Below, piece by piece: positions 1 through 64,000 of a stretch of DNA of 64,000 nucleotides (position 1 is the stretch's first letter; each line of letters opens with the position of its first letter). The notes below the pieces were generated by a model. The model had not been told where the DNA came from and did not search any database. It worked only from the letters and a program-made list of their open reading frames with translations. The position numbers and the translations under genes are program-made. The DNA comes from Branchiostoma floridae (taxonomy: Eukaryota; Chordata; Leptocardii; Amphioxiformes; Branchiostomatidae). The stretch is taken from NCBI RefSeq assembly GCF_000003815.2, contig NC_049986.1, positions 11,449,354 through 11,513,353 of the forward strand, read 5' to 3'.

Positions 1-251
1 GTAGAGTGGAACAAGAGTAGTGCTGAAAATTGGAAGTAGTGTTGGCAGAGACTAAGGAGTTTTCCATCTTTCAATGTACAATGCACATTTTAATCTTTAG
101 TAAATTAAGACAAGTAATGTTATAAAGATCTGAAAATAACATCTTCTCTGAGACTCGAAAGGCAAGGATTTTCCTGTTTTTATGGACACACCACTGGAAT
201 GAAATGCACCAGTGTAGGTATGCCTCATCTTGAAAAAAAACCCCAACTTAC

Positions 252-350
252 CCAACTTTAATAAGCCTCTGTCTCAGTAGCAGTCAAAATTCCTACGTAC
301 TGTATACAAGTGGTCAGCAGTAATGTTGCCACTGCTGTACTCGCCAAGAG
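252..350 (-). other. Putative first (5' UTR) exon of a minus-strand gene lying left of the window
   Basis: On the minus strand a TATA box (378-385) is followed about 125 bases later by a GTAAGT splice donor, with the exon ending at 252. The same arrangement of TATA, leader and GTAAGTTGG donor is found upstream of the olfactomedin gene at 56894-57004, and the two blocks align over roughly 60-660 and 56718-57275. I infer the first exon of a paralogous, probably olfactomedin-type gene whose coding exons lie beyond the left edge. The start at about 350 is estimated from TATA spacing. No coding sequence is visible here. Confidence 0.4.
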
Positions 351-377
351 ACTAGTTCTGAACTGTGCACTTTCTAG

Positions 378-385
378 CTTTTATA
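378..385 (-). promoter_or_regulatory. TATA box, duplicated olfactomedin-type promoter
   Basis: The plus strand reads CTTTTATA, which is TATAAAAG on the minus strand. It lies inside a block conserved with the promoter at 56.99-57.28 kb. The flanking bases (CTAGCTTTTATATTTT) and about 250 bases upstream are also similar. Confidence 0.4.
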
Positions 386-660
386 TTTTTTACAGGAATT
401 TACTTCTGTAAGATAATCTTCACTTCGGTGTCCTGCATAAATTATGACCAACCAAAAACATCTTCTTGCATAGCCATTGGTTGACATTTAGTTTGCTTCA
501 ACAGTAGTCTTTCATAAAAAAAGTTACAACCTTGTTTTCATGATATGGTACAGTACCCACACCTGGCGCCCTTCACTGTTTTGACAACAGTACCACCAAG
601 ATTATCTTTCTTGAACATTCCCTTAAGAGCTACCTATTATAATATTGAATATGATTTTGG

Positions 661-2496
661 TACCCAACAAAATAAACTTTTCCAAAATGTTGCAATTTTT
701 TGAACATACAATACAGGACTACTTTGTAGGGGAGGGACCTCATTTCTGGATCTGTGCATAACGTGCAGGTTGACTACACACCTGGTTCTGAAGTGGTTGG
801 TCATCAGTATTGATCCTGACAAAGACGACAGCGGTCGTTGAAAATGTGATCTGTGACCTTTGTGTTGGAAGAAAGTTAAGCATTGTACTACATTAGATAC
901 TAAGTCTTGACCATAGATACAATACAAAGACAAACACCTTGTAATGTACAGTATTCAGAATGGTGACAGCCATTGTGATTCTCTTGATCCATCTAACCTT
1001 TCACCTTTAACCTTGAGTTAACCCATGACAGCAGTCAGCGTGGTTATGTTGGCTGTAGGAGGCATGTGATATTTGCCCTGACACCATGGTGCGCAGACGG
1101 AATGGGAAATCAAACAACATGACTTTTAGCTTGAGTCACATTCAGATGCCAGTCTAATCATGTTTCCACTATATGCTTTTGAACATGCAGTTCAAAAGCA
1201 ACTTGTATCTCCCCCTCAAAAAAATGATGTACTGTATATGTTTATTATGTCAACGATGCTATGGTACAAGGATCTAAGTATTAGTCAGCAACCATTCTGT
1301 GATTCTTCTAGTCATGGAATTGTTTTAGACAGCATGGTCCCATATGCCTATTAACCTATAAAACATTCTTAAGTGTATACATATAGCCTATAGTATAGTC
1401 ACGAGTCTTACTTTCAGGGGCTTTAATAGGGTTACATTTAAGGAATGCATGACTGAGAGTCAGTTGTTGTTGGAACAATGACGGCCCTGTCCTTACATGT
1501 TGAAGTCATTGCCAGACTGTCAAGGGTCTATATCCTGCCTGCAGAAAGTCTCAGCAAACTGTAACCTGTAGGGACTGTTCATTATACACATCTCGATCTA
1601 ATTGAGCTCATCAATATCTTGTAAATATTAGTAATTGTACATGTAGACGATTTAAAGGATGTGTATATTCTTATCTTAGTTTTCTTACTGTTAAATCCTA
1701 AATGATAGGTTTAGATTGTACAATTTATATGTTGACCAATACATAGGAGAATCCTTTGCCCAAGTACAGTAATGAACTATCCCAATAGCACACAGTATTA
1801 GATTACTTACTTGCAGACCTTTCTCTAAACCTCGTCAGGTCATACTGCATCTACATGCTAGTGATAGGCTACAGATGGAAAGTGTTTACCAGAATAATGT
1901 GTTAACATATTTGTTAATTATCCCACCAGTTTAACATATCAATACTAGATGTCAGATGTGGTTTTGATCTGCCAAATTACAAGACCCAAGAGCCAGACCT
2001 TTCTGGAGTCATGACATAGCTGTCCACTCCTTGTGAGGGCACAAAAACTGTCAGCATTCTTCTAATTATTTGTGCTTTTTCTTGGTCTACTATGAGTTGG
2101 TTCTTTAGTGATGAGTTCAGATACAGGCACAGGTAAATGTTAAAAGATATGGCTATTTATTTATTTTAAACTGTTGATTGTTTTATAGCTAACATGTCTG
2201 CTGTTTCAGTTTGAAACTGATGTATCTTTCAAATCAATTTAGGCAGTGTCTATATGAAATAGATCATGTCAGCTTTAACGATAAATCAAATTGAGATGTG
2301 TTTTATTGACATGATCATGATGTAATTGAAATTAGATTTTGGAGATTTAGAGCAATTCGTTACTTTTTACCATTTTATGCAACTACGATAGGACGATACG
2401 ATGACTTACAAAATGTAGATGGTCATTTTATATATCTAGACCTAAATCTCAATGAAGCCATGAATGTTGACATGTATACCTTGTGATATTTTTAAG
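661..2496. other. Non-coding stretch left of the first visible FKBP15 exon
   Basis: Apart from weak extension of the duplicated block to about 960, I see no exon with convincing splice sites and no known domain. The open frames here are short and random-looking. Most of it is probably the FKBP15 first intron and/or intergenic sequence. The expected exon 1, encoding a short acidic leader in human FKBP15, was not found. Confidence 0.4.
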
Positions 2497-5400
2497 GTCG
2501 AAGCTTGGCTCCCTGTTCGGTGCTGACCAGGCAAGTGCTAGGGCCGGTAACGAGTCCCTGACGTACACTGCACCGAAGGAACCCAAGAAGGCACAGCCAG
2601 GGAAGGCAGAAAGTGGCAGTGCTCCAGCTCTACTGTTTGCATGCGCTGTACATGCTTACAAATAGTAGGTCCTTTATGTAGAGAATAACTCATTTTTTGG
2701 AATGTTCAGAAAAGGGGGAAAACCTTGGGTATTAGGCATGTAGGCATCTCTAAATTATTATATAATTTAATGATTCTAGACTAGTACTTGTTCATTGCAT
2801 ATCCCAGGATTTAATAGATATGTAAATTAGATTAAAGCTAGTAAAAAATATGCTAGGCTGTATGGATGTGCAATGCCTGACGTGTATATTGTTAGTTGTG
2901 ATAATTGCAGATGTATATGGAGCACATTTATGTATAAGATCCCTCACCAGAGATTTGCTGTCTGTATTTTTCCTCAGTGTGGACAATCAGTATGTCAAGC
3001 AGGGGAAGCTGGGTGCGGCCATTCTTGGTAGCCATAGCAACAGTGATGTAAGTAAAAGATGGATCATGAAGCCAAAATACAAATTTTAGATTACAAATCA
3101 GTAGATTACTCAATGCACCCATTGCATTATATTCAATTGTAAATCTATCACATTTTTGCCTGGAAAATTCCTCCGAATTTGCATTTTTTTTAAAACCTTC
3201 CCTTCAGGATGCTTGGTATGATTAGATAAAAAGTGACAATGGAATGCCAAACCATACCAAGAAAGTTTCTTCAATATCTATTTTAACATTTTTATCTGTT
3301 CCCCTTACCTATACAGTACAAGATCCTGTTGTACGTGAGTAAGGATAGACCTGTCACCACTGCCAAGGTCACAAGGACCTTCAGCTTTACTGTAAGTATG
3401 ACATCACATCTACCATTCTAGACATCCATGATGTGATGAACTATGTCTCAAGGCCATGTTTTGTGTACTCTAGTGGTTAGAGAATGTAGCAGTCAAAATG
3501 AGACTTGGTTAGGGAGGCCCCATGGGGCATTTTCTTTGATGAGAGCTAAGAATTACATATTTATACGTCAAGAAGTCATGTACATGTACCTTTTTCAATG
3601 TGCATGTTAGCCTTGAATGATATTAAGAATAGTATCATACTTGTCTTTTCATTGTCGATATTGAAATACATATGTCTAGGAAACCCAATGTTTTATCAAG
3701 TTGTATAATGCTTATTTTGTTCTGTGATATGCAGGTACAAGCCAACAACTATGCCTCCTTCTATGATGACCAGAGACAGACCTGGTCTATTATGTTTGAA
3801 TCAGAGTCCAATGCTGTGGACTTTGCAAAACATGTGAGTGCTATTATGATTTCATAATTATTGTTATACAATACAAAATTTGCTGGTCTCAAAACTTTTA
3901 CATTTTCTGTAATGGCCTTACCACCGCTCTTTTGTAGATTGGAATGTCCCGAGCCAACAGTGGTGCAATAGATGGAATAGTCCATCAGGACCTAGTCTTA
4001 GGGGAGGGCCAGGCTGTCGATGTGGGAGACTCCATGGAAATGAAATACACTGGATGGCTTTTGAGCAACAACACCTTTGGTCAGGTTAGTAGAAGTGCAA
4101 TCTTGAAATTACATTGTATAACATCATTTTTACATAACCTACTGGCTTTGAGTGATATAGTATCATCTCAATCACAAGTGGTATTCGTTTCCACAAGCCA
4201 TTGTTTTTGACTTGGAGCTTTCATGAAAGCCCCTAATGGATAACTTGATTCTTTTTTGTTTGTTTCAGGTTTTTGACAGTAATATGAGCACAGACAAGGC
4301 CTTCAGGTTCAAAATTGGAAAGGGAAAAGTCATTAAGGTAAGGTCTGCAAATCAGCTAGACTGCAGTAACGACTGTTTCCAGCATGTAGCAAAAGTAATG
4401 TTGATACTGAATTCATATCATGCCTCCACAGTTTGAGATTGTGTCTTTCTATCCTCTCTGTGCTACATGTACTTGTACAGTCATGTAACATAAAGTTTAG
4501 ATCTTTAAAATTTGACTTTTGTCTGCCTCCAGGGGTGGGAAGAGGGAACAGTGGGGATGAAGAAATCAGGGAAGAGGCTCCTGGTTATTCCCCCCAACCT
4601 GGCCTACGGTGCCAAAGGTGTGCCTAACAGGGTACCTGCCAACGCTACACTCGTCTTTGAAGTCCACGCCATGAAGGTGAGTAAGGGCTGTGTACATTCC
4701 AATGTGATGGCTTAATCGATGTACTCAATTTAGAATGTTGCAGATAAAGTTTAATCTACAAGTTCAGATAGATATAAAAAGCAACCATGCTTCTGAAACT
4801 TTGTCCTTAAATTCTTTCCCATCAAGGTTAAGTTCAACAAAGAAGACACCAGGTCCACATCATCTCGAGACTCCCCTGCCCCAAGAGTGGACTCTCCCGT
4901 TGTGGAGGCCCAACCCCCACCAGCACAGGCAGCACCCCAGGTTAGAGAAGTCTGACAATTTTAGAAACATTATTTTAACTACCTCCTCATACCTTACATG
5001 TACTGTAGTAAATGCTGTCTTAGCATTGTAAATTGTTGTCTTTTCAAGGGGACTCAATTTCACAATAGCAGGGAAAGGATATTTTCACTGTGTTTCTGGG
5101 TTTGTTGTTGAAAAGAACTAGTACTGTTGTAGTGCAGAAGTAAAATGTAATGGTAAAGGTAGTCCCTTAGTCTTTTTTAGGCCGTTGGAGCAGTGGGTTC
5201 AGGGATAAACAAGTCCACTAGCCCTATAGTCCCGGGCAAGTGAAAATGCCAATTGGGCAAGTGCATGTCCTTCCCCACTTGCCCGATCGGACAAGTTAGC
5301 TTTCCTCCATTGAGTGAGATTTTGATGTAACGTTACTTGCTACTTTTCAAAGTCATGACATCAAGCATTGATTAACACAGAAAATAGAGCCAATAACAAA

Positions 5401-8400
5401 AATTCCATTGAAGGCCATGAATATACATAGAAAAATGTCATTTAGATTTCGGGCAAGTGAAAAGTTGGTTCGGGCAATTAAATTTTTTAACTACTTGCCC
5501 GATAGGACAAGTCAATTTTAGAAAACTTGTCCAACCCTGGGGTTGTTGTTGTCCAATATGTACAAAGTAATATATTGCGTCATGATTTGCAGGTGGAGAG
5601 ACAAGAGAGGCAAAAACTGTGAAAATGAAAAAAAACTGCAAATATTTTAAAATTTACTGTATATTCTTTCTTGATGCAGATACTTTCTTATTATCCTGAA
5701 TTGTGTTATATACCCCCTACTGTGTCCAGGCTACAGTTGATGACACCAGTGTTAAGGCCAGGACATCCTCCATCAGTGAGCAGCTGGGCCACCCCTCCAG
5801 CAGCAAGGCTAAACTCATCTCTCGCATGGCCAAGATGGGTCAGGCCATCATCCCATCATCAGGGCCAGGGGAGGGGGAGGGAGATGTGGAACCTGAGCTG
5901 GAGGAACAGCCACAGGTGGTGAAACCGGTACCTCAGCAGGCAGCACCTGTCCAGCCGGTCGCCCAGCCGCCCCAGCAGGTGGCCCCTCCGCAGCAAGCAC
6001 CACCACAGGTGCAGCAGCCGGGCATTCAAGGTGGGCTGCACAACATATCCTAACATAGCAACTAGATGTTGATTCAATTTTACATCAACAATTTTACATA
6101 CATGTACCACTTATGTATTACAAACAATTGAATATACTGTATAGTTATTTTCAAGTACTTGCGATGGAATATATCAACATAGTTGAGGTATATAGCAGTT
6201 GTCACAATCTTGAAATAGATAGTTAAACAGTAATCATTTCAATCTTTATTGTTTTGATATTTTCTGGCCAGGTTTTGCCCCACCTGGCATGCCTCAGCAG
6301 CAGGTGGCCATGTTCCAGCCACAGATGCAGCAGCCGCAGCCATTCCAGGTGCTAATGATAGTCAGAATCATATCAAACTCTATACGAGACTCTTCTGATG
6401 ATGTAGACTTTTACGTATGGAGAATACAAAAATTAAGTAGTTTTTATGTTAGAATGTATCAGTTCAGTTCAGTTCATCCTCTGAGAGGTTACATGTTCCA
6501 CAGTATACCTGTCATATTTCATGTACAAACTGAATATATTATATTATAAATTATTAATGTTTGATAATGGATGCCAACATCTAGCTCCAATATCCCAGAC
6601 ACGAACTAATCTTCCTTTTCCCTTCTTTCTTTTTAACCACCGCTGACCAGTATCACGTTGCTCCTCCCTACCAGTACCCACAAACCTCTGCTCCCTCTGC
6701 CACACCCTACAACTACCAGCAGCCCGGCCAGGCCCCACCCCCACAGTACAACACCATGTACCCTGGACAACAACAGTTCCCCGGGCAACAGTTTCCAGGG
6801 CAACAGCAGCCGTTTCCAGGGCAACCGGGAAATGACATGCACACCAACATGCTGGTGTCGGAGACACGGCAGCAGAACACAGAGATGAGGATTGCCATTG
6901 GGAAAGTAACGGACAAAGTGGAACAGATTCTCTCCAAGGTAAGAAGAGTTGTGTTTTATATATAATGATAAAAACCATGTTTCAGATACTCTTTTCTATT
7001 TGTTGACTTCATATTATGCTAACATTGAGGTATGGCATTTGTGCATTATATATGGTGTACACTTGAAAGTTCCTAGTTACTTGAAAGATACGACTGTTTA
7101 CTTGCAACTGTTGACTATCAACCTTGGAAGAAATGATAACAATCAGATTTTTCTTTTTGATTAGGTTGACAACCTGCAGCTCCATGGCATGGGTAACAGC
7201 CTGGTCCCACAGGGTCCACAGGGCTACATGGAGGCCTCAGTCCTCATGCAAAACATCCAGAGAATTCTACAGGTGACTACTTTATTATACATTGTGTGCA
7301 AGGCCCTGTCAACCTTAACTGAAGTCTTACAACTTTGGAATTTGAGTATGTTAGCTGTGCAATGTACCTTGTAGTTAGTTTTCTTGTATGTGTCTTATAA
7401 TGTGCTGTATTTTTCAGGAAAATGAGAGGTTGAAAAAGGAAGTGTTTGAAAAGAGTTCCAGAGTGGAATCTCAAAATGAGAAGATTGCTGAGCTGCTACA
7501 GAGGAATCAAAAGTATGTAAAACATCAATAGCTCTTCCAGAGTATATCATTCTCTTTGGATTCAATAGAATGCTTATACCATTATATCATTTGGAATGAT
7601 TACAGATTCAATATGAAAGACTTTCAGCTAACAAATTAGAATGCAACAGCATGAACTAGCCAGCATGATCTATGTGCAACATCTTTTACAGATGGAGAGG
7701 AGCCTTTAAAATACCAATGTTTTTACCATGGATTTCTGGCTTTTCATTTAGAAATACATGCTCAGGAATATTGTAATTCTAAAATACAGCAGGCTTTTCT
7801 GTTTACAATGTGTCAACTAACCTAGAAATATCGTTTGTGAATTATAAAGGTTTATAGAACAAAGCAACACAATGTTGGAGCAGAGAAATGACACCTTCAA
7901 GAACACAGCTGCCCAGTCTCAGGCCAGGGTGCTGGAACTGGAACAGGAGAAGGTAGGCAATGATTGCCAATAGAGACAAGTTTAACTGGTATGAAATATC
8001 AACTGTACTTGTGCTGGTTAGGCAATAAGTGATAGTAACATAGAGAAACCTACTAGTGTTGTAAAGATGGAGGCTCGGATTATTGACCCAATATTTACTA
8101 CTCTTCACCATTAAGTACCTGATCTAGTACCTGAGCCGCAGTACCTATATGTACTGTACCTGTATTCTGTACCTTTACCTGCCTATGGAAAGAAAAATAT
8201 GTAAAATGTAATTCCTTTTGCTTTGCAAGGCAAATGCAGCTATTGTTGTGCAGTTTCCTGCAGTACCATTTCATCCTGACAAGTCTCACTGTTGTCAAAA
8301 TTTGTCACATTGAAAGGCAAATAAAATTTTGTTGGTTTCTTAAATAAATTGGCTTAAATCGATGGTTTTAATCAGTGGAAAAGTTTCATAAATCATGAAA

Positions 8401-11400
8401 TGTGCCACAGAAAGAATGTAAAGGCACCGAGAGCACTTTCTCTGTTGAAAATGAAAGGGTGGGTGGGTAGGCTTGCTTGCTAGGATCCCATTGCCGAAAG
8501 GAATCCGGCACCATCACACTTGTGGATTCTGCCAGTGCGCCGGATTCTGGCGTGCCGGATTCTGATGTGCCGGATTCTGACGTGCCCCCTTGCAGCAAAG
8601 GAATGGACTGTCACATGTCTATTTTGATAGATTCAAGACCATCATTTAAAATAGATTTATGCTTACTACAGCAGTATGTGCATAATCAATGAGACAAAAT
8701 AAAACAAGAAATATATATACAAACAACTGAATAGATCATGCAGGTATGAGGTCTCTGAGCTCGTGTTTAAGATGTATTGCTTCTCTTGTGTTGACTTCAG
8801 GTGCAGATGGCCAATGAGCTTAGCATCACCACAGCGCAGCTGAGCCGACTGCAGCTGGAGATTGCAGGACTGAGGAAACAGGAGGGGGATCTGACCTCAC
8901 AGCTCAACAACGCTGCACAGGAGGCGCAGAAAAACCTGTCAGAACTCAACACACTGAGACAGGCAAAAACAGGTTAGTACTACAGCCACAGAAACACACT
9001 TAGGCAACAGGTTAGTATTACTATGATGTTTATGAAAGATGTGATGGTGTTGAAATTATGCAAACAAACTTTGCTATTTCAATGTTTTTTAATGTAAAGG
9101 TAAACAGCTATTCAAATGATCGATAATGAATGACTGCCAATGATGATGATCCTGTTTTTAAGAAGGTATCATGCACCTATAAGCATGATACGCATGTACA
9201 TGTAAGTGTGTTGTCATTGTTTGATAATATCTTTGTGGTCTATCACCCCAGAAACAGACTCCAAACTGTCGGAGCTGCAGCAGACCATGAAGACTGAGAA
9301 GGTGAGTAAGAAGCAGCAGGACAACAGGATGGGGGAGATGGAGGATGAGCTGACAGAACTCAGGGCTGAGAAGGAAGGGCTAGAAAAGGTAGGCACTTAC
9401 AGCAAAGGAGGACATAAATTTAAGATGGCCTGTGGGCTTTCTCAACAAAAATGGTACAAGTTCAAAGAATTTTGCTGTGTGATCTTTTGGAAGGGAGCTT
9501 TAGATTGATTTTAATGAAAAGTGTGATTGTAAATTCCATTTATATATGGAAAAAGATCTGCTGTAGTCTAATGCATAACGTATTACAGTGACATTAACAT
9601 TGAACATCATATTCTCAAATAAGAAATAAAACCCTGCCTTTACTTAATATGGGGTTATGTATCATTTCTTTTCTTCAATCTTTCCTGTCTTTCTACATGT
9701 CATGTACACTAGTTGTCCTAGTGTTGTTATTACATATGATTGTCCTTTAACAAAATTACAATACATGCATTTTATATATCTACTAGTGTCATAGTTAACT
9801 CTTCATCATTGTCTGAACCTGGGCACTAGAATAGAGTATGACCTAATCCCATTTAGCAACTGTATTACTAGATGAATTTATTTTTTGACACATAATTCAA
9901 CACTGTGACATTTTGATTCTGTATCCCTGATCACTCCTCTTTCCATCTCACAACCATTTAGTAAATAAAATCATCACCAATGACGCACCAAATGACTAAT
10001 GTTCTCTTGTTCACCCCACTGGTCCCTTCTCTCTGTCTTTTTCCTTGTTGGTGATTTGTTGACAAGAGTGGAGAAGGGGAGGTGAGGCCAGTGCACAGAA
10101 TATTTCCAGATGTAGATAGAGCTGTAGTGGTGTTCTAGTATCTTCCACATTAACAGTAGTAGAATTTCTCCCCAAGTGACTAAAAATAATCTAGTTTTCT
10201 ATACATTGTTGAGGTGTAATGTGTTATGCTTGGAAAATGTGGTCTTCCTCAACTTCTGTAACCATCATTTTTTATTTTGCTGTTAAGACTTAACACACAA
10301 CTAACTTAATGATTCCTTTTATGAAAGTTGATAATTGGAGTTGAAATGTACTAAGTCTGATATAAACAGATGTTTGCTGTGGGTTTTGATTGATTCTAAT
10401 TTCATAATTTGCTGAAGCTGTTCTGAAGCATCAGGAAATATTCTACTACCATTAGGAGACAACTTACTGACAGACATTGCATTCAAAACAACAGCTACTA
10501 GTACATACAATGTAACTATCAGTACATCGGTAAGCTAGACTGTGACAAACTTGTTTTCCAGACTCTGTCAGAAAGGAAGACCAAGGCAACAGCAGACAGG
10601 AGAAAGCTAGAGGATGAAATGGAGGAAATCAAGAGGCAACATGAGGTTAGAATGGCTCAGTTTGACTTTCATATTCTGCATTTGTGTCCTTACAAGCCAT
10701 AGAAGTGTTGTGGTCTCTAGACATATCAACATAAGTTTGAACTATTGCTATTAAGCTTTTGTGCTATTTTGTGTTATTATTTTTTTTGGTTATTTTTTCA
10801 TATGTGAATGTTTGTTTGTCATCAGGAGGAAGTTGAAGACTTGAGGTCCAAGTTGAGAAAACAGAGGGCTTCAACTGATGCTGTGACTGCAGAACAGGTA
10901 CAGTGTGTATGGCAGACTACATGTGTTAGATACAACCAACTCAGTTTGGTTATCAAAAGTATTGCAACTGTCATCATTTAGCATATACCAGACTGTGATA
11001 CAAATGTGTCTTTGTTTTACTTAAAAATTATAAAGTAGCAAGACTCTTTTACACATAAACTTTATGCAAAAACAACAAGTGCATGCACAAAAAGCAAAAT
11101 AAACCTATAAACAACAGTTTGCAAAATTCCAACTAAATTGACATTGGAGGACAAATGGATCCCCACTTTAACAAATGTTTTTTGAGCAGCAAGACTTCCT
11201 TTTTTTGGGGGGGGGGGGTATTGAAAGCAAAGAAAAATGTATTATGTCTGTAAAATGGAAACTTTATGTCCAAACCTCCTACCCCCAGGTGGCTGCAGTA
11301 GAGCAGGAGATCGAGACCCAGTGGAAGGACAAGTGTGACCGTCTGGTGGCACAGACACAGGACAAACACAGGAGACAGATGGAGGAGCTACAGGAGGAGA

Positions 11401-14400
11401 AGGAACAGGTCAACAACAAACTCTCCAACATGGAGGCCAAGGTGGGTGGGTGGGGGGCAGTACCAACACAACATCATGTTAGATATAACAGCTGTGGTCA
11501 TTAGAAATGCTTTACTCTGTCGAGTCTGTGTCTAAAGTGTGAACATGTATTTTGTCTTGATTAAGGTTTCAGTACAGTAACTGTTATTCAAACAGTTTTT
11601 ATCCAAAAAGCATAATTCCTGACCTGGGTGGTAATATACAATTTTTGTTTTTCTGTTTGTTTCTGCAGTTGGCAGCGATGAAGAACTCCCATGGGGAGGA
11701 TAACCAGAAGGTAGAAGAGCTTGAAGAGAAGCTGGAAGAAATGGCAGAGTGGAAGGAGAAGGTAAGGCAATGGCTGGGGCTGAATATATTAGCTGCAAGT
11801 ACTTTATATTTTTCGGTATGTTCAAAAGATCAAGTCCTTTCAGGTCATTTTGTGTGCTATGTACTTTGTAGCAGTCTCTTTAGACACACATTTTAAGGAC
11901 TTGCCTGAACATACATTTTTGTGTATGTAACAGAAATGTGACAATTTTACCCATGCACATGTATAGTAAGGTGGGAAATGGACAACTTGAAAGACACATT
12001 TTACTTCAATTTTCAGTACACCAGTCTGCATGGCAGTGCAGTCAGTATGAAGGAGCGATACGAGGAACAGATAACTGGACTTAGGGAGCAGCTGGAGCAT
12101 GCCCAGAATCAGCCTTCTACTGGTGCCATGGCAACAGGGACCACACCCAATATTGCAGAAGAAGTAAGTGAATATGTTGGTAATGAACTCGAGAAACCAG
12201 CTTTGATTTTTTAATTAAACAAAATTTTGAACGGTCAATTCTCCCTAGCTTTGAAAGTACACGTCTTTGAATGAAATCACCAAAGAAATATCGACTCTTG
12301 TACTGATATACATTTGGTTATTGTTGATGGAGACCAATCTAATCAAATACATTGTGTGATCAAAAGCTGTCAGATAAAGATCACAATACAGACTGTATAT
12401 CCATTTTGATATGTATGCCTGCTCAGATCTGTAATTGCATGAATTCAGGCACAAAGGAGAGACAAGTCATACTGGTATGGACTTCCTTTCAGGTGAAGAA
12501 GATCATGAACCAGGTGTTCCACTCCCTGCGAGCGGAGTTTGAGCCGGAGGAGTCGTACGCAGGGAAGGCTGTCCTGGCAGCCATCGTTAATGCCATCAAA
12601 ACAACCACCATGCAGCTGCTATCCCAGCAGGCTCCACAGCAGGGGAAACAGGAGGAAGAGTCAGGGAGTGAGGAGGACAGTGAGGAGGAGGAGGAGGAAG
12701 AGGATGAAGAAGAAGAAGAGGGAGAGGAAGACGAGGAGGAGAAACAAGAAGAAGTAAAAGAGCAACAGAATGAAGGTAAAACACTATCTTAATAACAAAT
12801 AGTGAATCTGAATTTTGAAACAGTCCCACCTTTGAACAATTCTTTTATCTTGTATTGTGTGTTCCATAAGATTTTGATTGTAACATATTTTAAACAATTT
12901 TGCAAATTTTGTATCAACGTAGCCGGTAGAATGAAGATGAAGTCGATCAAACTTTATAGATGAAAATGCTAGACAAAGTCCTAGCCTTTTACAGTTACCC
13001 ATGGCCCAGTGATGCAAAAAAATAAAGATATGCAGTCTTTGTGAACTGCTCTATTATACAATAGCAGCCAAATGCATTCTGTGCAATGAATGTGTTGGCA
13101 TATTCTACAGCAGAGGCAGCACAAGAAGAAGAAGCTCAGTCTGTAGAGTCTACGGAACCTCCTGCACAAGTTCCCAATGGGGGCACAGAAGAACAAAACA
13201 GCTCAGAGACAAGCAAAACTGAAAACCCTCCAGGTCCTGACTCTGTGACACCAGCATCTGTAGAGGAACAGAGCACAGAGGATTCTGGGAAACAGGGCAC
13301 AGAGGATTCTGGGACTCCATCAGCAACCATGGAACAAGCAGAAGAGGATACAAAGGAGGCAGAACAGCCAGTGACCAATGATGAAGTTAGTGAAGAAACT
13401 GTAGAAAACCAGACAGACAATAACAGGACTGAGCAAGCTTCTGAGGAAGCCCAGAGTGTTGAGAATAATGTGACTGTTGAGAAAAAAGAAGAAGTTCATG
13501 AAACTGTCACTGTGAACCAATCAGATCAAGCGAACCATATTCAGCAGGAGGAGAATGTGGAGAAGCCAGCTGCTGAGGAGAAGAAACCAGATGTAAGGTA
13601 AGGCCAAGGAACCTGATTACACTTGTTCAGCACCTTTGTAGGTACCTACATTTTGTATATGATGTACCAGACCAGATACAAAACCGTTCTTTCTTGTTGG
13701 ACCAATCTGATGAAATGGACTTTTAAAAATCAGACTAGATGATATTGGCAGGAGTTTACACACTTACCAGTTCAAGAAAATAACAAGAAAGTTCACTGCC
13801 ATTTCTACCAAGTTTAATTAGTCAAACTTAGAGTTAATATGAAGACAGGATTTTACATTCCTTTTACTCCAACCAGTTACTTAGAATACTTAGCATGCTT
13901 ATTCATTGAATACGAGAAGTAAACTCTAAGTAGAACAACATTCTTGATATTGTTTTTCAGCAATATCTTTGGAGATGATGACATCCTGGATGATGGTATG
14001 GCCGATACGTTTGGTGTCCAGCCCAAAAATGAGGAGTCAGAGGACAAGGAGAAAGACAAGACAAAACAAGCAACACTTGATGATGCTGATGATGTAAGTA
14101 TTGATGATATACACTGTAGGTTTTGAAGGCAACTTATTACATTAAAAAATTTCCATAATATCATGCTTTTTGCATAGGATGAGAGAAATGACCAGAAGCA
14201 CTTTACGTTATTTATGGAAATAGCCTATAAAAGTCTTAATATTTGATGATCTGGACTCACTGGCTAAGCTGATCACATTACTTAGATTCGCTCATTTTGG
14301 GGGGAATTTTTTTGCTCAGTTTTTTAATGAGTCAGAATCTCTTCTCCCTATTTTTTAGATTCACTCTTACTGCATGAATTCGTTTTAGTGTTTATACTGC

Positions 14401-14701
14401 ATTTTATAATGTCTTTTTCATCATTTGCTGCTTGCAAGCACATCTAACTCGCCTGATGAGGAACAACAGATGATAAACTGGATAGTGAGTGTGTGTCAAA
14501 TACTGTCACAAATTTTCGTTCTAAATCTAATGTTGTTAATGCATTTCTTTATCAACTGTGCCATGAAGCTTTTGCTTACTGCAAATTATATCAGATTGAC
14601 GATGACTTTTAATGTCTCTATCACAGCCATTCAAACCAGGACCACCGCCTCCCCTTTTCCCTGACGAGGATGATGATGATGATTTGGACTGGCTAAGCTG
14701 A
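2497..14701 (+). CDS. FKBP15: FK506-binding protein 15 (FKBP15/WAFL), 25 exons, 5' end missing
   Basis: FKBP15 is a cytoplasmic and early-endosome protein that links actin/WASP to vesicle transport. Exons: 2497-2664, 2978-3047, 3317-3391, 3735-3833, 3938-4084, 4269-4337, 4533-4676, 4827-4940, 5730-6030, 6272-6348, 6651-6938, 7165-7272, 7418-7512, 7850-7952, 8801-8972, 9252-9388, 10562-10645, 10826-10897, 11289-11441, 11669-11761, 12017-12163, 12493-12775, 13111-13597, 13961-14093, 14627-14701. Summed, they give 1230 aa in frame. Order of parts: a WH1-like N-terminal region ([20 protein letters not shown]), an FKBP peptidyl-prolyl isomerase domain (exons at 3938-4676), a Pro/Gln-rich stretch, a long coiled coil (6.8-12.1 kb), then [11 protein letters not shown], an acidic tail, and a C-terminus ending [10 protein letters not shown]. 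All these landmarks occur in the same order in vertebrate FKBP15, whose length is similar. The first exon, with the start codon, lies outside the window or was not recognised. Boundaries were chosen by GT-AG sites and phase. Confidence 0.93.
3938..4676 (+). other. FKBP-type PPIase domain of FKBP15 (exons 5-7)
   Basis: Three exons (3938-4084, 4269-4337, 4533-4676) encode the FKBP fold. Recognisable pocket motifs are KYTGWL, QVFDS, KVIKGWEEG, RLLVIPP, LAYG and NATLVFEV. They match FKBP12 pocket positions Tyr26, Phe36/Asp37, Val55/Ile56/Trp59, Tyr82 and Phe99. Unlike the human FKBP15 domain as I remember it, the LAYG tyrosine is kept here, so catalytic or drug-binding ability may be retained. 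That is inference. Confidence 0.8.
5195..5540. mobile_element. Inverted-repeat element in FKBP15 intron 8 (family with 61712-62034)
   Basis: It starts GGTTCAGGGATAAACAAGTCC and ends CTTGTCCAACCCTGG, which are imperfect inverted termini. Inside are repeated GGGCAAGT/ACTTGCCC motifs. The same termini and motifs occur at 61712-62034 in the zinc-finger gene. Probably a non-autonomous DNA transposon. No coding capacity. Confidence 0.55.
8540..8588 (+). repeat. 15-bp minisatellite, 3 units, in FKBP15 intron 14
   Basis: Three consecutive units of CCGGATTCTGRYGTG are visible. The period is a multiple of three, so it yields spurious open frames rich in Ser/Glu/Gly on the minus strand. It is not a gene. 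Confidence 0.75.
11207..11218 (+). repeat. Poly-G run in FKBP15 intron 18
   Basis: A run of about 12 G follows a T-rich tract, 70 bases upstream of the exon at 11289. Possible length-polymorphic or sequencing-error-prone site. Confidence 0.7.
14244..14440 (+). pseudogene. Decayed duplicate of the FKBP15 terminal exon and 3' UTR
   Basis: GATGATCTGGAC, a 4-base insertion, then TGGCTAAGCTGATCACA at 14247-14278 repeats the end of the true last exon (14678-14706). Weaker similarity continues downstream (TTTAGTGTTT and CATCATTTGCTGCT at about 14383-14434, against 14744-14811). The 4-base insertion breaks the frame. It lies between the last two coding exons, so it looks like an old local tandem duplication of the 3' end. 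Confidence 0.55.
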
Positions 14702-17688
14702 TCACAATGCTTGGACCAGGGGGATTTCTTCTTTCTGTTCATTAGTGTTTTTAGCCTTTTTTTCGCCATACTAAATTGTAAAGCATAATCTTTTATTATC
14801 ATTTGCTGCTACAGTACTGTAGATGTTTGTAGACAATCAATGATTCAGTTAAAATCTAAAAGTATCACAACTTTGTAACCATCCTTTCATATTTTTCCTT
14901 GAACAGCAGGTTGTATTTAGGATGCCTCAAAATCACAATTTATTGCTGTAGCATACAGACTTGTTACCCATATATTTGCAAAAGAGAAGTTGGTAAAGGA
15001 TTCCATGACTGACTACATATTGATTCATATACTAAAACAGATACTTTGTAAAATAGCCAAATATATTGAATATGAGGAATTTGAAAAGATAATAGGTTTG
15101 CAAAAGTTACGCTGAGCTAAGACAGATCCGACACAAAAGCTCTTTGCAAAGATTGATGTCATTTGCACAGTAGTTAGTCTGTGCCAAATTATTGTTCTAC
15201 CCTTTATAAAGCAAGTATAGAGATACCATTACTGAAATGTAAATTTGTACCTTATCATCATAAGAAGTGCATTACCCATATTATTGATTACTATTGAAAC
15301 TCATCACCGAATCGAATATATGTATATCCCAGACGTTTGTTCTGTTAACCAAATAATGGCCTTTAAAGTAAATATCCATTGTTGCCTTAATTTGGCATTC
15401 ATGATTTAACATGAGATGAGAATGATGATTATTTTTGCTGCCAAGTACATGTACTATGTACATTTTGTAGGAGTAAAAATTGCCTGCTGTTTGATTAACT
15501 GAAGATTGAAATGAAGATTGAATGACAGATATATGATGTTTGCTTGATAAATGAAGATATTTCAGCCAGCACATGAAGTACTGGCCACTTATGCATTCCA
15601 CTCAATTAGTCATTAAAGAATATATTATCTCAAACATAGTGTTGTGGTCTCTGAAGAATCACATATCGTTATGACCTGTAAATCTGTAGCCTGGAATCCT
15701 GCCTTGTTAGCCTTGGTCAGCTCCCGAATGTCGCTTCCCCTCCAACCATTGGGGGTGACCTTAGTAGTAACCTTTGGGAGCAATTCCAAAGTAATAAATC
15801 TGAATTTAAGTATGAATGTCCCTTGACACATATAATGCAAATTGGTGGCATTTGGGTTATTTACAGTATTGGTGAGGAGTCAATTCTGTGATAGCCTTTT
15901 AGATTTAAATAAGTGGTTTTAAAATGATTGCATTTTATTCTCATGTTCAAATTTAATGGACACACCAAAGCAAATCTCCTTCCCACACTCTTTATCAAAA
16001 AGCTACTTTAATCCAATAAAACATCAATGAATTATAAATCATGTGCTTTTCAGTATTCAATAGTAATAACAAGGCAGATAAATTAAAATGATAACAACAG
16101 GCAAGATATGATAATTAACATTAAATAAAAAATGCAGAATAAAGCAGCATATCTAAATTAAGACATGGCATTTTCAAATCAAAGCTACAAGTGTGCTAAC
16201 ACAGTTAAATAGACCTTCAAGGCTTGAAATACAAATGTGGGACACTAACATTATATCGAACAGCATTGTATGATGTTATCTAGACTTGCAAGTTTTTCTA
16301 TCTCATTGTCTTTCATCCAATTTTATATCTTTAATTCATGTATTTGACATGAAGCAACATCGGCAATAATGCAACACTGAAAATTTTGTCTCTATGACAA
16401 ACCACACTACACAATCTTTCCACATAGAAACCAATAAATGCAACATCTCTATTCACTCTATGCAACATACTACGTTGTATATCATATATATGGTCAGAGG
16501 CCAATGCTATAATTATAGTATTGTAGAATTCTGTGAGCATGCTTTTAATACTGTAAATGACCATTGTCCTTGTCACAATAGGTGGAAAAACTAATACTGG
16601 GTCAAGGTACATTGAATTGTCTCTTTTTGTTACTGTATTTCTTATGACAAAGGACACATCCCTTATAAAGTGCACATCCCGATTTGGGACTGATCACAAA
16701 CCCTGTCATGTGAGCTGTCACAGAAAAAAATCAGTTATTAAAGAGCGCACCACTAAAGTAACATACATGCCAACTTTGCAGGCTGCAGCTCACATGTCCA
16801 TGAGGTAGAGTCAAGCTTTGAAAAGTCCTACGGGGTAGCTTTTGTGGAGATGTCATGCAAAGTCTCTTACAAGTACTACCATTAGGTTGACCATGATTAC
16901 CATTTCTATCCCTGCTAGTTAGGCAGAATTTACAGTTACTGTATTCTATACTTGGCAAACAATAGTTGATCAAAGGACTGTCCTGCTCTTGTAGCTCTAG
17001 GTCTAACTTCCAACTTGCCTGGAATGTTTCTTAAAGTTTATCTTGTATAAAAGGATGGAAAAAAGCTTTAAATGCTTAGTTTTCTTATTTTTGTAATAGA
17101 ATCCTTTAAACCTACAACATGTAACAACATGAGGCAAGGGGACCAATGGCACAATCAAAACAGATCATTGTGGAATATGTCTCTCATACTGGCGTCTATA
17201 TATACATACAGCAGGGTACTTTCTATACAGACAGCCTTTGCAATCTTAAACATTGACGGTTACTTACATGACATGTATCTTGCTATAACTAATCCTACCC
17301 TGTATACATGGCCATGTGCAAGAGACCCTTGGTGCATAGCATGCTATAAATAATAACATGTAGAAACTTACTATAGAAACAAAATATGTCATAGGAAGAA
17401 ATGGACCAGTTGCGTTGCCCTATAAACTATACGGCTCTAGTGAGGTAGGAACCACAGCTTTGGATCCAGAACACCAGAAATGTTGCCTAATAGGTGCCTA
17501 AAACCTGATGTTCGTTCACATCTACCCATTTGTCCAAAGTGAAAGAGTGACAACTATCTACCATTCCATGTAGGATTGGGGGTTAAGTCTTAGTTTAGAA
17601 TTACTCTAGAGAATTTCTGTACATGGCAAGTCAATTTTTTGTGCAACAGAACAGAGTGGTGGTTTTGTATTAAAGGTAACAAAGACCC
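14702..17688. other. Tail-to-tail 3' UTR region between FKBP15 and the reticulocalbin gene
   Basis: No exon is visible in this 3 kb A/T-rich stretch. Candidate polyadenylation signals are ATTAAA at 15612 and AATAAA at 15793 on the plus strand, and AATAAA on the minus strand (TTTATT at 15934-15939). These would give both genes long 3' UTRs meeting near 15.8-15.9 kb. That assignment is inference. Confidence 0.35.
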
Positions 17689-20600
17689 TCACAGCTCCTG
17701 GTGGTCTATGGTGTGCAGCAGCTCCCCCTGTTCTGTCAGGTCGCTCTGCAGGAAGAGGTCGGGGTCAGACATGATCTCCTCTGCCGACAGCTTCTCATCT
17801 TTGTTGGTGTCGGCCATGGACAGGAGATGGTCAGCCTGCAATGAGTATGGTATTGGTATGTTCCATAGAAATGTACAGAGCAAAGACAAACCAAAAGTAA
17901 CGGTACGTATACAGTACTGAGTCAAGAGGTTTTTTTCTGGAATACAATGTGAATACATGTGCTAAACAGAACACAATGTGTAAATACAATTCAAGACCTA
18001 ACTGCCCACACTGGCAAAGCAAACAGCACTCCAAGAGTTTCCTTGAAGTTCACTAAGGCAGCATACAGGTAGTTTCCTCTATCGTATTCAAGTGGTAATG
18101 CTTATACAGTAGTAGTTTTAGTAGTTTGTACTAGTAGTTTTAAAAGTAGGCAGTTTAATAAAGGCATTGATATTACATCAGTTCTTTCTTAGGAAAAAGA
18201 ATATGATAGTTAACAAGAAGTAAACTACAAATCCCTGTGTAACTCTTATCGTGTTCACAAAAATACCAACAAACCAACAAGTGAAAACATCACATCCAAG
18301 ATTAGGATGGTGCAACCATTCTGACCTCCTCCTCAGCTGCTTCTCTGTGGTTGGGAGTGACCCATGCTGCGACCTCCTCCCCCTCCAACACTCCATCTCC
18401 ATCCTTATCATACTCATCAAACTGTTCCCTCTCCACTATCCTCCACTCCTCCTCACTACTGTAGGCTGGGGAATCAAAGAAAGTTACCTTGTGTAATTTA
18501 GACACGGAAAACAACTTATTGTACAAAAAGTAGAAGTTGACCTTAGTTGAAGGTTAAAGTCCTTCCCACACCAAATGGCACCTAATGGTATCTCTGTTTC
18601 TGTTGCCTATGCCACAGAGCATTGTGCAATCACTACAGCAGGGGGCTGGTCCACTGGTAGTGGTCTGTGTATTCATCTACCATGATAGCATTTCCCAAAT
18701 GCTAAGTGCTCATCAGAGAAAGTAGCATGTACTATTTCTAAAGTCTTTTGCGTGATTCGACCAGGATCAAACTCCCAACTGCAAGGCGACCACTCTACGC
18801 ACATTGCACCAGTACAAAGAAACTTTATGTAGAACCAAGTGTACTTACATGAATCAGGCTCATCATCACCCAGGTACTCATCAAAGTCTATCTTCCCATC
18901 TTCATTCCAGTCACTCTCCTCCAACTTCTCCTCCACAAGAAAGTGCTGAAAAAATGGTTATCAGCATCAAACAAAAATGCATGAAAATGGACAAGCCATG
19001 CTTAGCTTGAAATAAATAATTGCATGTACTGTGATCTAAAAGAAGGTGCAGTAGTGATTGAAAACTTATCCAGTTTGTGTTGGAAGAAAGTTTATTTGTA
19101 CAATAAAAAAGTTCTCTAACATTTTTTCTTATAAGAGCACACCTTTATTCCACTTCCACCAGAGGAGTTGGTCGGTTACGCAGGAGGGTAAACATGAACC
19201 TAAGCCTGGACTGACTCCCCTGACCAATTTCCCAATTTCACAATTTTTTTTCCAAATTCTACGATCCCTGTACCTCTGTAGGAAGGCCTAGCCAAATTGT
19301 ACAAAAGCATGAATATGTATCCAAAACTCCAAAGTAAGAGAGTTAACATCTAGGGTAGGATATGTAGTTGAGCTACTCACATGCATCCTGACATACTCCT
19401 CAGGGTGCTGGAAGGCCAGCCACTCCACCTCGTCTAGCTTCCCATCCTGGTCCTCATCTGCCTGCTGGAAAAACCTGCGGTCATCCTGGATCATCTGGAA
19501 ACATGGGACAAAACGTAAAACTCAACACAATGATTCTGAATCACAATGATACAATATCATTTCCATCAAATAGAGCTTCCCCCAAGTTTTTTCATAGCGT
19601 TATGTGAAACTCAATGCACATTCTCAAGTTCCAGGCAATTATATGTTCATCAATATTCCTCTCTACTTTTTAGTTACATACCTAACATATTTGAGAGTCC
19701 TTGCAGTTACATATGATTTATATGTTTCCCCTATAAGTTTATCTCCAGGTACTGAATGTTTATTACAACTTCCACCAGTGCTGGTAAGAAACAATATGTG
19801 CAGAGGAAATACTAATTGAAGACAACAGTGGACTATGTTTCCTGCATATTCATAGTACAGGCTGACAACAACCTTGACAACTGAAATGATTGTACCTCAT
19901 CCTCTGCAGGGTCCCCCTCCATGGAGTACTCAGCACCAAAGGTATCCTGTAGGTACTCCTCCCAGGACACCTTACCATCCTCATCCAGGTCTATAGTTGG
20001 GAAGGTGTCTCTGGCCTCCTCAACAGAGTAGGTGTTGAAAGACTCCAACATGTGATCCACTAGTTCATCTGTCAACATGGTGGGAAATTAGGATGATGTG
20101 AAGAATGCATCTTTCATTTAACAGTTTTAAAATATTTTTCTGCATATGTATTTAGCATGACTTCTTGGGAATTTTTTCAGAGTCTAAGACTTTAATTAAG
20201 ATCATGCCTGTTTAGCACATGGGTCTGCAAAATTTTGGAATTATTAATTATCATACATTATTTCAGTAAATAAGTCTTCAGGGGAAACGTTTATTCCCAT
20301 GTTAGTTCATGACCTGAAACCCTGACTAGCATATATCCGGTATTGCCAGGAAAGCCGGGACAGCCTACCTTCAAGGCTAGGGATTTCATGTCAAGACTAT
20401 CAAGACTGTGAGTATAACAGAACTACCTGGGACCTAAGTTTGATCCATGTCAATCACCAGACACCCACCTCTGTCCAGTAGTCCATCCCCATTCACATCA
20501 ATCTTCTTCACCAGTAACATCAGTCTCTGTTTGGACTCTTCAGGGGACAGCTTCTGGTATTCTTCTGCTTCCTTCTGCTCACGGAAACACAAATATTTAT

Positions 20601-21244
20601 ACGTGGGATAAATATGAAATACAACATGGGGTACTCAGTATTGTTTGAGTACGGCCCGGCCGCAGGTAGGAACACCTGACAGCTGAAAGCAATCCAACCC
20701 GCGGGAGGGCTGGGACTGAGCTGGAATTGTTAAAATCAAACTATGGAGCCCTTGGCCCTAACGTGAAATACGGACCATAAAAAAAAAAACACTGATATTG
20801 AATATAAATACCCTGGCCTGGGTATGATATAAAAATTTTTAATTTGATAATCTTTAGCATGTCATTATCTCTTCTATTACAGAGTGTCAGAGCACCTATA
20901 TTTAGTATAGAGTCAATCTAAGAAAATCAGTCTAGATCTACTGCAAAGTATTAAATTCACTTTGTGCCAACCTTTTTCTGCCAATTTCATGACTGAAAGG
21001 AGCCTATACTGCATAATTTGAGGGTGTCAGATTCATTACAATAGAAGAGCTCTTTGAAATGCTAAAAGAGTTGTTGACAGAACACACAAACCTTCCCTCC
21101 CAGCAGTATCTCCCTGTCAAACTCAGCATCATGTTCTCCATCCACATAGTGGTCAGGGTAGTGGTTGGGGTGGATGTGGACATGACAGGTAGTGATGGGC
21201 AGTTGCCATAGCAACAGGAGGCATGCACAGAACGGCAAATCCAT
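17689..21244 (-). CDS. RCN2: Reticulocalbin-2-like ER calcium-binding protein (CREC family), 309 aa
   Basis: CREC proteins bind calcium in the secretory pathway. Minus-strand exons: 21244-21092, 20574-20469, 20068-19896, 19494-19381, 18945-18849, 18465-18326, 17835-17689; together exactly 310 codons. Residues 1-20 are a hydrophobic signal peptide, followed by a His-rich segment. Six EF-hand loops start at D77, D113, D157, D194, D234 and D270. Each has 12 residues with acidic position 1 and Glu at position 12. The spacing, the total length (human RCN2 is about 317 aa) and motifs such as QHPEEYV, EYDKDGDG and SDPDLFLQS favour RCN2 over calumenin or SDF4. The protein ends in HQEL, a variant of the HDEL retrieval signal. 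The start ATG is the first before the signal peptide. The gene is head-to-head with ALDH9A1. Confidence 0.9.
18640..18830 (-). mobile_element. Probable tRNA-derived SINE in a reticulocalbin intron
   Basis: Read on the minus strand, TAGAGTGGTCGCCTTGCAG followed by GAGTTTGATCCTGG resembles RNA polymerase III A and B boxes spaced as in tRNAs (about 18752-18797). The remaining sequence continues toward 18640 without a clear tail. I could not identify the family. Confidence 0.45.
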
Positions 21245-22741
21245 AGTGTTGTGATGCTGATTTTGGGTGTGGCCTTCCCTGGATGGTGTGAGCGAGTGAG
21301 ATGCCTCCTGAACCTGTCAAATCAATGTCAAAAGGGGAGGGAATGAAATTCAGACAGAGTACGTCAGTGTATTGTTTCAAAAGATAGAAAGCACTGAAAT
21401 AAAAGAAGAAGCCAACAACTGAAGTGCCTGGTATTCATTTCATAACAAAGCCTCAGAGTCAGAGGGATTCATTCATAATCACTTAGTGAATCACAGGACA
21501 CGTCACTGAGGCGGCCACTACAGATTATATTCTGTATCTACTAACTTTCTATATACACAGGGCTTATTGCGGACCCATCGCACACATTATGTCCTTAGTC
21601 TAAATCTCAGTGAAAGTACAGAGGCTGGGAATAACGTAACATCTGTAGCACTGACCTTGTGACAACAAACGCTAATCTCCTACAACTCAAACAAGATCAA
21701 GCTTACAAATACCACATTTAGAGAAATCAGAAGAATGAAAATGTACTGAAACCTTACCCGTATTTATCTTAACGTTGCATAGGCTGAAAATCTCCGATCA
21801 GAGCCTTTTAATCATCGAGAAATTGCGTTAATAACAGCAGCAATCAGGTGATCGAGTTATGTTTCTCCTGTTTGAATTTGGGGCCCCAAATTAGCTTATA
21901 CCATTCCTCGATAAAGGGGGGTTTATTGAAACTGGAGCTTGACAAGATTGTTTCCTTTCATTACCGTAGACTATAATACTAATAATTAACATCTATATAA
22001 GTATAACACATGGCTTATAAAGCTTTTAAGTATCAAATATTGTGACTGTATAGTATTCATCACATTGAGGGCTCAATGAAGAAAAGTGGCACATTCTAAC
22101 AAACTGTGATCTGTGACCTGTGACCTTCCCATCACCGTTCGTCAGCTGTGGCATGCCTGTAAAAGTTTGTTTGTAAACCTTGTCGATAGCTGTGGACAAT
22201 TGGTGGGTAAACTTCTTCCTTAGACAGCACTTAACGCTGGATTTCGTTATCATCACTTCCTTTTTGTAACCAGCGACAACAGTTGTGAAGTAAAAGTAAC
22301 GATAGTTTACTTACTATGTATGTGGGGAGGGTAACGTTACAGTTAAGACCTACAAATCCAAATCAGACCAAATTGAGATCTTTGACCTCCTTGCCAAGAT
22401 TGAGACCCGTTGACTCTTGCTTTTGACACATTTTCTATTTAAATGAACTTCCAAGTTCTGGTCGTTAAACTACTTCATAGTCCAACTTACGTGATCAAAA
22501 TTTAAGGAGTTGTTAAGGGTTGCTTTTGATCATGTCAAGGAGGCCGGAGGAGGCTTGATCATGATTGCTTTTCCCTCCAATTTTTTACTTCCATAGTACT
22601 CTTCACTCTTGTCTCAACATAAATCCATTATCAATTTCACAATCACAATTTCCTCGACATAATACTATTCATTATATTGATGTTTTCTTACATTTAAGAG
22701 CATTTTGAACTTTATATATCTCATTTTTTTAGGAAGAAACC
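21245..22741. promoter_or_regulatory. Head-to-head intergenic region of reticulocalbin and ALDH9A1
   Basis: The two start codons are 1.5 kb apart on opposite strands. An acceptor-like AG at 22731-22732 directly before the ALDH9A1 start (exon from 22733) suggests a 5' UTR intron, so the ALDH9A1 promoter probably lies further left. I see no unambiguous TATA box or CpG-dense core. A shared bidirectional promoter is possible but not shown. Confidence 0.35.
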
Positions 22742-28095
<5,354 letters not shown>

Positions 28096-28980
28096 GAGAA
28101 TGACTTTTCTTCCACAGACAACATTCTATCTCTTTTCATACATTTTGGAAAGGGTCCAATACGTTAACACCAAATCCCTGTGACTTTCGCAAATTTTTGT
28201 GCTGAGCATCACTTCAAAACATTTGCTCACTATTAAATTGCAGATCATTCATGCATAATACTAGGACTTGTTTTCTTGGCACTGTCACAATCACACCAGG
28301 ACTGGAAAAACTTCTGAGAGATGTACTTATCATTGCTTGCAGGAATTGGTAGTAAAGACAGTCAAGTTTTGAACAAGATTATACGCAGTGATGGGGAGTT
28401 TTGGGGAAAGAATAAGTCTGTGAAGACTTTAAAACTCTAAGGAGATTGAAATGTACCAGTGTGTCATTGTTTTAGAATGGCAGACAATTGATTGTTAAAG
28501 TCCGCACTGAATGACAAGTTTTAAGGAAACAACAACATGAGACATAATCTTTCAATGGCTTGATGATTGTTTGTAAAGCACAGAAGAGAAAATCTTTGTG
28601 GTGATAAGAAATTACAGCCTTTCTCCTGTAAATCATGACCAGAAATTATTGCAGATCACCTTGCAAAATGATTAGCAATATCTGAGTTGTATAATGTTAT
28701 GTTGCCAACCTGTAGTATAGGAAAATTATACCCTGGTAGTCAACATTCAGGGACTGTGTGAAATTAAAGAATATCAGAGGTCATTGCCTGTACAGAGACA
28801 ACGTGTGAAAGATAAATATTCTGGTCCTGGGGAATGCAGGTCTTATTGTCAATGATATTTCTCTGTTTTAAGTGTTTGTTATTCACACAAGAATCAGCCC
28901 ATGTGGAGGTAGCTGTTGAAAATAAACTCTCCTCCTTCCTTCTCTTGATACCTTTCTCTTCATTCTTCACCAACTGAGAG
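28096..28980 (+). other. ALDH9A1 3' UTR
   Basis: No exon is seen after the ALDH9A1 stop. A polyadenylation signal AATAAA at 28921-28926 would give a 3' UTR of about 850 bases. Another site could be used instead. Confidence 0.4.
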
Positions 28981-29104
28981 GCAATCCTAAAGGAAATGAC
29001 AAAAAATAGTCATTGAAACCAAACATTTCATGACAAATACTGGAGCTTGAGTGACATACATTAAGGACAGTGAGTGCGTGTGTTTGCCTGTGTGTGTGTG
29101 TTTG

Positions 29105-29215
<111 letters not shown>

Positions 29216-29606
29216 GATGTGACCACCTGTTTTGCCAGGTAGCATGGAGAAATATCTATTGGAGGGGAAACAACATAGGCTGTGAAAAAATATTTGTTAA
29301 CGCAATGAGTAATGTATACATTTACATGACACCGTACACGTATTGCAAAAACGCTCGAATTCTGAACGGTTCTAAAGCGTCGACTAGTGACCAAAATTAT
29401 CATTGCAGCAAAACAGCCATCAACATACTGCAATAATTGCACAAACCGCTAGTCGTCTCCATTGTCACGCGGGCAGCCGTTTTGAACCTAGCATTGGCAG
29501 TGTGCTGAAGTGTTCTCAATACGGGGTGGAATTTAAAGCAATTTAGTAGGAAGTTGGCCAAGAATGTGTAGCAAATCACGTATATCTTAGACAACGTCAT
29601 ATTGCC

Positions 29607-30294
29607 TACTCTCCAAGCAGAGGTTAGGCTCCGGCTGTTTTTTAACGTTTTTTNNNNNNNNNNNNNNNNNNNNNNNNNNNNNNNNNNNNNNNNNNNNNNN
29701 NNNNNNNNNNNNNNNNNNNNNNNNNNNNNNNNNNNNNNNNNNNNNNNNNNNNNNNNNNNNNNNNNNNNNNNNNNNNNNNNNNNNNNNNNNNNNNNNNNNN
29801 NNNNNNNNNNNNNNNNNNNNNNNNNNNNNNNNNNNNNNNNNNNNNNNNNNNNNNNNNNNNNNNNNNNNNNNNNNNNNNNNNNNNNNNNNNNNNNNNNNNN
29901 NNNNNNNNNNNNNNNNNNNNNNNNNNNNNNNNNNNNNNNNNNNNNNNNNNNNNNNNNNNNNNNNNNNNNNNNNNNNNNNNNNNNNNNNNNNNNNNNNNNN
30001 NNNNNNNNNNNNNNNNNNNNNNNNNNNNNNNNNNNNNNNNNNNNNNNNNNNNNNNNNNNNNNNNNNNNNNNNNNNNNNNNNNNNNNNNNNNNNNNNNNNN
30101 NNNNNNNNNNNNNNNNNNNNNNNNNNNNNNNNNNNNNNNNNNNNNNNNNNNNNNNNNNNNNNNNNNNNNNNNNNNNNNNNNNNNNNNNNNNNNNNNNNNN
30201 NNNNNNNNNNNNNNNNNNNNNNNNNNNNNNNNNNNNNNNNNNNNNNNNNNNNNNNTTAAAAAACAGCCTGAGCCTAACCTCTGCTTGGAGAGTA
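29607..30294. mobile_element. Foldback/TIR DNA transposon with 9-bp target duplication, interior unsequenced
   Basis: Left TIR TACTCTCCAAGCAGAGGTTA (29607 on) and right TIR TAACCTCTGCTTGGAGAGTA (ending 30294) match perfectly. Pairing continues to TTTTTTAA/TTAAAAAA at the gap edges. CATATTGCC directly flanks both ends (29598-29606 and 30295-30303), a 9-bp target site duplication. This size suggests a Mutator-like element, which is inference. The central 602 bases are N. Confidence 0.85.
29654..30255. other. Assembly gap (602 N)
   Basis: A run of N lies between the inverted repeats of the element at 29607-30294. The true length is unknown. Confidence 1.
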
Positions 30295-30303
30295 CATATT
30301 GCC

Positions 30304-31890
30304 ATGCAGGCATTATACTTGACTTTCATGTCGGCATACGCGGGGTACTGCAGCACCGGATTTGAGTGATACCGGTATACCGCGAGAAGTTGACTTGAAA
30401 CTGATCACGTTTTACACACCCTGTACGGCATGATATTCTACTGAACGTAGCATGATCTTTTTCAGTAATTCCGTACTGGCTTGGTTATATGGATGGCATT
30501 CGCGCGCATCAATTTTTGCCAGGAAGTTTTCTAAAAGAAAAAGAAAAACTGAAGCTTGCCAATTCGTTGATATCCTCTGAAAATGGACAACATAACGAAG
30601 TTACCTTGGTTCCTGAAAAAACAGGTGTAGAAGTTATATTCAGTAGGACTCGTCTTCTGAAATAAAACATCCTATAAAGTGCCCTATCTTTCAAGCAGAT
30701 GTTAGGACTGGGAAGACCTTAGTTTCTACTTGGCGGCAGGGCTTTCCTGACAGTTTCTTGCCCAATATGAGCAGATGATAAGCTGTTGAGGTAAAACGGA
30801 TGATGTCTACATAGTATGCACTACTTATTACGCTAAAAAGAAGTCATCTGTACATGGGTGTACAATGTAGGCGGCGCTTCCACAAGTGGCTAAGGTGGTA
30901 CACGGCACTTCGCGCGGCACCGTTAATAGAGCCTTTTTATGCTAACTAGGGTTTTCAAAGTCTTTATAATTGTACGTGAAGACTTTTGGTCCTGTTTAGA
31001 AAAGTTCAGTGACTTTCAGCCTAATGTCTTGTATAATTCACCGTTTTTAAAAGTGGAAAAGATATACCCTATTAGAGCCTAAACTGCAGTACCGCTCTCT
31101 GCCGCGGCCATAAAAGCGGTTAAAACGACCGTCAAATTGCAACATTTCCGTCTTTTCGGGAATGGGAGAATGGCGAAAGGCTCGTAAAGGGGTTTGCATT
31201 TTTAGGCTTACTTGACATCATTTTCAATAATCAAATATTTTTTTACCATTTGAAATAAATGATAACCGTGGTTAGACACAATCGCTGACAAAACCATGGG
31301 ATATTAGGTCATAAATGACGCGTTTCCTTTGATTGTTGCCAGTAGAAGTGGTCAAGTGTGCGACTCGAAATTCTCTTCATATGACTAGCCTAGCTGCCAC
31401 ATTCTTTTTTCATTTCAATTTCCGTCTCCATTTTCATATCCAGCCAATGTTTGTTTGGGTTAAACGGTGACGTCCTATGAATGAATGAACCGTGATTTTC
31501 CGTATTCCCTAAGAAAAGCGACAGGTGTACCCGGTTGGACACGTTCAAGAAGTTCAGGTTATATTGCGCCCGACTATTACTCTTGTTACTTGTGTTCCTT
31601 TATGGTAACGTTATAAACATTAAAGTTATAATGTGGTACAAATGTATTTTGCTTTAGTCTTTTTACTTGTTGTCAGATTCGATTAGAAATAGGTTTGTGT
31701 AAAAAAAGCCGACAAATTTTGTATTTGATAATTTACTACATAAGCTTATTTTGTATTGCCGATTCCAACTAAATATAACTTTTAAATTTTTTTAATGAAA
31801 ATGCAGGACACAGAGCCTACAGATTAGGTTCCATGTCAGATGCAGACATCTGTACATTAATTGACAAGCCTAATCCACATTAACTAGCTA
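30304..31890. other. Intergenic stretch without recognisable genes
   Basis: There are no plausible exons. A segment near 30893-30938 (CTAAGGTGGTACACGGCACT) resembles the terminus of the element at 24164-24412 and may be a diverged relative, but no matching second end was found. Confidence 0.3.
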
Positions 31891-31892
31891 GT

Positions 31893-32660
31893 TATTATCT
31901 CCATGAAAAATGGAGATATAGTTTTGGGTGTGTCTGTGTGTGTGTTTGTTTGTGTTTCCGGATATTTGTGGTCAGCATAAATCAAGTTCCTCTTGATGGA
32001 TTGCCATGATATTTGGTATGTAAGTAGGTGTTGGAAAGGCGAAGGTCAAGGTCAATTTTGGGCCCCCTGGTATGTGACCTTGGTACTGCAGCAGAAATTC
32101 ATTTTTTTTGCATCTTTTGACCTGGATGTGCTGGGGTCTTGATTTTTTGGCGGCAGATAGCTTGTGACGAAAGGAGTATGTGGTATATGTTTGGGTCCCC
32201 TAGCAGGTTGCTCTGGAACTGCAGCGGCGTTCTTCTCAAAATCTTCTTAGGAGGATAACTGGGCAAGGGAACGACAAATTTAGATGAAATTTGGTATGTA
32301 GGTAGCTTAGACAGAGATGTACATGATCAAGTGAAAATTATGCAACCTGGCACTTAATTTGCATAATTAATGAGGGAAATCTATATTTGTAGTGTTTGCC
32401 ATTGTAGGACTCAAAACCTGCCATATATGTAGTTTGTGGCTGGTGGTACATTAACAGATATCATTTATGCAAATACGTCCCTAATTTGCATAATTAATGT
32501 AAAAGTGCTATAATTATTCTAAATGGTAAATGATTGCACAGTCAACATTGTGACCAGTGTAAGTTATCTAAATGGGCACATAACCAAGCATAGATTATGT
32601 AAATGTGGAAATTATTTACATAATCAGACATTCAGACTATTTCATGGAGATATGAGGTCT
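31893..32660. mobile_element. Interspersed repeat with CTCCATGA / TTTCATGGAGATA ends
   Basis: The left end TATCTCCATGAAAAATGGAG and right end TTTCATGGAGATATGAGG are short inverted termini. The interior has repeated GATATTTGGTATGTAAGTAGGT / GAAATTTGGTATGTAGGTAG and AATTTGCATAATTAATG motifs and no coding frame. It looks like a non-autonomous repeat. Confidence 0.5.
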
Positions 32661-33468
32661 CCTATACTGTGATGTAACGCGTTATATTTACTTAAGTCAG
32701 TTGGGCTTCATACTCAACGTTTTGGGGGTATCTTTACAGTACATTTTCTTGAGTTGTCCTTGATATGATAGGGTAAACCAAGCTCCTTGGGTAAACGAAA
32801 AACCATAACTGCAGCCAATGGTGAACGACGACCATTCACGTGCGTCATCTAGCGATATTTTGTAAACTGCAGCAGTGCCCTTTGCCCTGCGGTCAGTATC
32901 GTTACCTGTCATGGCCGCCGAGAAAGACAGTTTGTTTGTTACCCAGGGTTGTTTCTTGTTGTGTACCTGCGTCAAAGGTGCTTAAATAGTACTCTTTAGG
33001 TCACTGTACCCACAGAAAGTACTGGCAAACGCTGGGGATAATGCTCAGGTAGGAAAGAGGCTAAGATATTTCCGGGTCGTACGTCGGTCACAAAATAATA
33101 ATTTTGAAGCTCGTAGAGCAGGAAGAAAATTTTGTAACGTTGCGTTGTATTACGTTGTATGTACTTTTGCTATAACAAGATAGATTTTGCTCCATTTTTA
33201 TGACTTACCAAATCAATCTGCGTAACAGAGATGATTGTAGGAGATGTCATGTCATGAGAACTGCTAAAATACTGTTTTATTTGATAAACTTTCTTATAAA
33301 CGTTTAAGTAACAGTTGGTGTTACCTGTCAATCAAAGCATAGTATTTTATTTTACATTACATGGATATGGAGGTTACCAATGTGACATTAGTTCACTTTG
33401 TAGCTGCTATCCCCGTATTTTATTATGACTATTTGTGTTTTGATGAATTCCATATATGATATATATAG

Positions 33469-34026
33469 TTAAAGGCGCCCAGAGCAGTTTTTTTAGTCTT
33501 TTCAAATTTAATTTTCAAGTCATTTTTACACACAGTAAGCTTACATAACACTTTATCATTGCATATCGACCTTTATTAAGCAAAGATGAGACGTCGCTGG
33601 GTGGTGAGAACGCATTGAAAATCTGAGCGCTGCACGTGCCATTATTTCAAATTTTCGGAACGCACGCGAACATGACCAATGCGTCCCGAACGCTTCCGGA
33701 GATGTCGTCACTTGTTCGAATAAGGTTTCGATTTGCGAACGGGCGAATCAGATTCAATTCGCTCAATGACCTCATGCGTTCGAAAATCTCCGAAAAGTAC
33801 CGACGGGAAACCGTTAGTGGCTCGATCCTGTGCTGATTTATTGTAGGATATAATAAATGAAAGGGGTCCGTTTGCGGCATGTTTGTGCATCCTTTTAAAC
33901 GCTGAAAGTACGAAATAATGATAAAAATGTGCTAGTTTGTTGAAGTATATGTCAATATCGTACCGATTGTCTCATCCAGAATATTTTTTATTTTAATGCA
34001 CTAAAAACTGCTATGGGTGCCTTTAA
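33469..34026. mobile_element. TIR element just upstream of the RNF26 coding exon
   Basis: Left TTAAAGGCGCCCAGAGCAGT and right ACTGCTATGGGTGCCTTTAA are inverted copies with few mismatches, and the pairing goes on into TTTTTAGT / ACTAAAAA. The interior is relatively CpG-rich, unlike its surroundings. It ends 127 bases before the exon at 34154. Confidence 0.75.
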
Positions 34027-34153
34027 GACTATGATAAGGGCACAATAACTAATGACATCTTGAATTTACTTCTAATTTTGAAGTAACGTTAGTCTAAACA
34101 AGACATCCACATAACGTTAACAATTTGGTATTTTTTTGTTTTGTTTTTTGCAG

Positions 34154-37100
34154 GTTCTTCCCATAGCAGATTTCAGACTGTAACGCTTAGTTTGTAGGCT
34201 CAAGAATAGTCCCATCAGTGATTGAATCATTACCATGGCAACCGTACTAAACACACTGTCGGCCATCCTGGAGTCGGTGGAGGAAGGCGTGGGGCGGGCG
34301 CTGTACTTCGGACACAGACTCCTGACGCTCCACTACAACATGATGTCCACAGTGTTCACCACGCTCCACTTCATCCTCAGTGCCACAGTCAATACTGTGG
34401 TGTCGGTGGCTAAAACATGCTGGGGAGTCCTCACTCAGGTATTATAATACTTCATATTTGTATCACTGCACTATTGGTGCATGTTAACGTTACGGGTACA
34501 TATTTAAAGGTATAACCGTTATAGATATTCAAAGCATACGAATGGCAGCTGTTTGTGATAATCATTATTTTCTTTATTAAAGGGGAGGCATGGGTTACCA
34601 TTCATATTTGTCTAAGGTGACCCTACAGAATGTTTTATTCCATTGTGGTTGGTCGTTTTTTTTCCAAAGAGGTACAGTCTCCCTTAAACCTCCTTGTTGG
34701 TTTTATTAAGATCCTTCAGAGATAACATATTCACTATTCTTTCTGTTGTCCAGCAAAACGAAATGATGCAAATATAATGACTGAAATGTATAACGTTACA
34801 ATATGCATTTTGGTTTTAGAGAAACTGTAAATAAGGTATGTCAAAATTAGAGCAGGAAGGTGCAAAAATCAATGCAAACTCTGAAGAAAAGAAAAAAAGA
34901 ACCAAAATTTTGTATTTATTTTGACAGTTCTTTGTGCTGGTATTGTACTACCTGTAGTGTATGACTATTTTGATATTTGTCTCCCCCAGATCTGTACCCT
35001 CCTGTTGGACCTGCTGTACCTAACAGGGTTAGTGGTGCAGTACGTCCTGGTGTGCCTTCAGGTGGCCGGCGGGGTCATCTGGGACTTCAGTGGAGTTCTC
35101 AAGCTGGTTCTCACTTATGTTTCCGCTCAGACCTGGCATGCATTGTGTACAGTAGGGTCCCATACGCTGTGTGGCCTTCAAGTCTGCGGTAAGACATTAC
35201 TCCATGGAGTATTGGAAGGATGGCAGGCCGTGAAGTCGGGAGTCCACCTGACAGGTAGCCATGTGTTCTCCTGGGTGACCACAGCAGGGACAAGTCTGTT
35301 TGGTGGACTGCAGGCACTGTTGACCAACACTTTTGCAGCTGTACAGGCACTGGTTACCAACACTTTAGGAGCTGTACAGGCACTGGTGACTAACACTCTG
35401 GCAGCTGTACAGATGTTAGTGACTGGGATTCTCACAGTGATACAAACAGTTCTGATATTCCTGCTGAGCAGCCTCCAGGCTGTGCTGCTGCACGTTTTTA
35501 CCGCAGCACAGCTCCTGGCCATGCAGACAGTCACAGGGCTGCAGCTGGGGGTCAACTACATTATAGCAGCCCTGCAGTACCTGGTCACCAACGTGGTGGT
35601 GCTGCTGCAACTTCTCCAGCAGGGAATCTTCTACGTCCTCGCTGAGTCGTTCCACGGACTTCACGCCGCCGTGTCGTTCCTGGGGACGTGTGCCTGGATG
35701 GTGCCGCAGCTTCTTCTGAATGGAATTCTCGCAATGGCGTACATTCTGTACTCCGTGTCGTCCAGCACGGTGTACTATCTTGCAGAAGGACTGACCTACC
35801 TGCAGGAGTCCATGCTGACCAGCGTGAGGAAAGCAGTGGACTTCCTCTGGCTGACAGTGTCCATATTCTCACTGGAACTTGTAGCAGCTATCGTCTTGCT
35901 GGGGGCCACAGCCATACTGGTAAAGAAGTGGGATGACACCACCCTGCCTCCCCTCCCTGACATCACCCAGCACCTGAACATGTGGACGTTCGGACAGAAC
36001 CTGGAGAACACACAGAACAGGGAGGAGCCAGAAGAAGCAGAGGAGGAAGAAGAGAGGGATGATGGGAGTGATGTGGAGGATTCTGGGAGGGAGGACAATG
36101 ACGGGTACAGTTCGTCGTTGGACAGTTCTGCGAGTGACGAGGGCTCCGAGAGTGAGGAGGGGAGGGAGAGGCACCCACTTCCACCCAGACTTCAGCGGTA
36201 CAACCTTCGCACACGAAATGGTATGCCAGCTTCTTTCTCAAATGTGAATGTTTTTTTACTATAGGGCGATCTGTGATTTTCATTATATTTCAGCCATACA
36301 TAGTATGGTGAAATATATTGTTATATTTCAGCCATACATAGTATGGTGAAATATATTGTATTCGTAATGTTTCTTTCTTTCTTTCTTTCTTTCTCCTGTC
36401 AAATCTTCAAAGTGATTCATCTCCGCCGTTCCTGGACCGAATGACCTGAAATTTGGCACAGGGGTAGAATGGGCTAATACCTTGATGCTTTTTTCTCAGT
36501 TTTTTCATATCTGCCTCTAAAATGATTTTATTGAGATTTTTTGGTCAATTTTAGACCAAAACTGTATATTTTGGCCCCTGTACCCTGGTATTACAACCAA
36601 ATGAGCTGAAATTTGACAGAGATGTGCCTCGATAATGCTCCCATATAAATTCGATGACACTTTTGGTGTACAGTACAACAAAATGCTTATTTTTGCGATT
36701 TTTTTGACCAATTTTTGACCAAAAAAGGACACTTTTGGCTCCTGTACCTTGGTATTGCAACCGAATGAGCTGAAATTTGACACAGATGTGCCTTGATAAT
36801 GCTCCCATATAAATTCGATAACACTTTTGGTGTACAGTACAACAAAATGCTTATTTTTGCGATTTTTTGACCAATTTTTGACCAAAAAAGGACACTTTTG
36901 GCCCCTGTACCCTGGTATTGCAACCAAATGAGCTGAAATTTGACAGAGATGTGCCTTGATAATGCCCCCATATAAATTCAATAACACTTTTGGTGTACAG
37001 TACAACAAAATGCTTATTTTTGCGATTTTTTGACCAATTTTTGACCAAAAAAGGACACTTTTGGCTCCTGTACCTTGGTATTGCAACCGAATGAGCTGAA

Positions 37101-40100
37101 ATTTAACACAGATGTGCCTTGATAATCCCTTCATATAAATTCAATAACACTTTTGGTGTACAGTGCAACAAAATGCTTATTTTTGCGATTTTTGGCCAAT
37201 TTTTGACCAAAAAAGGACACTTTTGGCTCCTGTACCCTGGTATTACAATTAAATGACCTGAAATTTGGTATAGATAGGCATTAGATACTTATTAACAAGA
37301 TTCAAGTAAAATTTTTGACATAAACAACTTTAAAATGATTAATTTTGGCACTTTTCTGAGGGGAAATTTGTTTTCTTTTGGCCTCCTGACGTGACCTTCC
37401 GTGACCCCGCACAGAGCCACACCTGTGCGCGTCAGCCGGAGAGTTAATTGAATCAAAGACCTAGCCAATCAGCGAAGAGAAGAGGAGGCCAAAGGCTAAT
37501 ATTCATAAGCGGGGCCTCATGATCCCGTATATAGCAGTGTTCCCGCCAGGGGGAGCGAAGCCCGCCTAAGGCTCTCGCATTTTAGACTATTCAGAAGGCT
37601 TTATATTGTATCAGTTCTTAGGGGCATATCTATGATAATCGCAGCAGTCACTTAACTTCTCTTCAGGAGTTTAGCGTAACACTATTTCAGGTCAAACCGT
37701 CAAAGGCAACTAAAAACAAACTTTAACGTTACTGAGTTCAACAGTACTTATAACTTGTTATCCGAAGTTGAAACGCTAGCGATGGTATTTTCGCTGCGCT
37801 GTTAGCTCCGTGCGACTGTTGTTGACGGTCTTATAACGGTATATTTTGCACCCCTGTACTCTGGTATGAGTAACATTTGGTATAGATAGGCATAAGATAG
37901 TTGGTAAAATGATCCAAGTAAAATTTTTGGCATAAAGTACTGTAAAAGGCTTAATTACAGCACTTTTTTTAGGGGAAATTGGTTTTCTTTCGTTCTCCAT
38001 GCCATGACCTTTCGGACGTTCACCCCACAGAGCCGACATCTGCACCTGCGTCTAGCCGGCAGGAAGAGTTAATTCAATTAATGGTTCAGCCAATCAGCGA
38101 AGAGGAAAGCGAAGGCTAATTAATATTCATAAGCGGGACCACACAATACGTTAACTTGAAGACTCAGGCCGTACAGACTTCTCGCCAGGATTTTTTCAAA
38201 GCGTCGGACAGGGGTCCGGGGGCCGCCGAATGTCCCTGGCGGGGTCCAGGGGCAGGGCCACTGTGGGGGGGACCCAGGTGGGCGAAGCCCCCCCCCCCCC
38301 CGAAGCTCTTGCATTTTAGACTATTGAGAAGGCTTCTTTTATCAGTTTTTTAGGGCCATATCTACGATAATCGTAGCAGTCACTTACTTCTCTTCAGCAG
38401 TTTGACTTTAAAATATTTCGGGTCAAAGCTTCAAAGACAACTAAAACCTCATAAACAACAAACTTTACTTAGCTCAACAGTATACAAAAATATTGTACGG
38501 GTTGCCATCCTTAGTTGAAGCGCTTATTTATAGCGCTAGTATCTTCGCTGCGCCGTTAGCCGCCGTGCGACTTTTGTTGACGGTCTGATATCCCTACGTC
38601 GCCGCCTCGCTGATATTCCCACGGACATGTTTCAAGAAAAATACCCAGCAAAAAACGCTGTTCTGCGTCAAATTCTATTCTATAAAACATGTGGGACTCA
38701 GTGTTACAGTCTAAATATTTTGTAGAAGCACCGCTGTAGGAAAGAAGGTCCAAGCAATGTAAAACGTCACGTAGCATGAAGTTCGCTGTCAACTGGCACA
38801 CAGCACATGACTGTTTGAAACTCTAAGTCTAATCAACAGCCGTGTTTGATTGATAGCCGGCGGTCCTTTGATGAAGTCGGCGAAAGGTGCGTTAGTTAGA
38901 AAATCTGCGTTTAGTTTTGTACTTAATTGTACATCTAAACAATTGGCTTACCTGTGCAATGTTTATATGATTAATGATCAGTGTACTGAAATCATGTGTA
39001 ACGTATGGCTCCTAGTCAATAGATCAGCATTTTTCTCTATAGTGACCACCTGTCTATAGTGGCCACATTTCTATCACTGGACTGGAACTTGCGAAAACTG
39101 CTGTATTTTCTCCAGAGCAAAAGTATGTGTTCCTAGTGCTGTTGTTGTTTGACATAAACTTTGAACATTTAAATTGTAAGTAACTTTAAACTGCCAGAGT
39201 TTCAGCCCAATAAAACACTCTCAGCGCCAGGGTATGAACAGACTGACCAGACAGACGAAAATAAATCCTCGAACAAGGTTCAATCGTATCTTCCGGGTCT
39301 GGCAGTACTGAGTTGTTAAACTAAAATAAGAATAGACTCGATGGCTGATTGCATACAAAGTAAAACAGTTTGATAGTTTTACAGCTTGAAGAAAACAAAC
39401 GCTCCTACTTCTTTAAATACATCCGAGATGCGTGGAAATCACCCACCTTCTTTGGTGGGAGATTCTGGTTCTCAGAGGGGTCCGACGTCGTCAGGCGGGT
39501 AGTCAGCATTCACAGGATGTTTCAACCTTGTCCCGCTACATCCTCGTGCTGACCGGTCAGCAGTGGTGGCCACTCACTGCTCGCCTCGCCCCTCTGGTCT
39601 CCAATTCTGCTCGTCTCTCTTGAGCCACAGCCAGCAGGAGGCCTTCTCTGCTGCTTCCCCCAACAGTCTTGTTGCTTCCTTCCTTTCTCTACCTGTTAGG
39701 CCCAGGTCTTTAAGTAATTTCCATGATGATGCTGCCGGGAATCCTCTGCATCCAATTTCCACAGGGAACAGCCATGTGTTGCACCCTTTTGCCCTGCATT
39801 CTAGCAGCAGCTCTTGATATTTGCTTCTTTTCCTTTCATGTGCCAGGTCACATCCCTCTTCCCAAGGCACAGTCAGTTCTATCATCACTATGTTGCCATC
39901 TGCGAACAGGACAATATCGGGTCTTAAGGTCGTGTGGACCACCGATGGAAACTGTAGCTTCTTTCCTAGGTCAACCCTCATCTCCCAAGCTTTGGCTTTC
40001 TGCAAGAGGTTGCTGGATGGACGTGAGGTTGCTGGTCTTTTTTCCCCCTCCCTCACAAAAGTGATTGATGCTGCTGTTTTCCTGTGGGGCTGTTTGTTCT

Positions 40101-43100
40101 TCTTTCTTTCCTTCTCCAATATGCTGGCCAGAACTGCAAGGACTTTATCGTGTCGCCATCTGTATCTTCCTTGTGTGAGGGCCACCTTACAGCCTGAAAG
40201 GATGTGTGCCATGGTGCCTCTACCCCCGCAGAGTTTACATGCTGGGTCCTCGACCAGTCCCCACCTGTGCAGATTTGCCGGAGATGGGAGTGTGTCATAA
40301 ACTGATCGCAGTAAGAAGGAAATACGGTATGGTTCTAATCTCCACAGTTCGGACCATGTTACTTTCCTCTGTGGGAGCTCCCATTTACACCAGGCTCCCT
40401 GTACTCCTAGCCCTACGGCCTTTGCTAGCCGTTTCTCATCTTCTTCACGTCTAACCTCACTCTGGATCAGGGCCCTTCTTTCTCTAGGGTTGGCTTTCTC
40501 CCACAGCTGGTACCTAGATGCTCCAAGACCTTGTCTCCCTACACATGGGATCCCAATGATGTCGCGTAGCTTTAACATGCTTTCTGCTCGCTCTACATGT
40601 GTGTCTGCTGACCACTTCCGGCCTGAACGGGTCATTACTCCGGCTTCTCTTACTTTCTGGTCTCTTGAGTCTTTATATGTCATCACTAGCCTGCATTTGG
40701 CGACTTTAAACTCTTCCACAACTGATGAGATTGGTAGCTGTAGTTGGCCTGACCTGATGTAGAGACCAATTGACGTGAAGCTCGGGGGTATTCCTAACCA
40801 CTTCCGTATGTATTTGTTTACTTTCCTCTCTATGCCCTCAACATGCGTCATTGGAATCTCATACACTGTTAACAACCAACCGAGCCTTGGTAGTAACCCA
40901 TGCTGGTATATCCACAGCTTAAACTTTCCTGGTAGGTCTGATCTCTCAGTTCTTTTCAGCCATTCCTCTACTTGTGAGCTTGTGCTTGTAGCATTGCTTC
41001 TGTCTGATAGAGTAGCATCAAACCATTTCCCTAGGCACTTAATTGGGTTGCCGTCTATTTGTGGAATGGTTTCTCCCTGGACTTGGAGGTTGAATCTGTT
41101 GGTGATCTTTCCTTTCCTTATGATCATGCTTCTGGATTTCTTTGGTTTAAAGGCCATCCTTGCCCATGTGACCATTCGGCTTAGTTCGCACAAAACCCAT
41201 CTTGCTTCCACGTGGGATCTGGTGGTGACAGTCAGGTCGTCCATGAAGCCCCTCAATGGTGGCTGTCTGGAACCTGAGGCCATGACTGGGCCCCGTGCCT
41301 TGGCCTCTGCTGCTGAGATAATAAGATTCATTGCCATTATGAAGAGAATTGGGGATATTGTGCAGCCAGTGACAATCCCCTTCTCCAGGGCCTGCCATTC
41401 AGTGATGAAGTTAGTCGTTTTGAACCTTAGCCGCAGCCCTCCAAAGTAGCTGGTGATGAGCGTCTTTATGTTGGCCGGTATATGGTAATGTTCTAGTGCT
41501 TCATGAATGGTGGCGTGTGGTATTGAGCCATACGCATTGGCCAGGTCCAACCAGACCACTGTGAGGTCGCCTTTGCTGGATTTGGCTTCTTGTATCAGCT
41601 GGCTCAGGACTCCCGTGTGCTCGAGACAACCTGAGAATCCAGGGATTCCTCCTTTCTGTATAGATGTATTGACATAAGCGTTGTCGGTTACATACATTGT
41701 TATCCTGTTTGCTAGTACTGAGAAGAAGATCTTGCATTCCACACTCAAGAGTGATATTGTCCTGAATTGACTGACTGTTGATGCGTTCTCCTCCTTCGGA
41801 ACAAAGCATCCTTCAGCCTCCTTCCAGCATACTGGGATGCTTCCCTTTACCCATATCCTTCGGAACAGCTTCCAGAGTCTACGGAGCAGGAGTGGACATT
41901 TCTTATAGACCTTATATGGGATACCGCTTGGTCCAGGTGCTGACCCAGCTCTGGCCTTCTTTACTACATCATTGACTTCTTTCCATGAGGGTTCATCGGT
42001 ATTTAGCTGCTTTTTGGGTTCCTCGGCTTTTCCAACTTTGCCGCTGGGATCCAGTGGTTCATTTCTCAATGGGTCGTTGTGTGACTGTCTCAAGAACTCC
42101 TCTACATCCTCTTTGGAGCTTGTGAGAGATCCTGACTTTTTCTCCCCAAGCAATGCTCTTGTGAACTTAAACGGGTTCTTGATAAATTGAGCCCTGTTGT
42201 TTTGCCTCTTCCTACTTCTCTTCCTTGTATTTTCCGCTCTGCGAAGTTTAGATAAGCGCTCTCGGAGCTGGCTTGTTAGCTCTTTGATCCCGGGCTTTTC
42301 GCTATCTTTGCTCAGCTTAAATCTCTTATTGAGGGTTTTGATCTCCTTTCTCAATCTCCGGATCTCTCTCTCTCTTCTGTTAGGTTGTTTGGCTTGAGGT
42401 TTATGGTTCTTCTTCTCTTCTGTTCCGAACCTTTCCCTGGCCATGTTGTATGTTAATGTGGTGAGGGTCTTGATTTTTTGCTCCACAGACCCTACCAATG
42501 TGGCTTCTAGGACTCCATTGAGATCTTGGTCAAGCTGGGACCATGCTCTGTCCTCGCTCATCTTAGGCCACTTCAATCGTTCTCTCACTGGTTGTTGCTG
42601 GTTCCCCGTTCTAGTTATCGGTGTACCGTTCTCTCGCTGCCTTTCTCTACCCACATGGGATTGGACTTCTGCTGTGGCGACCTGTGGCCTTACATTGTTG
42701 TCACCTTCTAATGCTTGGCTATCTATGGTCTGTTGGGGGCTTCTCGTGTGGCTACGGGGTGAAGTGGCAGTCGCTGAGAGATCTCCTGTACTGTGGGGTG
42801 CCTCCTGACTGGAGTTCTCCTGCGTCTCACCATGTGTTACCAATGTGCGCTGCTTCTGCCTCACCTCTTTGCCACACTTAGTCTTAGCTTGATGGATCTT
42901 CAACCCTCTACCATTTTTGCAGATTTTTCCACAGTGACATCTGGCTTCGACTACTCCCGGTCTCTGACCAGTAAAAGCGGCAGGCCATCTCTGAGTCCGG
43001 GTACTGGTCCTGGTCGTCACCAATGAATCCGATCCAACGGGCCCCTCATCCTCCCCCCCTCTCGGGTGGCCCTGGGGGTATTGCTCTTTATGTTGTGACG

Positions 43101-46100
43101 TAGTTGGGGTAGGGTGCTCCCGCTGACTTGCGAGTGCGTGGTGTTTTTGGGGAAACTGACCCCGTACACCGAAACCGGACTTTCCCGGGGGTCGTCTGTC
43201 TCTCCAGCGTCACCATTCTTTCCTGGTCGTCATCCACTCTATTCATGGAAGTCACTGGAAGCCCAGGGAGTAGTTCTTTAAATACATCCGAGATGCGTGG
43301 AAATCACCCACCTTCTTTGGTGGGAGATTCTGGTTCTCAGAGGGGTCCGACGTCGTCAGGCGGGTAGTCAGCATTCACAGGATGTTTCAACCTTGTCCCG
43401 CTACATCCTCGTGCTGACCGGTCAGCAGTGGTGGCCACTCACTGCTCGCCTCGCCCCTCTGGTCTCCAATTCTGCTCGTCTCTCTTGAGCCACAGCCAAC
43501 AGGAGGCCTTCTCTGCTGCTTCCCCCAACAGTCTTGTTGCTTCCTTCCTTTCTCTACCTGTTAGGCCCAGGTCTTTAAGTAATTTCCATGATGATGCTGC
43601 CGGGAATCCTCTGCATCCAATTTCCACAGGGAACAGCCATGTGTTGCACCCTTTTGCCCTGCATTCTAGCAGCAGCTCTTGATATTTGCTTCTTTTCCTT
43701 TCATGTGCCAGGTCACATCCCTCTTCCCAAGGCACAGTCAGTTCTATCATCACTATGTTGCCATCTGCGAACAGGACAATATCGGGTCTTAAGGTCGTGT
43801 GGACCACCGATGGAAACTGTAGCTTCTTTCCTAGGTCAACCCTCATCTCCCAAGCTTTGGCTTTCTGCAAGAGGTTGCTGGATGGACGTGAGGTTGCTGG
43901 TCTTTTTTCCCCCTCCCTCACAAAAGTGATTGATGCTGCTGTTTTCCTGTGGGGCTGTTTGTTCTTCTTTCTTTCCTTCTCCAATATGCTGGCCAGAACT
44001 GCAAGGACTTTATCGTGTCGCCATCTGTATCTTCCTTGTGTGAGGGCCACCTTACAGCCTGAAAGGATGTGTGCCATGGTGCCTCTACCCCCGCAGAGTT
44101 TACATGCTGGGTCCTCGACCAGTCCCCACCTGTGCAGATTTGCCGGAGATGGGAGTGTGTCATAAACTGATCGCAGTAAGAAGGAAATACGGTATGGTTC
44201 TAATCTCCACAGTTCGGACCATGTTACTTTCCTCTGTGGGAGCTCCCATTTACACCAGGCTCCCTGTACTCCTAGCCCTACGGCCTTTGCTAGCCGTTTC
44301 TCATCTTCTTCACGTCTAACCTCACTCTGGATCAGGGCCCTTCTTTCTCTAGGGTTGGCTTTCTCCCACAGCTGGTACCTAGATGCTCCAAGACCTTGTC
44401 TCCCTACACATGGGATCCCAATGATGTCGCGTAGCTTTAACATGCTTTCTGCTCGCTCTACATGTGTGTCTGCTGACCACTTCCGGCCTGAACGGGTCAT
44501 TACTCCGGCTTCTCTTACTTTCTGGTCTCTTGAGTCTTTATATGTCATCACTAGCCTGCATTTGGCGACTTTAAACTCTTCCACAACTGATGAGATTGGT
44601 AGCTGTAGTTGGCCTGACCTGATGTAGAGACCAATTGACGTGAAGCTCGGGGGTATTCCTAACCACTTCCGTATGTATTTGTTTACTTTCCTCTCTATGC
44701 CCTCAACATGCGTCATTGGAATCTCATACACTGTTAACAACCAACCGAGCCTTGGTAGTAACCCATGCTGGTATATCCACAGCTTAAACTTTCCTGGTAG
44801 GTCTGATCTCTCAGTTCTTTTCAGCCATTCCTCTACTTGTGAGCTTGTGCTTGTAGCATTGCTTCTGTCTGATAGAGTAGCATCAAACCATTTCCCTAGG
44901 CACTTAATTGGGTTGCCGTCTATTTGTGGAATGGTTTCTCCCTGGACTTGGAGGTTGAATCTGTTGGTGATCTTTCCTTTCCTTATGATCATGCTTCTGG
45001 ATTTCTTTGGTTTAAAGGCCATCCTTGCCCATGTGACCATTCGGCTTAGTTCGCACAAAACCCATCTTGCTTCCACGTGGGATCTGGTGGTGACAGTCAG
45101 GTCGTCCATGAAGCCCCTCAATGGTGGCTGTCTGGAACCTGAGGCCATGACTGGGCCCCGTGCCTTGGCCTCTGCTGCTGAGATAATAAGATTCATTGCC
45201 ATTATGAAGAGAATTGGGGATATTGTGCAGCCAGTGACAATCCCCTTCTCCAGGGCCTGCCATTCAGTGATGAAGTTAGTCGTTTTGAACCTTAGCCGCA
45301 GCCCTCCAAAGTAGCTGGTGATGAGCGTCTTTATGTTGGCCGGTATATGGTAATGTTCTAGTGCTTCATGAATGGTGGCGTGTGGTATTGAGCCATACGC
45401 ATTGGCCAGGTCCAACCAGACCACTGTGAGGTCGCCTTTGCTGGATTTGGCTTCTTGTATCAGCTGGCTCAGGACTCCCGTGTGCTCGAGACAACCTGAG
45501 AATCCAGGGATTCCTCCTTTCTGTATAGATGTATTGACATAAGCGTTGTCGGTTACATACATTGTTATCCTGTTTGCTAGTACTGAGAAGAAGATCTTGC
45601 ATTCCACACTCAAGAGTGATATTGTCCTGAATTGACTGACTGTTGATGCGTTCTCCTCCTTCGGAACAAAGCATCCTTCAGCCTCCTTCCAGCATACTGG
45701 GATGCTTCCCTTTACCCATATCCTTCGGAACAGCTTCCAGAGTCTACGGAGCAGGAGTGGACATTTCTTATAGACCTTATATGGGATACCGCTTGGTCCA
45801 GGTGCTGACCCAGCTCTGGCCTTCTTTACTACATCATTGACTTCTTTCCATGAGGGTTCATCGGTATTTAGCTGCTTTTTGGGTTCCTCGGCTTTTCCAA
45901 CTTTGCCGCTGGGATCCAGTGGTTCATTTCTCAATGGGTCGTTGTGTGACTGTCTCAAGAACTCCTCTACATCCTCTTTGGAGCTTGTGAGAGATCCTGA
46001 CTTTTTCTCCCCAAGCAATGCTCTTGTGAACTTAAACGGGTTCTTGATAAATACAGTACCTGCACCTGCTTGATAATTATTAAATCGTATGCCCTACTTG

Positions 46101-49100
46101 AATAAAAAAAGTTCACTGCAATAATAAATGTACCCACATCACAAGGAGCTTATACTTTTTTAAACTTACACCTAGTTATCGTACTGAAAATTGTTAATGA
46201 CATTACATGAAGTCATTCAACAATTTTCAGTCATGATGAAAATTTTCTGAATGGAAGGTGTGATTATTGTCATTTTCTGAAAAATAGAAGCAAGCTCTGT
46301 CTTTACCTGGAATCAATTCACAATACCAGTCCACTTTGGGGGATAATGTACTGTTAAGAGGATGTTCCATTTTTGCGCAGGGGTGATTTGGAACAGTCCA
46401 ATGTTGCGTGGGAAGGGGTATGGCTGAAATATGCTGTATTTGCTCTTAAGCAAATGTCGGCCTTTCTAGTATTCATAATGTTTCTTCTTTCTTTCTTTCT
46501 TTCTTTCTCCTGTCAAATCTTCAAAGTGATTCATCTCCGCCGTTCCTGGACCGAATGACCTGAAATTTGGCACAGGGGTAGAATGGGCCAATACCTTGAT
46601 GCTTTTTTCTCAGTTTTTTCATATCTGCCTCTAAAATGATTTTATTGAGATTTTTTGGTCAATTTTAGACCAAAACTGTATATTTTGGCCCCTGTACCCT
46701 GGTATTACAACCAAATGAGCTGAAATTTGACAGAGATGTGCCTTGATAATGCCCCCATATAAATTCGATAACACTTTTGGTGTACAGTACAACAAAATGC
46801 TTATTTTTGCGATTTTTTGACCAATTTTTGACCAAAAAAGGACACTTTTGGCTCCTGTACCTTGGTATTGCAACCGAATGAGCTGAAATTTGACACAGAT
46901 GTGCCTTGATAATCCCTTCATATAAATTCAATAACACTTTTGGTGTACAGTGCAACAAAATGCTTATTTTTGCGATTTTGGGCCAATTTTTGACCAAAAA
47001 AGGACACTTTTGGCTCCTGTACCCTGGTATTACAATTAAATGACCTGAAATTTGGTATAGATAGGCATTAGATACTTGGTAACAAGATTCAAGTAAAATT
47101 TTTGGACATAAACAACTTTAAAATGATTAATTTGGGCACTTTTCTGAGGGGAAATTTGTTTTCTTTTGGCCCCCTGACGTGACCTTCCGTGACCCCGCAC
47201 AGAGCCACACCTGTGCGCGTCAGCCGGAGAGTTAATTGAGTCAAAGACCTAGCCAATCAGCGAAGAGGAGGCCAAAGGCTGATTAATATTCATAAGCGGG
47301 GCCTCATGATCCCGTATATAGCAGTGTTCCCGCCAGGGGGAGCGAAGCCCGCCTAAGGCTCTCGCATTTTAGACTATATATTCAGAAGGCTTTATATTGT
47401 ATCAGTTCTTAGGGGCATATCTATGATAATCGCAGCAGTCACTTAACTTCTCTTCAGGAGTTTAGCGTAACACTATTTCAGGTCAAACCGTCAAAGGCAA
47501 CTAAAAACAAACTTTAACGTTACTGAGTTCAACAGTACTTATAACTTGTTATCCGAAGTTGAAACGCTAGCGATGGTATTTTCGCTGCGCTGTTAGCTCC
47601 GTGCGACTGTTGTTGACGGTCTTATAACGGTATATTTTGCACCCCTGTACCCTGGTATGAGTAACATTTGGTTTAGATAGGCATAAGATAGTTGGTAAAA
47701 TGATCCAAGTAAAATTTTTGGCATAAAGTACTGTAAAAGGCTTAATTACAGCACTTTTTTGAGGGGAAATTGGTTTTCTTTCGTTCTCCATGCCATGACC
47801 TTTCGGACGTTCACCCCACAGAGCCAACATCTGCACCTGCGTCTAGCCGGCAGGAAGAGTTAATTCAATAAATGGTTCAGCCAATCAGGGAAGAGGAAAG
47901 TGAAGGCTAATTAATATTCATAAGCGGGACCACACAATACGTTAACTTGAAGACTCAGGGCGTACAGACTTCTCGTCAGGATTTTTTCAAAGCGTCGGAC
48001 AGGGGGCCGGGGGCCGCCGAATGTCCCTGGCGGGGTCCAGGGGCAGGGCCACTGTGGGGGGGACCCAGGTGGGCGAAGCTCTTGCATTTTAGACTATTGA
48101 GAAGGCTTCTTTTATCAGTTTTTTTAGGGCCATATCTACGATAATGGTAGCAGTCACTTACTTCTCTTCAGCAGTTTGACTTTAAAATATTTCGGGTCAA
48201 AGCTTCAAAGACAACTAAAACCTCATAAACAACAAACTTTACTTAGCTCAACAGTATACAAAAATATTGTACAGGTTGCCATCCTTAGTTGAAGCGCTTA
48301 TTTATGGCGCTAGTATCTTCGCTGCGCCGTTAGCCGCCGTGCGACTTTTGTTGACGGTCTGATATCCCTACGTCGCCGCCTCGCTGATATTCCCACGGAC
48401 ATGTTTCAAGAAAAATACCCAGCAAAAAACGCTGTTCTGCCTCAAATTCTATTCTATAAAACATGTGGGACTCAGTGTTACAGTCTAAATATTTTGTAGA
48501 AGCACCGCTGTAGGAAAGAAGGTCCAAGCAATGTAAAACATCACGTAGCATGAAGTTCACTGTCAACTGGCACACAGCACATGACTGTTTGAAACTCAAC
48601 TCAAGTCTAATCAACAGCCGTGTTTGATTGATAGCCGGCGGTCCTTTGATGAAGTCGGCGAAAGGTGCGTTAGTTAGAAAATCTGCGTTTAGTTTTGATA
48701 CGTAATTATAAGTTAGACAGTGGCGAGAATGATTATTTTCTCATCAATATTTCTCTTCAGAATTATTTGAACTTAAATGTACATCTAAACAATTGGCTTA
48801 CCTGTGCAATGTTTATATGATTAATGATCAGTGTACTGAAATCATGTGTAACGTATGGCTCCTAGTCAATAGATCAGAATTTTCTCTATAGTGACCACCT
48901 GTCTATAGTGGCCACATTTCTATCACTGGACTGGAACTTGCGAAAACTGCTGTATTTTCTCCAGAGCAAATGTATGTGTTCCTAGTGCTGTTGTTGTTTG
49001 ACATAAACTTTGAACATTTAAATTGTAAGTAACTTTAAACTGCCAGAGTTTCAGCCCAATAAAACAATCTCAGCGCCAGGGTATGAACAGACTGACCAGA

Positions 49101-50248
49101 CAGACGAAAATAAATCCTCGAACAAGGTTCAATCGTATCTTCTGGGTCTGGCAGGAAGTTGTTCAACTAAAATAAGAATAGGCTCGATGGCTGATTGCAT
49201 ACAAAGTAAAACAGTTTAACAGTTTTACAGCTTGAAGAAAACAAACGCTCTTACAGTACCTGCACCTGCTTGATGATTATTAAATCGTATGCCCTACTTG
49301 AATAAAAAAAGTTCACTGCAATAATAAATGTACCCACATCACAAGGAGCTTATACTTTTTTAAACTTACACCTAGTTATCGTACTGAAAATTGACATTAC
49401 ATGAAGTCATTCAACAATTTTCAGTCATGATGAAAATTTTCTGAATGGAAGGTGTGATTATTGTCATTTTCTGAAAAATAGAAGCAAGCTCTGTTTTTAC
49501 CTGGAATCAATTCACAATACCATTCCACTGTGGGGGATAATGTACTGTTAAGAGGATGTTCCATTTTTGCGCAGGGGTGATTTGGAACAGTCCAATGTTG
49601 CGTGGGAAGGGGTATGGCTGAAATATGCTGTATTTGCTCTTAAGCAAATGTCGGCCTTTCTAGTTTTTGCATTGATTACAAGTCCATGTAACCTCTACAT
49701 CTACATATACGTAACCACTACAAACTACATCTCCATTAATTTATGTAAAATCTACATCTATATAACATCTACATCTACATAGGGATACCCCCATCAGGGG
49801 CAAAGTGTATGGGTGGGAGGTGAGGTCCTGGGCTAGTGCGGGTTTTACTTGTGTATGGTCGTGATATTGCAGTCGAGATTTATCTAGATGAGACAGGCCC
49901 ACTATGATTGACTTGTGACGATTCATCCCTGCAGTTCCCCAGCCTGGCGCGTTCTTATCCCGACCCCGTAGCCCCACCCCCACAACCTCCTGTCTGTCTT
50001 CCGACGACGAGGAACTCCAGACTCCCGAGCGAGCGCGGAAAGTCCGTCTGAGATTCACCAAGGAGCGTGAGAAGCGGCTGTGCGTGGTGTGCCAGGATAA
50101 CGTGAAGAACGTGCTGCTCCTCCCGTGCAGACATATGTGCCTGTGTAGGGGGTGTGCTGACCACATCACCAACTCTCTCTACGCACACCAGAGGGTCTGT
50201 CCGCTCTGTCGGTCCAGAATCGGCAACGCACTGGACATCTACATTTAG
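34154..50248 (+). CDS. RNF26: RNF26-like membrane RING E3 ubiquitin ligase, 582 aa
   Basis: RNF26 is an ER-anchored E3 ligase that organises perinuclear endosomes and modifies STING in vertebrates. Exons: 34154-34438 (ATG at 34235, context ACCATGG, 5' UTR before it), 34990-36220, and 49935-50248; 583 codons in frame. Residues 1 to about 350 are almost wholly hydrophobic with many membrane segments, and include short internal repeats (LVTNTLAAVQ-like). An acidic Glu/Asp/Ser-rich cytosolic stretch follows. The last exon carries the RING: C528-VVC, LLPCRHMCLC, C-x2-C, and CPLCR, ending LDIYI. The CRHxCLC and CPLCR pattern and the C-terminal isoleucine-rich end match human RNF26, which is shorter (433 aa). 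The last intron is 13.7 kb and full of mobile DNA. Confidence 0.88.
36292..36357 (+). repeat. Two tandem copies of a 36-bp imperfect palindrome
   Basis: ATTTCAGCCATACATAGTAT followed by GGTGAAATATATTGTTAT occurs twice in a row. Each unit is nearly self-complementary. It lies at the left border of the large intronic duplication. Confidence 0.75.
36369..36393 (+). repeat. (TTTC)n microsatellite
   Basis: A short TTTC repeat lies near the start of block B1. A counterpart is at about 46483-46507 in B2. Confidence 0.8.
36550..37250 (+). repeat. 163-bp tandem repeat array in B1 (about 4 units)
   Basis: The landmark TGGTGTACAG recurs at 36664, 36828, 36991 and 37154, a period of 163-164 bases. Each unit also has ACAAAATGCTTATTTTTGCG, TTTTTGACCA and GAGCTGAAATTTG. 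The minus strand is open in all three frames over most of the array, giving spurious frames of up to 205 codons. In B2 the array has only two such landmarks. Confidence 0.9.
37380..38590 (+). repeat. Two diverged promoter-like modules inside B1
   Basis: The segments 37380-37840 and 38000-38590 are related. Both have CAGAGCC, AGCCAATCAGCGAAGAG, TAATATTCATAAGCGGG, GCATTTTAGACTATT and a matching 3' half ending near TTGACGGTCT. Module 1 has GTATATAG about 60 bases after the CCAAT motif. Module 2 carries an extra GC-rich insert at about 38210-38300. The promoter function is inference. Confidence 0.6.
39409..43273 (-). mobile_element. Hero-type non-LTR retrotransposon, full-length copy (Hero-1)
   Basis: This 3.87 kb element lies on the minus strand, with its 3' end at 39409 and its 5' end at 43273. 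It has one long frame (43023-39574), a 5' UTR of about 250 bases and a 3' UTR of about 165 bases with no poly-A tail. Immediately beyond its 5' end begins the 3' end of a second copy. The single ORF with N-terminal zinc finger, central RT and C-terminal restriction-like endonuclease is the R2/NeSL/Hero architecture. The Hero clade is known from amphioxus. Confidence 0.85.
39574..43023 (-). CDS. Hero ORF: zinc finger, reverse transcriptase, restriction-like endonuclease (1149 aa, intact)
   Basis: The protein would reverse-transcribe its RNA at a nick made by its own endonuclease (target-primed reverse transcription). An N-terminal Cys/His knuckle is visible (C31, C35, H44, C50). A basic linker follows (about 200-300), then the RT: GPSGIPYKVYK, VWLDLANAYGSIPH (first catalytic Asp), GIVTGCTISPILF, and FMDD with the two catalytic Asp. 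Then come a CX2CX7HX4C knuckle (CKLC...HILSGC) and the RLE core RPDIVLFADGNIVMIELTVP (PD...E). There is no stop or frameshift, so this copy may be active or very young. The ATG is the first of the long frame; no better upstream start was checked. Confidence 0.88.
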   Translation of the reverse strand: MVTTRTSTRTQRWPAAFTGQRPGVVEARCHCGKICKNGRGLKIHQAKTKCGKEVRQKQRTLVTHGETQENSSQEAPHSTGDLSATATSPRSHTRSPQQTIDSQALEGDNNVRPQVATAEVQSHVGRERQRENGTPITRTGNQQQPVRERLKWPKMSEDRAWSQLDQDLNGVLEATLVGSVEQKIKTLTTLTYNMARERFGTEEKKNHKPQAKQPNRREREIRRLRKEIKTLNKRFKLSKDSEKPGIKELTSQLRERLSKLRRAENTRKRSRKRQNNRAQFIKNPFKFTRALLGEKKSGSLTSSKEDVEEFLRQSHNDPLRNEPLDPSGKVGKAEEPKKQLNTDEPSWKEVNDVVKKARAGSAPGPSGIPYKVYKKCPLLLRRLWKLFRRIWVKGSIPVCWKEAEGCFVPKEENASTVSQFRTISLLSVECKIFFSVLANRITMYVTDNAYVNTSIQKGGIPGFSGCLEHTGVLSQLIQEAKSSKGDLTVVWLDLANAYGSIPHATIHEALEHYHIPANIKTLITSYFGGLRLRFKTTNFITEWQALEKGIVTGCTISPILFIMAMNLIISAAEAKARGPVMASGSRQPPLRGFMDDLTVTTRSHVEARWVLCELSRMVTWARMAFKPKKSRSMIIRKGKITNRFNLQVQGETIPQIDGNPIKCLGKWFDATLSDRSNATSTSSQVEEWLKRTERSDLPGKFKLWIYQHGLLPRLGWLLTVYEIPMTHVEGIERKVNKYIRKWLGIPPSFTSIGLYIRSGQLQLPISSVVEEFKVAKCRLVMTYKDSRDQKVREAGVMTRSGRKWSADTHVERAESMLKLRDIIGIPCVGRQGLGASRYQLWEKANPRERRALIQSEVRREEDEKRLAKAVGLGVQGAWCKWELPQRKVTWSELWRLEPYRISFLLRSVYDTLPSPANLHRWGLVEDPACKLCGGRGTMAHILSGCKVALTQGRYRWRHDKVLAVLASILEKERKKNKQPHRKTAASITFVREGEKRPATSRPSSNLLQKAKAWEMRVDLGKKLQFPSVVHTTLRPDIVLFADGNIVMIELTVPWEEGCDLAHERKRSKYQELLLECRAKGCNTWLFPVEIGCRGFPAASSWKLLKDLGLTGRERKEATRLLGEAAEKASCWLWLKRDEQNWRPEGRGEQ
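43274..46052 (-). mobile_element. Hero-type retrotransposon, 5'-truncated copy (Hero-2)
   Basis: It is nearly identical to Hero-1 at a constant offset of 3865 bases from its 3' end (43274) up to 46052, where it stops mid-ORF (after GATAAAT) and the host sequence ACAGTACCTGC resumes. One visible difference is AGCCAACAGG against AGCCAGCAGG. It is 2.78 kb, lacking the 5' UTR, the zinc finger and the N-terminal linker. Confidence 0.88.
43439..46052 (-). pseudogene. Hero ORF fragment (RT and endonuclease, N-terminus missing)
   Basis: The frame is open from the truncation point to the stop. The first in-frame ATG is at 46018 (859 aa). RT and RLE motifs are complete and match those of the full copy, but the N-terminal DNA-binding part and promoter are gone. 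It is therefore probably not a functional element. Confidence 0.85.
46053..46468 (+). repeat. Intronic tandem duplication, unit 1 right part (A1)
   Basis: ACAGTACCTGCACCTGCTTG through CGGCCTTTCTAGT recurs almost unchanged at 49252-49665. It is the right part of unit 1, displaced by the Hero insertion. Confidence 0.85.
46469..49665 (+). repeat. Intronic tandem duplication, unit 2 (B2+A2), uninterrupted
   Basis: B2 (46469-49251) and A2 (49252-49665) are joined directly at CGCTCTTACAGTACCTG. This shows the state before the Hero insertion split unit 1. Unit 2 has two fewer 163-bp repeats than unit 1. It also has an extra stretch of about 80 bases near 48698-48776 that unit 1 lacks. Confidence 0.85.
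49694..49785 (+). repeat. Imperfect (ATCTAC)n repeat
   Basis: CTACATCTACATATAC and TCTACATCTATATAACATCT form a degenerate hexamer repeat 150 bases before the last RNF26 exon. Confidence 0.6.
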
Positions 50249-52517
50249 CAGCACACTTGTCACAATGTTTCATATGGACATGGCTGCAGTCGTGACAATT
50301 GATGGATCGAGATGCTAACAGCATTCCACATGCAATGATAATCATATTTTTTGAAGAAGAAAAATTCCAGAACTCATCATATTTTGATACCATATATTGG
50401 TATAGAGGTATTTCTATCCCTGTTGCAAGGTTTTGTTTTGGTTGCAATTTTTGCTGTTTGTTTGCAATATACTGAAAGATATAAATGTATTTCTTATTTA
50501 CAGAGCCTCTGTCCAAAATCAAGATCTTCTCATTGTATTTTTGGTATCTAGAAGACTAATTTCTTCTCCTTGTATGTTGTATAACCCTTTCGCAGCTATC
50601 TTAATGTAATTATTTCTTGATGTCCTACAGCCCTATGTGGCCCTCCCCTAAGTTGTGTAATGGTGTTTCCAAGGTTCAGGAAATGATACATGACAATGAT
50701 GATGATATGTATACAATGATTTTCAATGTGGAAAATGCTCTTTTATCCAAAGTCAATACAAAAATGTATGTTCCCAGGGAAACATGCTTGATGTGCTGAT
50801 GATGGGAAGAATTTGTTAATGTACAGTTCTGCTCAAAGAGTAGCAAACTCGCAATGTAAATGTTTTGTTATGAATAACTTTGTTATTAAATTGTGGGATA
50901 AAATTATAATCAAAGTGGGAAGCCTGCTGTATTTATATTGGAGATATTTTCATGTTTCTTGGTTGTAAAATTGGTTGTCCCTCTAAAATTACTTAGTGGA
51001 CAGTAGTTGTGACAGTTTTTGATCTTTCATTAACAAAACTCAGGGTCAGTGAGGGCCGAACTGTACAAATTTCACCTTCCCACAGGTATGAACATTATCC
51101 AGAAATTCTCTTAACAAAGGTCCAGTGATGTGATGGGGGAAAATGTAATTCAGAAGGAAAGGTGGTTGAAATAATTTCAGTAAGTGAACTTCGATACAGA
51201 TATTACTGCTATAGTATTGGATTACATATCATTTTCAGTTTGAGTGATAAAGGGTGATGTTTACCTGACCCCTTCAGGAATTGACAGTTTTATTGTAAGG
51301 TTGTCAAAACTACAGCAACACCTTAATACAGGACAGGATAACTTCTAGTTAGTACAAAAAAACTGTTATCAATCAAAATTAGTCAACACAAAAAGGGCAA
51401 AGTTGTTGTAAACCCAAACATTTTACCTTTGTTTCTGAAACCAGTGGGAACAAGTCAGTCACTTATATTCTCCGTATAGGTTAAACATTCTACACTGGTG
51501 TTTTACTGGTGAAATACTAATATTCATCCAGAGTTTTCCAAAGATAAAGCATAAAAATTTCAAAAATCTTCAATAGTTGTGTATATATCAGATAATCTTA
51601 GATAATACTCTCACTATTCCGTATATATTCTAACCAGTTTCACATTGTGTTCATTTTAACACGTGATTACTTTTCACTTTAATCCTGGGATAAGTGCACT
51701 TAAAACCCACACATGAAAACAATGCTGGGAATCTTGTATATTACAGATATTAAAAGAAATACAAAGTGTTCAATCTAAACACCATCACTCATTACAAACA
51801 CGATGGTCCTACTCTCCAGATAAATACAATGCACAACATTTGATTACAATTGAGTAACACCAACACATCGCATTATGATTTGACATACTGACATATTTGG
51901 GATAATATGGACCAATGAAATGAGCTAAGTTAACCAAGCTGTTTCAAAATGCCAATCCATCTAAAACTAATGAGTGAAGGCCAAATATTTTAAAAGTAAA
52001 TTTAGAATAATTTTGGATTCTAACAGATGGATTCTAACAAATCTTGCCAAGTCATACATGTACATTTGTAGATGCACTTAAAATTCTTTTCACCAAAATC
52101 ACTATGTCATGCACACCAACATGACATTACAACTTAGTACAAATCTCCAAAGCTATGCTGCATTGTATACATGTACCACACGTCTCTGTCCTAAAAAAGG
52201 TGCTCAATACTCACAATGCTACAACACGCACCCACACGCCAACCTTTTGAGCTTACTGTAACTGCCGTTTCATATACAAAGCACAAATGTACAGAGAGGG
52301 CAGGCCTCAAACACACAAGACTAGAGTTCCCTACAACAGCAAAGAAACTCTAGGGGCAAGGATACTTGCAATAGACAAGACACAGTGGAATATAGTGAGG
52401 ACATGTTGACAGTTACAGGATGTCTATGGTCACGGAGCAAAGTGGACGAAAATGTTGCATTTGTTCTATTTAGTGTAGAGCTTGTGGTTGTGTTTGATAT
52501 GTCAGCTAGTCATCAGA
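50249..52517. other. Tail-to-tail 3' UTR region of RNF26 and the olfactomedin gene
   Basis: No exon is visible. ATTAAA at 50885 (plus) and AATAAA on the minus strand (TTTATT at 51291-51296) are candidate polyadenylation signals for the two converging genes. Confidence 0.35.
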
Positions 52518-53338
52518 CTAGATATGTGCAGTCACCTCTATGTCATAGGTGACAAGATGACCCCGGTACTGACCACGGTAAAGGTAGTACCATGCATACA
52601 GCTTCTTGTCCTTTGGGTTGTAGTCAAGAGAATACATGTAATTGTAACTATGTCCAGGTACACTGTAGAATGTGAAAGGGATGTTGACAAAAGAGTTAGT
52701 GCTGGTGTGAGTGTTGTAGAAGAAGTGGATTTCCCCGGGTGATTTGTAGTTAGTTAGAGTGTACAGCACCCCACACATCATGAAGGCCTCACCAACAGAA
52801 GCTCTGGGGTAGTCAGTTTGCCAGGTTTTCAGTATGCTGAGGTCATCAGGGTTCAGCTTACTAATGACAAGTTTACCACTGTTAGCAGAGGTAGCATAGA
52901 TAACCCATAGGCCTTCTTCATCAAGAGCAAAGTCAATGCCAATATTTGCACCATGCTTGTATTGGTAGTAGCTGTAAGCAGCACCGGGAAGTGTTTTACG
53001 GGCAGTCACAGTGCGTGTGGTCAGGTCATACTTGACCATGTTGTTTGTGGTCCCACTTGTACTGTAGTACAGGGACCCGTTATACATGACATGTCCTGTA
53101 CCATACCGTTGGTGTGGCAGGGAGTACCGACAACACTTGTGCCCAGCATTGAAGTTGGACATAGAAGTGTACTTCTCTATGAAGTTGTATGAAGAATGTC
53201 CATGGTAAGGCAGAATGTACACAGCATCATCACAGACAGCCCCTACTGGGTCCTGCATCCATGTTCCAGAACGATAGTAGCTACCAGTGAAGATCTTCTG
53301 CAGGGTTGGGGCAGACACAGATGTGAGGTACCCACAGC
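52518..53338 (-). other. Olfactomedin domain 2 (single exon)
   Basis: The exon opens with GG(C)-Cys-Gly-Tyr and runs to the stop at 52518. Key features are SGTWMQDPVG, GTGHVMYNGSLYYS, DFALDEEGLW, MMCGVLYTLTNY and SLDYNPKDKKLYAWYY. It is a close structural parallel of the preceding exon. Confidence 0.88.
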
Positions 53339-56300
53339 CTGGAACACAAGAAAGCCATGATTACTGTTATAATACAGTCAAACCTGTCTATAGTGGCCAC
53401 TCAAGGGACTGGAGAAATATGGCCACTATAGACAGGTGGCCACTATAGAGAAAATGTTGATCAATTGACCATGAGCAAGCTACACATGATTTCAGTTCCC
53501 ACTAATCTTTCTCACCAAGTAACATTGTCTCCATCGATAAACTCACCGACAAAGACTTTAATGCTCAAGGCATGCATACCTTCTGCTACCGCCAAAATGA
53601 CCCTGTCAGGAACTCCAAATCCTCGCAAACTACAATTTCAAACTCAGTGCAGGGTGACATAAGGCTGCAGTATGGTTGCAATAGGCAGTGTTTCTGTATC
53701 AACGGGACCGGAAATCATGTGGCCGTGGCCGCGTTGGACAGGTGGCCGCTAAGCCTATTTCTTAATCATTACGAAACCAAAGGACCAACAAAAAGTGGCC
53801 ACTATGGCCAGGTGGCTGCTATGCAAAGGTGGCCGCTAATACAGGTTTGACTGTACTCTCCAAGCAGATCTCTACTGGGGCTAGAAATAACAAGTCGGCT
53901 AGCAATCTGCATTGGCAAAAATTAAAGGACTTTGGCTAGCCGACTTGACATTGCTAGCCCCAGTAGAGATCCGCTTGGAGTGCTTACTTCCTTGATGAAG
54001 ACAAGGTTGTATTTCTATCAGTTTGAGCATAAATAGTGAAAAACATTACAGCAAACAGGCGAAAGTTAATGAATGTCATCCTTGAAATATAAATGTGTGA
54101 TCCATCTGCCTACTAACAGTGCATGTACACTCTCACCTACATGTTGTATGTATTAAGACTTACCTGATTGATTGTACTTGGGTGGCTCTGTGTCGTCGTG
54201 ACACATCTTGCGGGGATGCTCCTGACTGTGGACACGAGGAGACATGTCGTTCAGCTGCTCCTCCAATCGGCTGTTCTCTGACAACAGGTGCGTCTTCTCC
54301 TCAGTCTCTGTCATGGTTCTGTCATTCTCAGAGGGCAGGGTGGGTACGTTAGGCCACTGCTGGGCTGGTACAGGTGTGGATGTATCAAAGGTGATGTTAT
54401 AGATAACCAGTTTGCCACTGTCCCACCCATACAGAAAACCATCCCGAGGGTTGTAGTCAAGGCTGTACAGGTTAGTTTGGATGGGGACGGAGACGTTTAG
54501 GAAGGAGGTATCCCCAGTGTTCGTGTCAAACACATAGTGGATGTAGCTTGGGGATCGGTAGTTGGTGATGGTGTACAGAACCCCACAGATCATGAAAGTG
54601 TTGCCTACATACTCTATGGGATAGCTTGTGTTCCACATGTCTGTGATTTGGAGGGTTTCTGGATCAAGCTTTGCAACCACCATGTTCCTTTGGTTAGTTG
54701 GTGTGGCAAAGACAATCCACAGACCCTTCTCATCCACAGCAAAATCTGTGTATGTGTACATCCCCATCTTGTACCTGTAGAAGGGTGAGTTGTAATTGAC
54801 TGTGGAGGGAAGGTCTTGGTATATGGCTGCTCTAGTGGCAAGGTTATACTTAACCATTGTACGGGAGTTGAACTTGGTATAGTACACGCTCCCATTGTAC
54901 ATCACATGTCCTGTACCAGCCCAGTACTGTGGCAGCGTGTAGGGGGTGCAGGCCCACCCTGACTGGAAGTCCCAGACTGTGGAGTACTCTGGGACAGAGT
55001 TGCCTTTATATCCGCTCATGAACCAGACATTATCCGTGCATGTTGTTCCGACAGGGTCAGTCATCCAGGCTCCATACAATTCACTATGTTGTAACATCAC
55101 CTCTGGTTCTCCCACAGATGTCAACGTCCCCTTACAGCCTGAACAAACAAAAATATTATATAACGGGTTGTTAGTTTTGTGGTGAGAAACTTTCAAACTT
55201 CCTACAAGCAATACTGTAAATGCAGAAATGTTCGCGGTGGATTAATGTTCGCGGTTTTCGCGGTGACCACTTCACCGCGAACTTAAATCCACCGCAAACA
55301 TTTTTTTTATTATGGTATTGGACTGCAGTCTATGGTGTTACCGCGAATTTAAATCCACCGCGAAAAGTCATTTTTCCCGCTACCGCAAAATTAAATCCCG
55401 AACTTAAATGCATTTACAGTACTATTTTATCAGATACAGGGCTGTCTCCAAAACCCGTCCCTCTGTCCTGGGAAAGAAATTTCCTTTTTGGACTGGACAC
55501 AAATTTCTACCCATACCCATACACAGACTTAATTTTATGACAGGAAACTACTGCAGAGAGCATTTTTGTATTCTTAAACTGTCAGATTTAGAATTTGGCC
55601 GTATATATTTTCTACAGGAATTTACTTCCTAAAGGTGACCTTCCCTTCTTCAAGTTGGTGTGCTGCATAAATTAAGACCAAACAAAAACATCTTCCTACC
55701 TTAAGCTATTGGTTAACCTTTAGTCTACAGTTACAGTACTGTCTGTCATGGTACAGTGACTGCACCTGAACTTTGAGAGCCCCTATGAGACACTGTTGTG
55801 ACAACAATCCCGATAAGATCATTTTTCTTGACCATTTCCTTGAGAGCTAAATGTAATACTACAGGATTTTCAAGACTTAAAACAACATTTTCCAAAATGT
55901 TGGAATTTTTAGGGACTTTTTCAACATATTTATGCTCTCAGTTTCATGTAGAATGAAAAGATAGATCTTCAACTTGACATTTTTTGCGTGGCCAACAATC
56001 TTCTATTACTACACGAAATTTAGAGCAGTCAACACATACCTGCAGTGGGATAGGGAGTCAGTCTTCCTTCACACCATTTACGTTTGAAGAGCACCGGGGC
56101 TACATACGGGGTCAAGGATCGCGTCATGCTGCCATGTGCATCTCGGAACAGCCTATTCTTCTGTCGAAGCCAGCCTATGTCCAGAGCAGAGATGTTGGAT
56201 GGGTTCCCTGACCAGGATGACAGTTGAGTGGAAGTGGGAATGATGGGGGCAGAGTTTCCTGTGCCGGTACCCAGCAGCCCGTGGTTGTTCGTTGTGAAGT

Positions 56301-56618
56301 TGTTCTCCAGCAACACGTCGATCTTCGCATTGATGAAACGGAGTTCCGTCCTCAGCCCCTCCAGGTTCTCTGTGTCTTGCTTAACTTTCTGGACGTCTTG
56401 TGCCACGTTGGAGACAGCTCTGCTCACGTTCTTGATCTCGCTGTCCTGGTCCTGTTCCTTCTTGATGACCATGGTGGTCTCGTAGCTGCAGGACTCGTCC
56501 TTCTCACACTGCTCGCGGAACAGGTTCCACTGCTCGAAGTTGTCGGTTGACACGTTCTGACACTCGCCAAGTGCCATCAGCACAAGGACAACAAAGAGAG
56601 AGATTGTCGGTGCCATAC
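52518..56618 (-). CDS. Secreted protein with coiled coil and two tandem olfactomedin domains, 790 aa
   Basis: Minus-strand exons: 56618-56040 (ATG at 56616), 55138-54164, 53338-52518; 791 codons in frame. Residues 1-20 are a signal peptide (ISLFVVLVLMALGECQ). Residues about 45-110 are a charged heptad-like coiled coil, followed by Asn-X-Ser/Thr sites. Exon 2 encodes a complete olfactomedin domain (from GCKGTLTSVG to YGWDSGKLVIYNI) and a charged linker. Exon 3 encodes a second one (from GCGYLTSVSAP to the stop). Each domain keeps the N-terminal Gly-Cys, GTGHVMYNGS, DFAxDExGLW and the CGVLYT cysteine that pairs with the first. Both exons start in the same phase. Olfactomedin proteins act in extracellular matrix and neural adhesion; the exact ortholog is unclear. 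The first exon is non-coding. Confidence 0.85.
53373..53855. mobile_element. TIR element in olfactomedin intron 2
   Basis: The left end TACAGTCAAACCTGTCTATA and right end AATACAGGTTTGACTGTA are inverted. Subterminal GTGGCCACTATAGACAGG motifs repeat in both orientations. A related fragment lies in the RNF26 intron at about 39043-39070 and 48890-48915. Non-autonomous DNA transposon. Confidence 0.75.
53854..53982. mobile_element. 129-bp hairpin element
   Basis: ACTCTCCAAGCAGATCTCTA pairs with TAGAGATCCGCTTGGAGTG. Pairing continues through CTGGGGCTAG/CTAGCCCCAG and CAAGTCGGCTAGC/GCTAGCCGACTTG. The outermost TCTCCAAGCAG is shared with the TIR of the 9-bp-TSD element at 29607-30294. It abuts the element ending at 53855. 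Confidence 0.75.
55212..55422. mobile_element. MITE-like TIR element in olfactomedin intron 1
   Basis: It begins TACTGTAAATGCAGAAATG and ends ATGCATTTACAGTA. The inside is full of complementary TTCGCGG / CCGCGAA and AAATCCACCGCGAA motifs. Confidence 0.8.
55595..55880 (-). repeat. Third, partial copy of the duplicated promoter block, in olfactomedin intron 1
   Basis: TTTTCTACAGGAATTTACTT, GCATAAATTAAGACCAAACA and AAAACATCTTCCTACC match the blocks at 386-660 and 57005-57275. The TATA position reads TATATA here. It lies 0.5 kb upstream of the exon for olfactomedin domain 1. An alternative promoter or a relic are both possible. Confidence 0.5.
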
Positions 56619-56893
56619 CTGGAACAATAGTTACATATCAAAAGTTATAGATAAGCCTAGCCAAGTTCTTTTGTAGTATTTAATGTTTTATTATACATAA
56701 AACTTGCCTGGAAGCAGTATTCCATCTTTCAATGTGCAATACACATTTTTGTATGGATAAGCCTTTTAAAAGTAAATTAAGACAAGTATAAATATCTGAA
56801 AGATTTTCCTTGTCCTATTGACACACTACTTTCGGCTTTCATTAACTAAACCAGTGTAGGCGTACCTCATCTTTAAAAAAAATTCCAACTTAC

Positions 56894-56970
56894 CACAGTC
56901 CAAATAAGCCACCGTGTCTGCAGCAGTAAAGAGCAGCAAGTGGACAGCAGTAATGTTGTCACTGCTGAGA
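56894..56970 (-). other. Putative 5' UTR exon of the olfactomedin gene
   Basis: On the minus strand, an exon ending GGACTGTG is followed by GTAAGTTGG. It would splice to the acceptor just before 56618, two bases ahead of the ATG. The 5' end at about 56970 is set only by spacing from the TATA box. Confidence 0.5.
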
Positions 56971-56996
56971 CTAGTTCTGAACTGCGCACTTTCTAG

Positions 56997-57004
56997 CTTT
57001 TATA
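56997..57004 (-). promoter_or_regulatory. TATA box of the olfactomedin gene
   Basis: TATAAAAG on the minus strand, in a block conserved with 378-385. It lies about 100 bases upstream of the first splice donor. Confidence 0.5.
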
Positions 57005-57279
57005 TTTTCTACAGGAATTTACTTCCGTAAAATAATCTTCATTAGTCTTGTTCAAGTCAGTGTTCTGCATAAATTATGACCAAACAAAAACATCTTCCTG
57101 CATAGCTATTGGCTGACATTTAGTTTCCCTCAACAGTACTTTCTTTCGTCAATAAGGTTACAACCTCCTTGTTTTCATGGTACAGTACCTGCATTTCAAG
57201 TTTACTTGCAACTGTTTTGACAACATTACCAGTAAGATTATCTTTCTTGAACATTTCCTTGAGTGCTACCTATCACAAG

Positions 57280-59235
57280 ATTTTTTGAACATATTACTGT
57301 CACCTCCAAAAAGAGGATGAACTGAACTGATTAGCCTAGATACATGTCCCATGTAGTTTGGCAGGGCCCCCATACATGTGTACATTGTAATTGCTCCCTC
57401 AAAAAAAAGTCGAGCGTAGAGACCTGGTAAACAAAATAGAATGGGTCCCTACCTATCTATCATTCTATTGCACTCCAAGTATTCATCTTCAACCAAAAAA
57501 TTATGAATTTTTTAAGACTTGTTCTCCCCCTCACAAGCCGTGGTGAACACCAAGGACGTTCAACTTGAGTTGAATCAATCATAATAGTTAATTCCCTGGT
57601 TCAAATGTGAATGTAATTTGTTTTTGACTCATACTCATAGTATTTCATACAATTTCTATATCTGTACTCCATGCTACGTTTAAGCATTAATGCTTCCAGT
57701 TTGAAATACACAACATCAAAATAGCCAAAGTCCACTGCTGACAATTTATTCACCTTTTCAAGCTGGTATAGTGTCAAGCAGTACAAGCCCCCCTTACAGT
57801 CCCATTTTATGTGAGGAAAAAAAACTCAATTGTACTGTTTTACAGACCAGTGCATTATCTACATTCTGATTTCTGATCATTACAGACACTCAATTATAGC
57901 AAATTAGAAACAAACAAAAATGGGTAAACTACAGAAAATCTGAAACTTTGCAGGTGAATAATCTGTCATTAACAGCAAAAATATGTTCAAGCCAGAAGTT
58001 GAACCTGAGGTATTGGTTACTTTCTGCAGGCCCACTGTTACATATACATACAAATATTCATACCCTTATAGTCACCAGCTACTTTGCACTATAGTTGTGC
58101 AGATATCCAAATGAAGAAAATCATAGGTTGAAGCTATAGCCATGTTAGACTAGTGTCAGTCTAGATTCCCCTTTACACAAAGCAGATAAAACATTTTTAA
58201 GTTAGGTACCAAGTTTCTTTGTTTACTGTGTAAAATAATCTCTTGAAGCACTCTAAGTCTCTTGAAGCACTTGGAAAAGCACTACCGGTGCTTTCAATAT
58301 CTTGCTAGAATTACATTAAGGCAACTGTGTGAAAGAGCAAGTATGAAGTTACGTAAGCATTAAGTTAGCAGCTTTGTTCACACAAATTGTAATCCTTTAA
58401 GTGCTATTTTCATCAGCACTTTTGCTACTTTTCAGTAAATAACACATATCCACACATTACGAGTCGTACATCTACTGAGGGACTACGTCACTTCAAAATT
58501 GCTTAGTATAAATACATCCAATGCTTCACCTGTCATAAATTACATGTCTACATGTAGGACATAATCACATCAGCACGGCACAACAATTCAAGCCTTTCTA
58601 CTGCTCTTGTCTTGTTAGTTGGATACTACTACTACTGTAACAGTTACAAGGACACTTGGGAAAGGTCCCAAACTGCTGTACTTAACATTTCAAGAGAAAC
58701 TTCTATCACATTTATCTGAGAAAAACACTAGAGCTTTAATTTACTGCCCAATGGCAGGGTTGGTCAGTTACATATAACAGACAGTAGGGTAAAACCCAAA
58801 TCATTTGACAATGTACAATGCCATCAAGTTGGAATAAATACAGCGATGCTTAGAAATAGTCACAGCTTCAGTAAAACAAAGATACATCCTTCACAGAGGT
58901 ATTTTATGGTCCAACTACAATCTTCCATATTATTTAGACTCAACAATTCAAGACCTTGGTATATAATACTGTAAATTCTCTTTCCATGTGGTTTTATTTT
59001 GTAGCAGAAAGAAAAAAGGAGGCTTTTGTGATGTTTAAAATTTGTGTTTGAAGCAATTCTATAGTATAGTGGTGAAACATAGGATATTTCAGATGTCACC
59101 AATTCACCAAGAGGTCACCACAAAACAGCAAAAATAAAGCCGCTACAAAAGCTTCCGCATTTACAGTAGACCTGAGAAAGCACAATCTACGCCACACACA
59201 TGTACTGTATTGTTGTTGCGGAGATATGTATCTGT
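57280..59235. other. Intergenic region and zinc-finger gene 3' UTR
   Basis: No exon is seen. On the minus strand AATAAA (TTTATT at 58993-58998) lies 240 bases after the zinc-finger gene stop and may be its polyadenylation signal. Confidence 0.35.
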
Positions 59236-62200
59236 TCACCACATGTGCCTCTGCGTGTGCCGAACCCATTCCTCCTGGATATCAAACTGCCGGCCGCAGT
59301 AGCGACACTCAAAGATAACCGACTCGTACTCTAGTTCTTCCTCCCCGTCCAACCCCACTGTCACTTCCTGACCGATGTCTGACGGCCCCAAGTCTGCATG
59401 TAAGCTCTCCTGTGGTTGGCTGATGGGGGCCAGGTTCGGTTTGATGATCATGGTTGGCTGCAGGGGCTTGCGGGTGTGGCTGCGCTTCACGTGGCGCTCC
59501 AGGACTCTCCGCTGGTTGGTTGAGAAGGGGCAGTGATCACATCTGCAGGAGGAGAGGATATCATGTTATTGTTATGTTTTATGCTGTCGTGAGGACTAGC
59601 AATGGGTTTAGCACAGGCTTTCCAAAATGGTGCTGGAACTGCTTTTGATTCCTTATACATGTATTTTTTGACAAGCAAACTTCTTTCACAAATCAGGATG
59701 ACTGTACAGGCTCCTTATCTTTATTTCAATTAAACACCTAATCCAAATGCAGGCTGGGGACGGTGAGGAAAAAAGTGCTTCAATAAGAACTCTACCTGGG
59801 AGTGGGAATATAGCATCAGCACAACTGACCACTGATCACACTGAGAAGTCATTTTTGCCAAAGACTGCAAAACTATAGCCTACATCAGTCAGCACTGTGA
59901 AAACCCTCTGCTCAGAGAGAACATCTATGACATGTCTTGACACAAGAAACACTGACCTGTACTTGTTCTCCCCCATGTGTCCTCTGATGTGGTTGGACAA
60001 GCCAATCCCTGACTCAAACGTCAGACTGCAGAAGGAGCAGTGATGCTTCTTGTTGGCGTGTTCCTGCACGTGGGTGACATAATCTTTCCTGTGGAGGACA
60101 AACAACAAACCTTTAGAAGACTGAATACCTATGCAGTATCACACATCATTAAGAACAAAACCATATGAATTTTAGATTCTGCTTAATTTTGTGAGCTAAG
60201 AGTAAAGCTGTCAAAACACTATAACATCCTGTTATTCTTGTAAGAGAACGTCTACCAGGAAAAGGGTATTAGTATTCTAAGATACAATCACACATTGCTT
60301 AACATCTTCACCTTTTAAACATCTAGTTTACTACTTCTGTTTACTAATTCTATATCCCTGTCTTTGCTCAGCTATCCAAAAAAAAGTTAAATGTCAAACT
60401 GGACAATATAATCTACTAAAATCAACAGGAACATGTTTGGGACAAAAGAAGAAAGCTTGTGTATGGTGTACTACAGTGTAAATGGTTCTCACCTGTTTCT
60501 GGTAGAGAATTCACACACATTGCACTGGAAGGTTTTATCACTGTGGATGCGAAGGTGGTTTGCCAGGGACAGTCCATTGTTAGCCTGCGGAGGGAAGGTT
60601 GTGTTAGTCACAAGATGTGTTCTGCAAACTTTGACACTCACACAAGGATAAACATCAGAGGTGACAGACTTCGCCCCCTTACCCACACTGCTTTGCAGCC
60701 CTTGCAGTCACACCAATAAAAATAATGTAGCAGCACTGAGTATAATGGCAACAGTATTTGAATATCTAAATGGTGGAAACACACGCACACATATGGAGAG
60801 ACACAACAAAACACAATAAGGGTGAAGTAGAAAAAAACAGCAACCTTGTTCGTAACACATTTTTACTTTTTTACCACGTGTAGGTGTATCCATATGCCAC
60901 ACAAAATAATTAACAAAAGTTTCCTTTCACTCCTCCTTTCTGTAATATCATCAAATGAACCAACCTGGAAAGGACAGAAGTTACACTGATACTCCTGTAG
61001 TTTGGAAGCAGGGATGGGTGAGAGGGAGTCATCTTCATCACTGTACACATCATCATCCTCACTATCCTCCTCACTGTCACTGATCTCCTGTTTGAAGGTG
61101 TTCTGCTGGACTGTGATGGTCTGTGGAGCAAAGGTCTGGCCCTGGATCAGCTGCTGGGGCTGGTGCTGCAGGGGGTGGAAGGTACACAGGTATGTATACA
61201 GTACATGCTTGTCATACAGGAAACTAGACTACACTTCATGCATTATTTGTGTTTGGCTGACACAAGGTGAAATAACATTAAGTAGACTTTTCAGTCATGG
61301 AGGTATGGATTCTTGGAATCTAAGCCAATGCTTAACCAGAAATGCATTTCTGACATTTTGAACAATTACTAGATTTGGGCAATTGCATTTATGATAATAT
61401 ATACTTTATAATATAGCAGTCTCTAGGGGTGAGACAGAAAATGGATCAGCTACCATGACATGAATCAAACATACCTGGACTTGTGTGATCATCTTTCCAG
61501 CAAAGTATGTACCCTGCTCCTGTTGCTGAAAAGAGACAAGAAAAGGTTACATACAAAAATGCAGTCAGACAACAACAGTGTTAGAAGCTAGCAGATTCAA
61601 GGGACCAAATGTAATGCTACCATTAGTGTAGTCATTAGGTACTACCTAATGATTTTTGAAATCACTTTGAAATTCAAAGTGTATATTTTAGATTAAATGG
61701 CAATGGCTTAACCAGGGTTCAACAAGTTTTCTAAAATTCATTTGTCCTATCGGGCAAGTACAAAAATTGCTAGCCCGAAGCACACGCCCAAAATTTAGAA
61801 AAAATTCTTTGCATGTATACTTCCAGCAATGAAATTCTTTTACTATTGGCTCTATTTTTCTGTGTTGAACAATGCTTGATGCCATGACTGTCAAAAGTAA
61901 CAAGTACATGTATATCAACATCTCACTAAATATCTAACTTGCCCAATTGGGCAAGTGAGATAGGACATGCATCTGTCTGATCAGCACTTTCACTAGCCCA
62001 GGACAATCGGACTAGTGGACTTGTCCTTAACCCTCACCTTCATCCTGCGTGCAGCATGTGATCGCAGGTGCCTCTGCAGCAGCCAGTTCTGGATGAAGGC
62101 GAAGCCGCACTCCTCACACTTGAAGGGGCGCGGCCGCTCCAGCTGGTTACGGGCAGCTCGCAGCAGACTCCGGGCCAACAGCTGCTGCTTGTTCTTCCCA

Positions 62201-63449
62201 CTGTACTGATGGGTCTTTATGTGCCGCTAGTGGGGGATAATATATTCCAGTGATTTAAAAATGGCCCATATATGATGGCCGCCGTACTACAAAATTCACA
62301 TATTCAATACAATAGGAAGTAGCATCAGTGTAAACTTATAAAAAAAGCCATGAAAAAACAGTTGTTGGCTCATCCATACAGTAAATCTATATCGATTAAA
62401 GCAAACATCAGCAATAGCCACAGTCCTATCAACATAATCCTCTGGCAAAGTAGCCTTCAATCATCTCTCTCAAAGACTACAAATTTGGTATGGTTTAGGA
62501 TCTAAAACTTCAATACATTACTCAACACTATACAGGTTTTGAATACATGATCACTAATCAAGTTGGAGTAATTTCCTACTAACCTGTAGTAGCCAGTTGT
62601 GAGTAAAGGCAAACCCACACATGTCACACTGGAACGGTTTGTCAATCAAACTGCCGGGGACGGAGTGACGTCCTGCGCTGCTGGTACTCATTTCATCATC
62701 ATCTCTGTTCCTCCTTTTCCCGGCATTACCGCGGGACGACGATCGGGGGCTTTTTGGTGAAGTTGTGAGGTTCCCTTGGCTGGTGGTGAGGTTTACTGTG
62801 GGTGGTTGTGACTGGCTGGTGCCGGGAGACTGTACTTGTAAGGTGCTCCCAGGCTGTATAGATATGGTGTTCCCAGACTGTACAGGGATGGTACTTGTAG
62901 ACTGTACAGGGATGGTGATGCTGACAGTCTTGGGTGCCCAGTTTGCTCCCACCACCGGTATTGCCGAGGTAACGACTGTCCTGGCTATGGTTGCTATTTG
63001 TTGAGCTGAGCTGGGAGTGATGAAGAGCTTCTGGATGGGAGGGCGCTGAGACGGGGGGAAACCTTTGGCAATGAGAACCGGAACCTTCTGGGCACTGTTC
63101 ATCTGGACTTGAGCCTGCGCTGGCTGGAGGTGAACAGATACAAAAGTCATACAATCATTAATATGAGATCTTTTTGGGCTGCATCTTTGAGTGGTTTGCG
63201 AGAAATAGCTGCAGAAATTTCCCGTAACCATATCATCTTGTAGCAAAGGGAAATCTGGAAATGGTACTGTACCTGTACCTGCCCCTGAACGACTGTGACT
63301 TGGGACTCCGGCTCCACTTTAGTCTGCTGTGCTTCCCACGCCGCCTGTTCCGCCGCACGCTGTTCTTCCCGCTCGTGTTTGCGCATGTGGCGAGTCAGGA
63401 TCCACTGGTGAGGACACTTGTACTCACACTTGCTGCACTGGTACCTCTC
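59236..63449 (-). CDS. Multi-C2H2 zinc-finger protein, 3' part (gene runs off the right edge)
   Basis: Minus-strand exons: 63449-63273, 63123-62584, 62226-62038, 61525-61475, 61165-60965, 60584-60493, 60088-59957, 59542-59236; every junction is in phase. Eight C2H2 fingers can be read, most split by introns: YQCSKCEYKC...H, FQCDMCGFAFTHNWLLQRH, FKCEECGFAFIQNWLLQRH, YQCNFCPFQANNGLSLANH, FQCNVCEFSTRNRKDYVTH, HHCSFCSLTFESGIGLSNH, YRCDHCPFSTNQRRVLERH and a last FECRYCGRQFDIQEEWVRH near the stop. Between fingers lie a Ser/Thr/Gln-rich stretch of about 150 residues and an acidic stretch (ISDSEEDSEDDD). It is probably a nuclear DNA-binding transcription factor. I do not recognise a specific ortholog. 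Confidence 0.82.
61712..62034. mobile_element. Inverted-repeat element flush with a splice donor of the zinc-finger gene
   Basis: It begins CAGGGTTCAACAAGTTTTCT and ends GGACTTGTCCTTAACCCT, with internal GGGCAAGT/ACTTGCCC motifs, as in the element at 5195-5540. Its right end lies three bases from the exon ending at 62038. Confidence 0.65.
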
Positions 63450-64000
63450 CTGCAGGGAAAACATGGGAACAGTCTGTTACATGTGTTGTTACATGTAATA
63501 ATACTTGGAGACAGGTGGACTAGATGGTGCAAGGATTTGGCTGGCAATCTTGGACAAATAGAGATGTACATTTGATGTACATGTTATAATGTATTGAAAC
63601 GATTACTAGTACCTGACCATTTGTGTTTGTTATACCTGCAACTTCAGATTAAAATGACTCTCCAAAGTGTGTATATCCTGGTTAAATAAATAAAGGCTAA
63701 AGCTAAAGCTAACTAAAATTTGTCTTTGAAGTTCTGAAACCTCATTACCGAGCCACCCACAGGTAGCTGTGGTGATCATTGGCAGGAAAGGGAAAGTAGT
63801 ACTAGTAAGTAGATGACCAAAAGCGTGATTATGAGGAGAAAATTAGATTTCATGCTTGCTTCTCTTAGAGGAAAGGAAGCCAAGGAATGCCTGAAGGAAG
63901 GAAAGGAGGTATGAAGAGGGTTGTCAGGTAAGACATAAGTGATGTATTTTTAGGCATCATCAGTATGTATAGCCCTGTCAAACAAAGAACTGTGCATACC
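63450..64000. other. Zinc-finger gene intron at the right edge
   Basis: No further coding exon with convincing splice sites or a finger motif is visible from the acceptor at 63450 to the window end. The 5' part of the gene lies beyond. Confidence 0.4.

Follow-up and report, generated by a model that had tools for sequence, protein, structure and literature searches.

Head-to-tail copies of an R2-like retrotransposon in Branchiostoma floridae, probably copied in a single insertion event

Described systems and the element in the window

End-to-end template jumping by the R2 reverse transcriptase was reportedly described by Bibillo and Eickbush in 2002 and 2004. R2-type jumping is described mainly in vitro, in purified-protein reactions (PMC11371274, PMC10499050, PMC12222951), with a low level reported for R2Bm (PMC10499050). 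In human cells, annealing to the target was described as the usual way in which full-length R2 insertions finished, and head-to-tail repeats dominated among the 3' junction classes for the endonuclease-dead protein only (PMC11371274). Here, we describe 13 natural products with readable junctions from one genome. As in R2 jumping, an R2-like reverse transcriptase would continue a full-length cDNA at the 3' end of a further RNA, giving a head-to-tail product. A difference is that all of the natural loci found to reach the end (13/13) continue.

Tandem R1 arrays of Drosophila are also head-to-tail non-LTR copies, but they result from serial insertion, with a 14-bp target duplication between copies (PMC2718515), whereas here the copies abut directly. 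Utopia-1_NVit has a restriction-like endonuclease and is 'occasionally inserted in tandem'; unlike the present element, it is specific for the U2 gene and its tandems are occasional, and the relevant passages of the source give no mechanism (PMC4640811). Pseudo-LTR Penelope-like elements are described as tandem or partially tandem, and here too a partial copy lies upstream of a full one. They are, however, a different retroelement class with a GIY-YIG endonuclease and a hammerhead ribozyme (PMC11167929).

The window is the whole stretch of DNA analysed, 64,000 nucleotides of contig NC_049986.1. It contains two copies, A and B, of an R2-like, non-site-specific non-LTR retrotransposon, named Hero in an earlier sequence-only reading and putatively of that clade. 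The features are as follows.

39409..43273, minus strand: copy A, complete unit of 3865 bp, 3' end at 39409 and 5' end at 43273
43274..46052, minus strand: copy B, 2779 bp, truncated at the 5' end and head to tail with A
43273..43274, minus strand: unit-to-unit junction, the 5' end of A directly on the 3' end of B; plus strand GGGAGTAG/TTCTTTAAATA (slash, boundary)
39577..43209, minus strand: open frame of 1211 codons in copy A, reverse transcriptase and zinc-binding zf-RVT region, start codon undefined
43255..43266, minus strand: possible hairpin CUGG-GCUU-CCAG close to the unit RNA's 5' end, from a motif search
39406..39408, plus strand: target duplication, left copy, TAC (2-3 bp), from flank alignment
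46052..46054, plus strand: target duplication, right copy, its first T possibly the element's own
49246..49262, plus strand: empty (uninterrupted) target site CGCTCTTACAGTACCTG, in the second unit of a local duplication

The frame of copy A matched RVT_1 in Pfam (E 9.4e-21). It also matched zf-RVT with 25.2 bits, slightly below the cut-off of 27.5. The solved structures nearest to its protein were R2 proteins (E down to 7.6e-29), with LINE-1 behind. These matches indicated that the reverse transcriptase of copy A is of the non-LTR type, with R2 closest. A candidate CxCx..HxxxxxC finger and a candidate RPD..E motif were seen in the frame by eye. An N-terminal zinc finger and a C-terminal restriction-like endonuclease gave zero Pfam matches in this frame. 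Two marks of Penelope-like elements were absent: the frame had no Pfam match to a GIY-YIG endonuclease, and Rfam gave no hammerhead ribozyme up to E 5.

The element has the hallmarks of target-primed reverse transcription: a constant 3' end, variable 5' truncation and a short target duplication (TAC). The chromosomal 3' starts of its family, family 1, were at TTCTTT in 6/8 copies and 1-2 bases shorter in two, and the 5' ends all differed. Three further family-1 loci had no 3' end. Copy A was the sole family-1 copy found that reaches the unit's 5' end, at 43273.

One target for two copies

Both copies are on the minus strand, so their 3' ends are at the left. When the window was compared with itself by BLAST, 39406-42187 aligned with 43271-46052 over 2782 bp, gap-free, at 99.93%. 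The two differences were a flanking base (39408 C, 43273 G) and an internal base (39634 G, 43499 A). The left, middle and right junctions of the pair read ..CGCTCCTAC/TTCTTTAAATA, ..CCCAGGGAGTAG/TTCTTTAAATA and ..CTTGATAAAT/ACAGTACCTG, and there was zero host DNA between A and B. Two bases common to A and B (alignment columns 383 and 433) were absent from the three other copies covering them. The only N run of the window, 29654-30255, is outside the pair. The sequence-only reading had placed the copies at exactly these coordinates, head to tail, nearly identical and without host DNA between them; this was confirmed, with 1 difference in 2779 bases.

The empty site was read from the flanks by self-BLAST. 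The left flank, 38916-39408, matched 48766-49254 (96.8%), and the right flank, 46052-46470, matched 49252-49664 (97.6%). The two alignments overlap on TAC at 49252-49254. The next base of the element is likewise a T, so the target duplication is 2 or 3 bp. The pair has a single duplication against the empty site and no separate duplication for each copy. The nearby empty site, the 2-3 bp duplication and the single target for the pair had all been proposed before, and the alignments agree with them. At three loci a single target was found whose empty site can be read or is implied: the A/B pair, L019 (in a minisatellite) and C9b (with a 3-bp duplication).

The pair had been explained as a template jump. 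The part of this claim that stood is one continuous event at one target. The shared target, the adjacency, the near identity, the two private bases and 12 further loci with this architecture all point to it, and the most likely origin of A and B is a single round of copying without interruption. A second RNA molecule did not follow from the data, as A and B come from one source. For the same reason, a jump to a second RNA, recopying of the same RNA, a circular RNA and a concatenated, multi-unit transcript would all fit A and B.

On balance, we lean towards one target-primed event with a jump onward, either to a further RNA or back to the 3' end of the RNA already copied. The nicked target would prime first-strand synthesis at the 3' end of the RNA, and the enzyme would copy the whole unit to its 5' end. 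From there it would move uninterrupted onto the 3' end of a same-source template, jumping end to end either onto another RNA from the same gene or back onto the RNA just copied. After a further 2779 nt it would stall, and the stalled cDNA end would be joined to the opposite side of the target. Lacking 5' target homology, such an element would have nothing to end on, so that synthesis could end by stalling only, which may be why the crossing is regular. Read directly from the DNA are the one target, the end-to-end junction, the common source and the same structure at all 13 loci found to reach the boundary.

Crossing of the unit boundary across the genome

In nine related families of the same genome, every examined locus at which the element reached the unit's 5' end (13/13) continued directly into a 3' end. 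The pair in the window is one of these and not an isolated case. Among the loci examined, none ended exactly at the unit's 5' end; ordinary complete copies, expected from a linear template, were not found. The 95% lower bound of the crossing efficiency was 0.79 for this sample of 13 loci, in which the best candidates alone were scored and the junction-query survey covered the families other than 8 and 9. Five insertion events stopped within about 100 bp before the boundary, and 6/13 crossing loci stopped at most 130 bp past it. Among the protein matches listed, at least 14 loci kept the N-terminal region; eight crossed, six stopped short and none ended at the boundary.

In these counts, C139 and C11b were taken as one event, with flanks in common. 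Four matches ending before the boundary (C10:3685964, C2:3292182, C5:2485651 and C16:5246295) were left out. L035 (C2) was used for its ungapped junction only. Ungapped counts for L019/L022 and L019/L032, broken by indels, were dropped. L029 (C6:20851401), also left out, is a rearranged remnant, and its pieces break off about 52-68 bp before the boundary.

Copies within one locus were identical at 5147/5149 bp (2 differences) over 10 arrays, and differences between loci were 7/1021, 14/506 and 51/3824. Second copies were found solely behind complete first copies; truncated copies then run into other DNA. The results supported a single target-primed event in which copying proceeds very efficiently past the unit's 5' end and into a 3' end. 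They also suggested that reaching the end of its template does not halt the copying enzyme.

The extra unit might instead come from the assembler or from haplotype merging. The published B. floridae assembly is described as about tenfold Sanger shotgun with merged haplotypes (PMC7269912), and the related loci L035 and L052 have gaps. An artefact, however, would have to break at the exact unit boundary in 13 places and nine families and never add a unit to a truncated copy. Junctions with second copies of 44-130 bp would also fit inside one Sanger read, and the right-hand join of B was confirmed by the empty site. We consider an artefact very unlikely.

Another explanation is tagging of the HeT-A kind, in which the start of transcription lies within the 3' region of a neighbour upstream, giving a complete RNA with part of a 3' end at its 5' terminus. 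Seven arrays with second copies of 44-226 bp would fit it. The length of the piece, however, is not fixed within a family: it was 44, 418 and 923 bp in family 2, and about 1144 bp (C9a) against 124 bp (C9b) in family 3 and a close relative. Whole extra units would be left unexplained, and this origin has hardly any probability in our view.

Junctions, leader RNA and the nature of the template

Template jumps might leave untemplated bases at joins. The junction of family 2, CAACAG/TTGG, was the same at three independent loci, and the core of the family 3 junction, CAAGTAACTTACTTG, was the same at three loci. No variable untemplated bases were seen at either. The one junction of family 1 bears TAG of ambiguous origin, and C17a likewise bears CAA. 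This is the junction check that the sequence-only reading advised.

At L019 the target ends in TGG, yet the junction is CAACAG, as at L020 and L022. The CAACAG bases are therefore the element's own, and a target copy as the source of the junction CAG was ruled out. This bears on serial insertion, in which a later element would enter exactly at the end of the first, for example into the copied target, as tandem R1 copies arise in Drosophila (PMC2718515). In its favour, 7/12 family-2-like 3' flanks end in CAG, as the 5' end of the unit does. However, the 14-bp target copy of R1 tandems is replaced here by zero bases, and each array has a single target duplication where it is readable. Exact adjacency at 13 loci and the 5147/5149 identity would also be unexpected from independent events. 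Serial insertion is already hard to hold on these sequences, and we regard it as very improbable.

The remaining explanation concerns the template. The RNA could be continuous over the boundary, either as a circle or as one transcript spanning several units of a tandem array. Copying would start at a unit's 3' end and read on, and the unit 'ends' would be start points instead of template ends. Insertions of any length, even more than one unit, would then be normal products, and the partial upstream copy would act as a pseudo-LTR. Several results agree with a continuous RNA: 0/13 loci end at the boundary while stops fall on both sides, the copies of one array are nearly identical, and C17b and C2, which contain N gaps, appear to hold two full units and a partial third. 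For Penelope-like elements, transcription into multi-copy RNA has been described (PMC11167929). Beside the low-level jumping of R2Bm in vitro (PMC10499050), the crossing also looks too regular for a jump. Both templates always come from one source, for which continuous RNA is the simpler account.

The invariant junctions within families 2 and 3 might also count against a jump and for continuous RNA. Chromosomal 3' starts, however, were invariant in family 3 (8/8) and family 4 (8/8) and varied in family 1 and in family 6 (2/4 complete). As start precision differs among families, the invariant junctions do not discriminate between the two.

A continuous RNA also meets difficulties. The B-A pair alone cannot yield a longer multi-unit transcript. 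Rfam searches of the pair in the window, seven further loci and part of L019 gave nothing plausible as a ribozyme at the boundary to cut or circularise the RNA. The hairpin motif was present 4-10 nt from the boundary in 11 leaders from nine families. Two apparently covarying leader hairpins were backed by the motif search and a pair count. The single-sequence fold of the copy A leader lacked the first hairpin, the consensus fold drew the second only, and minimum-energy folds of single leaders varied between families. A conserved, apparently covarying hairpin suggests that the boundary lies in a genuine end region of an RNA. We hold continuous RNA to be a possible but doubtful template, and prefer the jump. 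It can now be tested whether the element has no means of stopping once its RNA runs out or whether that RNA is non-linear. Either outcome would matter for understanding how an insertion by R2-type enzymes is completed, and also for their use in placing genes.

At L030, a locus with a family-2 start, the seven bases before the start, TCAACAG, equal the unit's 5' end. This was seen in 1/12 and may be due to chance.

The tandem Hero pair and its target site

Self-comparison of the window resolved two family 1 copies:

39409-43273, minus strand, copy A, complete Hero element, 3865 bp
43274-46052, minus strand, copy B, 5'-truncated Hero element, 2779 bp

The sequence-only reading had described them as nearly identical and joined head-to-tail without host DNA. 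Both points held: 0 bp separated the copies, and they showed no clear divergence (1 difference in 2779 bp). The sole difference was G at 39634 in A versus A at 43499 in B. Since B and the 6 other copies displayed in the alignment all carried A in this column, the G is unique to copy A. At alignment columns 383 and 433, A and B had a common base absent from the 3 other copies covering both columns. Copy A differed from two pieces elsewhere in the genome, L009 and L010, at 7 of 1021 and 14 of 506 positions. Judged by these comparisons, A and B are of the same source. Copy A contained a 1211-codon open frame encoding a reverse transcriptase, and R2 proteins were the closest solved structures to its product.

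A local tandem duplication (36358-46470 and 46469-49664) had flanks 96–98% identical, and only its first unit contained the element pair. The empty site proposed for the second unit was found at 49246-49262. Because it is intact, the whole pair has one common target duplication of 2–3 bp, as had been claimed. Elsewhere in the window, an N run (29654-30255, within 29607-30294) lay between the arms of a 39-bp inverted repeat (97% identity), and a short-period tandem repeat at 29070-29213 gave many overlapping self-matches.

Crossing of the unit boundary across the genome

One assembly was searched (513,431,437 bases, 431 contigs). The published assembly is described, in the part of the source available, as Sanger shotgun with merged haplotypes (PMC7269912), which applies here if it is the same one. 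The search for further tandem pairs, suggested by the earlier reading, revealed the same arrangement at 12 further loci.

A protein search with A's open frame was scored for the best 38 of 3179 first-look candidates. The N-terminal region was counted as matched at a query start ≤87, which gave 14 loci among the matches listed, and the 5' end was inspected in all 14. Eight ran into a 3' end (A, L019, L020, L022, C9a, C17a, C17b, and C4b), and six stopped short with other DNA next (C14a, C4a, C8a, C19, C18, and L021). Junction queries added C2, C9b, C11, C8c, and C6b. In total, 13 of 13 loci reaching the boundary crossed it, in nine families (95% lower bound of the crossing rate 0.79, loci taken as independent). 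The 3' end past the boundary was the locus's own element in 10 cases; it was assigned by match to a related element elsewhere at C11 and C6b, and to C2's family at C2.

Family 2, about 67% identical, was found by junction query in the same arrangement at L019 and L020, with differing flanks. At L022, its third locus, the second copy was just 44 bp. All three had the same junction, CAACAG followed across the boundary by TTGGTAAATAC. At ≥94% identity, family 2 had at least 10 insertions; 3 exceeded unit length, and all 3 continued, none stopping at the unit end. An open frame of 1188 codons survives in the complete units of both L019 (530-4353) and L020 (496-4319), which makes the two arrays look young.

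End points of copies relative to the unit boundary
C14a: 26 bp short
C19: about 36–39 bp short
C18: 68 bp short
C139 and C11b: about 94 bp short (one event, flanks in common)
L021: 100 bp short
C8a: 150 bp short
L022: 44 bp past
C4b: 56 bp past
C8c: 100 bp past
C17b: 117 bp past
C9b: 124 bp past
C6b: 130 bp past
C11: 226 bp past
L020: 418 bp past
L019: 923 bp past
B (behind A): 2779 bp past
C17a: at least 319 bp past
C9a: about 1144 bp past
C2: at least 127 bp past, before N

Stops were frequent on either side of the boundary, and none was seen at the boundary itself. Junction queries for families 1–7 likewise returned no copy ending there among the matches listed (lower-bound counts). Two matches, at C17b and C17a, did end at the boundary, but both loci cross; the 3' end of the query family differs from theirs, and the match therefore broke off there. 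At C17b and C2, the final partial unit seems to be preceded by two full units, with N gaps in the intervening sequence.

Evidence for one event per array

Within their own loci, first and second copies differed at 2 of 5149 bp over 10 arrays (C11, C6b, and C2 left out). The second copies of C11 and C6b differed from another locus at 1 of 226 and 1 of 130 positions. The target was single wherever readable (A/B, L019, and C9b): L019 sat within a minisatellite in which intact CTATCTGGTCTATAGG units remain, and at C9b an uninterrupted CTCCGTACATAC occurred close by, the target duplication being 3 bp. A single target-primed event crossing the unit boundary is supported as firmly as DNA sequence allows.

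The L019 junction was ruled out as a target copy. The target ends in TGG whereas the junction ends in CAG, indicating that the junction bases are the element's own. CAG, the same three bases as the unit 5' end, was also the host triplet before the 3' start in 7 of 12 family-2-like copies (L019-L023, L025-L027, and L030-L033; L024 and L034, without a 3' start, were left out). At C4:23.10 Mb, a truncated Hero-like copy lay within an apparent target duplication of ~186 bp, 99.5% identical (L040 119-303 and L041 254-439, in the reverse orientation for both pieces), far longer than the 2–3 bp at the A/B site.

Mode of crossing and the boundary region

As the mode of crossing, we somewhat favor a jump, whether onto a different RNA or back onto the one just copied. 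It fits the behavior of R2 enzymes, which, in the source portions consulted, jump templates in vitro (PMC11371274, PMC10499050, PMC12222951). Full-length R2 insertions in human cells are there reported to be ended mostly by cDNA annealing to the target (PMC11371274). The cDNA of an element without target homology would have nothing for annealing, which may explain why no copy stopped at the boundary. A continuous template RNA, circular or multi-unit, is a possible but less probable source of the arrays, even though it would account for the absent stops and invariant junctions at least as simply as jumping.

HERO is described as mostly non-specific, and Utopia-1_NVit as occasionally tandem, in the accessible text of PMC4640811. 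R1 tandems of Drosophila have target copies between units (PMC2718515, in part), whereas Hero arrays have nothing between. In arrangement, Hero arrays resemble Penelope-like elements, which form tandems or partial tandems (PMC11167929, in part). No description of tandem Hero elements turned up among the open-access papers listed, which did not include Repbase Reports.

By its leader hairpin motif and pair conservation, the boundary appears as a defined region. A motif search placed the start of C[U/C]GG-loop-CC[A/G]G at 4–10 nt from the boundary in 11 leaders, which represent nine families. A second leader hairpin kept 51 of 55 standard pairs, with two-sided changes at 4 of 5 pairs. Counting against this, minimum-energy folds of single leaders did not draw the first hairpin in all, and the consensus fold contained the second only. 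Rfam scans of the window pair, part of L019, and seven other loci found no ribozyme. The sequence CAAGTAACTTACTTG at the family 3 junction forms an inverted repeat of 7 bp around a single base (in L039, and also in L035 and L053).
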